From an uncultured Flavobacteriaceae bacterium (GTDB taxonomy: Bacteria; Bacteroidota; Bacteroidia; Flavobacteriales; Flavobacteriaceae): a DNA stretch of 45,810 bases. Under the pieces are notes generated by a model, which saw nothing but the letters and a program-made list of their open reading frames with translations, did not search any database and had not been told where the DNA came from. Below, piece after piece: positions 1-45,810 of this stretch. The stretch spans positions 1-45,810 of the forward strand of contig CAJXUB010000010.1 of assembly GCA_913061125.1 (NCBI GenBank), in the 5' to 3' direction. Positions within the stretch are counted from its first letter, which is position 1; every line of letters starts with the position of its first letter. The position numbers and the translations under genes were made by a program.

Positions 1-1
1 T

Positions 2-1363
2 CTCAGAAAAGGATTAGAAATTGGTTTGGACATCGATGACTTCGCCCCTCGCCTTTCCTTCTTTTGGGGCATTGGCATGAATCATTTTAAAGAAATAGCA
101 AAACTTAGAGCTGGACGACTGCTTTGGGCCAAAATTGTTAAGCAATTTGACCCTAAAAATCCAAAATCTATGGCATTGAGGACCCATTGTCAAACCAGCG
201 GATGGAGTCTTACTGCACAAGACCCTTTCAATAATGTCACACGAACTTGCATTGAGGCGGCCGCCGCTGTATTTGGGGGCACACAAAGTTTACACACCAA
301 CGCTTTGGATGAAGCCATGGCATTACCCACAGATTTCTCAGCCAGAATTGCAAGAAATACTCAACTTTATTTGCAAGAAGAAACACAAATCAAACGAACC
401 GTAGATCCTTGGGCTGGAAGCTATTACATTGAAACATTGACCCACCAAATAGCGAATGAGGCCTGGGCAATTATTCAAGATATAGAAGCTCATGGAGGTA
501 TGACCAAAGCGATTGAAGCAGGTATTCCTAAACTTAAAATTGAAGAAGCTGCCGCCAAAAAACAAGCACGGATTGATTCTGGAAAAGATACCATAGTGGG
601 CGTCAATTCGTTCCAATTGGATCGTGAGGACCCCTTGCATATTTTGGAGGTAGACAACAACCGAGTTCGACAGCAACAAATTGACCGAATTGCTGACATC
701 AAAGCCAAAAGAGACAGCAAAAATGTCAAAAGATGTTTGGAAAAAATTAGTGCTGCCGCACGACAAAACTCCGGTAATTTGTTAGCTTTAGCAATTGAAG
801 CAGCTCGCGAACGAGCCACGTTAGGCGAGATAAGCGACGCTGTGGAACAAGCCTTTGGCCGTTACAAAGCCACCATTAAAACATTTTCTGGCGTGTATAA
901 AAAAGAACTTCAAGCAGACCCGTCCTTCGATAAAGCAAGAGCTTTGGCCGACCAATTTGCAAAGCAAGATGGGCGAAGGCCACGAATCATGATAGCCAAA
1001 ATGGGACAAGATGGTCACGATAGAGGAGCTAAAGTGGTGGCTACTGGCTACGCCGATTTAGGCTTTGATGTTGATATTGGACCGTTGTTTCAAACCGCCG
1101 AAGAATGTGCCAAACAAGCCGTTGAAAATGACGTGCATATCCTAGGAATATCATCTCTGGCAGGTGGTCATAAAACCCTTGTTCCCCAAGCCATAGAGCA
1201 ACTCAGGTTGTATGGCCGGGAGGACATTATGGTTATTGTGGGTGGTGTAATTCCTAAACAAGATTATCAAGCACTGTTTGACGCAGGTGCCGTAGCTATT
1301 TTTGGCCCTGGTACAAGAATAAGCGATGCGGCCATTACGGTTTTGGAGATATTAATAAATTAA
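2..1363 (+). CDS. Methylmalonyl-CoA mutase large subunit, C-terminal part (5' end outside window)
   Basis: The frame is open from base 2, so the N-terminal part lies upstream; 453 residues are visible. The enzyme interconverts (R)-methylmalonyl-CoA and succinyl-CoA using adenosylcobalamin. The first ~200 residues are the end of the substrate-binding TIM barrel, with the family stretch [10 protein letters not shown] and, further on, [11 protein letters not shown]. The last ~130 residues are the B12-binding Rossmann domain. They carry the DGHDRG signature of the DxHxxG motif, whose histidine (codon at 1016-1018) replaces the lower axial ligand of cobalt, followed by the SSLAGGHK and VVGGVIP stretches. 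The small subunit gene would be expected just upstream but cannot be seen. A promoter-like element for the next gene lies within the last 25 bases. Confidence 0.96.
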
Positions 1364-1372
1364 TTACATTTA
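1342..1372 (+). promoter_or_regulatory. Putative promoter of the ParA-like gene (TTTG-N19-TAcaTTTA)
   Basis: TTTG at 1342-1345 is followed after exactly 19 bases by TACATTTA at 1365-1372. This fits the Bacteroidota promoter layout (-33 TTTG or TTG, -7 TAnnTTTG) with A in place of the last G. It straddles the stop codon of the mutase gene. The predicted transcript start near 1378 gives an untranslated leader of about 57 bases before the ATG at 1435. This is a pattern match only. Confidence 0.42.
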
Positions 1373-1434
1373 CCATGCAGTATTCCAATTTTCCTTAAAA
1401 AAAACTTGTAGTTCATATTGACCCCAAATCAATT

Positions 1435-2532
1435 ATGGCCAAAGCAAAAACCATTGCAATCGCTAACCAGAAAGGTGGTGTTGGAAAAACAACAACGGCC
1501 ATCAATTTGGCCTCTGCCCTTGGGATACTAGAACACCGAGTGTTGCTTGTAGATGCCGACCCTCAAGCCAATACCAGCTCAGGACTAGGTTTTGTTCCTT
1601 CAGAACAGCAACAATCCATTAAACATTTGTTCCATCCTGAAGCCAATGTCCTGAACGATATTGTACAAACGCACAGCCCAAATTTGGATATCGTCCCGGG
1701 TTCAATTCAACTCATACACTTTGAAATAAACCCCATTTCGTCCAATGTTTTGCGCTTAGGCAAAGCACTAAACCCAGCCAAACCCATGTACGATTTCATT
1801 ATTATTGATTGTGCACCATCGCTTGGCTACATCACCCTAAGTGCCTTATCTGCAGCCGATTCGGTAGTGATTCCTGTGCAATGTGAATACTTGGCTACAG
1901 AAGGGTTAATTGAATTATTAAACACCCTAAAATTTGTTCGAAAAAAACTAAACCCAAACTTGGATATTGAGGGTGTGCTCATTACCATGTTTGATCAGCG
2001 TTTGAATCACAGCCGACATATTGTAAAACTGTTGAGGCAATATTTTGAAGATTTGGTGTTTAAAACGGTTATAAAACGCAATGTAAGTCTTGGGGAAGCA
2101 CCGAGTTTTGGCACCAATATTTTTGAATATAAGATATCGAGCGAAGGCTCAGAAAATTACTTAAAATTATCCCGTGAAATAATCTCAAATCAAACCAAAA
2201 TGAAAAAAACCAAACCTATTTTAGGAAAAAACATTCAGGATATTATGAAAGAAAATACTGAATCGTTGAAAAGTCTGGAAACCAATAAAGCCAAACATTT
2301 AAACCATTTTGAAGCATTTCAAAAAAAGTCAAAAGATTTCAAGAAATTAAAAGGACTGAGCAAAAAAGAAGTTATTGATATTTTTGGATTGACTTACAAC
2401 GACATCTATTCGGATGTTTGGATGTATCGAATTTCAGATAAATCGAGTGTGTTTAGAAAAAATTTTTTATACCTAAAATTCCGAAACGGTTGTGTACGAG
2501 ACGTGCAATTGAGACGATTTAAACAGGGGTGA
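1435..2532 (+). CDS. ParA-family ATPase with a ~110-residue C-terminal extension
   Basis: The first ~250 residues form a complete ParA/Soj/MinD-type ATPase. It has the deviant Walker A KGGVGKTT (lysines 13 and 18), the switch motif DADPQAN, and a Walker B in IIIDCAPSLG. It is closely similar throughout to the canonical ParA encoded 83 bases downstream, for example in QCEYLATEGL and APSFG. Residues 250-305 are lysine-rich and probably helical or coiled. Residues ~306-365 look like a separate small domain: GLSKKEVIDIFG, then aromatic strands ending in FLYLKFRNG. That pattern resembles SmpA/BamE-like modules, but this is inference from motif shape. ParA partners in segregation are normally ~250-270 residues, so the tail is extra. 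Its role is unknown; it could modulate ParABS segregation or position another cargo. Confidence 0.85.
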   Translation: MAKAKTIAIANQKGGVGKTTTAINLASALGILEHRVLLVDADPQANTSSGLGFVPSEQQQSIKHLFHPEANVLNDIVQTHSPNLDIVPGSIQLIHFEINPISSNVLRLGKALNPAKPMYDFIIIDCAPSLGYITLSALSAADSVVIPVQCEYLATEGLIELLNTLKFVRKKLNPNLDIEGVLITMFDQRLNHSRHIVKLLRQYFEDLVFKTVIKRNVSLGEAPSFGTNIFEYKISSEGSENYLKLSREIISNQTKMKKTKPILGKNIQDIMKENTESLKSLETNKAKHLNHFEAFQKKSKDFKKLKGLSKKEVIDIFGLTYNDIYSDVWMYRISDKSSVFRKNFLYLKFRNGCVRDVQLRRFKQG

Positions 2533-2615
2533 AAATTTGTTAAAAATCATGCAATTCAGGATTTTTATTCCAGACAAATAATTGTATTTTTACATCAGTA
2601 ATTTCTGTCACAATA

Positions 2616-3377
2616 ATGGGTAAAATCATAGCGATAGCCAACCAAAAAGGCGGGGTTGGAAAAACCACCACCACAGTCAACTTGGCTGCATCACTTGGTG
2701 TGTTGGAACAAAAAATACTGCTTATCGATGCCGATCCTCAAGCCAATGCCAGCTCTGGACTAGGTATTAATGTGGATACTGTTGAAAAAGGGACCTATCA
2801 ACTGCTGGAGCACGACTGTAGTGCTGCCGAAGCTGTTCAAAATACTTCTGCTCCAAATGTAGATATCATCCCGGCTCATATTGATCTTGTTGCTGTTGAA
2901 ATTGAACTGGTTGATGTTGAGCAACGCGAGTATATGATGCAAAAAGCATTAGCTTCGATAAAAAATCAATACGACTATATTTTAATTGATTGCGCCCCCT
3001 CGTTAGGACTTTTGACTCTAAATGCTTTAACGGCGGCAGATTCCATTATCATCCCCATTCAATGTGAATATTTTGCACTTGAAGGGCTGGGGAAATTGTT
3101 AAACACCATAAAAAGTGTACAAAAAATACACAACCCCAATTTAGATATTGAAGGTCTACTTCTGACCATGTACGATTCGCGTTTGCGACTTTCCAATCAA
3201 GTGGTTGAAGAGGTTCAAAACCATTTCAACGATATGGTTTTCAAGACCATTATCCAGCGCAATGTGCGCCTTAGCGAAGCGCCTAGTTTTGGAGAAAGTA
3301 TAATTAATTACGATGTTAATAGTAAAGGTGCTTCAAATTACTTAAGTTTGGCTAAGGAAATTGTGAGAAAAACATAG
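2616..3377 (+). CDS. parA: Chromosome-partitioning ATPase ParA (Soj)
   Basis: This 253-residue protein has the standard length of chromosomal ParA. It shows the deviant Walker A KGGVGKTT (lysines 11 and 16), DADPQAN, IDCAPSLG, and the C-terminal RLSEAPSFG family stretch. ParA forms ATP-dependent dimers on DNA. Together with ParB bound at parS, these move replicated origin regions apart. parB starts 4 bases after its stop codon, so the two are surely co-transcribed. A TATTTTTA element at 2585-2592 could be a weak -7 box, but no -33 element is properly spaced from it, so transcription may simply continue from the ParA paralogue upstream. Confidence 0.96.
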   Translation: MGKIIAIANQKGGVGKTTTTVNLAASLGVLEQKILLIDADPQANASSGLGINVDTVEKGTYQLLEHDCSAAEAVQNTSAPNVDIIPAHIDLVAVEIELVDVEQREYMMQKALASIKNQYDYILIDCAPSLGLLTLNALTAADSIIIPIQCEYFALEGLGKLLNTIKSVQKIHNPNLDIEGLLLTMYDSRLRLSNQVVEEVQNHFNDMVFKTIIQRNVRLSEAPSFGESIINYDVNSKGASNYLSLAKEIVRKT

Positions 3378-3381
3378 AGAC

Positions 3382-4278
3382 ATGGCAAAAGCTATAAAAA
3401 AACAAGCTCTGGGACGGGGACTATCGGCACTGCTCAACGAGTCTCAAAACGATTTAAGTAAACTGGATGCCACAGTGGCCAAAAAAGCCATTGGAACCAT
3501 TCTTGAGATTCCTTTAAAATCTATTGAAGTAAACCCCTTCCAACCCCGAACACAATTTAACGAAAATCAACTGAAAGAACTCGCAAGTTCTATCAGTGAA
3601 TTGGGCGTAATCCAACCCATCACTGTCCGAAAAACCGGTCAAAATTCCTATCAACTCGTTTCTGGCGAACGCCGATTCAGAGCTTCCAAAATGTTAGGTT
3701 TGGAGTCCATTCCAGCGTTTTTGCGCTTAGCCAACGACCAAGAAGCGTTAGAAATGGCCTTGGTCGAAAACATTCAGCGGCAAGATTTAGATCCCATAGA
3801 AATTGCCCTGAGTTACCAGCGCCTCATGGACGAGGTTAAACTCACGCAAGACCAAATGAGTCAGCGCGTTGGTAAAAAACGTTCAACTATTGCCAATTAC
3901 CTTCGATTGTTAAAACTTGATCCTATCATTCAAACTGGAATGCGAGACGGGTTTATCGGGATGGGACACGGCCGTGCCTTGGTTAACGTGCCCAAAACGA
4001 TCGATCAGCTGGAATTGTACGAACAAATTATTTCAAAAAAACTATCGGTACGTGCCACGGAAAAATTAGTTCAAGATTTTAATAATCCGCAGCAAAAACA
4101 ACCCGATCCGAACCAACCAACTCCAGATTACATCACAAAAGGAGTGTCGAAAATTTCTGATTTTTTTGGTCATAAAGTTCAAGTGAAAATGGGTAAAAAG
4201 GACTCTGGCACGATTTCCATTCCATTTCATTCTAAAGAGGACTACAAGCGTATTCTTAAACTTTTTAAAGGTGATTAG
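3382..4278 (+). CDS. parB: Chromosome-partitioning protein ParB (Spo0J), CTP-dependent DNA clamp
   Basis: The 298-residue protein has the usual ParB order. A basic N-terminal tail with LGRGLSALL is the expected ParA-stimulating segment. The ParB/sulfiredoxin CTP-binding domain follows with GERRFRA and ENIQR, then a helix-turn-helix region (LTQDQMSQRVGKKRSTIANYLRLL) for parS binding, and a C-terminal dimerisation domain. Family knowledge says ParB loads at parS, binds CTP and slides as a clamp. It is translated directly after parA, and the next gene overlaps its end by 8 bases. A candidate parS-like site lies within lepB at 5941-5956. Confidence 0.96.
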   Translation: MAKAIKKQALGRGLSALLNESQNDLSKLDATVAKKAIGTILEIPLKSIEVNPFQPRTQFNENQLKELASSISELGVIQPITVRKTGQNSYQLVSGERRFRASKMLGLESIPAFLRLANDQEALEMALVENIQRQDLDPIEIALSYQRLMDEVKLTQDQMSQRVGKKRSTIANYLRLLKLDPIIQTGMRDGFIGMGHGRALVNVPKTIDQLELYEQIISKKLSVRATEKLVQDFNNPQQKQPDPNQPTPDYITKGVSKISDFFGHKVQVKMGKKDSGTISIPFHSKEDYKRILKLFKGD

Positions 4279-4855
4279 CAGAGTGTGTATGATACTTTTT
4301 TTGGGTTGTGTTTTTATTGAAACGCATGCTCAAGATGAGGCCATAGATCAGGACGATACTGTGGTGATTCAAAATACAATCCAATCTCAAAAAACAGACC
4401 CGCTACGACCGGCACGAGCCGCTTTTTATTCTGCTGTTCTCCCAGGTTTGGGACAGGCCTATAACAAAAAATATTGGAAGATCCCCATCGTGTATGGTGC
4501 CATTGGAACTGGTCTTTATTTTTATTTTGACAATACTAAAGTTTTAAAGCGCTACCGAAATGCTTACAAAAGACGTTTGGCAGGTTTTACAGACGACGAG
4601 TTTTACGGCCCCGGTTCAACACCATTTCTATCAGACGATGCTCTAATCCGAGCACAACGAACTCTTAAGCGAAACAAAGAAATGGCCATGCTTATAACCG
4701 TTGGATTGTATGTTTTGAATATCATCGATGCCAATGTGGATGCACATTTATTGCAATATAATATGGACGAAAATTTGGCCCTTCAACCTTTTGTAGATTT
4801 TAATAATCCCAATTATATCGCTCAACTGGGTTTGTCGTTAAATTTAAAATTCTGA
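4271..4855 (+). CDS. DUF5683 domain protein, exported or inner-membrane, function unknown
   Basis: The protein has 194 residues from a GTG start that overlaps the parB stop codon by 8 bases. GTG is preferred to the ATG at 4289 because it gives a proper signal peptide ending in THAQ; the ATG would leave only a stub. The mature part begins with an acidic stretch. It continues with RAAFYSAVLPGLGQAYNKKYW, the Bacteroidota DUF5683 signature, and has two hydrophobic segments (around residues 70-85 and 135-150). The signature resembles the small two-helix membrane modules seen in TM2-type proteins. It sits between parB and dapB in a tight run of genes. No biochemical function can be assigned. Confidence 0.85.
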   Translation: MISRVCMILFLGCVFIETHAQDEAIDQDDTVVIQNTIQSQKTDPLRPARAAFYSAVLPGLGQAYNKKYWKIPIVYGAIGTGLYFYFDNTKVLKRYRNAYKRRLAGFTDDEFYGPGSTPFLSDDALIRAQRTLKRNKEMAMLITVGLYVLNIIDANVDAHLLQYNMDENLALQPFVDFNNPNYIAQLGLSLNLKF

Positions 4856-4858
4856 CTT

Positions 4859-5566
4859 ATGAAAATAGCACTTTTAGGATATGGAAAAATGGGGAAAGTA
4901 ATTGAACAAATTGCGGTGCAAAGAGGGCACGATATTGTTTTAAAAGTAGATCATGGAGGCGTTAATTTTGATTTGTCACAGGCCGATGTTGCCATAGAAT
5001 TCAGTGTTCCAGAGGCCGCAGTACACAACATCAGTACCGCCCTAAAAAATCAAACCCCAGTGGTTTCTGGGACAACAGGATGGCTGGAAGATTTTGATAA
5101 AATTAAAGCGCTTTGCAATGCTCATAATGGCGCATTTATCTATGCATCTAATTTCAGTTTGGGAGTCAATATTTTTTTTGAATTGAATAAAAAATTGGCA
5201 CAATTAATGAAATCCCAAGCGCAGTATGGTGTATCTATGGAGGAAATTCATCACACCCAAAAACAAGATGCCCCATCGGGAACTGCAATAACGTTGGCTG
5301 AAACAATCATTAGAGAAAAAGGATTGCAGCAGTGGACGTTAGGGGCCAACACTAATAATAACCAAATTGGAATAGAAGCCAAACGTATTGAAAATGTGCC
5401 TGGAACCCATCGCATTTCTTACGATTCTGAGGTGGATGAGATTGAAATAAAACACACTGCACACAACCGACAAGGGTTTGGTTTAGGGGCTGTAATTGCG
5501 GCAGAATGGATTTTGGGAAAACAAGGGGTTTTTTCCATGAAAGATGTTTTGGATATTAATTCTTAA
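4859..5566 (+). CDS. dapB: 4-hydroxy-tetrahydrodipicolinate reductase DapB
   Basis: DapB reduces 4-hydroxy-tetrahydrodipicolinate with NAD(P)H in the lysine and meso-diaminopimelate pathway, which feeds peptidoglycan. The 235-residue protein starts with a Rossmann motif (LLGYGKMGK). It carries the catalytic stretch EIHHTQKQDAPSGTA, with the paired histidines and the lysine that define the active site, and later RIENVPGTHRISY. The start is 3 bases after the previous stop codon. It is somewhat shorter than the ~270-residue proteobacterial enzymes, which is normal for Bacteroidota. Confidence 0.97.
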   Translation: MKIALLGYGKMGKVIEQIAVQRGHDIVLKVDHGGVNFDLSQADVAIEFSVPEAAVHNISTALKNQTPVVSGTTGWLEDFDKIKALCNAHNGAFIYASNFSLGVNIFFELNKKLAQLMKSQAQYGVSMEEIHHTQKQDAPSGTAITLAETIIREKGLQQWTLGANTNNNQIGIEAKRIENVPGTHRISYDSEVDEIEIKHTAHNRQGFGLGAVIAAEWILGKQGVFSMKDVLDINS

Positions 5567-5618
5567 AATGTGTAACATCAAAGAGAATCGAGCAACAAAC
5601 AATTAAACAACACAAATT

Positions 5619-7223
5619 ATGACACTATTGGAATGGTTTTATTTCGGATTGATAATTCAATTGATTCATGGTCTTGGAACCTGGAAATTGTACCAGAGAG
5701 CCGGTCAAAAAGCATGGATGGCCTTCGTACCAGTGTACAATGCATTGGTTTTGTTTAAAATTATAAATCGGCCCTGGTATTGGATATTTTTTATATTTCT
5801 TCCCGTTGTAAATTGTGTCATGTTCCCAGTAATTTGGGTAGAAACCGCTAGAAGTTTCGGGAAAAATTCGACCAAAGACACCGTTTTGGCTGTTGTTACT
5901 TTAGGATTTTACAGCTATTATTTGAATTACATAGCCGACGTGAACCACGTGAAAGATCGTGCGCCAGAACCAGAATCGGCTTTTGGTCAATTTGTAAATT
6001 CCATCTTGTTTGCCATTGTAGTGGCCAGTACCGTACACATTTATTTTATGCGCCCTTTTATCATTCCGACCTCATCGCTTGAAAAATCACTACTTGTTGG
6101 CGATTTTTTACTGGTGAGTAAAATGCACTACGGCGCACGCGTTCCTATGACTACTCTAAGCTTACCCATGGTTCACGATTCTATCCCGTTTACAAAGAAA
6201 AAATCATATTTATTTAACGACCGAAAGGAAGAACATACAACCTCTTGGTTTAATAAATTTCAACTCCCCTACCTTCGACTTCCGGGCTGGGATACTGTGG
6301 AGCGCAATGAAATTGTTGTTTTTAATCAACCTGCCGACACGCTTTTGGACATGAACGATTTTACGCCAAATCGCAATTATTATAAACCCATTGATAAAAA
6401 AACCAATTTGGTTAAACGCTGCGTTGGATTGCCTGGCGATTCTCTTGAAGTTCGAAATGGATTTGTTTTTATTAACGGCAAACAAAACGTCCTTCCCGAC
6501 CGCGCGAAATTACAGTTTCAACACACAGGACTTCTTAAACCGGGAAAAAAATTTAGCCGCAAACTCGATCAAAGATTAAAAACCTACTACGACATCACGG
6601 ACGGGATTGGAATGAACACACCGATGAGCTTTGTTGTTGGTGCTGCAACTGAGGAAAATGCGAAAAAATTTGCGACCCATCCCAGTGTTCAAAGCATAGA
6701 AAAATATAGCATTCCAAAAACAACTGTCGATCCAGATACATTTCCGCACGATGCGGCATATCCCTGGAACACTTCACATTTTGGGCCTATTTACATCCCG
6801 AAACAAGGAGCGACAATAGAGATCAACACTCAAAATCTTCCGCTCTACAAACGGGCCATTTCGGAGTACGAAGGCAACTCGATTTATGCTAAAGGCAATC
6901 AAGTTTACATTAATGGAAAAGTGAGTTCGTCTTATACTTTTAAGCAAAATTACTATTGGATGATGGGAGACAATAGAGATCGCTCTGCAGATGCTCGCCG
7001 TTGGGGATTTGTTCCTGAAAATCACATTGTGGGGAAACCCGTTTTCATTTGGATGAGCTGGGATTCTAACGGCAGTGGATGGAATAAAATCCGCTGGGAT
7101 CGTGTGTTTACGACCGTTCATGGAGAAGGCACAAGACGTTCCTATTTAATCCCGTTTATAGTACTTCTTTTGATTAATTATGGCTATGGAAAATGGCGTA
7201 AACGGCGCCAAAATTCAGTATAA
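5619..7223 (+). CDS. lepB: Signal peptidase I (LepB), long Bacteroidota form
   Basis: This is an inner-membrane serine protease that removes signal peptides. At 534 residues it is much longer than E. coli LepB. The first ~115 residues hold several hydrophobic segments resembling DUF5684, including AWMAFVPVYNALVLFKI. A further membrane anchor precedes the catalytic box IIPTSSLEKSLLVGD, with the nucleophile serine near residue 152. The lysine box is NLVKRCVGLPGDSLEV. Between this and the last conserved box (MMGDNRDRSADARRWGFVP) is a ~170-residue insertion of unknown role. A final membrane helix lies close to the basic C-terminus. The usual methionine after the catalytic serine is leucine here. 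A parS-like sequence lies inside the gene. Confidence 0.95.
   Translation: MTLLEWFYFGLIIQLIHGLGTWKLYQRAGQKAWMAFVPVYNALVLFKIINRPWYWIFFIFLPVVNCVMFPVIWVETARSFGKNSTKDTVLAVVTLGFYSYYLNYIADVNHVKDRAPEPESAFGQFVNSILFAIVVASTVHIYFMRPFIIPTSSLEKSLLVGDFLLVSKMHYGARVPMTTLSLPMVHDSIPFTKKKSYLFNDRKEEHTTSWFNKFQLPYLRLPGWDTVERNEIVVFNQPADTLLDMNDFTPNRNYYKPIDKKTNLVKRCVGLPGDSLEVRNGFVFINGKQNVLPDRAKLQFQHTGLLKPGKKFSRKLDQRLKTYYDITDGIGMNTPMSFVVGAATEENAKKFATHPSVQSIEKYSIPKTTVDPDTFPHDAAYPWNTSHFGPIYIPKQGATIEINTQNLPLYKRAISEYEGNSIYAKGNQVYINGKVSSSYTFKQNYYWMMGDNRDRSADARRWGFVPENHIVGKPVFIWMSWDSNGSGWNKIRWDRVFTTVHGEGTRRSYLIPFIVLLLINYGYGKWRKRRQNSV
5941..5956 (+). promoter_or_regulatory. Candidate parS-like site inside lepB (weak)
   Basis: The 16 bases TGAACCACGTGAAAGA match the widely conserved parS consensus TGTTnCACGTGAAACA at all but three positions, including the whole CACGTG core. 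The site is about 1.7 kb downstream of parB. The right half is nearly ideal and the left half is poor. It lies in coding sequence, so chance is possible. Confidence 0.25.
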
Positions 7224-7232
7224 ATCTCAGTT

Positions 7233-7889
7233 ATGGCTCTGATTTATCCGTCATATTTTCCAAATATTACCAATTACCTCGTTTTCATTAACTCCAACAA
7301 GGTTTGCTTTGAAATACATGATAATTATCAAAAACAAACCTACAGAAATCGCTGTTACTTGTATGGCGCAAACGGCATTATGGGATTACATATTCCGGTG
7401 CATTACACCCAAAATAATCGGCAAAAAACTGGAGAAATCAAAATTGATAACAGCAGCTCGTGGAAATCTACCCATTGGAAATCCTTAGAAAGTGCATACA
7501 GCACCTCCCCTTTTTTCGAATTTTACAAAGACGATTTACGACCTTTATTTCAAACTAAAACTGATTTTTTATTGCCGTTTTTATTTGAATGCATGGAACG
7601 CATAAATCAGTGCTTGGAATTTGAATTTACCTATTCCACTTCGAACCGTTTTGAAAAAGAGTGTGTTGATGACTATCGGTTTTTGGTCGATGCACGTTCC
7701 AAAACCGTAGTTCACACTAAGCCCTACATTCAGGTATTTCAGCATAAATTTGGTTACCTCAACAATCTTAGTGTTTTGGATCTGTTATTCAACCTTGGGC
7801 CCGAAGCATTGCCATATTTGTTGGCTCATCCGCCTGTGAAAATGGATCAGAGCGATGGGATATCTACTACCGCTGAAATGGGAAAATGA
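7233..7889 (+). CDS. WbqC-family protein
   Basis: The 218-residue protein begins ALIYPSYFPNITNYLVF and carries the family stretch KTHWKSLESAYSTSPFFEFY-like (here STHWKSLESAYSTSPFF). Both mark the WbqC-like family (PF08889), some members of which lie in O-antigen clusters; no reaction has been firmly shown. No signal peptide or membrane segment is visible, so it should be cytoplasmic. It is the last gene of the plus-strand run that contains dapB and lepB, starting 9 bases after lepB. Its last 43 bases overlap the end of the convergent minus-strand gene. The assignment to the family is good, the function open. Confidence 0.88.
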   Translation: MALIYPSYFPNITNYLVFINSNKVCFEIHDNYQKQTYRNRCYLYGANGIMGLHIPVHYTQNNRQKTGEIKIDNSSSWKSTHWKSLESAYSTSPFFEFYKDDLRPLFQTKTDFLLPFLFECMERINQCLEFEFTYSTSNRFEKECVDDYRFLVDARSKTVVHTKPYIQVFQHKFGYLNNLSVLDLLFNLGPEALPYLLAHPPVKMDQSDGISTTAEMGK

Positions 7890-8863
7890 TCGGAAAGTTC
7901 TTCGTGGTGGGTTTTAAAATTGGTCACTTTAATTTGGGGGTCAACCAAGATAAAATCAATTCGAGCCGGATAATAATTCATCGCATAAGTACGACCAAAT
8001 CCACTTCCGGCTTCTTGAAAAGCGTCCTGTAAATTTGATTTCATCAGTCTGTACACATAAGAGTGTGCCGTATTGTTAAAATCGCCACACAATATAATTT
8101 TGTACGGCGATGTTTCCATGTGCGCCGTCAGTAATTCGGCTTGTGTTTGTTGCATTTTAAAGGTTTTTCTCAGCTGATTTATCATTAAATCTGAAGTTTC
8201 AGTGTCAAAATTATCAATTTTAGCATTGACGCCACTGGATTGTAAGTGAACGTTATAAACCCTAATGGTGTCTGTATTTATTTTAAAATCGGCAAATATG
8301 GCACTGTTTGCAGAATTAGGAAAAGCTATGCTACCGGAGTTAACAAAAGGGCGTTTTGAAAAAATAACCAACTCGGATTTTGACGTCTTATCAGAACCAA
8401 AAGAAAACGGTAGTGGCAGGGGTTTGGCAATGCTGCTTTGGTATTCTTGAATGCATAAAAAATCGGGATTTTGATTGATCACAAACTGTTGTATTCGATC
8501 TGGAATGTCTTCGGAATCAATCCAATTGTAACGATTTAGTAATCGAACATTATAGCTCATGATGTTAACGCCACTGCTGTTCGGTTCCGTTGTGGTGCTA
8601 AAGCGGTACGAGGATTTGATATGCGAAAATCCCAAAGCAAGAACCACAAGCGACAAAACGAAATGGGGCTTTAACCTAACGACCCAATACAGTCCAAAAA
8701 CAAAATTGATGGCCAATAAAAAAGGAACCGTTAAACTCAAGACAGATAACACTGAAAATGTTTTTGGAGGTAAAAATGGCAGAACGTAGGACAGCAATAG
8801 TAGTGTTGCTCCTACGGAATTCAGGAAAAAAATGAATTTGTCAAAAAAAGGTAACCGCTTCAA
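7847..8863 (-). CDS. Membrane-anchored endonuclease/exonuclease/phosphatase-family protein
   Basis: The 338-residue protein starts with about three membrane helices in the first ~90 residues. An EEP catalytic domain follows. Its visible active-site motifs are MSYNVRLLNR (Asn), CIQEYQS (metal-binding Glu), CGDFNNTAHSYVYR (Asp and Asn), RIDFILVD (Asp) and LSDHFPISA (Asp-His). The domain should face the periplasm and could cleave a phosphodiester, such as in nucleic acid or lipid, but the substrate cannot be told. It is the last gene of the unit that holds mutL and the rhomboids, 7 bases after the second rhomboid gene. Its 3' end runs 43 bases into the wbqC-like gene on the other strand. Confidence 0.88.
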   Translation of the reverse strand: MKRLPFFDKFIFFLNSVGATLLLLSYVLPFLPPKTFSVLSVLSLTVPFLLAINFVFGLYWVVRLKPHFVLSLVVLALGFSHIKSSYRFSTTTEPNSSGVNIMSYNVRLLNRYNWIDSEDIPDRIQQFVINQNPDFLCIQEYQSSIAKPLPLPFSFGSDKTSKSELVIFSKRPFVNSGSIAFPNSANSAIFADFKINTDTIRVYNVHLQSSGVNAKIDNFDTETSDLMINQLRKTFKMQQTQAELLTAHMETSPYKIILCGDFNNTAHSYVYRLMKSNLQDAFQEAGSGFGRTYAMNYYPARIDFILVDPQIKVTNFKTHHEELSDHFPISAVVDIPSL

Positions 8864-8870
8864 TTTGTTG

Positions 8871-9728
8871 TCATTTTCCAGCTCTAAAAAGAAAGTCCTT
8901 TTCTTCTTGCGTTAGACTTTCGTAACCGCTTTTGCTGATTTTATCTAAAATAAGGTCAATTTGTTTCTGATGGGTGTAGGAATCAAAATCTTGTTTTGAT
9001 TGACCTGCAAATGATTTGGTTTTTTTCTTGTAAACGGTTTTTAGGGGGCTTTTCATTTTAAAATAATTCAAAATAGCATCTAAAAATTGAGCGGGTTCCA
9101 CACCTCGTTGGATTTGCTTGGCATAACCATATCCCAAAATATAACCTCCAATATGAGCAATTGTCCCCCCAGAATTTATTGAAAAAAGCCCTGGTAAATC
9201 CAAAGCAACCATAGCAATCCCCAAATATTTAAGTTTAAATCTGAATGTAAACAATCCAACGCGTTTATTGGGCATGTAAAAACACAAAAATAAGATGCAA
9301 GCCCGAACCCCAGCCGAGGCACCCACTAGGGGACCATTTATATTTAAAATACTGGGAATTAGCAATGTAGCCAACACAAAAGCCAGCGCTCCAAAACAAA
9401 TACCTAACAAATATAACTTGAGTGAAAAACGCGGACGAAAGAGGTTGGAAAAGGTTTGAGCCAAAACGTACAACACCAACATATTAAAAAATAAATGTCC
9501 AAAATTGTAATGTAAAAACCCATAACTGATAACCGTCCATGGATTCAATACAACCTGCCAAATATCGTTGGACAAGGAAAACCACGGCAGCAAAAAAGAG
9601 TACTGATTAGCGTTTAATCCTCCTAAAATAGCATCTAAAATAAAAATTAGGGTGTTAATTAGAATGATTTTTTCCAAAACATGCAGCCGAGATAATTTAT
9701 TTTTTATGTCTTGATTTAGCGTCGTCAT
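8871..9728 (-). CDS. Rhomboid-family intramembrane serine protease (second of a tandem pair)
   Basis: The 285-residue protein has six or so hydrophobic segments in its first ~200 residues. Rhomboid motifs are present: WTVISYGFLHYNFGHLFFNM, the serine box VGASAG and the histidine box AHIGGYILG. The serine box reads GASA rather than GASG, a variant expected to remain active because serine and histidine are kept. The last ~80 residues are a hydrophilic cytoplasmic tail rich in Lys and Gln. It begins 1 base after the stop codon of the other rhomboid, so the pair is translationally coupled. Substrates are unknown. Confidence 0.92.
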   Translation of the reverse strand: MTTLNQDIKNKLSRLHVLEKIILINTLIFILDAILGGLNANQYSFLLPWFSLSNDIWQVVLNPWTVISYGFLHYNFGHLFFNMLVLYVLAQTFSNLFRPRFSLKLYLLGICFGALAFVLATLLIPSILNINGPLVGASAGVRACILFLCFYMPNKRVGLFTFRFKLKYLGIAMVALDLPGLFSINSGGTIAHIGGYILGYGYAKQIQRGVEPAQFLDAILNYFKMKSPLKTVYKKKTKSFAGQSKQDFDSYTHQKQIDLILDKISKSGYESLTQEEKDFLFRAGK

Positions 9729-10556
9729 CTAATTCCAGCGGTATTTGTCAAATTGATTTTTTTTCCAAAAATACATCAATAAAAAACCTGTTACGGCCCC
9801 GCCAATGTGGGCTATGTATGCCGTATTACTAGGACTAAAAATGGATACACCCGTGAGGGCAGAAAATAGATCTAAAGCTATAATTCCAGGGATGAAATAT
9901 TTAGCTTTTATGGGGATTGGCAAAAAAATCAGCATTAATTCTGCATTGGGATTTAACATGCCAAATGCCACCAAAATACCCATTATGGCTCCCGAAGCTC
10001 CCACCATGGAGCCATTACTTTGGACGTTTAAATCAAAAAATGCTCTAAAATTTTGCTCACTCATTTGGTTTAACGATTGTCCAAAAGATTCTAAAATGGG
10101 CTGCATTCGTTCTGCCAACAATTCACCACGAAACACATTATTTTCAAGAATATTCAGTTGTGTGATTTTGGCAATTACATCCAAAGAATAGCCATTGGCT
10201 TCCAAGGCGTTAATCAATGGATAAATTTGAATTATGTGTACTAAAAATGTTAAAAAAACGGCACCAAATCCACAACTCAAATAGAAGGTAATAAATTTCC
10301 GTTGGCCAAAAATTTGTTCCACAGCAGTGCCAAACATCCACAGTGCAAACATATTAAACAACAGATGCTGAAAGCTGCCATGCATAAACATGTGCGTTAG
10401 AATTTGCCAGTACTCAAAATTGGAACTTAAGGGCTGAAATAACGCCAAAAGGCCATAAAAAAAATCGCGATTCCCCATAAAATAAGTACCTACAAAAATG
10501 ATGGCATTTATGATGATGAGATGCTTTACAGTAGGAGAAATTCTATTCATATTCAA
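9729..10556 (-). CDS. Rhomboid-family intramembrane serine protease (first of a tandem pair)
   Basis: The 275-residue protein has at least six membrane helices. The classic rhomboid boxes are WQILTHMFMHGSFQHLLFNM, the catalytic serine in VGASGAIMG and the catalytic histidine in AHIGGAVTG. The loop between helices 3 and 4 (about residues 110-175) is unusually long and carries an amphipathic Gln/Asn-rich stretch. Its ATG overlaps the mutL stop codon by 4 bases (ATGA), so translation is coupled to mutL. Rhomboids cleave single-pass membrane proteins within the bilayer; no substrate can be named here. Confidence 0.94.
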   Translation of the reverse strand: MNMNRISPTVKHLIIINAIIFVGTYFMGNRDFFYGLLALFQPLSSNFEYWQILTHMFMHGSFQHLLFNMFALWMFGTAVEQIFGQRKFITFYLSCGFGAVFLTFLVHIIQIYPLINALEANGYSLDVIAKITQLNILENNVFRGELLAERMQPILESFGQSLNQMSEQNFRAFFDLNVQSNGSMVGASGAIMGILVAFGMLNPNAELMLIFLPIPIKAKYFIPGIIALDLFSALTGVSIFSPSNTAYIAHIGGAVTGFLLMYFWKKNQFDKYRWN

Positions 10557-12382
10557 TTGAATTTAGCGTCTAAATCGGTGGTTGATAACGTTATAAAAAT
10601 AGAGCGTTTAGAAGGCGAAACATTCGGTTCTTTGCAAGCAAATAACGAGTTTACAATAAATTCTTGTTCCTGTTCAGAAAGATGCGTTCCGTTTTTTATG
10701 GCTAAGCTTTTGGAAAAAGATTTGGCCAATAAATCGCTTGAACTGAAACTAAATTCAGGTACTTCGTTTTGAACATCCTCAACCAGTTGATTTAAAATTT
10801 CATCAACCAATTCCGGTTCTATCCCGGTGGGTAGTGCAGACAATTCCAATTGGTTCGATTTGCCTGTTGAAAATACAAAACCCATCTGGGTCAAATGGTC
10901 TTTAATGGTGTCAATAACTGTCAGCTCTTGTGGTGTAAATTCTAACCGAAGTGGAAACATAAGCTGCTGAGAAGCAGACGATTTTAGGGTTATTCGTTGT
11001 AAAAAATCTTCATACAAAATACGCTCGTGGGCTCGGTTTTGGTCGATTACCACAAGCCCTGATTTGATGGTGCTAATGATAAACTTTTGTTGAAGTTGAA
11101 ATGTATTTTTAGTTTTTGTTTCGGATTGATCTTCAAAAATACTGGACTGTATGGCATCGGTTTCGAATGAAACAAAACCATCTTCGCTATCCCTGGTGTT
11201 ACTTTTCGATTCCAAACCAACATACAAAGCATCCCACTTTTTGTTGTTAGATTTATCAAAAGATTTGGACGGATTGGTAAAGGGGTTAAACGACGGATCA
11301 ATATCAACTTTAGGGGACGAAATTTGTATGCTCTTTTGGGGGTAAGGCGTATCCAAATTAGGGTCTCGATTAAAATCCAGCACAGGGGCAATGCTAAATT
11401 GACCCAAACTGTGCTTGACAGCGGCACGCAACAAGGCGTACAACGTAGGTTCGTCGTCAAATTTAATTTCAGTTTTTGTGGGATGAATATTGATGTCAAT
11501 GGATTTTGGATCGACCTCTAAATTCAAAAAATAACTTGGAATTTTTTTGGGAGGTAAAAGCCCCTCAAATGCTGAAACAATCGCATGATTAAGATAAGGA
11601 CTTTTGATGAACCGTCGGTTAACAAAGAAAAATTGTTCGCCGCGTGATTTCTTTGCAAATTCTGGTTTAACCACAAACCCCGATATTTTCAAAAGTTCGG
11701 TATCTTCATTAACAGGTACTAATCGTTCGTTGGTTTTGGCCCCAAAAATGTGTACAATTCGTTGTCTAAAATTTTCGTTTCGAAGATCAAACATATCACT
11801 GCCGTTATGATACATCGAAAAACTAATTTGAGGATGAGCTAGGGCCACACGATGAAACTCATCCATGATATGACGCAATTCAACTGGATCGGATTTCAAA
11901 AAATTACGTCGTGCCGGGATGTTAAAAAATAAGTTTTTAACCGCTACAGAGGTGCCCTCGGGTGTGGCGATGACCTCTTGCGCTGTGACTTTGCTGCCCT
12001 CAATTTGAATCTGTGTTCCCAAGGCCTCGTTGGCGGTTTTTGTTTTTAATTCGACATGAGCAATGGCTGCTATACTGGCCATCGCTTCCCCTCGGAATCC
12101 TTTGGTATTTAAGGCAAACAAGTCGTCAGCCGATTTGATTTTAGATGTGGCATGCCGTTCAAAACAAAGCCGTGCATCCGTAGCACTCATGCCTTTTCCG
12201 TTGTCGATAACTTGAATGAGCGTTTTTCCAGCATTTTTGATTAAAAGTTTAATTTGAGTGGCATCGGCATCAATTGCATTTTCTAAAAGCTCCTTGACCA
12301 CAGAAGCCGGTCGTTGGACGACTTCTCCAGCGGCAATTTGGTTGGCCACATGGTCGGGTAAAAGTTGTATAATATCGGCCAT
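10553..12382 (-). CDS. mutL: DNA mismatch repair protein MutL
   Basis: The 609-residue protein has the full GHKL ATPase: DHVANQIAAGEVVQRP, ELLENAIDA, DNGKGM, HATSKI and GFRGEA. Then come the linker and the C-terminal dimerisation domain. MutL couples MutS mismatch recognition to strand removal. In the C-terminal domain the endonuclease motif DQHA(x)2E(x)4E reads DQNRAHERILYE (residues 447-458), with Asn in place of the motif His. The region of the zinc-linked CPHGRP motif reads SPSKRS (about 589-594). The acidic residues of the first motif are kept, so nicking activity is uncertain. It follows the 90-residue protein gene by a one-base overlap of codons and is coupled to the rhomboid gene. Confidence 0.97.
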   Translation of the reverse strand: MADIIQLLPDHVANQIAAGEVVQRPASVVKELLENAIDADATQIKLLIKNAGKTLIQVIDNGKGMSATDARLCFERHATSKIKSADDLFALNTKGFRGEAMASIAAIAHVELKTKTANEALGTQIQIEGSKVTAQEVIATPEGTSVAVKNLFFNIPARRNFLKSDPVELRHIMDEFHRVALAHPQISFSMYHNGSDMFDLRNENFRQRIVHIFGAKTNERLVPVNEDTELLKISGFVVKPEFAKKSRGEQFFFVNRRFIKSPYLNHAIVSAFEGLLPPKKIPSYFLNLEVDPKSIDINIHPTKTEIKFDDEPTLYALLRAAVKHSLGQFSIAPVLDFNRDPNLDTPYPQKSIQISSPKVDIDPSFNPFTNPSKSFDKSNNKKWDALYVGLESKSNTRDSEDGFVSFETDAIQSSIFEDQSETKTKNTFQLQQKFIISTIKSGLVVIDQNRAHERILYEDFLQRITLKSSASQQLMFPLRLEFTPQELTVIDTIKDHLTQMGFVFSTGKSNQLELSALPTGIEPELVDEILNQLVEDVQNEVPEFSFSSSDLLAKSFSKSLAIKNGTHLSEQEQEFIVNSLFACKEPNVSPSKRSIFITLSTTDLDAKFN

Positions 12383-12654
12383 CAGCTAAAAAAAATAGTT
12401 AAATCAAAATCAAAAAACCACAAAAATGCAAAAACCAAAACCAGAACGATAAAGCCGATGGTTTTGGTGGATTGGCGGTCGCTATTTTTCAGGTCATGAA
12501 TAGCGTTGTTAAAGGTTCCTTTTAGGGATGTTTTCTGAACCGTTACACGCTGATCGTCAAATTTATGCTTGATCTCAAAAGGCGAGCTTCCTCCCTTATA
12601 ATAGCGTGGCTCGTAGTTAAATTTTTTATTTTTTCGCTGCTTGAATAACCCCAT
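12382..12654 (-). CDS. Small membrane protein (90 aa), conserved-looking, function unknown
   Basis: The protein begins with a basic segment (MGLFKQRKNKKFNYEPRYY), has a hydrophilic middle, and ends in one hydrophobic helix at residues ~66-88. This suggests a tail-anchored or single-pass inner-membrane protein. Its stop codon shares a base with the mutL start, and it begins 1 base after the preceding small gene. From memory, relatives are sometimes labelled riboflavin synthase subunit beta, apparently by proximity to ribH. Nothing in the sequence supports an enzyme, and ribH itself is two genes upstream. Position hints at a membrane role coordinated with the operon, but no function is visible. 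Confidence 0.8.
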   Translation of the reverse strand: MGLFKQRKNKKFNYEPRYYKGGSSPFEIKHKFDDQRVTVQKTSLKGTFNNAIHDLKNSDRQSTKTIGFIVLVLVFAFLWFFDFDLTIFFS

Positions 12655-12655
12655 A

Positions 12656-12811
12656 TTAGTTGTTAAATTTCAAATCTAAAACATACAACGCAAGAAGAAT
12701 CAAACCTAAAACCAATACCAACCATGGCAGCGTGCGACGCTTGGAACGTCTGGATCTTCGAAACTGAATATTTGATGTTTGTCTTGACGATTGATTGGGT
12801 TTTTTTATCAT
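12656..12811 (-). CDS. Very small basic membrane protein (51 aa)
   Basis: From the ATG at 12811 the protein has 51 residues. A Ser/Arg/Lys-rich N-terminal half contains RRSRRSKRR. A single hydrophobic helix, LPWLVLVLGLILLALYVL, leads to a short tail. An in-frame TTG at 12841 would add ten residues (MSIFESIAKL). The positive-inside rule puts the N-terminus in the cytoplasm. It lies between ribH and the 90-residue membrane protein in a tightly packed unit, which supports it being a real gene. It is not a recognised family. Confidence 0.62.
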   Translation of the reverse strand: MIKKPNQSSRQTSNIQFRRSRRSKRRTLPWLVLVLGLILLALYVLDLKFNN

Positions 12812-12886
12812 TAGTTTTGCAATACTCTCAAAAATACTCAAAAAAATAGAATAAAACCTAAAGCTATAAATTTAAAAAAATGCAAT

Positions 12887-13372
12887 CTAGCTTTGGCGTT
12901 TAAGTTCAGCCATTTTTAGTGCCGAAATGGCTGCCTCTACCCCTTTATTGCCATGTTTACCTCCACTTCGGTCTATGGATTGTTGTAGCGTATTATCTGT
13001 TAGAACACAAAAAATAACAGGACTTTCGTGAACGACATTTAAATCTTTAATGCCTTGTGTTACACCTTGACAGACATAATCGAAATGTTTTGTTTCTCCT
13101 TGGATGACGCATCCAATCGCGATAATTGCGTCCAAATTTTGTTGCTGCAAAATTTTAGCACCATAAATTAATTCAAAGCTTCCAGGAACATTCAGGATTT
13201 TAATATTGGATTCCGAAACACCACAATCGGTGAGGGCATTCAAGGCGCCTTTTAGAAGGCCTGAAGTAATGGTTTTGTTCCATTCCGAAACGACAATTCC
13301 AATGCGATAATCGGATGCTGAAGGCAATTCAGATTTGTCGTAATTGGAAAGATTTGTGTTGGCCGTTGCCAT
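12887..13372 (-). CDS. ribH: 6,7-dimethyl-8-ribityllumazine synthase (riboflavin synthase beta chain)
   Basis: RibH condenses 5-amino-6-ribitylaminouracil with 3,4-dihydroxy-2-butanone 4-phosphate, the next-to-last step of riboflavin synthesis. The 161-residue protein shows the expected motifs: GIVVSEWNKTIT near the N-terminus, VPGSFELIYGAKIL, and AIGCVIQGETKHFDYV with the catalytic histidine. The late GKHGNKGVEAA stretch binds the phosphate. The start lies 6 bases after the stop codon of the TPR gene upstream. Icosahedral or pentameric assembly is known for the family but cannot be told from sequence alone. Confidence 0.97.
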   Translation of the reverse strand: MATANTNLSNYDKSELPSASDYRIGIVVSEWNKTITSGLLKGALNALTDCGVSESNIKILNVPGSFELIYGAKILQQQNLDAIIAIGCVIQGETKHFDYVCQGVTQGIKDLNVVHESPVIFCVLTDNTLQQSIDRSGGKHGNKGVEAAISALKMAELKRQS

Positions 13373-13378
13373 TCGGAA

Positions 13379-14146
13379 TTAGTTAGTTAAGGCCTGTGCT
13401 TTTCCAATAAAAACATCCACATTTTGGGCTTCGTTGCTATCAGGGAAATTGTTTTTGATGGCGTTAAAATGCTGTAAAGCTTGTTTGTTTTTTCCAATTT
13501 TTAGTCCAATGACTCCCGCTTTTTGGAGGTACATGGGAGCCGTGAAATTGTTGGTTTTAGACTCTGCAGCTTGAACATAATAATCATAAGCATCTTCCAA
13601 TTGTTCGAGCTGTACAAAAGCATCACCAATACCGCCTTTGGCCATGGGGCCTAACACATCATCGTCAGACGTAAAAGCGTTCAGGAAAGTGATGGCATTG
13701 GAATAATCTTTCATGTTCAAATAGGCCATACCAGCGTAATAGTTGGCCAGGTTTCCTGCCTCTGTTCCTGCATAATTTTCAGCAATGTCCAACATGCCAT
13801 ATTTACCGTCTGCACCATTGAGTGAAAGAGTAAAAAGAGAGTCTTGGCTGACACCAGAAACGGCATCGTTAAAGTAACTTTGAGCCGTAAACATATCGTT
13901 CATTGCTTGGCGCTCTTTCGGGCCTTTGATGTATTTGTCGTAGCCCAAGAAACCTAAAACTAAAATTGCGGCCAATCCAACGACAATAAAAATGTATTTT
14001 TGATTGGCAATAACCCACTGCTCCGTCTTTGAAGCACCTTCATCCAAGGTGTTAAAGACACCAGCCGTTGTTGAGCCATCTTCGAGGGATTGTTGTTTTT
14101 CAACTTTTGTTTTGGGCTTACCGCCGCGTTTCTTATATGTGGCCAT
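13379..14146 (-). CDS. Single-pass membrane TPR protein
   Basis: The 255-residue protein has a basic, Lys-rich cytoplasmic N-terminus of ~45 residues and one membrane helix (KYIFIVVGLAAILVLGFLGY). The rest is TPR-like helices, for example NLANYYAGMAYLNMKDYSNAITFLNAF and the repeats after it. This layout resembles YfgM, a periplasmic-facing TPR protein that works with SecYEG and chaperones, but orthology is not shown. It is the first gene of an eight-gene minus-strand unit running to 7847. A TATTTTTG element lies 20 bases upstream. Confidence 0.85.
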   Translation of the reverse strand: MATYKKRGGKPKTKVEKQQSLEDGSTTAGVFNTLDEGASKTEQWVIANQKYIFIVVGLAAILVLGFLGYDKYIKGPKERQAMNDMFTAQSYFNDAVSGVSQDSLFTLSLNGADGKYGMLDIAENYAGTEAGNLANYYAGMAYLNMKDYSNAITFLNAFTSDDDVLGPMAKGGIGDAFVQLEQLEDAYDYYVQAAESKTNNFTAPMYLQKAGVIGLKIGKNKQALQHFNAIKNNFPDSNEAQNVDVFIGKAQALTN

Positions 14147-14166
14147 AATGATTATTTTATGATGCG

Positions 14167-14174
14167 CAAAAATA
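14167..14174 (-). promoter_or_regulatory. Putative -7 element for the TPR-ribH-mutL-rhomboid unit
   Basis: Read on the minus strand, the bases spell TATTTTTG, an exact match to TAnnTTTG. The ATG at 14146 follows about 20 bases later, giving a short leader. I see no well-spaced -33 TTG. The 136-base gap to recF (14147-14282) is AT-rich and must hold the start signals for both directions; I see no clear -7 match for recF. Confidence 0.33.
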
Positions 14175-14282
14175 TAATTTTATTCCAAAAAATATGCTAA
14201 TTTATTTGTTATTTTTCAATAATTTGCAACAGAATTATACACCAATTTTCAGATTCGAATGAATTTATCAATTTGCTTTTAG

Positions 14283-15362
14283 ATGCGTTTAAGCTCACTA
14301 AATCTTATTAATTATAAAAATTTTGATTACAAAACTTTTGAATTCGCATCAAAAGTCAACTGCTTTGTGGGGCCAAATGGCGTAGGAAAAACCAACATCC
14401 TTGACGCCATTTACCACCTGTCTTTCGGGAAAAGCTATTTCAACCCCATCGCTCTTCAAAATATCAAACACGGTGAAGATTTTTTTGCCATAAATGGCAC
14501 CTACGATAAAGACGACCGTGATGAAAAAATTGTGGTATCTCTAAAAAAAGGGCAACGAAAAACCATCAAACGCAACGGCAAATCTTACGACCGATTTAGC
14601 GACCATATCGGATTGTTACCGCTTGTTATCATTTCACCTACAGATCGAGATTTGATCCTTGAAGGTAGTGAAACCCGACGTAAATTTCTGGACGGAGTAA
14701 TTGCCCAAAGTGACAGGAATTATTTGGATAGTTTGGTTCAGTATAACAAATTGCTGGCACAACGCAATGCGTTGCTCAAACATTTTGCCAAAACCAATAC
14801 ATTGGACCCCAATACTTTAGAAATTTACAACCTTCAGTTGTCCGAACTGGGAACTAAAATTTACGCCAAACGAACGTCGTTTATGGAAACTTTTAACCCT
14901 ATTTTTGTTAAACAATATCACACCATCAGCGGACAAAATGAAACTGTTGGTTTGAGCTACAAAAGCCAACTCCACGATACGCCAATGGCTCAACTTCTTG
15001 ATGATAATCTAGCAAAGGATCGGTTGTTGCAATACACCAGTGTAGGGACTCACAAAGACGATTTGGCGTTCAGTATTGGAGATTACCCGATTAAGAAATT
15101 TGGCAGTCAAGGTCAACAAAAATCATTTTTGATTGCTTTAAAATTAGCTCAATTTGAAATCCTACAATCTCGAAGCGGCACCACCCCAATTTTGTTATTG
15201 GACGATATTTTTGATAAATTGGACGAACATCGAGTTGCGCGAATTATCAGCATGGTGGACGACGAACAATTTGGGCAGTTGTTTATTTCAGACACCCACG
15301 CCGAAAGGACTGAAAAGGCGGTTAGAGCCACACACAAATCTTTTGAAATTTTTGAATTATGA
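14283..15362 (+). CDS. recF: DNA replication and repair protein RecF
   Basis: RecF is an SMC-like ATPase that helps load RecA at gaps through RecOR. The 359-residue protein begins [13 protein letters not shown], has the Walker [10 protein letters not shown], and ends with the signature [18 protein letters not shown] and Walker [16 protein letters not shown]. The final stretch [11 protein letters not shown] is also typical. It diverges from the TPR-ribH-mutL unit. The next gene starts within its stop codon (ATGA at 15359-15362). Unlike in many bacteria, dnaA and dnaN are not adjacent within this window. Confidence 0.97.
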
Positions 15363-15778
15363 AACCGTTGCTTCTATTTATCGTTTTAGGCCTGATGAGT
15401 TGCCAATCAAATCCTAGTGAAATCATCCGGAACATCGAGGGCTACTGGGAGATTGAGCAGGTTAAAAAAAACGGCGACGTTGTGAAATCATTTAAAATTA
15501 ATCCTAATATTGACCACTTTACAATAAACAATAATCGTACTTCGGGACAACGAAAAAAATTAACCCCACGATTCGATGGGAGTTTTGAAACGTCTCAAGA
15601 TGTGCTCCATTTTAAAATTGAAATTTTAGAAAATGATGTATTTTTGATTTACAGCAATGCTATTTTAACCCTTAAGGAACGTGTTGAACTGGCCACTGAA
15701 AAGCAACTAATTCTCACCAATTCCGAGGGTTTCAAATACACCTACAAACCCTATGAACCGTTACAACTAAACGAATGA
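15359..15778 (+). CDS. Small lipoprotein, possibly lipocalin-like
   Basis: The 139-residue protein has a short signal peptide with lipobox GLMSC (Cys15), so it is probably lipid-anchored. The mature part starts with an [14 protein letters not shown]-type stretch, and later alternating strands including FKYTYKPY suggest a small beta-barrel of the lipocalin-like kind seen in Bacteroidota. This fold call is inference. It overlaps recF at its start and the dciA-like gene at its end, each by 4 bases, so it is translated between two DNA-metabolism proteins despite being extracytoplasmic. Its role is unknown. Confidence 0.82.
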
Positions 15779-16071
15779 GCAAGCGCCACAAGGATCAGCA
15801 AAAAATAGACGAAATTTTGGCCGCCTTTGTCGAAAACAACAAGTTGGAGAAAGGATTGGATGGCGTTCAGGTGGAGGCCGCTTGGCGGGATCTTATGGGA
15901 AATGGCGTTCAGGCCTACACGCAACATATCAAACTTCATAACGGTACGTTGTACGTATCGCTGACCTCATCTGTGCTTCGAGAGGAATTAAGCTATGGTA
16001 AAGATAAAATCATTGCGATGATTAATGATGAACTGGGAAAAGACGTGGTGCAAAAAGTCGTTTTGAGATAA
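15775..16071 (+). CDS. DUF721 (DciA-like) protein
   Basis: The 98-residue protein matches the DUF721 family by size and pattern. It has an N-terminal helical segment (KIDEILAAFVENNKLEKGLD), AAWRDLMGN, a central hydrophobic strand GTLYVSLTSSVLREELSYGK and a terminal LGKDVVQKVVLR. DciA is the ancestral loader or operator of the DnaB replicative helicase in bacteria lacking DnaC or DnaI, and its core is a KH-like fold. Location after recF is a known association and supports the call. The Flavobacterial proteins are shorter than proteobacterial DciA. Direct evidence of helicase binding is not available from sequence. Confidence 0.85.
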   Translation: MSKRHKDQQKIDEILAAFVENNKLEKGLDGVQVEAAWRDLMGNGVQAYTQHIKLHNGTLYVSLTSSVLREELSYGKDKIIAMINDELGKDVVQKVVLR

Positions 16072-16096
16072 AAAAAACCACACCTGCTGGTGTGGC
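16072..16096 (-). terminator. Rho-independent terminator for ndk
   Basis: CCACACC (16078-16084), loop TGCT and GGTGTGG (16089-16095) form a perfect 7-bp stem. On the minus strand the stem is followed by a run of seven T, complementary to the A run at 16071-16077. It therefore terminates ndk; on the plus strand no T run follows. It lies directly against the stop codon of the convergent DUF721 gene. Confidence 0.82.
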
Positions 16097-16121
16097 TTAG
16101 CAATTTATACTCAAAAAAAGT

Positions 16122-16541
16122 CTAAAACATTTCGCGACCCGAAAAATGAAAGGCACCTTCGATAGCAGCGTTTTCATCGCTATCGCTTCCATGAACGGCA
16201 TTTTCACTAATGGAATCTGCAAACATATTTCGAATGGTACCCTCTGCAGCTTCGGCAGGGTTGGTAGCACCAATGAGCGTTCGGAAATCCTCAACCGCAT
16301 TGTCTTTTTCCAGAATGGCCGCAACAATGGGGCCTCTGGTCATGTAGTTTACCAATTCGCCAAAAAATGGTCTTTCGCTATGTATGGCATAAAACGCTTC
16401 GGCGTCAGCCACAGTCAATTGAGTAAGTTTCATTGCGACGATTCGGAAACCGGAAGCGGTTATTTTTTCTAGTATTGGTCCGATGTTCCCTTTCTCGACA
16501 GCATCGGGTTTGAGCATTGTAAAAGTTCTGTTATTTGCCAT
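16122..16541 (-). CDS. ndk: Nucleoside diphosphate kinase
   Basis: Ndk transfers the terminal phosphate of ATP to other NDPs through a phosphohistidine. The 139-residue protein starts [14 protein letters not shown] and includes the catalytic histidine in the hallmark [12 protein letters not shown], with GATNPAEA upstream. The ATG at 16541 gives the standard length; an in-frame TTG at 16565 would add eight poorly fitting residues and is rejected. A TACTTTTG element lies 22 bases upstream and a strong hairpin terminator downstream, so it is probably a single-gene unit. Confidence 0.97.
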
Positions 16542-16562
16542 GATTAAAAAAATTAATTCGTG

Positions 16563-16570
16563 CAAAAGTA
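16563..16570 (-). promoter_or_regulatory. Putative -7 element for ndk
   Basis: On the minus strand the bases read TACTTTTG, an exact TAnnTTTG match, 21 bases before the ATG at 16541. The expected transcript start near 16557 would leave a leader of about 16 bases. No correctly spaced -33 TTG is seen. Confidence 0.36.
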
Positions 16571-16617
16571 GTGATTTAGAATTGAAAAAAATGAAGAGCC
16601 CCTATTTTAAAAAGTTG

Positions 16618-16625
16618 TATCTTTG
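16618..16625 (+). promoter_or_regulatory. Putative -7 element for nrnA-gldI (possible leaderless start)
   Basis: TATCTTTG is an exact TAnnTTTG match ending 6 bases before the ATG at 16632. Transcription normally begins a few bases after this element, so the mRNA could start at or next to the start codon. No clear -33 element accompanies it. Confidence 0.38.
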
Positions 16626-16631
16626 TATCTT

Positions 16632-17648
16632 ATGAAAAAATTAACGTTAGACGACGTAAAAACGATTTTAAATGCGCCCAAACGCGTGGTTATTATACCC
16701 CACACCAACCCCGATGGCGATGCCATGGGATCTTCGCTGGGTCTGGCCCATTACCTCTCGGCTAAAAACCATGATGTTCAAGTAATTACTCCCAACGATT
16801 ACCCCAAATTTTTGAAATGGATTCCTGGAACTTCCGATGTTTTAATTTTTGATAAACAACACGACAAATCTACCAAAGCAATCCATAAAGCTGATCTCAT
16901 TTTTACGTTGGATTTTAATGCCCTTCACCGCAGTGGTCCTTTGCAATCCACGCTTGAGCAAAATAAGGCCCTAAAAATTATGATCGATCACCACCAACAA
17001 CCTGAAGACTATGCGCATTACAGATATTCTGATGTCAACATGAGTTCTACCTCCGAAATGGTGTATCATTTTATTGATCAATTGGGAGATTTACATCATA
17101 TGAACAGCACCATCGGAACAGCGCTCTACACAGGAATAATGACCGATACGGCCTCGTTTCGTTTTCCACTGACCACAAGTAACACCCATAAAATTGTCGC
17201 ACATCTTAAAGACCTTGGAATCAATCACACCGAGATTCACAATCAAGTGTACGATGCCAACCGTTTCGAACGCACCAAGTTGCTGGGAATTGCACTAAAT
17301 AACTTAACCGTTTTGGAAGATTTTAAAACTGCTTACATTACGCTATCTCAAGAAGAATTGGACCGTTGTAACCATCAAAAAGGGGATACCGAAGGGTTTG
17401 TCAATTACGGCCTGTCTGTTCAGGATGTTATTTTTGCGGCCATTTTTATTGAAAAAAAAGACGAAGGGATTATCAAGATTTCACTCCGTTCAAAAGGGAA
17501 TTTTGATGTCAATCAACTGGCCCGGGAGCATTTTAGTGGCGGGGGTCACAAAAATGCAGCTGGAGGCAAAAGCTCATTGAGTCTGGACGACACTGTTGCC
17601 AAATTTAAAACCCTAATCCAATCCTACAAATCCGAACTGCAATTGTGA
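16632..17648 (+). CDS. nrnA: DHH-family phosphoesterase (NrnA-like nanoRNase / pAp phosphatase)
   Basis: The 338-residue protein carries the DHH-DHHA1 pair. Motifs are IPHTNPDGDAMGSSLG (metal-binding HxxPDxD), TLDFNALHRSG, MIDHHQQPED (the DHH), a later GIMTDTASFRF, and the C-terminal GGGHKNAAGG of DHHA1. Family members degrade 2-5 nucleotide RNAs and dephosphorylate 3'-phosphoadenosine 5'-phosphate. Cyclic dinucleotide breakdown is also known in related enzymes. The ATG at 16632 is used; the TTG at 16623 overlaps the -7 element and is unlikely. The gldI start overlaps its stop codon (GTGA). Confidence 0.93.
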   Translation: MKKLTLDDVKTILNAPKRVVIIPHTNPDGDAMGSSLGLAHYLSAKNHDVQVITPNDYPKFLKWIPGTSDVLIFDKQHDKSTKAIHKADLIFTLDFNALHRSGPLQSTLEQNKALKIMIDHHQQPEDYAHYRYSDVNMSSTSEMVYHFIDQLGDLHHMNSTIGTALYTGIMTDTASFRFPLTTSNTHKIVAHLKDLGINHTEIHNQVYDANRFERTKLLGIALNNLTVLEDFKTAYITLSQEELDRCNHQKGDTEGFVNYGLSVQDVIFAAIFIEKKDEGIIKISLRSKGNFDVNQLAREHFSGGGHKNAAGGKSSLSLDDTVAKFKTLIQSYKSELQL

Positions 17649-18181
17649 AAATCACTTCGCACATCATAATAATTTTAAGTCTGGTGCTGAGTTGTAAACC
17701 CATTGAACCACGACAACCCATTCAACAGAACTCTGGGCGTTTTATTGATGAATCCGTAGAACGAAATAAAAATTTAAACGCCAGAGAATATGCCAGGATA
17801 AAAGCGTTGGTAGACTCCTCTGAAATTAATTTTACAAGATCGGATTATGGATTTTGGTACGCCTACAACAAGCAAAACACATCATCGGATTACACGCCAA
17901 AATTTGGCGATGCTGTGGCATATTCCTTTGCGGTCAAAACACTGGACGGCAAATGGATTTATGCCCCCGACACGACCAAAAAACAAACCTATTATATGGA
18001 TCAGGAAAACTTATTTTCTGGGCTTCGAGAAGGGTTAAAACTGATGAAAAAAAATGAAAGCATCACCTTTATTTTTCCCTCACAATTGGCTTTTGGGTAC
18101 TATGGCGATGACGATCAAATTGGGGCCAATACCCCACTGATTTACGAGGTTACAGTCCACGATATTACAACAAATCCATAA
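17645..18181 (+). CDS. gldI: Gliding-motility-associated lipoprotein GldI, FKBP-type peptidyl-prolyl isomerase
   Basis: The 178-residue protein starts with GTG overlapping the nrnA stop codon by 4 bases. It has a signal peptide with a lipobox at LVLSC (Cys17), so it is a periplasmic or outer-membrane-facing lipoprotein. The C-terminal ~100 residues are an FKBP domain with FSGLREGLKLMKKNE, FIFPSQLAFGY and NTPLIYEVTVHDI. In Flavobacterium johnsoniae GldI is needed for gliding, which shares the type IX secretion apparatus. Other gld genes are not in this window, and the presence of gldI alone does not prove gliding. It may be read with the next foldase gene. Confidence 0.9.
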   Translation: MKITSHIIIILSLVLSCKPIEPRQPIQQNSGRFIDESVERNKNLNAREYARIKALVDSSEINFTRSDYGFWYAYNKQNTSSDYTPKFGDAVAYSFAVKTLDGKWIYAPDTTKKQTYYMDQENLFSGLREGLKLMKKNESITFIFPSQLAFGYYGDDDQIGANTPLIYEVTVHDITTNP

Positions 18182-18237
18182 ACTAAAAAATCACAATACA
18201 TTAACAACATATCATCAACACATTAATAGAGAATAAC

Positions 18238-19407
18238 ATGAAACTTACACAACAAATTTTACCCCTGTTTGGTTTGATATTACTGCTCAGTGCTGGATCG
18301 TGCCAAGGAAAATACCCCGAGTTGGGTGATGGTCTTTTTGCCGAATTTGCCACCACCAAAGACACCATGGTCGTTCAATTGTTTTACGATAAAGCCCCAC
18401 TAACGGTGGCCAATTTTGTTGGTCTGGCCGAAGGCACACACCCCAAATTGGCCGACTCTCTAAAAGGCATTCCGTACTACAACGGCACCACTTTTCACAG
18501 AGTCATTGATCAATTTATGATTCAAGGTGGAGACCCAACCGCTACCGGAATGGGAAGCCCGGGCTATACCTTTGGCGACGAATTTGATGCCACCCTAAAA
18601 CACGATAAACCTGGCGTGCTTTCCATGGCCAACTCTGGACCGGCCACAAACGGCAGTCAATTTTTTATTACAGAAGTACCCACTCCTCATCTGGACAACC
18701 GCCATACTGTGTTTGGTCAGGTGGTAAAAGGGCTGGAGGTTCAAGATTCCATTTCCAACGTTCAGGTAGAATCCGGAACCAACAAACCGCTGGAGGATGT
18801 CAGTATCGTATCTCTAAACATCATCCGCCAGGGGTCTAAAGCCAAGCGGTATGATGCCGCCAAAACTTGGGAAAGAGAATTGCCTCTGTTGGAAGAAAAA
18901 CGCTTAAAACGACTGGAAGAAGCCAAAAAAGAAGCCGAACGCCAAAAGAAAATCGCCGAAGAAAAAATGGCCGCCGCAGCTGCAGAAATCCTTCCAACGC
19001 TAAACGATTACAAAAGCAAAGCCACCAAAACCGATTCTGGATTGCTCGTATACACCATCAAAGAAGGTACGGGAAGCAAACCCAAACAAGGCGAAACGGT
19101 TCAGTTGTACTACCAAGGGTATTTTACCGATGGAAAACTTTTTGGAACCAACGTCAAAGAAGTGGACCTCAAATGCGGCACTTATAACGAACAAAAAGAA
19201 CAACGCGGTTTTTATGGCCTAATGCCCATGACTTACAGCGCCGATGCTCAAATGATTGCTGGATTTAAAGAAGGCGTATTCCAGATGCGCCGCGGCGGCA
19301 AGGCCTTTTTATACCTCCCCTCCTATTTGGCCTATGGCGAAAAAGGACGAGGCCCCATAAAACCCGATACCGATTTGATGTTTATTATTGAAATGGCTGA
19401 CGAATAA
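18238..19407 (+). CDS. Lipoprotein with cyclophilin and FKBP domains (double peptidyl-prolyl isomerase)
   Basis: The 389-residue protein has a signal peptide with lipobox SAGSC (Cys22). Residues ~30-200 are a cyclophilin domain with [17 protein letters not shown] and [23 protein letters not shown], keeping the catalytic Arg and the Phe residues. A charged coiled-coil linker rich in Lys, Glu and Ala spans ~210-250. Residues ~260-389 are an FKBP domain with [34 protein letters not shown] and YLPSYLAYG. Two different prolyl isomerase folds in one exported chain suggest a periplasmic chaperone. It follows gldI by 56 bases and ends at a bidirectional terminator. Confidence 0.94.
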
Positions 19408-19427
19408 TTTGTTTTAAAAACACCCAT

Positions 19428-19455
19428 AAAAAAACCTGCAAATGCAGGTTTTTTT
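19428..19455. terminator. Bidirectional Rho-independent terminator between the double isomerase gene and pepD
   Basis: Seven A, then CCTGC (19435-19439), a short AAAT loop, GCAGG (19444-19448), then seven T. The stem can extend through A-T pairs and a T run follows on either strand, so it can stop both convergent transcripts, which end at 19407 (plus) and 19479 (minus). Confidence 0.85.
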
Positions 19456-19478
19456 ATGAAATTCAGTTGGTTGGCGGG

Positions 19479-20939
19479 TTAGCGCTTGGGGATGTCTGCT
19501 AAAATGGCCTTTAAAAACGTCCAAAACTTCTGAACGGAAGAGATTTGCGCCCGTTCGTCTGGGGAGTGAGCGCCCTTAATATTGGGCCCAAAACTAATCA
19601 TTTCCATATTGGGGTAATGCGTTCCTAAAATCCCGCATTCCAGCCCGGCATGACAGGCCGCCACATGGGGTGGGGTGCCATTAAGTTGGACGTACAAGCG
19701 GGTTAAAACGTTAAGGATGGAAGAGTCCATATTGGGAGTCCAACCGGGATAATCACCAGAAAATTCCACACGGGCTCCAGCCAATTCAAAGGTGGCTTTT
19801 AGGGCTTGTGCCAAATCCCATTTTGAGCTTTCCACAGAAGACCGTGTTAGGCATCCAACGGTAACTTGCCCATCTTGAATCAACACTCGAGCGACGTTGT
19901 TGGAAGTTTCCACCAGCCCCTCAATGTCGGGGCTCATGCGGTACACCCCGTTGTGGGCCACGTACAGGGCTTTAAGCAAGGGTTGTTGAACTTCCAGCGC
20001 CATAACGGTTTTGGGTAATTGGGTTGGATTGACAGCCATAATCAGCTCTGGTTCAAGGGTTTTAAATTCTTTTTCAATGGCAAGTATGAGGTCGTTTGTG
20101 GCTTGTTCAAAAGCCGTTTGATGCACCGCATCGATCACCACCACTGCCGAGCTTTCTCGGGGTATGGCGTTGCGCAAGCTGCCCCCATCGATGGTGGATA
20201 CTCGCAACCCAAAACGGTTAAATCCATCGAAGAGCAATCGGCTCATCAATTTGTTGGCATTTCCAAACCCTTTGTGGATGTCCATCCCAGAATGCCCGCC
20301 CTGTAGCCCTTTGATGGTGAGGCCATAGGCCAATGAATTTTGCGGAACGGAGTCTTGAAAATACGATAGGGTTGCCGTAACATCGATGCCGCCAGCACAA
20401 CCGACGCCAATTTCGTCGTCCTCTTCGGTATCTAAATTGAGTAAAATATCTCCCAATAAAACGCCAGGTTTAAGCCCCATAGCCCCAGTCATTCCTGTTT
20501 CTTCATCGATGGTAAATAAGGCCTCGAGTGCAGGGTGCGGTAGGGTTTTACTTTCCAAAATGGCCATGATGGCAGCCACCCCCAGACCATTATCTGCCCC
20601 CAAAGTGGTGCCTTTGGCTTTGACCCAATCGCCGTCCACATACATTTGAATCCCTTGAGTCAGAAAATCAAAATCTGTATCGGCATTTTTTTGATGAACC
20701 ATGTCCAAATGCGATTGCAAAACCACAGTTTTTCGGTCTTCCATTCCAGACGTAGCGGGTTTTTTAATGATGATATTGCCGATGTCGTCTTCAATGGTTT
20801 CCAAACCTAAAGACGCGCCGAAATCTTTCATAAAGGCCTTAACTTGTTCCTCCTTTTTGGACGGTCGAGGTACGGCGTTGAGATGGGCAAAATGAGTCCA
20901 AATGGGTTTGGGTTCGAGATTTAAAATTTCTGGGGTCAT
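19479..20939 (-). CDS. pepD: Aminoacyl-histidine dipeptidase (PepD, M20 family)
   Basis: The 486-residue protein is a cytosolic two-zinc dipeptidase of the M20 family that prefers Xaa-His dipeptides. Metal ligands and catalytic residues are visible in order: LQSHLDMVHQ (His and Asp), TLGADNGLG (bridging Asp), TIDEETGMTG (Glu-Glu pair), NLDTEEDDE (Asp), and FGPNIKGAHSPDER (His). The insertion domain has GGHSGMDIHKGFGNA. No signal peptide is present. It diverges from the DUF3810 gene and converges on the double-isomerase gene, so it is probably transcribed alone. Confidence 0.95.
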   Translation of the reverse strand: MTPEILNLEPKPIWTHFAHLNAVPRPSKKEEQVKAFMKDFGASLGLETIEDDIGNIIIKKPATSGMEDRKTVVLQSHLDMVHQKNADTDFDFLTQGIQMYVDGDWVKAKGTTLGADNGLGVAAIMAILESKTLPHPALEALFTIDEETGMTGAMGLKPGVLLGDILLNLDTEEDDEIGVGCAGGIDVTATLSYFQDSVPQNSLAYGLTIKGLQGGHSGMDIHKGFGNANKLMSRLLFDGFNRFGLRVSTIDGGSLRNAIPRESSAVVVIDAVHQTAFEQATNDLILAIEKEFKTLEPELIMAVNPTQLPKTVMALEVQQPLLKALYVAHNGVYRMSPDIEGLVETSNNVARVLIQDGQVTVGCLTRSSVESSKWDLAQALKATFELAGARVEFSGDYPGWTPNMDSSILNVLTRLYVQLNGTPPHVAACHAGLECGILGTHYPNMEMISFGPNIKGAHSPDERAQISSVQKFWTFLKAILADIPKR

Positions 20940-20959
20940 GGAATGTGTGTTTTGGAAAG

Positions 20960-20987
20960 TAAAGGTACGAATATCATCTTAAACAAA
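20960..20987 (-). promoter_or_regulatory. Putative promoter of pepD
   Basis: On the minus strand TTTG (20984-20987) is followed after 16 bases by TACCTTTA (20960-20967), a one-base variant of TAnnTTTG. The ATG at 20939 lies 20 bases further on. The spacing is a little short of the usual 19 or so, so confidence is low. Confidence 0.27.
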
Positions 20988-20998
20988 TTTATATTTCT

Positions 20999-21006
20999 TA
21001 CATTTG
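20999..21006 (+). promoter_or_regulatory. Putative -7 element for the DUF3810 gene (possible leaderless start)
   Basis: TACATTTG matches TAnnTTTG exactly and ends just 4 bases before the ATG at 21011. If used, the transcript would begin at or inside the start codon. No matching -33 element is visible. Confidence 0.36.
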
Positions 21007-21010
21007 AGAC

Positions 21011-22069
21011 ATGTCCAAATCCGTCCGATATTTTTTGGCCTTGAGTCTTTTCCCTCAAGTTTTATTGGTTAATGTACTGTCGCAACATCCCGAAGTTGTG
21101 GAGCGGTATTACAGCAATGGATTTTACCCGTTGGTATCTAAACTTTCAAGGCATGTTTTTGGTTGGATTCCCTTTTCTTTTGGTGATATTTTGATTGGTT
21201 TGGCTGTTGTGTACGCGTTGCGTTGGGTTGTTTTACATTTTAAATTTTTCTTCAAAAAACCAAAACAAATTTTGGTGAAAATACTCACAGCATTGTCCGT
21301 AATTTACTTTATGTTTCATCTGTTGTGGGGTTTAAATTACTACCGTCTCCCCCTCAGCGAGCGCCTAAATCTCGAGGTAAAATATACAACGGAAGCTCTA
21401 AAAAACACCACCCAAAAACTGATCGCCTCATCCAATGCCATCCATTTAAGTCTTGCAAAAGACACCAATGCCGTAGTGAAAATTCCGTATGATTTTAAGA
21501 CCATTAAGTCCAAAATTTCAGAGGGTTACAATTTGACCTCAAGGTTGTATCCGTTTTTGAAATACACGCCCGCTAGTCAAAAATACTCGTTGTTCAGTTG
21601 GCCACAGGCCTACATGGGGTTTAGTGGCTATTTGAACCCTTTGACCAACGAGGCGCAGGTAAATTGCCACACTCCAACCAATTCTGTTCCTCTAACTTTG
21701 GCCCACGAGCAAGCCCATCAATTGGGTTATGCTGCAGAAAATGAGGCCAATTTTTTGGCCTTTTTGAGTACCCAACACCACCCGGATCCGCTAATTCGTT
21801 ATGCCGCTCATACTTTCGCTTTACGCTACTGTTTGAACGACCTATTCAAGCGCAACCCCGATGATTTTAAACGGCTTAGAACGGCTGTAAATCCAGGGAT
21901 TTTGGAAGATTTCAGGGTCAGACGTGAGCATTGGGCGCAATTTGAAAATCCATTGGAACCTTATTTCAAATCGGGGTATAATTCCTATTTAAAGGCCAAT
22001 AACCAACAAGAAGGAATCGCCAGCTACAACCGTGTGGTTGCTCTTTTGGTCAATTATTTGCAACAGTAA
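21011..22069 (+). CDS. DUF3810 membrane protein with HExxH motif (putative metalloprotease)
   Basis: The 352-residue protein has two or three membrane helices in its first ~110 residues, for example FSFGDILIGLAVVYALRWVV. A soluble domain, probably periplasmic, follows. It contains SLFSWPQAYMGFSGYLNP and the zincin-type motif LTLAHEQAHQLGYAAENEANF: HEQAH supplies two zinc ligands and a glutamate follows about 10 residues later. This layout fits the DUF3810 family, which is judged peptidase-like by motif; substrates are unknown. It stands apart from its neighbours and is probably transcribed alone. Confidence 0.85.
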   Translation: MSKSVRYFLALSLFPQVLLVNVLSQHPEVVERYYSNGFYPLVSKLSRHVFGWIPFSFGDILIGLAVVYALRWVVLHFKFFFKKPKQILVKILTALSVIYFMFHLLWGLNYYRLPLSERLNLEVKYTTEALKNTTQKLIASSNAIHLSLAKDTNAVVKIPYDFKTIKSKISEGYNLTSRLYPFLKYTPASQKYSLFSWPQAYMGFSGYLNPLTNEAQVNCHTPTNSVPLTLAHEQAHQLGYAAENEANFLAFLSTQHHPDPLIRYAAHTFALRYCLNDLFKRNPDDFKRLRTAVNPGILEDFRVRREHWAQFENPLEPYFKSGYNSYLKANNQQEGIASYNRVVALLVNYLQQ

Positions 22070-22106
22070 AAAAATCAACGTCTCAAAAAAATTCATCCTA
22101 AATGCT

Positions 22107-22114
22107 TATATTTA
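22107..22114 (+). promoter_or_regulatory. Putative -7 element for the amidohydrolase pair
   Basis: TATATTTA is a one-base variant of TAnnTTTG located 22 bases before the ATG at 22137. There is no -33 TTG at a fitting distance. Confidence 0.22.
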
Positions 22115-22136
22115 ACCCTCTCTAAAAAATTAAACT

Positions 22137-25112
22137 ATGAAAATTAAATTCCTACTTCTTGGACTGTTGTTCTCATTCGCATCTTTGGCACAAGACTATT
22201 ACCCAAAAAACGATGGTGTAAAAACAAAGGAGCGCAATTTTACAGCAATCACTAACGCTGTAATTTATGTCAGTCCAAAAAAAGTGATTAAAAAAGGGAC
22301 CCTACTGATTCAGAATGGATTGGTGGTAGAAAGCGGAAAAAATGTAAAAATCCCTGAAAATTGCGTTGTATTGGACGCTAAGGGGCATACCATTTACCCG
22401 TCGTTCATAGACCTTTACAGCACATTTGGAGTGGCCAAACCGAAGCGTGCCAGCGGCAGTGGTCGATCCCCTCAATATGGCCCAAATCGAGAGGGGTTTT
22501 ATTGGAACGATCACATTAGAGCCGAGCAAAATGCCATACACCATTTTAAATTTGATGAAAAACAAGCCAAAACGCTACTGCAACACGGGTTCGGGGTGGT
22601 AAATACTCATCTGGCGGACGGCATTGTTCGAGGAACAGGAACACTTGTTGCTTTGGATGTGAATGGCAACGACTCCAAGCGTATTTTAGCCAATCAGTCG
22701 GTGCAATATTTGTCTTTTTCAAAAAGTGTGCAGTCCCGTCAGTCCTACCCCACGTCCATTATGGGGGGGATGGCCTTACTCCGACAATTGTATCACGATG
22801 CCGATTGGTACAGCAAAGGCAATGTTAATACTACCGACCGAACCATTGAAGCGTTTAATGCCAATAGGAACAAACCACAAATCATAGCTGCTGGCAGCCG
22901 AGCCAATGCGCTTCGAGCGGACAAGGTTGGCGATATGTTTAATATTCAATACACTATTTTGGGTGGCGGCGACGAATACGAACGCGTTCAAGACGTTAAA
23001 AATACCAATGCCACCTTCATTATTCCCATCAATTTTCCTAAACCTTATGATGTCGAAAATAGTTTTTTGGCCAGTCGATTGGAACTTGAAAGCATGAGAG
23101 AATGGAACCAACGTCCAGCCAATCCAAAAATTTTAGCTGAAAACGGTGTCCAATTTGCATTAACGATGCACGAATTAAAATCGCCAAAAGCGTTTAAAAC
23201 TAATCTATTGAATGCCATCGCGCACGGGCTTGATAAAACGACAGCTTTAGCCGCCCTCACAACCGTACCTGCACAAGTGCTTAACAATTCCAAAATTGGA
23301 AATTTAAACCCTGGGAGTCATGCCAATTTCATGATTGCTTCAGGAGATTTTTTTGATTCAAAATCTTCTGTTTTGGAACACTGGATTAGGGGGTCGAGAC
23401 ATATTTTTGAGGACATCACACTTCAAGACATTCGAGGAGAATATCATTTTGATTTGGAAGGCGTGTCCTACACCCTTGACGTGACTGGGTCAAAAACCAG
23501 CCCAAAGGCCACTCTAAAATCAAATCAAACCACTTACAGTTCCAATTTATCCTACAAAAACGATTGGGTGCATTTGCTATTTACGGGTCAAGATACCACT
23601 CAACAAGAATTTTTGCGATTTAACGCAAAAATTCTTTCGAATTCAACAGAGCTTAACGGTACCGTTAGTTTTGAGGATGGCCGCTCGCAAGCTCTAACAA
23701 TGAGTAAATTGGATGCTAAAAAGACCAAAGAAAAAACCAATCAAGAAGACCCGAAAAACAAAACTATTATTCCCATAACTTTTCCTAATGTGGCCTACGG
23801 TCATACCGCCCTACCAAAGGCCGAAACACTTTTATTTAGAAATGCTACGGTTTGGACCAATGAGGCCGATGGAATTTTAAAAAACACGGATGTCTTAATT
23901 AAAAATGGAAAAATTTCTGCCATTGGTCAAAATCTAAACGTTCGAGGTGCAAAAATCGTGGATGCCACAGGAAAACACCTAACCTGTGGGGTTATAGACG
24001 AGCATTCGCACATTGCTGCAGCGAGCATTAATGAAGCTGGACAAAACTCATCGGCAGAAGTTAGTATTGAAGATGTGGTGGAAGCGGATGATGTGAACAT
24101 TTACCGGAATCTATCAGGAGGGGTTACCACCATTCAAATTTTGCACGGATCGGCCAATCCTATTGGAGGTCGCTCGGCCATTATAAAATTGAAATGGGGA
24201 GAATCGTCTGAAGATTTGATCTATAAAAATACCCCAAAATTTATAAAATTTGCCCTTGGCGAGAACGTGAAGCAATCCAATTGGGAAAGCTACAGCCGTT
24301 TTCCACAAACTAGAATGGGGGTTGAGCAAATGTATGTGGATTATTTTTCCAGAGCCAAAGCGTATGACGATGCCAAAAAAAGCGGAGAACCGTACAGAAC
24401 AGACATTGAAATGGAAGTTCTCGCTGAAGTTTTAAACAAAGAGCGGTTTATCAGTTGCCATTCTTATGTGCAAAGCGAAATCAATATGTTGATGAAAGTG
24501 GCGGAGCAATTTGATTTCAATATCAATACCTTTACCCATATTTTGGAAGGTTATAAATTGGCCGACAAAATGAAAACTCACGGCGCGGGAGCCTCCACAT
24601 TTAGCGATTGGTGGGCCTACAAATATGAAGTTAATGACGCCATCCCACACAATGCGGCAATTTTAAGTGACATGGGTGTTGTAACGGCCATTAATAGTGA
24701 TGATGCTGAAATGTCCAGACGTCTGAATCAAGAAGCAGCCAAAGCTGTCAAATATGGTGGCGCATCAGAAGAAGAGGCTTGGAAAATGGTAACACTAAAT
24801 CCTGCAAAACTTCTTCACATTGATGACAAAGTGGGAAGTATCAAAATTGGAAAAGATGCCGATGTTGTGTTATGGAACACCAACCCACTATCGATATACG
24901 CCAAAGCAGAAAAAACCATCATTGAGGGGGTCACCTATTTTGATTTAGAAACAGATAAAAAACATCGAATCTCAATCCAAGATGAAAGAAATTCGTTGAT
25001 TCAAATGATGCTAAAAGCCAAAAATAAAGGCATGAAAACACAACCCGTAAAGGTGAACAAAAAGTTAGACATGCATTGCGACACGCTGGATCATCACGAA
25101 CACGAACACTAA
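22137..25112 (+). CDS. Exported protein with two amidohydrolase modules, first one degenerate
   Basis: The 991-residue protein has a signal peptide ending ASLAQ. Residues ~35-450 have the overall frame of an imidazolonepropionase/TolB-type amidohydrolase, including a C-terminal TTVPAQVLNNSKIGNLNPGSHANF stretch. The first metal site is lost: the usual DxHxH reads IDLYSTFG (~residues 91-98). After a beta-rich region, residues ~570-960 form a second, complete amidohydrolase. Its ligands are IDEHSHIAAA (HxH near 623), SCHSYVQ, NTFTHILEG and INSDDAEM, and the family end NPAKLLHIDDKVGSIKIGKDADVVLW is present. The C-terminus, MHCDTLDHHEHEH, is His/Asp-rich. It is probably a periplasmic hydrolase; the substrate is unknown. 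Confidence 0.9.
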   Translation: MKIKFLLLGLLFSFASLAQDYYPKNDGVKTKERNFTAITNAVIYVSPKKVIKKGTLLIQNGLVVESGKNVKIPENCVVLDAKGHTIYPSFIDLYSTFGVAKPKRASGSGRSPQYGPNREGFYWNDHIRAEQNAIHHFKFDEKQAKTLLQHGFGVVNTHLADGIVRGTGTLVALDVNGNDSKRILANQSVQYLSFSKSVQSRQSYPTSIMGGMALLRQLYHDADWYSKGNVNTTDRTIEAFNANRNKPQIIAAGSRANALRADKVGDMFNIQYTILGGGDEYERVQDVKNTNATFIIPINFPKPYDVENSFLASRLELESMREWNQRPANPKILAENGVQFALTMHELKSPKAFKTNLLNAIAHGLDKTTALAALTTVPAQVLNNSKIGNLNPGSHANFMIASGDFFDSKSSVLEHWIRGSRHIFEDITLQDIRGEYHFDLEGVSYTLDVTGSKTSPKATLKSNQTTYSSNLSYKNDWVHLLFTGQDTTQQEFLRFNAKILSNSTELNGTVSFEDGRSQALTMSKLDAKKTKEKTNQEDPKNKTIIPITFPNVAYGHTALPKAETLLFRNATVWTNEADGILKNTDVLIKNGKISAIGQNLNVRGAKIVDATGKHLTCGVIDEHSHIAAASINEAGQNSSAEVSIEDVVEADDVNIYRNLSGGVTTIQILHGSANPIGGRSAIIKLKWGESSEDLIYKNTPKFIKFALGENVKQSNWESYSRFPQTRMGVEQMYVDYFSRAKAYDDAKKSGEPYRTDIEMEVLAEVLNKERFISCHSYVQSEINMLMKVAEQFDFNINTFTHILEGYKLADKMKTHGAGASTFSDWWAYKYEVNDAIPHNAAILSDMGVVTAINSDDAEMSRRLNQEAAKAVKYGGASEEEAWKMVTLNPAKLLHIDDKVGSIKIGKDADVVLWNTNPLSIYAKAEKTIIEGVTYFDLETDKKHRISIQDERNSLIQMMLKAKNKGMKTQPVKVNKKLDMHCDTLDHHEHEH

Positions 25113-25122
25113 TACCGATACT

Positions 25123-26424
25123 ATGAAATTTTATATAAAATTCTTAACGCTTTTCACATTAATCTTGTCCGTGCACGCCCAACAAACGCCTGCGCCATCG
25201 CAACAACAGGCCATCGCTATAACTGGAGCCACAGCACACCTCGGAACCGGAGAGGTCATTGAAAACAGTTTAATCATTTTCAATAACGGCCTGTTGGAAT
25301 ATGTGGGACAACTGGATTCAACGCGAATAAATTCCGATATGGAAGTAATTGATGCCCAAAACCAACACGTTTACCCAGGTTTTATCATTCCAAATTCGAC
25401 TTTGGGACTTATTGAAATTGATGCCGTTCGGGCCTCTGATGACGATGCTGAAATTGGGACATGGAATCCACACATTCGAAGTTTAATTGCCTACAATACA
25501 GAATCTAAAGTAGTTGAAACCATGCGCCCTAATGGGGTTCTTTTGGCACAAATTACACCTCGTGGTGGACGAATTTCTGGAAAATCGTCAGTTGTTCAAC
25601 TGGACGCCTGGAATTGGGAAGATGCCACCATTAAAACCGACGAGGGAATTCATATGAATTGGCCCAGTAATTTTAGTTATGGTCGATGGTGGTTGGGTGA
25701 AAGTCCTGGACTAAAAGTCAATGATAAATACAACGATCAAGTATCTGAAGTTGAAACATATTTTTCCAATGCCAAAGCCCATTTAGCAACCAAATCAAAA
25801 GGAACACACCTCCCCTACGAAGCCATGACAGGTTTGTTTGACGGAACAACTAAATTATACATTCATGTAGACGATGAAAAAGGAATAGTAGATGCCGTAA
25901 CCGCTGCTCAAAACCACAACATCAGCGATATTGTTTTGGTGGGAGCTTACGAGGCCTACAAAGTTGCTTCTTTTTTGAAAACGAATAAAATCCCAGTCTT
26001 GTTACGGCGCGTCCACTCCCGACCAAATAAATCGGACGAAGACTATGATTTGCCTTTCAAATTGGCCAAAATGTTGGTCGATGCTGGAGTTGTAGTGGCC
26101 TTGGAGGCCAGCGGTGATATGGAGCGAATGAACTCCAGAAACTTACCATTTTATGCAGGAACCACAGTAGCATTTGGCCTCACAAAAGCCCAAGCTTTAA
26201 AACTCATTACGCTAAATCCCGCTAAAATTTTGGGAATTGACGACCAATACGGCAGTTTAGAATCTGGTAAAAGCGCCACTTTATTCATCAGCAGCGGCGA
26301 TGCTTTAGACATGCGAACCAACCAATTGACCCGTGCTTTCATTGATGGCCGTGATATCAGTTTGGAAAGCCATCAAACCAAGCTCTGGAAACGCTACTCC
26401 AACAAATATAAAACTCAGGAGTAA
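25123..26424 (+). CDS. Exported amidohydrolase-family protein lacking the HxH metal site
   Basis: The 433-residue protein has a signal peptide ending VHAQ. It resembles the first module of the preceding protein: a small beta-domain (AITGATAHLGTGEVIENSLIIF), a barrel, and the family end TLNPAKILGIDDQYGSLESGKSATLF. Where active members carry DxHxH it reads YPGFIIPNSTLG (~residues 83-94), so the first metal ligands are missing. Later ligand positions also look altered, with ALEASGDMERM where an Asp box is expected. It may be a non-catalytic partner of the protein encoded 10 bases upstream. The two genes are surely co-transcribed. Confidence 0.88.
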   Translation: MKFYIKFLTLFTLILSVHAQQTPAPSQQQAIAITGATAHLGTGEVIENSLIIFNNGLLEYVGQLDSTRINSDMEVIDAQNQHVYPGFIIPNSTLGLIEIDAVRASDDDAEIGTWNPHIRSLIAYNTESKVVETMRPNGVLLAQITPRGGRISGKSSVVQLDAWNWEDATIKTDEGIHMNWPSNFSYGRWWLGESPGLKVNDKYNDQVSEVETYFSNAKAHLATKSKGTHLPYEAMTGLFDGTTKLYIHVDDEKGIVDAVTAAQNHNISDIVLVGAYEAYKVASFLKTNKIPVLLRRVHSRPNKSDEDYDLPFKLAKMLVDAGVVVALEASGDMERMNSRNLPFYAGTTVAFGLTKAQALKLITLNPAKILGIDDQYGSLESGKSATLFISSGDALDMRTNQLTRAFIDGRDISLESHQTKLWKRYSNKYKTQE

Positions 26425-26433
26425 ATCAAGTTT

Positions 26434-27231
26434 ATGGTTAAAAAAATTTCGAGTATTCAAAACCCGCTAATCAAACGAATTTTGGCATTAAAAGATAAAG
26501 CCAAATTGAGACGCAAGGAAGGGGTTTTTGTTGTCGAGGGTCGGCGCGAGGTAAGTTTAGCCAAACAAGGAGGGTTTCAAATTCAAACCTTGTGTTTTGT
26601 CCCCGAAATGTTTGATCAAAATCAAGTCAAATCTTTCAGTCAAGAAGGTACAGAACTCGTTCAGATATCAAATTCAGTGTATGAAAAATTGGCCTATCGG
26701 GGCAGTACGGAAGGCGTTTTGGCCTTGGTCAATATTAAATCCACGACTTTAGAAAACTTAAAACTCAAATCAAATACCCCTTTGATTTTAGTTGCCGAAT
26801 CGCCCGAAAAACCGGGTAACATTGGCGCGCTACTTCGCACGGCAGACGCCGTCAAAGCCGATGCCGTTTTGATTGCAGACCCAACCACCGATTTATTCAA
26901 TCCCAACGTTGTACGCTCGAGTGTTGGCGGACTTTTTAGTACCCCCGTAGCTGTTGGAACTTCAAGAGAAATTATTCATTTTTTAGATCAACACAAAATT
27001 GGAATTTACAGTGCTATTTTGCAGGATTCCGTTCGCTACGACACGATAGATTTTTGCACCGCATCTGCCATTGTTGTTGGCCCAGAAAGCACTGGACTCT
27101 CAGCCATTTGGAGATCATCGGCGACGCAATGCATTCATATTCCTATGCTTGGCACTTTGGATTCCATGAACGTTTCGGTAGCTGCTGGAATTCTGTTGTT
27201 TGAAGCGCAACGGCAACGCTCTTTTAAGTAG
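26434..27231 (+). CDS. SpoU/TrmH-family RNA 2'-O-methyltransferase
   Basis: The 265-residue protein has an N-terminal RNA-binding substrate domain (KDKAKLRRKEGVFVVEGRREV) and a C-terminal trefoil-knot SPOUT domain. The three family motifs are present: NIGALLRTADAV (motif 1), IVVGPESTGLS (motif 2), and IPMLGTLDSMNVSVAAGILLFE (motif 3, with SMN in place of the more common SLN). Such enzymes methylate ribose 2'-OH in rRNA or tRNA with S-adenosylmethionine; the target base cannot be told here. It follows the amidohydrolase gene by 9 bases. Confidence 0.93.
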   Translation: MVKKISSIQNPLIKRILALKDKAKLRRKEGVFVVEGRREVSLAKQGGFQIQTLCFVPEMFDQNQVKSFSQEGTELVQISNSVYEKLAYRGSTEGVLALVNIKSTTLENLKLKSNTPLILVAESPEKPGNIGALLRTADAVKADAVLIADPTTDLFNPNVVRSSVGGLFSTPVAVGTSREIIHFLDQHKIGIYSAILQDSVRYDTIDFCTASAIVVGPESTGLSAIWRSSATQCIHIPMLGTLDSMNVSVAAGILLFEAQRQRSFK

Positions 27232-27302
27232 ATATTTTTAAATAAAAATTAACTTCTTCACAAAAAAAAGGCAGCACTATTGCCAATTACGAATGTTTGT
27301 TT

Positions 27303-27310
27303 TAGTTTTA
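27303..27310 (+). promoter_or_regulatory. Putative -7 element for rel (possible leaderless start)
   Basis: TAGTTTTA differs from TAnnTTTG only in the last base and ends 4 bases before the ATG at 27315, the same spacing seen before the DUF3810 gene and mnmA. The 83-base gap upstream is AT-rich, with a weak 4-bp hairpin that I do not call a terminator. Confidence 0.25.
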
Positions 27311-27314
27311 GGGT

Positions 27315-29531
27315 ATGACCGAAGCCGCATTAAAAAAAGAAAACGCAGCCATCGCTAGGGAGTATAAAGAACTGCTAAAAATCAGTTACAGAACCCTTTC
27401 TGCAGCAGATAAAAAACTCATTCGAAAGGCGTTTGACGTGGCTGTTGATGGCCATAAAAATCAGCGACGAAAATCGGGTGAGGCCTATATTTTTCATCCC
27501 ATTTCTGTGGCAAAAATCGTGGCTTCGGAAATTGGATTGGACGCCACCTCCATTGCTGCGGCTCTTTTGCACGATGTGGTCGAAGATTCTCCCGATTATT
27601 CCATCAATGACATTGAACAACTTTTTGGTGAAACTGTGGCAAGACTAGTCAATGGTTTGACCAAGATTTCTAGTTTAAAAAAAGATAAAGATATTTCTCT
27701 TCAGGCAGAGAACTTTAGAAAAATGTTGTTGACGCTCAATGATGATGTTCGTGTGATTATCATCAAAATTGCAGACCGACTTCACAACATGCAAACGATT
27801 CAATCCTTGCGAGAAGATAAACAAGTGAAAATTGCTTCCGAAACGCTCTATATTTATGCGCCTCTGGCGCATAAAATTGGGCTGTACAACATCAAATCTG
27901 AATTGGAAGATTTGGCCCTAAAATACACGGAACCCGAGGTGTATTTTAGTATCCTGAATAAATTGCAAGAGAGCAAGGAGGAGCAAGACGCTTATATTGA
28001 AGAGTTTAGCCGTATTTTGGATTCTGCTCTAAAAAAAGAAAAAATCAAATACGATATCAAAGGTCGTCCAAAATCTATTTTTTCTATTCGACGAAAAATG
28101 CAGCGCCAAGGGGTATCGTTTGAAGAGGTTTACGACAAATTTGCCGTTCGAATTATTTATAAATCGGGGTTAAAAAATGAAAAGTTTTTGGCTTGGAAAA
28201 TATATTCTATCGTTACGGATTATTTTCGACCGAATCCGACACGACTTCGCGATTGGATTTCGTCGCCAAAATCTACAGGATATGAAGCGCTCCACATCAC
28301 GGTAATGGGACCCAAAGGGCGCTGGGTTGAGGTTCAAATTCGGAGTGAACGAATGAATGAAATTGCGGAAAAAGGGTATGCCGCACATTACAAATATAAA
28401 GAAGGTGATACTGAAAACGACGACACCCTGGAAAATTGGATCGGAAAGCTTCAAGAGGTTATGGATAACCCTGCAGCCAGTGCTGTCGATTTTGTTGAGG
28501 AATTTAAACTCAACTTATATGCCAAAGAGATTTTTGTATTTACGCCCAACGGCGATTTAAAATCGCTGCCAAAAGAAGCCACGCCTTTGGATTTTGCGTT
28601 CAGTATTCATACCGAAATAGGGCTTAAAACTCGAGGTGCCAAAGTTAATGGAAAGTTGGTTCCTCTAAATCATAAATTGCAAAGTGGCGATCAAGTGAGT
28701 ATCATGACTTCCGACAATGCCAAACCGACCTCAAATTGGCTGGATTATGCCACTACTGCACGAGCCTTAAGTAAAATTCGATCTTCGCTTAAAGAAGAAA
28801 AAAAGGGTATTGCAGAGGATGGAAAAGAAATTTTACGACGAAAACTCAAACAACTTAAAATCACGCTCAACGAACGCTCGGTGAATGAGCTGGTCAATTA
28901 TTTTAATCTGAAAACGAGCTTGGATTTGTTTTACAGAGTTGGCATAGGAAGCATAGATAACAGCATGCTGAAAAAATACGCTGCCTCCCGGAGTAATGTT
29001 TTGGTAAGCTTTATTAAAAATAAAATCACACGAAAGAAAAATAGTACTTCAGAATCGATCAATAACGAGGAAATAACGTCCAAATACGATTCACTGGTTT
29101 TTGGTAAGGATGAGGACAAACTCAATTACAAAATTTCAGTTTGTTGTAATCCTATTCCGGGCGATAAAGTGTTTGGTTTTTTAAGCATTAAAGACGGTAT
29201 TAAGGTGCATAAAAAAGATTGTCCCAATGCACTTAGTTTGCAATCCAATTACGCTTATCGGATCATCTCTGCAAAATGGATTGATTCTTCTCAACAAGTT
29301 TTTAAAGCGGTACTCAAAATCACAGGAATTGATGAAAAGGGACTGGTAAATGATATTACAAAATTGATTTCAACAAGCATGAATGTAAATATCAAAAGCA
29401 TCAAATTTGATTCAAATAGTGGAACCTTTAACGGCGAGGTGGCTGTGGAAGTAAACAACAACAGTTCGGTTTCAAAACTGATGGAACGGTTAAAAAAAAT
29501 AAATGGTATAGAAAAAGTATCACGAGTGTAA
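27315..29531 (+). CDS. Bifunctional (p)ppGpp synthetase/hydrolase (Rel/SpoT)
   Basis: The 738-residue enzyme makes and destroys the stringent-response alarmone. Domains in order are: the HD hydrolase (residues ~30-190) with YIFHPISVAKIV and LLHDVVEDSP; the nucleotidyltransferase (~240-360) with IKGRPKSIFSIRRKM, YDKFAVRII and STGYEALHITV; the TGS domain (~390-460) with FVFTPNGDLKSLPKEATPLDFAF; a zinc-finger-like/helical region with SVCCNPIPGD; and the C-terminal ACT domain (~660-735). The intact HD motif supports hydrolase activity, so this should be the main bifunctional enzyme. It is followed by a Fur-family gene and purA; the alarmone's known effect on purine synthesis makes that neighbourhood suggestive. 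Confidence 0.97.
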   Translation: MTEAALKKENAAIAREYKELLKISYRTLSAADKKLIRKAFDVAVDGHKNQRRKSGEAYIFHPISVAKIVASEIGLDATSIAAALLHDVVEDSPDYSINDIEQLFGETVARLVNGLTKISSLKKDKDISLQAENFRKMLLTLNDDVRVIIIKIADRLHNMQTIQSLREDKQVKIASETLYIYAPLAHKIGLYNIKSELEDLALKYTEPEVYFSILNKLQESKEEQDAYIEEFSRILDSALKKEKIKYDIKGRPKSIFSIRRKMQRQGVSFEEVYDKFAVRIIYKSGLKNEKFLAWKIYSIVTDYFRPNPTRLRDWISSPKSTGYEALHITVMGPKGRWVEVQIRSERMNEIAEKGYAAHYKYKEGDTENDDTLENWIGKLQEVMDNPAASAVDFVEEFKLNLYAKEIFVFTPNGDLKSLPKEATPLDFAFSIHTEIGLKTRGAKVNGKLVPLNHKLQSGDQVSIMTSDNAKPTSNWLDYATTARALSKIRSSLKEEKKGIAEDGKEILRRKLKQLKITLNERSVNELVNYFNLKTSLDLFYRVGIGSIDNSMLKKYAASRSNVLVSFIKNKITRKKNSTSESINNEEITSKYDSLVFGKDEDKLNYKISVCCNPIPGDKVFGFLSIKDGIKVHKKDCPNALSLQSNYAYRIISAKWIDSSQQVFKAVLKITGIDEKGLVNDITKLISTSMNVNIKSIKFDSNSGTFNGEVAVEVNNNSSVSKLMERLKKINGIEKVSRV

Positions 29532-29539
29532 AAATTGCT

Positions 29540-29547
29540 TAAATTTG
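29540..29547 (+). promoter_or_regulatory. Putative -7 element for the fur-like gene
   Basis: TAAATTTG is an exact TAnnTTTG match, 11 bases before the ATG at 29559. Its position supports that ATG over the in-frame TTG at 29535, which lies upstream of the predicted transcript start. Read-through from rel is also likely. Confidence 0.33.
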
Positions 29548-29558
29548 GCTTTTCAGTT

Positions 29559-30014
29559 ATGGGTGTTAAAGCAAAAAATAAAAATCAAGACATCGTAAAA
29601 AATGTTTTTACAAAATATCTTGAGGACAACGGTCAACGCAAGACCCCTGAACGGTTTGCTATTCTTCAAGAAATCTATAACAATGACGATCATTTTGATA
29701 TTGAATCTTTATACATCAAAATGAAAAACAAAAAATACCGTGTTTCTCGTGCCACCCTATACAACACCATCGAGCTGCTGCTGGAATGTGGTCTTGTTCG
29801 GAAACATCAATTTGGGTTAAATCAAGCCCAATATGAAAAATCTTATTTTGACAAACAACACGATCATGTAATTTTGACGGACACCGGAGAAGTCATGGAA
29901 TTTTGTGATCCAAGAATTCAATCCATAAAAAAAACCATAGAAGAAATTTTTGATATTGACATTCAAAACCACTCGCTTTACTTCTACGGAACAAAAAAAA
30001 ACAATTCAAACTAA
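29559..30014 (+). CDS. Fur-family transcriptional regulator without the CxxC zinc motif
   Basis: The 151-residue protein has the Fur winged-helix domain: [57 protein letters not shown]. The hinge then leads to a dimerisation domain with [21 protein letters not shown]. Where typical Fur proteins have HLIC..CG, this one has VILTDTG, so the structural-zinc cysteines are absent while the regulatory HDH ligands remain. Metal specificity (Fe, Zn or Mn) cannot be told. Start chosen at ATG 29559. purA begins 10 bases downstream and is probably co-transcribed. Confidence 0.9.
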
Positions 30015-30024
30015 CCAAATTTAA

Positions 30025-31296
30025 ATGGCTGTAGATTTACTACTGGGACTCCAATGGGGCGATGAAGGAAAAGGAAAAATTGTTGATGTATTAACTTCAA
30101 ATTACGATATCATAGCACGATTTCAGGGCGGGCCAAATGCAGGTCACACCCTTGTTTTTAACGGGATGAAACACGTGCTACACACCATCCCGTCAGGTAT
30201 TTTTCATGAAAAAAGCACCAATTTGGTTGGAAATGGAGTTGTGATTGACCCCGTTATTTTTAAAAAAGAATTGGACAAACTTGATACTCAAAACATTGAT
30301 TACAAATTGTCCTTGATTATTTCTCGAAAAGCCCATTTAATCTTACCCACCCACCGTTTGTTGGATGCTGCCTCCGAGGCGGCCAAGGGCAAAGCCAAAA
30401 TTGGTTCAACCCTCAAAGGAATAGGCCCCACGTACATGGACAAAACCGGTCGAAATGGAATTCGGGTTGGCGATTTAGAATTGGACAACTGGACTGAAAA
30501 ATACCGTGCGTTGGCCAACAAACACCAAGCCATGATTGACTTTTATGACGTTGATTTACAGTACAATTTAAACGAGCTTGAAGACGAATTTTTTGCAGCT
30601 GTTGAAACACTAAAATCTCTCGCCTTTATCGATTCGGAGGCCTATTTGCATAACGCTCAATCGGAAGGAAAATCCATTCTCGCAGAAGGCGCTCAAGGAT
30701 CGTTGTTGGATATCGATTTTGGAACCTACCCCTTTGTAACCTCTTCCAACACAACTGCTGCCGGAGCTTGTACCGGATTGGGAGTTTCACCAGGATCCAT
30801 TAAGGAAGTTTTTGGAATTTTTAAGGCCTACACCACCCGAGTTGGTTCAGGACCCTTCCCTACCGAACTGTTCGATGAAGATGGCGAAACCATGGCACGT
30901 GTTGGCCACGAGTTTGGAGCCACTACCGGCCGACCTCGCCGTTGTGGCTGGTTGGATTTAGTCGCTCTGCGCTATGCCTGTCAAATCAATGGTGTAACTC
31001 AATTGATGATGATGAAAGCCGATGTGCTATCAGGTTTTAAAACCCTAAAAGTTTGCACCTCCTATCGTTATAAAGGGCAGGAAATCAATCACTTACCTTA
31101 TAATATCGAACCAGAAAATGTAACGCCAATTTATACTGAATTTCACGGTTGGTCCGAAGATTTAACCCAAATGGATCATGCTTCAACATTACCAGAGGCA
31201 TTGATGACTTACATTGATTTTTTGGAATCAGAATTAGACATTCCGATAAAAATCGTTTCGGTCGGGCCAGATAGAAAACAAACTATTTTCCGCTAG
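30025..31296 (+). CDS. purA: Adenylosuccinate synthetase PurA
   Basis: PurA joins IMP and aspartate using GTP, the first committed step to AMP. The 423-residue protein opens with the P-loop LLGLQWGDEGKGKIVD. It continues with the catalytic GGPNAGHT, the IMP-binding STLKGIGPTYMDKTGR, QGSLLDIDFGTYPFVTSSNTT, TRVGSGPFPTE, RPRRCGWLDL and the late SVGPDR. All key motifs are intact and the length is normal. It is the last gene of the rel-fur-purA run, with 98 bases before the next plausible start codon. Confidence 0.98.
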   Translation: MAVDLLLGLQWGDEGKGKIVDVLTSNYDIIARFQGGPNAGHTLVFNGMKHVLHTIPSGIFHEKSTNLVGNGVVIDPVIFKKELDKLDTQNIDYKLSLIISRKAHLILPTHRLLDAASEAAKGKAKIGSTLKGIGPTYMDKTGRNGIRVGDLELDNWTEKYRALANKHQAMIDFYDVDLQYNLNELEDEFFAAVETLKSLAFIDSEAYLHNAQSEGKSILAEGAQGSLLDIDFGTYPFVTSSNTTAAGACTGLGVSPGSIKEVFGIFKAYTTRVGSGPFPTELFDEDGETMARVGHEFGATTGRPRRCGWLDLVALRYACQINGVTQLMMMKADVLSGFKTLKVCTSYRYKGQEINHLPYNIEPENVTPIYTEFHGWSEDLTQMDHASTLPEALMTYIDFLESELDIPIKIVSVGPDRKQTIFR

Positions 31297-31341
31297 AACA
31301 TTTTTCAAATTCAGTGTTTTCAATGGATTTGTGGGGTACGA

Positions 31342-31373
31342 TTGCCTTTGAAATTGAATAATCCTTATTTTTG
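31342..31373 (+). promoter_or_regulatory. Putative promoter of the OstA-like gene
   Basis: TTG at 31342-31344 lies 21 bases ahead of TATTTTTG (31366-31373), an exact TAnnTTTG match. A GTTGAA-A-TTCAAC inverted repeat (31373-31385) overlaps the predicted transcript start near 31379. The position argues that the in-frame TTG codons at 31371 and 31374 are too far upstream to be start codons. Confidence 0.38.
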
Positions 31374-31394
31374 TTGAAATTCAACCCAAACGAT

Positions 31395-33197
31395 TTGCGT
31401 GATTCTGTTTTAAAAATAGTTATTTTTTTGTGGCTTCCTCTGGCTTGTTGGGCGCAAGAACGTCAACAAATTGAAATTGAATATGCCCCTTACATGGATT
31501 TGGAGGAAAATCTTCCAGACGCCACCATTCTTACAAGAGATAATTCGGATCAAGTTCACATCAAGCATAAAGGCATCGATATGTGGTGCAACAAGGCGAT
31601 TTATTATGGTAAAGACGATTTTATTGAGGCCTATGGACAAGTGCGTATCAAACAAGGAGACAGCATCGATCTGACTTCAAAATATGTCGAATACAGCGGA
31701 AAAACCCAACTGGCTTATGCCAGTGGTGATGTGGTTTTAATTGATCCCAGTTCCAAACTTTATACAGATATTCTGTATTTTGACCGAGTAAAACAACAGG
31801 CTTTTTACAACAGCAGCGGCAAGGTTGTGCGAGATACCTCGGGAGTGGTCACGAGTTCGGTTGGACGCTATTATGTTAAGTCGAAAAAATATCAATTCAT
31901 AGATCAAGTTAAACTTGTCAATCCAGAGTATGTAATTGACACAGACCGCTTGGATTTTTATACCGAATCGGGATACGCTTTTCTATATGGGCCAACGACC
32001 ATTACCAGCGAAACCAGTGTTATTTATTGCGAGCGTGGTTTTTACAACACCAATAACGATACGGGGTATTTTGTAAAAAAATCCAAAATTGACTATGATG
32101 AGAGGACCATTAAAGGTGACAGCATGTATTTTGACCGCAATAGAGATTTTGCTTCTGCGACCAATAATATTACCGTCATTGATACGCTCAACAGCAGCGT
32201 TGTCAAAGGGCATTACGCAGAGATTTACCGAGCAAGGGACTCTGTTTTTATCACAAAAAGAGCACTTGCCATCACCCAACAGGAAAACGATTCCATATTC
32301 ATTCACAGCGATACCCTTATGATTACTGGGCCACCAGAAAATCGTATTGTTAGAGGATACTATGGTGCTAAAATGTACAAATCCGATTTGAGCGGTAAAG
32401 CAGATTCCATCCACATGAATCAAAAAACCGGGCTGACTCAACTTATCAATTTTTACGACACAAACTCTGAAGATTCTTTTACCAAACGTCGGTTTCCAAT
32501 TCTTTGGCATCACGAAAATCAAATTACTGGAGATTCCATCCACTTAATTTCCAACAACAAAACTGAAACTCTTGACTCGCTTAAAGTGTTTGAAAATGCA
32601 TTTGTCATTAGCAAAGACACTCTTGGGACTGGGTACAATCAGATTTCTGGAAAACGCCTAAATGGATTATTTGTCAATAACGAATTAAATACAATCGATA
32701 TCATCAAAAATGCTGAAACCATTTATTATTTAAGAAACAGCGACAACGAGCTGGTTGGTATCGATAAATCCAAATCGGGGTCCATACGAATTTGGTTGTC
32801 TGAAAATTCCATTGACGAATTGCGAAAACTCAATCAAATTGGTGGTAAAACCTATCCCGAATCAGAATTTCCAGAAAATGAACTTTTATTGCGCGGTTTC
32901 AATTGGCGCGAAGATGAACGCCCCTTAAGTGTACCCGATTTATTTTCGGACGAACCCGACTTGATTTTGCCCAAAATCAAAGGGTTAGAGGACAATGACT
33001 CGCAAGCTGATTTTTTTGATGAAGAATTACGAAATCGTATCGAAAATGCAGGACAATCCTCCCCCGAAGACCGCAAAAAGCCATCCCCAAAAACTCAAAA
33101 TAAAGCCGCCAGAAAGATACCCAAAAAAGACACCAAACCTTTAAAGGAGTTGCCTTTGGATGCCGATAAACCGTTTAAAACCAACAAAAAACTTTGA
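31395..33197 (+). CDS. OstA/LptA-like exported protein
   Basis: About 600 residues. There is no ATG near the 5' end. I choose the TTG at 31395 because it follows the promoter and gives a clean signal peptide (LRDSVLKIVIFLWLPLACWAQ); 31371 or 31374 are alternatives. The mature protein shows repeated LptA/OstA beta-jellyroll-type units, e.g. DDFIEAYGQVRIKQGDSIDLTSKYVEYSGKT and KGDSMYFDRNRDFASATNN. LptA-like proteins carry lipopolysaccharide across the periplasm, and Bacteroidota have these longer multi-repeat versions. The C-terminal ~90 residues are charged and low-complexity. The last base pairs overlap the start of the aminotransferase gene (TTGA). Confidence 0.85.
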   Translation: MRDSVLKIVIFLWLPLACWAQERQQIEIEYAPYMDLEENLPDATILTRDNSDQVHIKHKGIDMWCNKAIYYGKDDFIEAYGQVRIKQGDSIDLTSKYVEYSGKTQLAYASGDVVLIDPSSKLYTDILYFDRVKQQAFYNSSGKVVRDTSGVVTSSVGRYYVKSKKYQFIDQVKLVNPEYVIDTDRLDFYTESGYAFLYGPTTITSETSVIYCERGFYNTNNDTGYFVKKSKIDYDERTIKGDSMYFDRNRDFASATNNITVIDTLNSSVVKGHYAEIYRARDSVFITKRALAITQQENDSIFIHSDTLMITGPPENRIVRGYYGAKMYKSDLSGKADSIHMNQKTGLTQLINFYDTNSEDSFTKRRFPILWHHENQITGDSIHLISNNKTETLDSLKVFENAFVISKDTLGTGYNQISGKRLNGLFVNNELNTIDIIKNAETIYYLRNSDNELVGIDKSKSGSIRIWLSENSIDELRKLNQIGGKTYPESEFPENELLLRGFNWREDERPLSVPDLFSDEPDLILPKIKGLEDNDSQADFFDEELRNRIENAGQSSPEDRKKPSPKTQNKAARKIPKKDTKPLKELPLDADKPFKTNKKL

Positions 33198-34384
33198 GTC
33201 GATCAGACTTTTTTAAATATCAGGCACAAACCACACCGCATCCCCTAGCGATGGAAATATCCCACGCTGAGGGTTGTTATATTTTTGACGCCAATCAAAA
33301 AGCATATTTAGATTTTGTAGCTGGAGTGTCTGCGTGTAGTTTAGGTCACCGACACCCCAAAGTTGTAGCGGCCATCAAAGCACAACTGGATCGGTATTTG
33401 CACGTTATGGTGTATGGAGAATACATTCAGGAGTCTGCATTGAATTTGACCAAATTAATGGCCCAATACTTACCAGAAAACATCGAAAAAACGTATTTAA
33501 CCAACTCGGGTACAGAGGCCATAGATGGTGCCCTGAAATTGGCCAGGCGATACACCGGTCGTTCAGAAATATTGGCCGCTCACAAGGCCTATCACGGGAA
33601 TACATACGGCGCGCTTAGTGTGATGGGATATGAAGACCGAAAAGCCCCATTCAGACCACTACTCCCAGATGTTCGATTTATAAGGTTTAATTCAATTGAA
33701 GACCTTTCTCTCATTACAACTAAAACGGCAGGCGTTATTCTTGAAACCATCCAGGGGGGAGCTGGATTTATTGAACCTCAAAAGGATTATTTAAAACGTG
33801 TACAGGAGCGTTGTAACGCTGTTGGTGCGATTCTTATTTTGGATGAAATTCAGCCAGGATTTGGACGAACTGGAACACTATTTGGGTTTGAAAACTATAA
33901 TTGCACCCCAGATGTGGTCGTTACGGGAAAAGGACTAGGCGGTGGTATGCCCATCGGTGCTTTTTCGGCTTCAAAAGAACTGATGGACAGTCTATCGGAT
34001 CACCCAAAACTGGGGCATATTACCACGTTTGGCGGGCATCCCGTGATTGCTGCCGCGGCTTTGGCTACGTTGCAAGAAATCACTCAAACCAGTCTAATTC
34101 AAGACGCACTGAAAAAAGAAGCGTATATCAGAACAAAATTAACCCATCCGCTCATTACAGAAATTCGTGGCAAAGGGCTGATGCTTTGTGCCATGACTCC
34201 CAATGCGGATACCACCAACAAAGTAGTTATGGAAGCTCAAAATCAAGGACTTATATTATTTTGGCTCCTCTATGAACCGAAAGCCATCCGCATCACTCCA
34301 CCCCTAACCGTTTCAATGGAAGAACTGGAAAAAGGTTGCACCATTATCTTGGATATTTTGGATGACATCCAACGACGATGTTAA
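33194..34384 (+). CDS. Class III pyridoxal-phosphate aminotransferase (acetylornithine/aspartate aminotransferase family)
   Basis: The 396-residue protein starts at a TTG that shares bases with the preceding stop codon (TTGA). This start keeps the typical N-terminus DFFKYQAQTTPHPLAMEISHAEG; the first ATG would remove it. Class III motifs are TNSGTEAIDGALKLARRYTGR, YHGNTYGALS, LILDEIQPGFGRTG and the PLP lysine in VVTGKGLGGGMPIGAF. Related enzymes act on acetylornithine, succinyl-ornithine, 4-aminobutyrate or similar omega-amino compounds. No arginine-biosynthesis neighbour is present, so the substrate is open. Confidence 0.9.
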   Translation: MSRSDFFKYQAQTTPHPLAMEISHAEGCYIFDANQKAYLDFVAGVSACSLGHRHPKVVAAIKAQLDRYLHVMVYGEYIQESALNLTKLMAQYLPENIEKTYLTNSGTEAIDGALKLARRYTGRSEILAAHKAYHGNTYGALSVMGYEDRKAPFRPLLPDVRFIRFNSIEDLSLITTKTAGVILETIQGGAGFIEPQKDYLKRVQERCNAVGAILILDEIQPGFGRTGTLFGFENYNCTPDVVVTGKGLGGGMPIGAFSASKELMDSLSDHPKLGHITTFGGHPVIAAAALATLQEITQTSLIQDALKKEAYIRTKLTHPLITEIRGKGLMLCAMTPNADTTNKVVMEAQNQGLILFWLLYEPKAIRITPPLTVSMEELEKGCTIILDILDDIQRRC

Positions 34385-34433
34385 TTACTTTGTTGAAAAC
34401 ATTCATTTTAGCCGTTCCAAGGGGCGATGAATA

Positions 34434-34449
34434 ACCCTAAATTTAGGGT
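34434..34449. promoter_or_regulatory. Perfect 16-bp palindrome overlapping a -7-like element (candidate operator)
   Basis: ACCCTAAATTTAGGGT is a perfect palindrome 15 bases before the ATG of the TPR gene. Its centre, TAAATTTA (34438-34445), is a one-base variant of TAnnTTTG. A dimeric regulator bound here would block that promoter. Hairpin formation in RNA is possible but there is no loop, so a DNA-binding site is the likelier reading. Confidence 0.42.
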
Positions 34450-34464
34450 ATAAATTAGCACTTT

Positions 34465-35874
34465 ATGGAGTACAGTCCTTCGGAAGAAAACCAAAAATTT
34501 TCGCTAAGAAAATTTGAGTCGATGCTGAAAACAAACAACATCGTATTCTTTGACTCCAATGAATTTGAAACCATCATCCATCATTACCTAGAAATCGGCA
34601 AAGTTGCCCTGGCCAAAAAAGCCATAAAGCTCGGTTTAGATCAACACCCATCATCTGTAAATTTAAAACTTTTTCAGGTAGAGGTTTTAATATTTGAAAA
34701 TCATTTGTCCGATGCTGATGCGATTTTATCAGACCTATTTGAATTGGAACCCAGCAACGAAGAACTTTACATTCAGAAGGCCAACATTCACTCCAAAAGA
34801 GATGAGCACAAGGAGGCCATTGCGGTGTTTATGAAAGCTTTGGAATTTTCTGAAGACAATTCTGAAATTCACTCACTAATCGGAATGGAATACTTGTTTT
34901 TGGACCTCTACCAACAGGCCAAAACCCATTTCATGAAATGTATCGATTTAAATTTAGAAGATTACTCCTCCTTATATAATATTATTTATTGTTTTGAATT
35001 TTTAGACCAAACCCAAGACGCAATTAATTATCTAAACTGGTATTTGGATCAAAATCCATATTGCGAAGTGGCTTGGCATCAATTGGGAAAACAATATGTT
35101 GAAATCAATGCCTTAGAAAAAGCTGCCGCTGCATTCGATTTTGCCATTATTTCGGACGACTCTTTTATAGGGGCTTATCTCGAAAAAGCAAAAGTCCTGG
35201 AACAACTTAACGACCACCAAGAGGCCATAAATCACTACAATATCACCATAGCAATTGAAGGCCCAACTGCGTTCAGCTATCTGAAAATAGGCCAATGCTA
35301 TGAGCATTTAGGGCAATTGGAAAAGGGGTTGGAGTTTTACCATAAAGCCGTAAAGGAAGACCCTGCTTTTGATGAGGGTTGGATTAAAATTTCCGCTTTT
35401 TATTTTACAAAAAAAGACTTTTTAAAAGCCCTATTTTACGTCAACAAAGCCATAGATTTGGATGCTGAAAACGCAGATTATTGGTTGTTTTATTCCAAAA
35501 TCAATGAAAGACTCAACTACCTTGAAGAAGCCGAAAGAGGGTACAAAAGAACACTGGAACTCGGTGAAATTTCTCTTAACGTTTGGATTTTCAGAGGTGA
35601 TATTTTAATCAAACTTGGTGAACTCGAAGCTGCAAAATACAACTTCATTCAGGCCCTGGAGCACCACCCCGATAGCGAGGAATTAGAATTCAGGATCTCG
35701 GGGATTTGCTTGTCCCTAAACCAATCCGAATCTGGCTATACGCATCTTCTCAAAGCACTTCATACGAATGCCGATCATGTGTTTATTATTGAAGAATTAT
35801 TCCCTGAAATTTATCAAAGAATGGATGTGATAAAATTCATTGAAAGCTACAAAAATTCATCCCGTCAAATTTAA
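34465..35874 (+). CDS. TPR-repeat protein (about ten or more repeats)
   Basis: The 469-residue protein has no signal peptide or membrane segment. It is built almost entirely of TPR-like helical hairpins. Examples are KEAIAVFMKALEFSEDNSEI, QQAKTHFMKCIDLNLEDYSS, EKAAAAFDFAIISDDSFIGA, QEAINHYNITIAIEG, EKGLEFYHKAVKEDPAFDEG and LKALFYVNKAIDLDAENADY. Such arrays form superhelical scaffolds for protein partners. It precedes the tandem DUF368 genes by 28 bases. The palindrome upstream suggests that its expression is regulated. No specific function can be given. Confidence 0.9.
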   Translation: MEYSPSEENQKFSLRKFESMLKTNNIVFFDSNEFETIIHHYLEIGKVALAKKAIKLGLDQHPSSVNLKLFQVEVLIFENHLSDADAILSDLFELEPSNEELYIQKANIHSKRDEHKEAIAVFMKALEFSEDNSEIHSLIGMEYLFLDLYQQAKTHFMKCIDLNLEDYSSLYNIIYCFEFLDQTQDAINYLNWYLDQNPYCEVAWHQLGKQYVEINALEKAAAAFDFAIISDDSFIGAYLEKAKVLEQLNDHQEAINHYNITIAIEGPTAFSYLKIGQCYEHLGQLEKGLEFYHKAVKEDPAFDEGWIKISAFYFTKKDFLKALFYVNKAIDLDAENADYWLFYSKINERLNYLEEAERGYKRTLELGEISLNVWIFRGDILIKLGELEAAKYNFIQALEHHPDSEELEFRISGICLSLNQSESGYTHLLKALHTNADHVFIIEELFPEIYQRMDVIKFIESYKNSSRQI

Positions 35875-35875
35875 T

Positions 35876-35883
35876 TATCTTTA
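35876..35883 (+). promoter_or_regulatory. Putative -7 element for the DUF368 pair
   Basis: TATCTTTA, a one-base variant of TAnnTTTG, begins 2 bases after the TPR gene's stop codon and 19 bases before the ATG at 35903. No -33 element is evident, and read-through from the TPR gene is equally possible. Confidence 0.2.
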
Positions 35884-35902
35884 GCCCTACAAAAATCCTA
35901 TC

Positions 35903-36832
35903 ATGAAACGCAATTTCATTGATTACTGCATTCTAATTTTTAAGGGGATGGCCATGGGAGCTGCCGATTTGGTACCGGGGGTCTCGGGTGGTACAATCGC
36001 ATTTATTACAGGGATTTATGAAGAATTAATTGGCAGTTTGGGAAGTTTTCGTTTTTCACTATTTAAAGACTTAAAAACCAAAGGATTACAAAATGTCTGG
36101 AATACCATTAATGGCAACTTTTTATTGGCCATTTTTGGAGGGGTTTCAATTAGTTTAACGGCGTTATCTCGAGTTGTTGCTTGGTTAATTGACGAAAAAC
36201 CCATCGCATTATGGTCCTTTTTCTTTGGTTTGGTAGTGGCCAGTATTGTTTTTGTGTTTAAAAAGATTGATCAATGGCAATTCAAAACCATATTGAGTTT
36301 TACTGTCGGAACGGCAGTCGCCTACATGCTAACCACTTGGGGGGTTTACGACGGGTCTTCGGGGCTTTTTTACTTATTTCTTTCTGGTGCTATTGCAATT
36401 TGCGCTATGATTCTTCCAGGAATTTCTGGCGCATTTATTTTAATTATACTTGGCAGTTATCATACCATATTGGATGCTGTAAACTCAAAAGATCTTCTAA
36501 AAATTTTTGTTTTTTCACTTGGAGCAATCGTTGGAATTTTATCATTTTCAAAACTTCTTAAATGGTTGTTTAATAACTACAAAAATGCAACACTAGCCGT
36601 TTTAACAGGATTTATGACAGGAGCATTAGTCAAAATTTGGCCTTGGAAAACCGTGTTAAGCTACCGAATTAATTCCGACGGAATTCAGGTGCCATTTTCA
36701 GAAAAAGTCGTGCTGCCTACAACCTACAATGGCGATCCTAATACCGCAGAAGCCTTCAGTCTTATGGCCCTAGGGTTTGTTCTTATTTTTATTTTAGAGC
36801 GCATAGGAACCAAATCAAAATCTTGTGTCTAA
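35903..36832 (+). CDS. DUF368 membrane protein, putative undecaprenyl-phosphate translocase (first copy)
   Basis: The 309-residue polytopic membrane protein has the family signature GMAMGAADLVPGVSGGTIAFITGIYEELI near the N-terminus and a second related box, AICAMILPGISGAFILIILGSYH, in the middle, i.e. an internal inverted repeat. DUF368 proteins (PopT) have been reported as translocases that return the lipid carrier undecaprenyl phosphate to the cytoplasmic face for reuse in cell-wall and polysaccharide synthesis. The next gene is a second DUF368 that overlaps by 8 bases. The role here is inferred from family knowledge. Confidence 0.9.
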   Translation: MKRNFIDYCILIFKGMAMGAADLVPGVSGGTIAFITGIYEELIGSLGSFRFSLFKDLKTKGLQNVWNTINGNFLLAIFGGVSISLTALSRVVAWLIDEKPIALWSFFFGLVVASIVFVFKKIDQWQFKTILSFTVGTAVAYMLTTWGVYDGSSGLFYLFLSGAIAICAMILPGISGAFILIILGSYHTILDAVNSKDLLKIFVFSLGAIVGILSFSKLLKWLFNNYKNATLAVLTGFMTGALVKIWPWKTVLSYRINSDGIQVPFSEKVVLPTTYNGDPNTAEAFSLMALGFVLIFILERIGTKSKSCV

Positions 36833-37838
36833 CTACAGCACCATATCGTCCAAACTCACTTTGATTCTTAAAGGAATTGCCATGGGGACAGCCAACAAAG
36901 TTCCAGGAGTTTCTGGGGGCATCGTTGCCTTTGTGATGGGATTTTACGAAGAATTTATTGCATCGCTACAGAAATTTAACCGCCCGGGATTCAAATTATT
37001 ATTTTCAGGACAATTTTCTGCATTTTACACCCACACCAACGGGCAGTTTTTAAGTCTGCTATTTCTTGGAATGATCATCAGCTACTTTAGTGTTTCAAAA
37101 GTATTAGACTTTCTAATCGTCAAATACGAGCTGTTTGTTTGGAGCGTCTTTTTTGGGATGATTATAGGATCGGTATTGTATATTTTTAATGATTTTAAAA
37201 CTTGGAATTGGAAAACCATTGGGATGATTACCCTTGGGATGCTCATGGGGGTTGGACTTAGTTTTTTAACTCCAGCCACTGAAAATGACAACCTTTGGTT
37301 TGTCTTTTTTTGTGGAATCATCAGTATCACAGGAATGACCTTACCGGGTTTTTCAGGGTCGTTTATTCTTATGCTACTTGGCAATTATGTGCTATTATTG
37401 GTCGATGCGGTCAATGCATTATTTGACACCATCGTTTGGATAAGCACCGGAGATTTTGACAGTGTAAAAAATGAACAAAATACTAAAATGCTAAAAATTT
37501 TGGCCGTTTTTACACTAGGCTCAGTAACGGGTTTAGTCTCCCTTTCACACCTACTAAACCATGTATTAAAGCACTTTAAAGCCATCACTTTGGCTCTTAT
37601 TATGGGGTTTATAACAGGGTCTTTGGGGGTGGTTTGGCCTTGGAAACATACCCTCCACAAAACCAACGCCAATGGTGGTGTTGTTTTGGATTCATCAGGA
37701 AAAAAAATTATAGAAAACTACCAACGCTATTTCCCCGATTTTACTTCCGAAACGTTATATGCCCTACTTTTTATAGCTTTGGGTATCGGTATTGTTTTGG
37801 GATTAGAATGGTACGGAAATCAAAATCGAAAAGCATGA
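36825..37838 (+). CDS. DUF368 membrane protein, putative undecaprenyl-phosphate translocase (second copy)
   Basis: The 337-residue protein starts at a GTG that overlaps the end of the first copy by 8 bases; using the first ATG would remove part of the leading signature. It keeps both boxes: GIAMGTANKVPGVSGGIVAFVMGFYEEFI and SITGMTLPGFSGSFILMLLGNYV. Compared with the first copy it has an extra hydrophilic loop after the second box (TGDFDSVKNEQNTK). The divergence of the copies and strict coupling suggest that both are retained for a reason, either as a heterodimer or with different carriers. aroE starts in its stop codon. Confidence 0.9.
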   Translation: MSNYSTISSKLTLILKGIAMGTANKVPGVSGGIVAFVMGFYEEFIASLQKFNRPGFKLLFSGQFSAFYTHTNGQFLSLLFLGMIISYFSVSKVLDFLIVKYELFVWSVFFGMIIGSVLYIFNDFKTWNWKTIGMITLGMLMGVGLSFLTPATENDNLWFVFFCGIISITGMTLPGFSGSFILMLLGNYVLLLVDAVNALFDTIVWISTGDFDSVKNEQNTKMLKILAVFTLGSVTGLVSLSHLLNHVLKHFKAITLALIMGFITGSLGVVWPWKHTLHKTNANGGVVLDSSGKKIIENYQRYFPDFTSETLYALLFIALGIGIVLGLEWYGNQNRKA

Positions 37839-38566
37839 CAATTTTTGGACTTATTGGACGGCATATAGATTACTCGTTTTCGAGAGGTTTTTTTTCAAAA
37901 AAATTTGAAACCGAACAACTTAACTGCCATTACAGGAACTTTGACCTTGAAAGCATTGAATCGTTTGAATCCATTTTCGAAACGTCCGACCGCATCGGTG
38001 GACTCAACGTAACCATTCCATACAAAGAATCTGTTATCCCCTTTTTGGATGATTTAGACCCCGATGCCAGAACCATAGGAGCCGTAAATACCATCAAAAT
38101 AGAAAACGGCAAACGAATTGGGTATAACACGGACCATTTTGGATTTCAAGAAAGCATTAAACCCTACCTTTTACCAAGTCATCAAAAGGCCCTAATTTTA
38201 GGAACAGGTGGAGCGTCTAAAGCGGTAGATTTTGCCCTAAAAACTCTGAATATCAAGTCGTACTTTGTAAGTCGAAACGTAACCTCTCAGGCCCATTTTG
38301 GTTATGATAATTTAACCGCAGAAATCATTTCAAACCATTCAATAATTGTGAATTGCACGCCAGTTGGAACATACCCCAATGTGGAACAATTTCCAGCGAT
38401 TCCCTACCACGCTCTAACTCCCTCTCACTTGCTCTACGATTTAATTTATAACCCTGATGAAACTAAATTTTTACGTTTTGGTAAAGAAGCTGGATCCAAA
38501 ACACTTAATGGACTGAAAATGTTAGAATTACAGGCCGAAAAATCATGGGCCATCTGGAATTCTTGA
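37835..38566 (+). CDS. aroE: Shikimate dehydrogenase AroE
   Basis: AroE reduces 3-dehydroshikimate with NADPH in the aromatic amino acid pathway. The true start is the ATG at 37835, overlapping the previous stop codon by ATGA. It gives 243 residues, the usual Bacteroidota length; the open frame extending back to 37634 is an out-of-frame shadow of the DUF368 gene. Motifs are FGLIGRHIDYSFSRGFF (shikimate site), GLNVTIPYKESV with the catalytic lysine, GYNTDHFGF with the catalytic aspartate, and the NADP loop ILGTGGASKAV. The final LNGLKMLELQAEKSWAIW is also typical. Confidence 0.96.
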   Translation: MTIFGLIGRHIDYSFSRGFFSKKFETEQLNCHYRNFDLESIESFESIFETSDRIGGLNVTIPYKESVIPFLDDLDPDARTIGAVNTIKIENGKRIGYNTDHFGFQESIKPYLLPSHQKALILGTGGASKAVDFALKTLNIKSYFVSRNVTSQAHFGYDNLTAEIISNHSIIVNCTPVGTYPNVEQFPAIPYHALTPSHLLYDLIYNPDETKFLRFGKEAGSKTLNGLKMLELQAEKSWAIWNS

Positions 38567-38585
38567 TTGAGGCAGATAATTTTAA

Positions 38586-38616
38586 TTTGCAATTTTCGAA
38601 GATAAACGTATATTTA
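38586..38616 (+). promoter_or_regulatory. Putative promoter of the DUF349 gene (TTTG-N19-TAtaTTTA)
   Basis: TTTG at 38586-38589 lies exactly 19 bases ahead of TATATTTA (38609-38616), the best-spaced promoter pair in the window together with the one at 1342. The expected transcript start near 38622 leaves a leader of about 33 bases before the ATG at 38655. Confidence 0.45.
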
Positions 38617-38654
38617 TGACAAATAAGGTATTGTAACATCAAACCCTTTGAGCT

Positions 38655-40583
38655 ATGTCAACGCTAGATAACCTGCAAGAAGCAGATGGAACTATGGAGG
38701 AAAAAAATAACCCCTCTCCAATAATGGACGAAAATACAACTTCAAACCAACCTGAGGTTGAACAAACACCCGCCCCAAAAACGGATTCATCGGAACCAAC
38801 AGAACCATCTGATGAGACCCAAAACGATGCTCATCAAGAGGCGGATGAGTCAGCAACTGAGTCTAATAATGGCGGTGTTGACTACGAGACTATGGATTTG
38901 GAAGCCCTGGTGTTGGCTTTTGAGCAAATCATTAAGGGCGATGACCTCTATACCATTCGCCCCAAGGTGAATCAAATAAAAAAAGTATTTAATTCGAAAT
39001 TTACATCACAATTGAATGCCGCTAAAACTATTTTTTTAGAAGGTGGTGGAAACAGTATAGACTTTAGTTTTAACAGTCCTTACAAGAAAAAATTTAATGC
39101 ATTAAGCAAACAATATCGGGAGAAAAATGAGGCGTTTGAGAAAAATAAATCTCAAACCATGAAACAAAATTTAGAATCCCGGCTGGAAATTATTGAACAA
39201 ATTAAAGGATTGATTGATGTAAATCAGGACAGTAATGTGACGTATAATAATTTCAAAAATTTGCAAGAACGTTGGCGGAATTTGGGAAAAGTCCCTTTGA
39301 AGGAGGCCAATAGTGTTTGGAATAACTACAGGCATCATGTGGGGAAGTTTTATGATTTTTTGCACCTAAATCGGGATTTGAGAGATCGAGATTATCAATA
39401 TAATTTAGAGCAAAAACAGAAATTAATTCGGAGTGCGGAGGCATTGGCTAAAGAAGAAAATTTGGGTCGAGCGTTCCGAGAATTACAAGCACTACACAAA
39501 ATTTGGAAGGAGGAATTGGGCCCGGTAGCCAGAGCGCATCGAGACAGTCTTTGGGAGCAATTTAGTGCAGCCACAAAAGTAATCAATGATAAACGCCAAC
39601 AATTTAATGCTCAAATAGAACAAGAACTGTTATCGAATCATGAGACTAAAGAGCGTATTATTGCCAAAATTAATACCATCGCACAAGGCCAGTACAATCA
39701 ACACAGCGATTGGCAAAAAGTTTCAAAAAAGGTTGAACAGCTTCGAGAAGAGTTTTTTAAAATTGGAGGTGTCCCCAAGAAAATGAGATCCAAATCTTGG
39801 ACGGATTTTAAATCGGCACTAAGAACATTCACTAAACAAAAAAATACGTACTACAAGTCTCTAAAGAAAAATCAATCTGAGAATCTTAAAAAGAAAAAAG
39901 AACTGGTAGAAATAGCCGAGCACAATAAGAATAGTGATGATTTTGAAACGACTGCAGTTCTGATGAAAGACATTCAAAATCAATGGAAAACCATAGGGCA
40001 TATTCCGCGCAAAGAAAGCAGCGCACTGTGGAAGCAATTTAGAGGAGCTTGTAATCATTTTTTCGACCGATATTATGAGCATGTAAACGCTGGAACAGAA
40101 GAAGAAAACCAAGCTCTAAAGGACAAAGAGGTTCTGCTGGAGTCTCTGAAAGGTGTTGTTTTAGAAGACAACCAAGAGGCGAATATCAACCGAATTAAAG
40201 AATTTTCAACGCAATGGTCGTCCATCGGAAATGTTCCTAAGAGCAAACGCCAAATTGATACCGAGTTCTACAATACTTTAACCAAATTGTATGGCGATGC
40301 TGGAATGAGTAAGGAGGCGATTGAGTCCCTGAAATACACTTCCAAACTGTTAAAATTAGCAAAAGATCCGAGACATTTAAATAAAGAAATCTCTTTTGTC
40401 AGAAAAAAGATTGACGATATTGCATCTGAAATTAATCAACTGGAAAATAACCTCCAGTTTTTCTCCAATGTGAAGGACGATAATCCTATGGTTTTGGAGG
40501 TTCATAAGAACATTGAGGCCCACAAAATGCAACTCAATCAATGGAATAAAAAATTGAGCAGCATTAAAAAAATTATGGACTAA
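38655..40583 (+). CDS. DUF349-repeat protein
   Basis: The 642-residue protein starts with ~75 acidic, low-complexity residues rich in Glu, Thr, Pro and Asp. At least five DUF349 helical repeats follow. They are recognised by a Trp, a turn and a second Trp, e.g. ERWRNLGKVPLKEANSVWNNYR, HKIWKEELGPVARAHRDSLWEQF, FFKIGGVPKKMRSKSWTDF, NQWKTIGHIPRKESSALWKQF and TQWSSIGNVPKSKRQIDTEF. The C-terminus is a coiled coil. Neither catalytic motifs nor membrane segments are present. DUF349 proteins are common in Bacteroidota and Actinobacteria, and their function is not settled. The stop codon directly abuts that of mazG on the other strand. Confidence 0.9.
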   Translation: MSTLDNLQEADGTMEEKNNPSPIMDENTTSNQPEVEQTPAPKTDSSEPTEPSDETQNDAHQEADESATESNNGGVDYETMDLEALVLAFEQIIKGDDLYTIRPKVNQIKKVFNSKFTSQLNAAKTIFLEGGGNSIDFSFNSPYKKKFNALSKQYREKNEAFEKNKSQTMKQNLESRLEIIEQIKGLIDVNQDSNVTYNNFKNLQERWRNLGKVPLKEANSVWNNYRHHVGKFYDFLHLNRDLRDRDYQYNLEQKQKLIRSAEALAKEENLGRAFRELQALHKIWKEELGPVARAHRDSLWEQFSAATKVINDKRQQFNAQIEQELLSNHETKERIIAKINTIAQGQYNQHSDWQKVSKKVEQLREEFFKIGGVPKKMRSKSWTDFKSALRTFTKQKNTYYKSLKKNQSENLKKKKELVEIAEHNKNSDDFETTAVLMKDIQNQWKTIGHIPRKESSALWKQFRGACNHFFDRYYEHVNAGTEEENQALKDKEVLLESLKGVVLEDNQEANINRIKEFSTQWSSIGNVPKSKRQIDTEFYNTLTKLYGDAGMSKEAIESLKYTSKLLKLAKDPRHLNKEISFVRKKIDDIASEINQLENNLQFFSNVKDDNPMVLEVHKNIEAHKMQLNQWNKKLSSIKKIMD

Positions 40584-41357
40584 TTATTGTTGCTTGGCTC
40601 TCTCCCATAATTCCTCCATGGCATCAAAAGTCAAATCGGTGAGTGTTTTATTTTCAATTTTAACCTGATTTTCCATAAATTGAAATCGTTTTATGAATTT
40701 TTTATTGGTACGTTCCAACGCATTTTCAGGGTTAATTTTTAGGAATCGAGCGTAATTGATTAATGAAAATAAGACATCCCCAAATTCATCCTCTATACCA
40801 TCGGGATTTTTCAATTTTATTTCAGTGTTTAATTCTTGCAGCTCCTCCTCAACTTTTTTGAAAACTTGATCGGTAGAGTTCCAATCAAACCCAACACCTG
40901 CTACTTTTTCTTGAATTCGCCATGCTTTAACCAACGCTGGAAGACTATTTGGCACGCCTTCCAACACGCTTGACTTTCCCTCCTTTAATTTTAATGTCTC
41001 CCAATTTTGTTTAACTTCTTCCTCATTCTTAACCTCAAGATCACCATATATATGCGGATGACGTTTGATTAATTTATCACAAATAGAATTAAGAACATCA
41101 GCTATATCGAAGGCGTTGGTTTCACTGCCAATTTTGGCATAAAACACAATATGCAATAACAAATCGCCCAACTCCCCTTTGATGTCATTGGCATTTTGAT
41201 CCAAAATCGCATCAGCCAATTCGTAAGTCTCCTCAATAGTGAGGGGCCTAAGGGTTTCCATGGTTTGCTTTTTGTCCCACGGACACTTGGCACGGAGTTC
41301 GTCCATTATGGTTAGTAACCGATCAAAAGCACCCAATTGTTCCTCTCGTCTGGTCAT
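40584..41357 (-). CDS. mazG: Nucleoside triphosphate pyrophosphohydrolase MazG
   Basis: MazG hydrolyses (d)NTPs to monophosphates and pyrophosphate, cleaning the nucleotide pool. The 257-residue protein has the tandem arrangement. The N-terminal half has CPWDKKQTMETLRPLTIEETYELADAI and GELGDLLLHIVFYAKIG, giving the EExxE..ExxD metal site; the C-terminal half has FKKVEEELQEL and EDEFGDVLFSLINYAR. E. coli MazG also lowers ppGpp levels, and a Rel enzyme lies elsewhere in this window, but no direct link is shown. The gene begins 3 bases after the flavin oxidoreductase gene. Confidence 0.96.
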   Translation of the reverse strand: MTRREEQLGAFDRLLTIMDELRAKCPWDKKQTMETLRPLTIEETYELADAILDQNANDIKGELGDLLLHIVFYAKIGSETNAFDIADVLNSICDKLIKRHPHIYGDLEVKNEEEVKQNWETLKLKEGKSSVLEGVPNSLPALVKAWRIQEKVAGVGFDWNSTDQVFKKVEEELQELNTEIKLKNPDGIEDEFGDVLFSLINYARFLKINPENALERTNKKFIKRFQFMENQVKIENKTLTDLTFDAMEELWERAKQQ

Positions 41358-41360
41358 GAT

Positions 41361-42311
41361 TTATAATTTAAAATGGTTAACATTTGATATTGCAGTGTTG
41401 AATTCTGAAACGAGTTGAGCTACGATTTCTGAAACGGGCAAAACGGAATCGATTAGCCCAGAAATTTGGCCAATTTCTAGTTCGCCTTCTTCCAAATCGC
41501 CTTCAAACATACCGCGTTTGGCCCTTGCACGTCCCAATAACGACTGCAGTTGGGCCGCATTAGGGTTGGTTTTGTAAAGTGCCATCAAATCCTCATAAAA
41601 TTTATTTTTAAGCAATCGAACTGGGGTTAATTCTTTGAGTGTCAGTTGTGTATCGCCTTCTTTGGCATCCACCACAGCTTGTTTGAAATGCGCGTGTGCC
41701 GAAGATTCTTGACTGGCCACAAATCGACTGCCAATTTGAACACCGTCGGCCCCCAAAACCATAGCGGCCAGCATGCTTTTCCCGGTGGCTATTCCACCAG
41801 CAGCAATAACGGGAATCGAGACGGTTTTTCGTACCATTGGCACCAAAGTCATGGTTGTGGTTTCCTCGCGACCGTTATGACCGCCTGCTTCAAATCCTTC
41901 GGCCACTACGGCATCTACTCCTGCAGATTCGGCTTTTTGAGCAAATTTAACACTACTCACCACATGAACCACTGTGATTCCACTCTGTTTTAGTCGCCTT
42001 GTCCAAGTGGTGGGGTTCCCCGCAGAGGTAAAAACAATAGTTACATTTTCTTCCACAATAATTTTCATTATTTCTTCAATATTGGGGTAAAGCAACGGAA
42101 CATTGACTCCGAAGGGATTTGTAGTAGCGGCTTTGCATTTTCTGATGTGGGTTCTTAGGACGTCAGGGTACATGGACCCTGCTCCAAGAAGCCCTAAAAT
42201 TCCTGAATTGCTAGCGGTGGAGGCTAATTTCCAACCACTGTTCCAGACCATACCGGCCTGAACAATAGGGTATTTTATACCAAATAATGTAGTGATGGTG
42301 TTGCGTGTCAT
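41361..42311 (-). CDS. NAD(P)H-dependent flavin oxidoreductase (nitronate monooxygenase / FabK-like)
   Basis: The 316-residue protein is an FMN-binding TIM barrel of the 2-nitropropane dioxygenase family. Visible features are KYPIVQAGMVWNSGWKLA at the N-terminus, FGVNVPLL, VVAEGFEAGGHNGREETTT with the catalytic-type histidine, IPVIAAGGIATGKSMLAAMVLGADGVQIGSRF (FMN phosphate site), and SSAHAHFKQAVV. The GGHNG box is shared by enoyl-ACP reductase FabK and nitronate monooxygenase, so the choice between these cannot be made from sequence. It lies between mnmA and mazG in one unit. Confidence 0.9.
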   Translation of the reverse strand: MTRNTITTLFGIKYPIVQAGMVWNSGWKLASTASNSGILGLLGAGSMYPDVLRTHIRKCKAATTNPFGVNVPLLYPNIEEIMKIIVEENVTIVFTSAGNPTTWTRRLKQSGITVVHVVSSVKFAQKAESAGVDAVVAEGFEAGGHNGREETTTMTLVPMVRKTVSIPVIAAGGIATGKSMLAAMVLGADGVQIGSRFVASQESSAHAHFKQAVVDAKEGDTQLTLKELTPVRLLKNKFYEDLMALYKTNPNAAQLQSLLGRARAKRGMFEGDLEEGELEIGQISGLIDSVLPVSEIVAQLVSEFNTAISNVNHFKL

Positions 42312-42347
42312 TCGTTCCTTCTTGAGAAGTTTAAATCTATGGACAAG

Positions 42348-43532
42348 TTATGAAATTACCCCCGAACCAACTAATTCGTCGTCCAAATACCACGCCACAA
42401 ATTGACCTTCGGTAATGGCGGTTTGAGGAGTTGAAAACGCCACATATAACCCTTTGGCTGTCTGATGAAGGGTGGCATTTTCCAGAGGTTGGCGGTAGCG
42501 AATTCGTGCTAAAACATCTAAAGAATTACCAACATTGAGCTTAAAATCTTCTCTAATCCAGTGTATCTCAGAGGGTTTTACAAGCAATACTGAACGAAGT
42601 AAACCGGGATGGTTTTTACCCTGACCGACATATATGGTATTTGAATCTACATCTGTTTCAATAACGAAAAGAGGTTCTTTTGTTCCTCCAACAGCCAGCC
42701 CTTTTCTTTGGCCTTTGGTAAAAAAATGAGCCCCTTGATGTGTCCCAACGACTTGACCGTTTTCTGGAGAATAGCAGTATTTGGTAGCCCTCGTTTTAAG
42801 AGATATTGCTTTGGAATTTAATTCATGTTTGTGGTAGGCCTCAAAGGTTGAAGGGATTTCTATAATATCGCCTGTTTTGGGTTGCAATTTCTGTTGCAAA
42901 AAATCGGGCAGTCTAACTTTTCCAATAAAACACAATCCTTGAGAATCTTTTTTATCGGCTGTAACTAGGCCAAGATTTGTTGCAATTTCTCGAACTTGAG
43001 TTTTGGTGAGTTCGCCAACTGGAAAAAGAGTTTTAGCCAATTGTTCCTGGGACAATTGACATAAAAAGTAGGACTGATCTTTTTTAGAATCAATTCCAGA
43101 ACGCAATTGGTAAACAGGCGATTTAGATTGAGGATTTACCACAGTTTTACGGCAATAATGCCCTGTTGCCACATAATCTGCGCCTAGCGATAATGCTATT
43201 TTTAAAAAAACATCAAACTTAATTTCTCTATTGCACAGAACATCCGGATTTGGGGTTCGCCCTTTTTCGTATTCGCTAAACATATAGTCCACGATGCGTG
43301 TTTTGTACTCCTCACTTAAATCTACCGTTTGGAAAGGGATTTGAAGTTTATCGGCCACCATCATGGCATCATTGCTGTCTTCCAGCCATGGGCATTCGTC
43401 GGAAATGGTCACAGAATCGTCGTGCCAATTTTTCATAAATAGACCTATCACATTGTAGCCCTGCGCTTTAATAAGATGAGCTGCAACACTGGAGTCTACT
43501 CCGCCAGAAAGGCCAACTACGACTGTTTTCAT
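42348..43532 (-). CDS. mnmA: tRNA 2-thiouridylase MnmA
   Basis: MnmA inserts sulfur at C2 of U34 in tRNA-Lys, -Glu and -Gln. The 394-residue protein has the PP-loop [17 protein letters not shown]. Two catalytic cysteines are present: [12 protein letters not shown] (nucleophile) and DSQGLCFIG (persulfide carrier). HYCRKT and [14 protein letters not shown] form the tRNA and ATP-binding core, and a C-terminal beta-barrel with [10 protein letters not shown] completes it. The length is a little above that of most MnmA proteins. It heads the minus-strand unit with the flavin oxidoreductase and mazG, separated from the former by 36 bases. The sulfur-relay partners are not in view. Confidence 0.96.
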
Positions 43533-43536
43533 GTTG

Positions 43537-43544
43537 CAAATTTA
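43537..43544 (-). promoter_or_regulatory. Putative -7 element for mnmA (possible leaderless start)
   Basis: Read on the minus strand the bases spell TAAATTTG, an exact TAnnTTTG match that ends 4 bases before the ATG at 43532. The transcript would start at or within the start codon. No -33 TTG lies at a fitting distance. Confidence 0.38.
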
Positions 43545-43578
43545 AGAATATTTCGTGGGGCTTTAATTTTTAGAAATA

Positions 43579-43602
43579 AAAAACTGCCCGAAGGCAGTTT
43601 TA
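43579..43602 (-). terminator. Rho-independent terminator for the pyrG-yidC unit, UUCG tetraloop
   Basis: On the minus strand AAAACTGCC, loop TTCG and GGCAGTTTT form a stem whose closing pair and loop, C(UUCG)G, is exceptionally stable. A T-rich run follows. It lies 7 bases after the yidC stop codon and before the mnmA promoter. Confidence 0.87.
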
Positions 43603-43608
43603 ATGGGG

Positions 43609-45477
43609 TTATTTTTTTCGACGCTCTTGTGCGGCTTTTTGTTTTTCGGCCTGTTCCATAATTTCGGCCATTTTCTTTTGAAATTTATTTTGCTTTTTGG
43701 GCTTGGCTTTGTTGACTTCAATTTGCGCCAGGACTTTATCCTCATCGATGATGTAATTTTTGATTACCAACATAATACCGATACTAATTAGGTTGGATAC
43801 GAAGTAATATAAACTCAACCCGGAAGCATAATTATTGAAGAAAAATAACATTAATAGTGGGGAGAAATAAATCATGTATTTCATCATCTTGGCCATATCG
43901 GGCATGCCTTCTTGTTGAGGTTGAGCGGCCATATTTTGCCCTGTGGTCATTCGCATGTAGAAAAATATGGCTATGGAGGCCAAAATGGGAAATAAGCTGA
44001 TGTGATCCCCATAAAATGGAATGTTAAATGGCAATTCTGCAATGATGTCGTAGGAACTTAAATCATCCACCCAAAGGAAGGGTTTCTGACGCAACTCAAA
44101 GGCGATGGGGAAAAACATGAATAGGGAATAAAATACAGGAATTTGAAGCAACCCAGGCAAACAACCGCTCAGAGGACTGGCTCCAGCTTTGTTTTGAAGG
44201 GCCATGGTCTCTTGTTGCGCCTTCATTTTATTATTCTTGTATTTCTCTCTTAGGGCATCCAGTTCAGGTTTTAAAATTTTCATTTTGGCCTGAGACAGAA
44301 ATTGTTTGTATTGTACAAAAGATAATAGAATTTTGACCATAATGGTCATGACAATAATCGCTATTCCATAGGATAAAAAACTGCTAAGCCAAGCATATAG
44401 TGGACCGAAAACAGATTTATTAATCCACCCAAAAATACCCCATCCAAATGGGATGCTACTTTCTAAATTTTTGTCGTACTGCTTTAACGCTTTCGCATAG
44501 GTTGGTCCGAAATAAAAATCCATATTCTGAGCCAACTCTCCTCCAGCAAATGACAAGGAAAATTTGGTCGAATATTGTTTCGTAAAAAGTGTGTCAATTG
44601 TTTCATCCTCCACCAGATCCATGGATTTGAGATTTACCGATTTCAAGGGATTATTCGGAACTAAAATTGAACTAAAAAAGTGTTGCCTGTAGGAAATCCA
44701 TGAGACGTTTTCAACTGCCTCGTCATCATCCCCGGTTTGTGATAATTTATTGACTTTATCGCCATCGTGCTCGTAAGTTAACCGAGTGTATCGGTTTTCA
44801 AACGAAATGCTTTGATCTTGCCGTAAGGCCTTTAAATCCCATTCCAATTGGGCTTCTTGGCGGGGGTCAAAAACTGAAGCTAATCCTTGCGATCGAATTG
44901 AAAACCCGAGCATATAATCGTCGGGTCGTAGTGTGTAAATGTATTCTAAAAATTGAGTGTCAGAAACTTTCAGTTTCATGGACAATACTTTATTGGCGCC
45001 GTCCGTCTTCAATTCGGGTTCAAAAAATAATTCGGAAGTGTCGAAATTTCTATTATCAGATGTGGAAAAATTTAAATTGAGTGTCGATGTTCCATTTTTA
45101 ATAAGAAATACGGGGACGGAATCGAAGTTTACAAATTCTTTAAGTCTAACCTCGGAAAGCATCCCTCCTTGATTGTCAATTTTAAGGGATAAAATATCGT
45201 TTTCTAACGTTGTTGTGGATTGTTCCAAAGCGGAAGCGTTTAGGGAATAGGCGAAATCTCCAAGCTTTGTTTTCTGTTCAGCCAAACGTTCGTTGGCTGA
45301 AGGGGTTTCTGATTTAAGTTTCGATGTAGAATTTTGAGAATCGACCTGAGTTTCTTGCGCATTTTGAGTGGCCAATTGCTCTGGAGTGGGTTGATTTTGC
45401 CACATCATATACAGCAAAATGGCGCCTATCAGCATAAAACCAATAAGTGAATTTGTGTCTAATTTTTTCTCTTCCAT
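43609..45477 (-). CDS. yidC: Membrane protein insertase YidC
   Basis: YidC inserts and folds inner-membrane proteins, alone or with SecYEG. The 622-residue protein has an N-terminal membrane helix (LIGFMLIGAILLYMMW), a ~320-residue periplasmic beta domain, and the conserved five-helix core from about residue 345. The groove's positive charge is a lysine (IMVKILLS) where many homologues have arginine. The cytoplasmic hairpin ALREKYKNNKMKAQQE and the box GCLPGLLQIPVFYSLF are present. The C-terminus is Lys/Gln-rich and basic, which in this family can contact ribosomes. pyrG ends 48 bases upstream, so they are probably co-transcribed. Confidence 0.97.
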   Translation of the reverse strand: MEEKKLDTNSLIGFMLIGAILLYMMWQNQPTPEQLATQNAQETQVDSQNSTSKLKSETPSANERLAEQKTKLGDFAYSLNASALEQSTTTLENDILSLKIDNQGGMLSEVRLKEFVNFDSVPVFLIKNGTSTLNLNFSTSDNRNFDTSELFFEPELKTDGANKVLSMKLKVSDTQFLEYIYTLRPDDYMLGFSIRSQGLASVFDPRQEAQLEWDLKALRQDQSISFENRYTRLTYEHDGDKVNKLSQTGDDDEAVENVSWISYRQHFFSSILVPNNPLKSVNLKSMDLVEDETIDTLFTKQYSTKFSLSFAGGELAQNMDFYFGPTYAKALKQYDKNLESSIPFGWGIFGWINKSVFGPLYAWLSSFLSYGIAIIVMTIMVKILLSFVQYKQFLSQAKMKILKPELDALREKYKNNKMKAQQETMALQNKAGASPLSGCLPGLLQIPVFYSLFMFFPIAFELRQKPFLWVDDLSSYDIIAELPFNIPFYGDHISLFPILASIAIFFYMRMTTGQNMAAQPQQEGMPDMAKMMKYMIYFSPLLMLFFFNNYASGLSLYYFVSNLISIGIMLVIKNYIIDEDKVLAQIEVNKAKPKKQNKFQKKMAEIMEQAEKQKAAQERRKK

Positions 45478-45525
45478 AGGATGGTATTGGTCAATTTTTA
45501 TTGGTTCAAATTAACGATAATATTT

Positions 45526-45810
45526 TTATTTAGAAGTATGGTGTTTCAAAGCTGCTTTTACAAATGCCGTAAACAACGGGTGGGGGTTAGCCACAGTACT
45601 CTTATATTCGGGGTGATATTGAACACCTACAAACCAAGGATGATCTGGTATTTCTATAATTTCTACTAAATTTGTATCTGGATTAACACCTGTAGCGATC
45701 ATTCCTTGTGCTTCAATCTGGGTTTTGTAATTGTTATTAAATTCATAACGATGGCGGTGGCGCTCTTCAATGGTGTTTTGATAGTAAACCTGTTCGACTA
45801 TGGAATTTTT
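45526..45810 (-). CDS. pyrG: CTP synthase PyrG, C-terminal end (5' part outside window)
   Basis: The minus-strand frame is open from the window edge to the TAA at 45526-45528; 94 residues are visible. It includes [13 protein letters not shown] and [22 protein letters not shown], the end of the class I glutamine amidotransferase domain. HPE supplies the histidine and glutamate of the catalytic triad; the cysteine lies outside the window. CTP synthase makes CTP from UTP and glutamine. The product ends [13 protein letters not shown]. Being immediately upstream of yidC on the same strand, it should be the first part of one transcript. Confidence 0.95.

Follow-up and report, generated by a model that had tools for sequence, protein, structure and literature searches.

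Organization of the locus

Two open reading frames lie 10 bases apart on the plus strand of the window (the whole stretch of DNA analysed, 45,810 nucleotides). On visual inspection, each product starts with a signal sequence of the Sec type, and the spacing of the frames suggests that they are transcribed together. The features of the locus are as follows:

22137..25112, + strand: open reading frame of protein 1 (991 residues), consisting of the signal sequence, a degenerate module (M1), a beta linker, an intact module (M2) and a C-terminal tail
22230..23420, + strand: M1, degenerate amidohydrolase module, residues 32-428, with IDLYSTFG (residues 91-98) at 22407-22430; matches M2 in hhalign with E 1.3e-40
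23421..23816, + strand: linker, residues 429-560, with eight beta strands predicted in the AlphaFold2 model and no match in the Pfam search
23817..24971, + strand: M2, intact amidohydrolase module, residues 561-945, with IDEHSHI at residues 620-626 and the residues H623, H625, E709, H775, H801 and D855
24972..25112, + strand: C-terminal tail of protein 1, with Cys981 (in HCDTL) and a His-rich end, followed by the stop codon
25123..26424, + strand: open reading frame of protein 2 (433 residues), consisting of a signal sequence and a degenerate module (M3)
25204-26382, + strand: M3, degenerate amidohydrolase module, with FIIPNSTLG (residues 87-95) at 25381-25407; matches the structure 3ooq with E 2.4e-31 and a VIA Z of 41.8

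The sequence-only reading of this DNA had proposed a degenerate-intact-degenerate series of modules in the two frames. The series is real, and the pattern is conserved over the Bacteroidota. Chance or mis-framed reading frames are ruled out because relatives across the phylum retain the modules; a scan with protein 1 recovered a full-length relative at each of at least 80 loci. By a crude hydrophobic-run test, a signal-like start is present in 133 of 137 fused protein-1 relatives and in 170 of 181 M3 proteins. The linker is the fastest evolving of the four parts compared.

Fold and nearest structures

Profile-profile comparison relates all three modules to one another, with M2-M3 at E 8.9e-50 and M1-M3 at 2.6e-63 in addition to the M1-M2 match. 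The closest solved relative of both M2 and M3 is 3ooq, an amidohydrolase from Thermotoga maritima. For M2, the sequence match to it has an E of 4.6e-54 and the VIA superposition a Z of 41.5 (rmsd 2.5, 365 aligned residues, 34% identity); M3 aligns over 357 residues with an rmsd of 2.6 and 24% identity, and Foldseek gives a TM of 0.84 by target. By Foldseek and VIA, M2 and M3 thus have the amidohydrolase superfamily fold, a TIM-barrel metallo-hydrolase with a small beta domain. M1 is taken to be a true amidohydrolase module on the strength of its profile match to M2 and a mostly confident model. In an alignment read by eye, the HxH-E-H-H-D residues of 3ooq match those of M2, but 3ooq is a single live chain, unlike the combination of M1-M2 with M3. 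The PDB title of 3ooq names no function.

Imidazolonepropionase, isoaspartyl dipeptidase and the Xaa-Pro/Arg/Lys-type amidohydrolases share the fold of M2 and M3 but are distant in sequence, with Z values of about 21-25 compared with 41-42 for 3ooq. Identity with imidazolonepropionase itself (HutI, TIGR01224) was rejected, as protein 1 scored 56.7 bits and protein 2 29.8 bits against a curated cut-off of 298.15. No cut-off of an NCBIfam equivalog was reached among the best 25 of 62 families for protein 1 and the best 25 of 28 for protein 2.

Metal ligands and selection

Catalytic members of the amidohydrolase superfamily carry HxH on strand 1, histidines on strands 5 and 6 and an aspartate on strand 8. 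M2 has this ligand set and Glu709 in addition; its HxH, Glu, His, His and Asp are kept in 57 of 57 loci and in all 171 of a larger set. From these residues M2 is predicted to hold two metals, bound by HxH, a bridging Glu709, His775, His801 and Asp855, and would be the catalytic module. M1 and M3 lack the ligand set. The strand-6 His is found in none of 58 M1 modules, none of 55 M3 modules and none of the 15 degenerate partners encoded at two-gene loci. Alternative ligands that would restore a metal site in M1 or M3 were looked for, and among 171 M1 and 181 M3 sequences every His and Cys position stayed below 93% conservation; the ligand positions drift in both modules.

The loss appears in stages: one M1 still has HSH (locus L142), the strand-5 His is retained in 20 of 55 M3 modules, and the first His in 10 of 15 degenerate genes of the two-gene type. 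Modules in decay that persist only as passengers of the operon would leave such a series behind. That the modules are relics is nevertheless scarcely credible, since their median omega is 0.071 (M1) and 0.060 (M3), compared with 0.037 for M2, and they are retained over the phylum even where M3 is unlinked. M1 and M3 thus evolve under strong purifying constraint. Against a role as a partner of M2, M1 is much less conserved than the other modules, with 17 columns at 97% or above, compared with 30 in M3 and 91 in M2.

This constraint could also mean that M1, M3 or both catalyse a reaction at a relocated, non-canonical site, for which three near-invariant carboxylates of M3 might be cited (E98 and D107 in 181 of 181 sequences, E110 in 180 of 181). 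Given the varying ligand positions and the lack of a conserved His or Cys noted above, a relocated site is very unlikely. The carboxylates fall within residues 95-134 of M3, nearly all of which have a pLDDT below 50 in the single-chain model, as expected for a segment ordered by a partner.

Two cysteines of protein 1 raise a further alternative, in which the degenerate modules regulate M2, keeping it capped or inhibited before the arrival of a signal or substrate; Cys981 of the tail and Cys774, which is adjacent to the ligand His775, might take part. Among 171 three-module loci, the tail Cys occurs in 165, Cys774 in 160 and both in 158. The association is significant by Fisher's test (1.3e-4), a statistic that ignores kinship; the four loci without either Cys have a short tail in common, and the two of them included in a tree are sisters. 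Moreover, the tail Cys occurs without Cys774 at seven loci and Cys774 without the tail Cys at two, and the AlphaFold2 model does not place the tail. Regulation of this kind is thus quite unlikely.

Distribution and gene order

A strong match to protein 1 (E 1e-30 or better) was obtained in 214 of 395 Bacteroidota genomes, and 213 of the 214 also have a strong match to protein 2 (E 1e-17 or better), co-presence being read in 52 of the 214 from E-values only. The one genome without an M3 match is not counted as a loss because its locus enters unread bases within M2. M1 and M2 are fused in 112 genomes, with M3 adjoining in 88 and located elsewhere in 24. Three separate genes were read in 34 genomes (35 loci), in all of which the order is M1, M2, M3; at one of these loci (L216) a very divergent module occupies the place of M1. 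Wherever linked modules were read, fused or three-gene, this order holds, and M3 has a gene of its own at each locus read. A two-gene form, one live and one degenerate, accounts for 15 of the 214; contig ends cut one of these 15.

The sequence-only reading had regarded separate, unlinked occurrence of the two genes among relatives as evidence against a partnership. M3 is indeed unlinked in those 24 genomes, but it is never missing where its place is readable. The independence of the M3 gene would suit degenerate modules that act in the enzyme's pathway as separate proteins, such as periplasmic proteins that bind substrate or product, and are co-inherited with the enzyme outside one complex, as would the Gram-positive records described below, in which the live gene stands alone. 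Against this explanation, which is unlikely but has to be reckoned with, are the covalent joining of M1 to M2 in the 112 fused cases, the near-strict co-presence and the derivation of the degenerate modules from the enzyme's own fold.

Genes for DUF3810, PepD and SpoU proteins accompany the window's genes in 78, 63 and 56, respectively, of the best 80 loci, some of which do not extend to these genes. As a clue to function they were dismissed and are explained by synteny among the closest loci; the flanking genes of the window are absent, save for two stray matches, at 61 loci tested from other genomes. In other lineages, 10 neighbours were identified (at nine loci, of 56 neighbours listed). 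They are unrelated to one another and so indicate no pathway.

Relatives outside the Bacteroidota and history

Outside the phylum, two alphaproteobacterial (Sphingomonadales) records contain a live and a degenerate gene as a pair, and all four Gram-positive records contain a lone live gene without a signal-like start; these six records all come from a plasmid collection. A peptide transporter lies beside one of the alphaproteobacterial pairs, a single case.

In trees calculated without the metal-site columns, all degenerate modules form one clade (94/90), within which a sister relationship of M1 and M3 receives only 88/75. A triplication confined to the Bacteroidota is rejected (p-AU 0.016). 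A sister relationship of the live and degenerate genes of the two-gene type is not rejected (p-AU 0.40), so the metal site may have been lost twice. In a first tree, the degenerate genes of this type grouped with live ones and three far outgroups were split up. The later trees with Gram-positive outgroups were preferred because they have no over-long branch, a choice made after they had been seen. Fast degenerate branches could attract each other in a tree, and a single origin of all degenerate modules is supported but not settled. The history might then have started with a single cytosolic enzyme that became exported and was duplicated into a live and a degenerate subunit; a further duplication of the latter, in the majority of the Bacteroidota lineages seen, would have yielded the dead-live-dead arrangement.

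A proposed complex

To judge from their co-inheritance across much of the Bacteroidota, the inactive modules may be permanent functional components of a single complex, not relics. The proposal of the sequence-only reading that they are partners of the live module gains indirect support from the joint presence of both proteins, the conserved order, the M1-M2 fusion, purifying selection and the live/degenerate pairs of distant relatives; the unlinked M3 genes count against it. In the model considered probable, the locus encodes a heteromeric exported metallo-amidohydrolase in which M2 works only, or only properly, when complexed with the degenerate M1 and M3, the degenerate subunit having been duplicated later. 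We infer the complex and its geometry from the combined evidence: M1, fused in front, and M3, from the next gene, would occupy the places of the identical subunits in ordinary amidohydrolase oligomers. There they may maintain the folded state of M2 beyond the cytoplasm and give the entrance of its active site its shape. As for the substrate, our guess is that the enzyme splits an amide bond of a small compound, either peptide-like or of the N-acyl amino acid kind.

A more far-reaching version can be advanced only tentatively: an undescribed class of heteromeric enzymes in which the dead twin of an exported amidohydrolase originated a single time, when a duplicate lost its metal site, persisted in the Bacteroidota and some Alphaproteobacteria and was duplicated again to form an obligate dead-live-dead complex, the dead modules completing the live active site from outside. 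No account of the dead-live-dead arrangement was found among the open-access papers searched. An ordinary metalloenzyme function is impossible for many proteins that bear the annotation 'amidohydrolase family protein', and assays of isolated M2 call for caution.

Comparison with known systems

The closest analogue of the degenerate modules is the pseudo-dihydroorotase (pDHO) of the Pseudomonas aeruginosa aspartate transcarbamoylase, an inactive amidohydrolase-superfamily homologue that is reported to be required for the assembly and activity of its partner enzyme (PMC7053772). The likeness would consist in an inactive amidohydrolase homologue that serves a partner. The partner of pDHO is an unrelated transcarbamoylase, whereas the putative partner of M1 and M3 is a live homologue, which is exported and has two dead relatives. 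Membership of M1 and M3 in a pseudo-dihydroorotase/aspartate transcarbamoylase complex was rejected, since their neighbour and fusion partner is a homologous live amidohydrolase module. A similar principle of dead and live relatives is found in the inactive metallopeptidase homologues, which scaffold or regulate live cousins (PMC11266112) but belong to folds and families other than those of M1 and M3. Pseudoenzyme partners are known singly; here a lone live gene, a live gene with one dead partner and a live module with two are all extant, and if the proposed series is true, the stepwise origin of an obligate pseudoenzyme complex becomes testable.

Arrangement of the genes and modules

Two genes on the forward strand, separated by 10 bases, encode three amidohydrolase modules (M1, M2 and M3), of which M2 has an intact metal-binding active site (live) and M1 and M3 do not (dead).

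Within 19479-22069: DUF3810 gene, directly upstream of protein 1, and a divergent gene, presumably an M20-type dipeptidase judging by its sequence type
22137-25112, forward: protein 1, 991 residues (signal sequence, M1, linker, M2, tail)
Residues 32-428 of protein 1, forward: M1, located by profile comparison
23421-23816 (residues 429-560), forward: linker, with eight predicted beta strands
Residues 561-945 of protein 1, forward: M2, containing Pfam's best amidohydrolase stretch in protein 1
24972-25112, forward: C-terminal tail of protein 1
25123-26424, forward: protein 2, 433 residues (signal sequence and M3)
Residues 28-420 of protein 2, forward: M3, containing Pfam's best amidohydrolase stretch in protein 2

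The M1 profile matched those of M2 (E 1.3e-40) and M3 (E 2.6e-63), and structure searches returned 3ooq, an amidohydrolase of Thermotoga maritima, as the closest solved structure for both M2 and M3. The AlphaFold2 models had mean pLDDT values of 81.8 (protein 1) and 80.4 (protein 2). The linker has no Pfam match; where M1 is a separate gene it often carries about 120-130 extra C-terminal residues, which are absent in others. None of the NCBIfam rows shown for either protein meets its cut-off, and the public annotation of relatives that was consulted reads 'amidohydrolase' or 'amidohydrolase family protein'. The DUF3810 and dipeptidase genes flank most of the best 80 loci; at 61 loci of other genomes neither was found, barring two stray matches.

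Loss of the metal site

The dead-live-dead pattern proposed in the sequence-only reading was borne out by an alignment of 201 modules. His623, His625, Glu709, His775, His801 and Asp855 are kept in 57/57 M2 modules, and the strand-6 His occurs in 0/58 M1, 0/55 M3 and 0/15 dead genes of the pair-type, a distant two-gene form (one live and one dead gene) of some Bacteroidota. Going by the subtypes of such enzymes, we read the M2 site as a putative two-metal site with a bridging Glu. Pair-type live genes have HxH, His, His and Asp in 16/16, with Thr replacing Glu709. Ligand loss in the dead modules is graded: the first-His position is mainly Y or F in M1 and N or G in M3, and most remaining ligand positions drift, but HSH is retained in a single M1 (L142), the strand-5 His in 20/55 M3 and the first His in 10/15 pair-type dead genes. 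Alternative ligands that might restore a site were sought in larger sets (171 M1, 171 M2, 181 M3); no His or Cys is conserved at 93% or more in M1 or M3. Columns conserved at 97% or more numbered 91 in M2, 30 in M3 and 17 in M1.

The dead modules are constrained by selection to within twofold of the enzyme. In 35 pairwise comparisons of moderately close relatives (M2 dS 0.1-1.2; 30-35 usable pairs per part, not independent of each other), median omega was 0.071 for M1, 0.037 for M2, 0.060 for M3 and 0.148 for the linker, the fastest evolving of the four parts.

Spread and linkage

Scanning with protein 1, with confirmation by tblastn, yielded at least 80 loci. Protein 2 follows protein 1 in 78 of the 80 listed, and at one of these a contig end truncates it; L061 and L065 are the two exceptions, and there the contig stops no more than about 320 bases from protein 1. 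In a sample of 395 Bacteroidota genomes, with tables read by eye and a match taken as strong at E 1e-30 or lower for protein 1 and at E 1e-17 or lower for protein 2, 214 genomes matched protein 1 strongly and 213 of them also matched protein 2 strongly; the remaining 181 had no strong match to either. The 214 comprise 88 genomes with fused M1-M2 and adjoining M3, 24 with fused M1-M2 and M3 elsewhere, 34 read as three separate genes (35 loci), 15 with the pair-type (one cut by contig ends), one with unread bases at the locus, and 52 counted by E-values alone, a count that does not cover the presence of M1. The order is M1, M2, M3 in all linked cases read, and live then dead in the pairs read. 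The expectation that the two genes stay linked thus held only in part: M3 lies elsewhere in the 24 genomes, but was not found missing at readable Bacteroidota loci. The separation is not an assembly effect, since M3 is also far from protein 1 in two single-contig genomes (G043, G059).

Some loci deviate. One genome (G042) has two M1-M2-M3 sets (L215, L216), the first module of the three-gene L216 being very divergent; another (G136) has two M3 genes on separate contigs (L244, L245), one cut by a contig end; and on a Hymenobacter plasmid (L252) the M1-M2-M3 locus is broken into several reading frames. Records titled Rhodobacteraceae (L012) and Chlorobiota (L016), with proteins 68% and 67% identical to that of the window, fall among flavobacterial hits and are perhaps mislabelled bins.

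Origin of the dead modules

Adjacent live-then-dead gene pairs occur in 15 Bacteroidota genomes, and two Sphingomonadales records have a live gene with an intact site and a signal-like start, followed by a gene without the site. Four Gram-positive records contain one live gene each, without a signal-like start and with no second match within 4 kb. In the preferred tree, built without the metal-site columns and rooted with these four as outgroups, all 40 dead modules lie on one side of a branch (support 94/90); M1, M3 and the alphaproteobacterial dead genes group at 97/91, and M1 with M3 at 88/75. The live genes branch in a matching order, the pair-type first and then the alphaproteobacterial genes with M2 (100/96; all exported live genes, 89/86). 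Forcing M1, M2 and M3 together was rejected (p-AU 0.016), as was forcing together the alphaproteobacterial live and dead genes (p-AU 0.0097); the same constraint on the pair-type genes was not rejected (p-AU 0.40). From the tree and the AU tests, M1 and M3 most likely descend from a dead subunit that predates the Bacteroidota system, and the pair-type dead gene may have had a separate origin. Long-branch effects on the tree are possible; an earlier tree with poorer outgroups grouped the pair-type dead genes with live genes.

Proposed function and relation to known systems

The dead fold is best explained as a subunit, because it has been kept for long, is fused to or travels with the live module, and was not found missing at any readable Bacteroidota locus. 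In M3, E98 (181/181), D107 (181/181) and E110 (180/181) are conserved, and N125 (169/181) and S128 (175/181) less strictly; all five lie within residues 95-134, which are unordered in the single-chain model. Conserved M2 loops (about 633-639, 710-722 and 825-827) have pLDDT below 50. These regions would fit an interface that settles only in a complex, although low pLDDT can arise in other ways, for instance from a shallow alignment or the missing metal. The tail of protein 1, unordered in the model, contains a Cys at 165/171 three-module loci, together with Cys774, which adjoins the metal ligand His775, at 158/171 (Fisher 1.3e-4, kinship ignored); the tail could be tied across the active site by a disulfide, or could act as a cysteine-switch-like arm. 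Relatives in the family cleave small peptides and N-acyl amino acids at their amide bonds, and these activities are our sole ground for guessing that the substrate might be an amide bond in a small peptide-like or N-acyl amino acid compound.

The literature searched contained no report of a dead-live-dead arrangement. Pseudo-dihydroorotase is a dead amidohydrolase chain required by another enzyme (PMC7053772), and the likeness lies in that principle, a dead amidohydrolase chain serving another enzyme. The principle is thus already known, and we call the dead-live-dead arrangement a variant on it.
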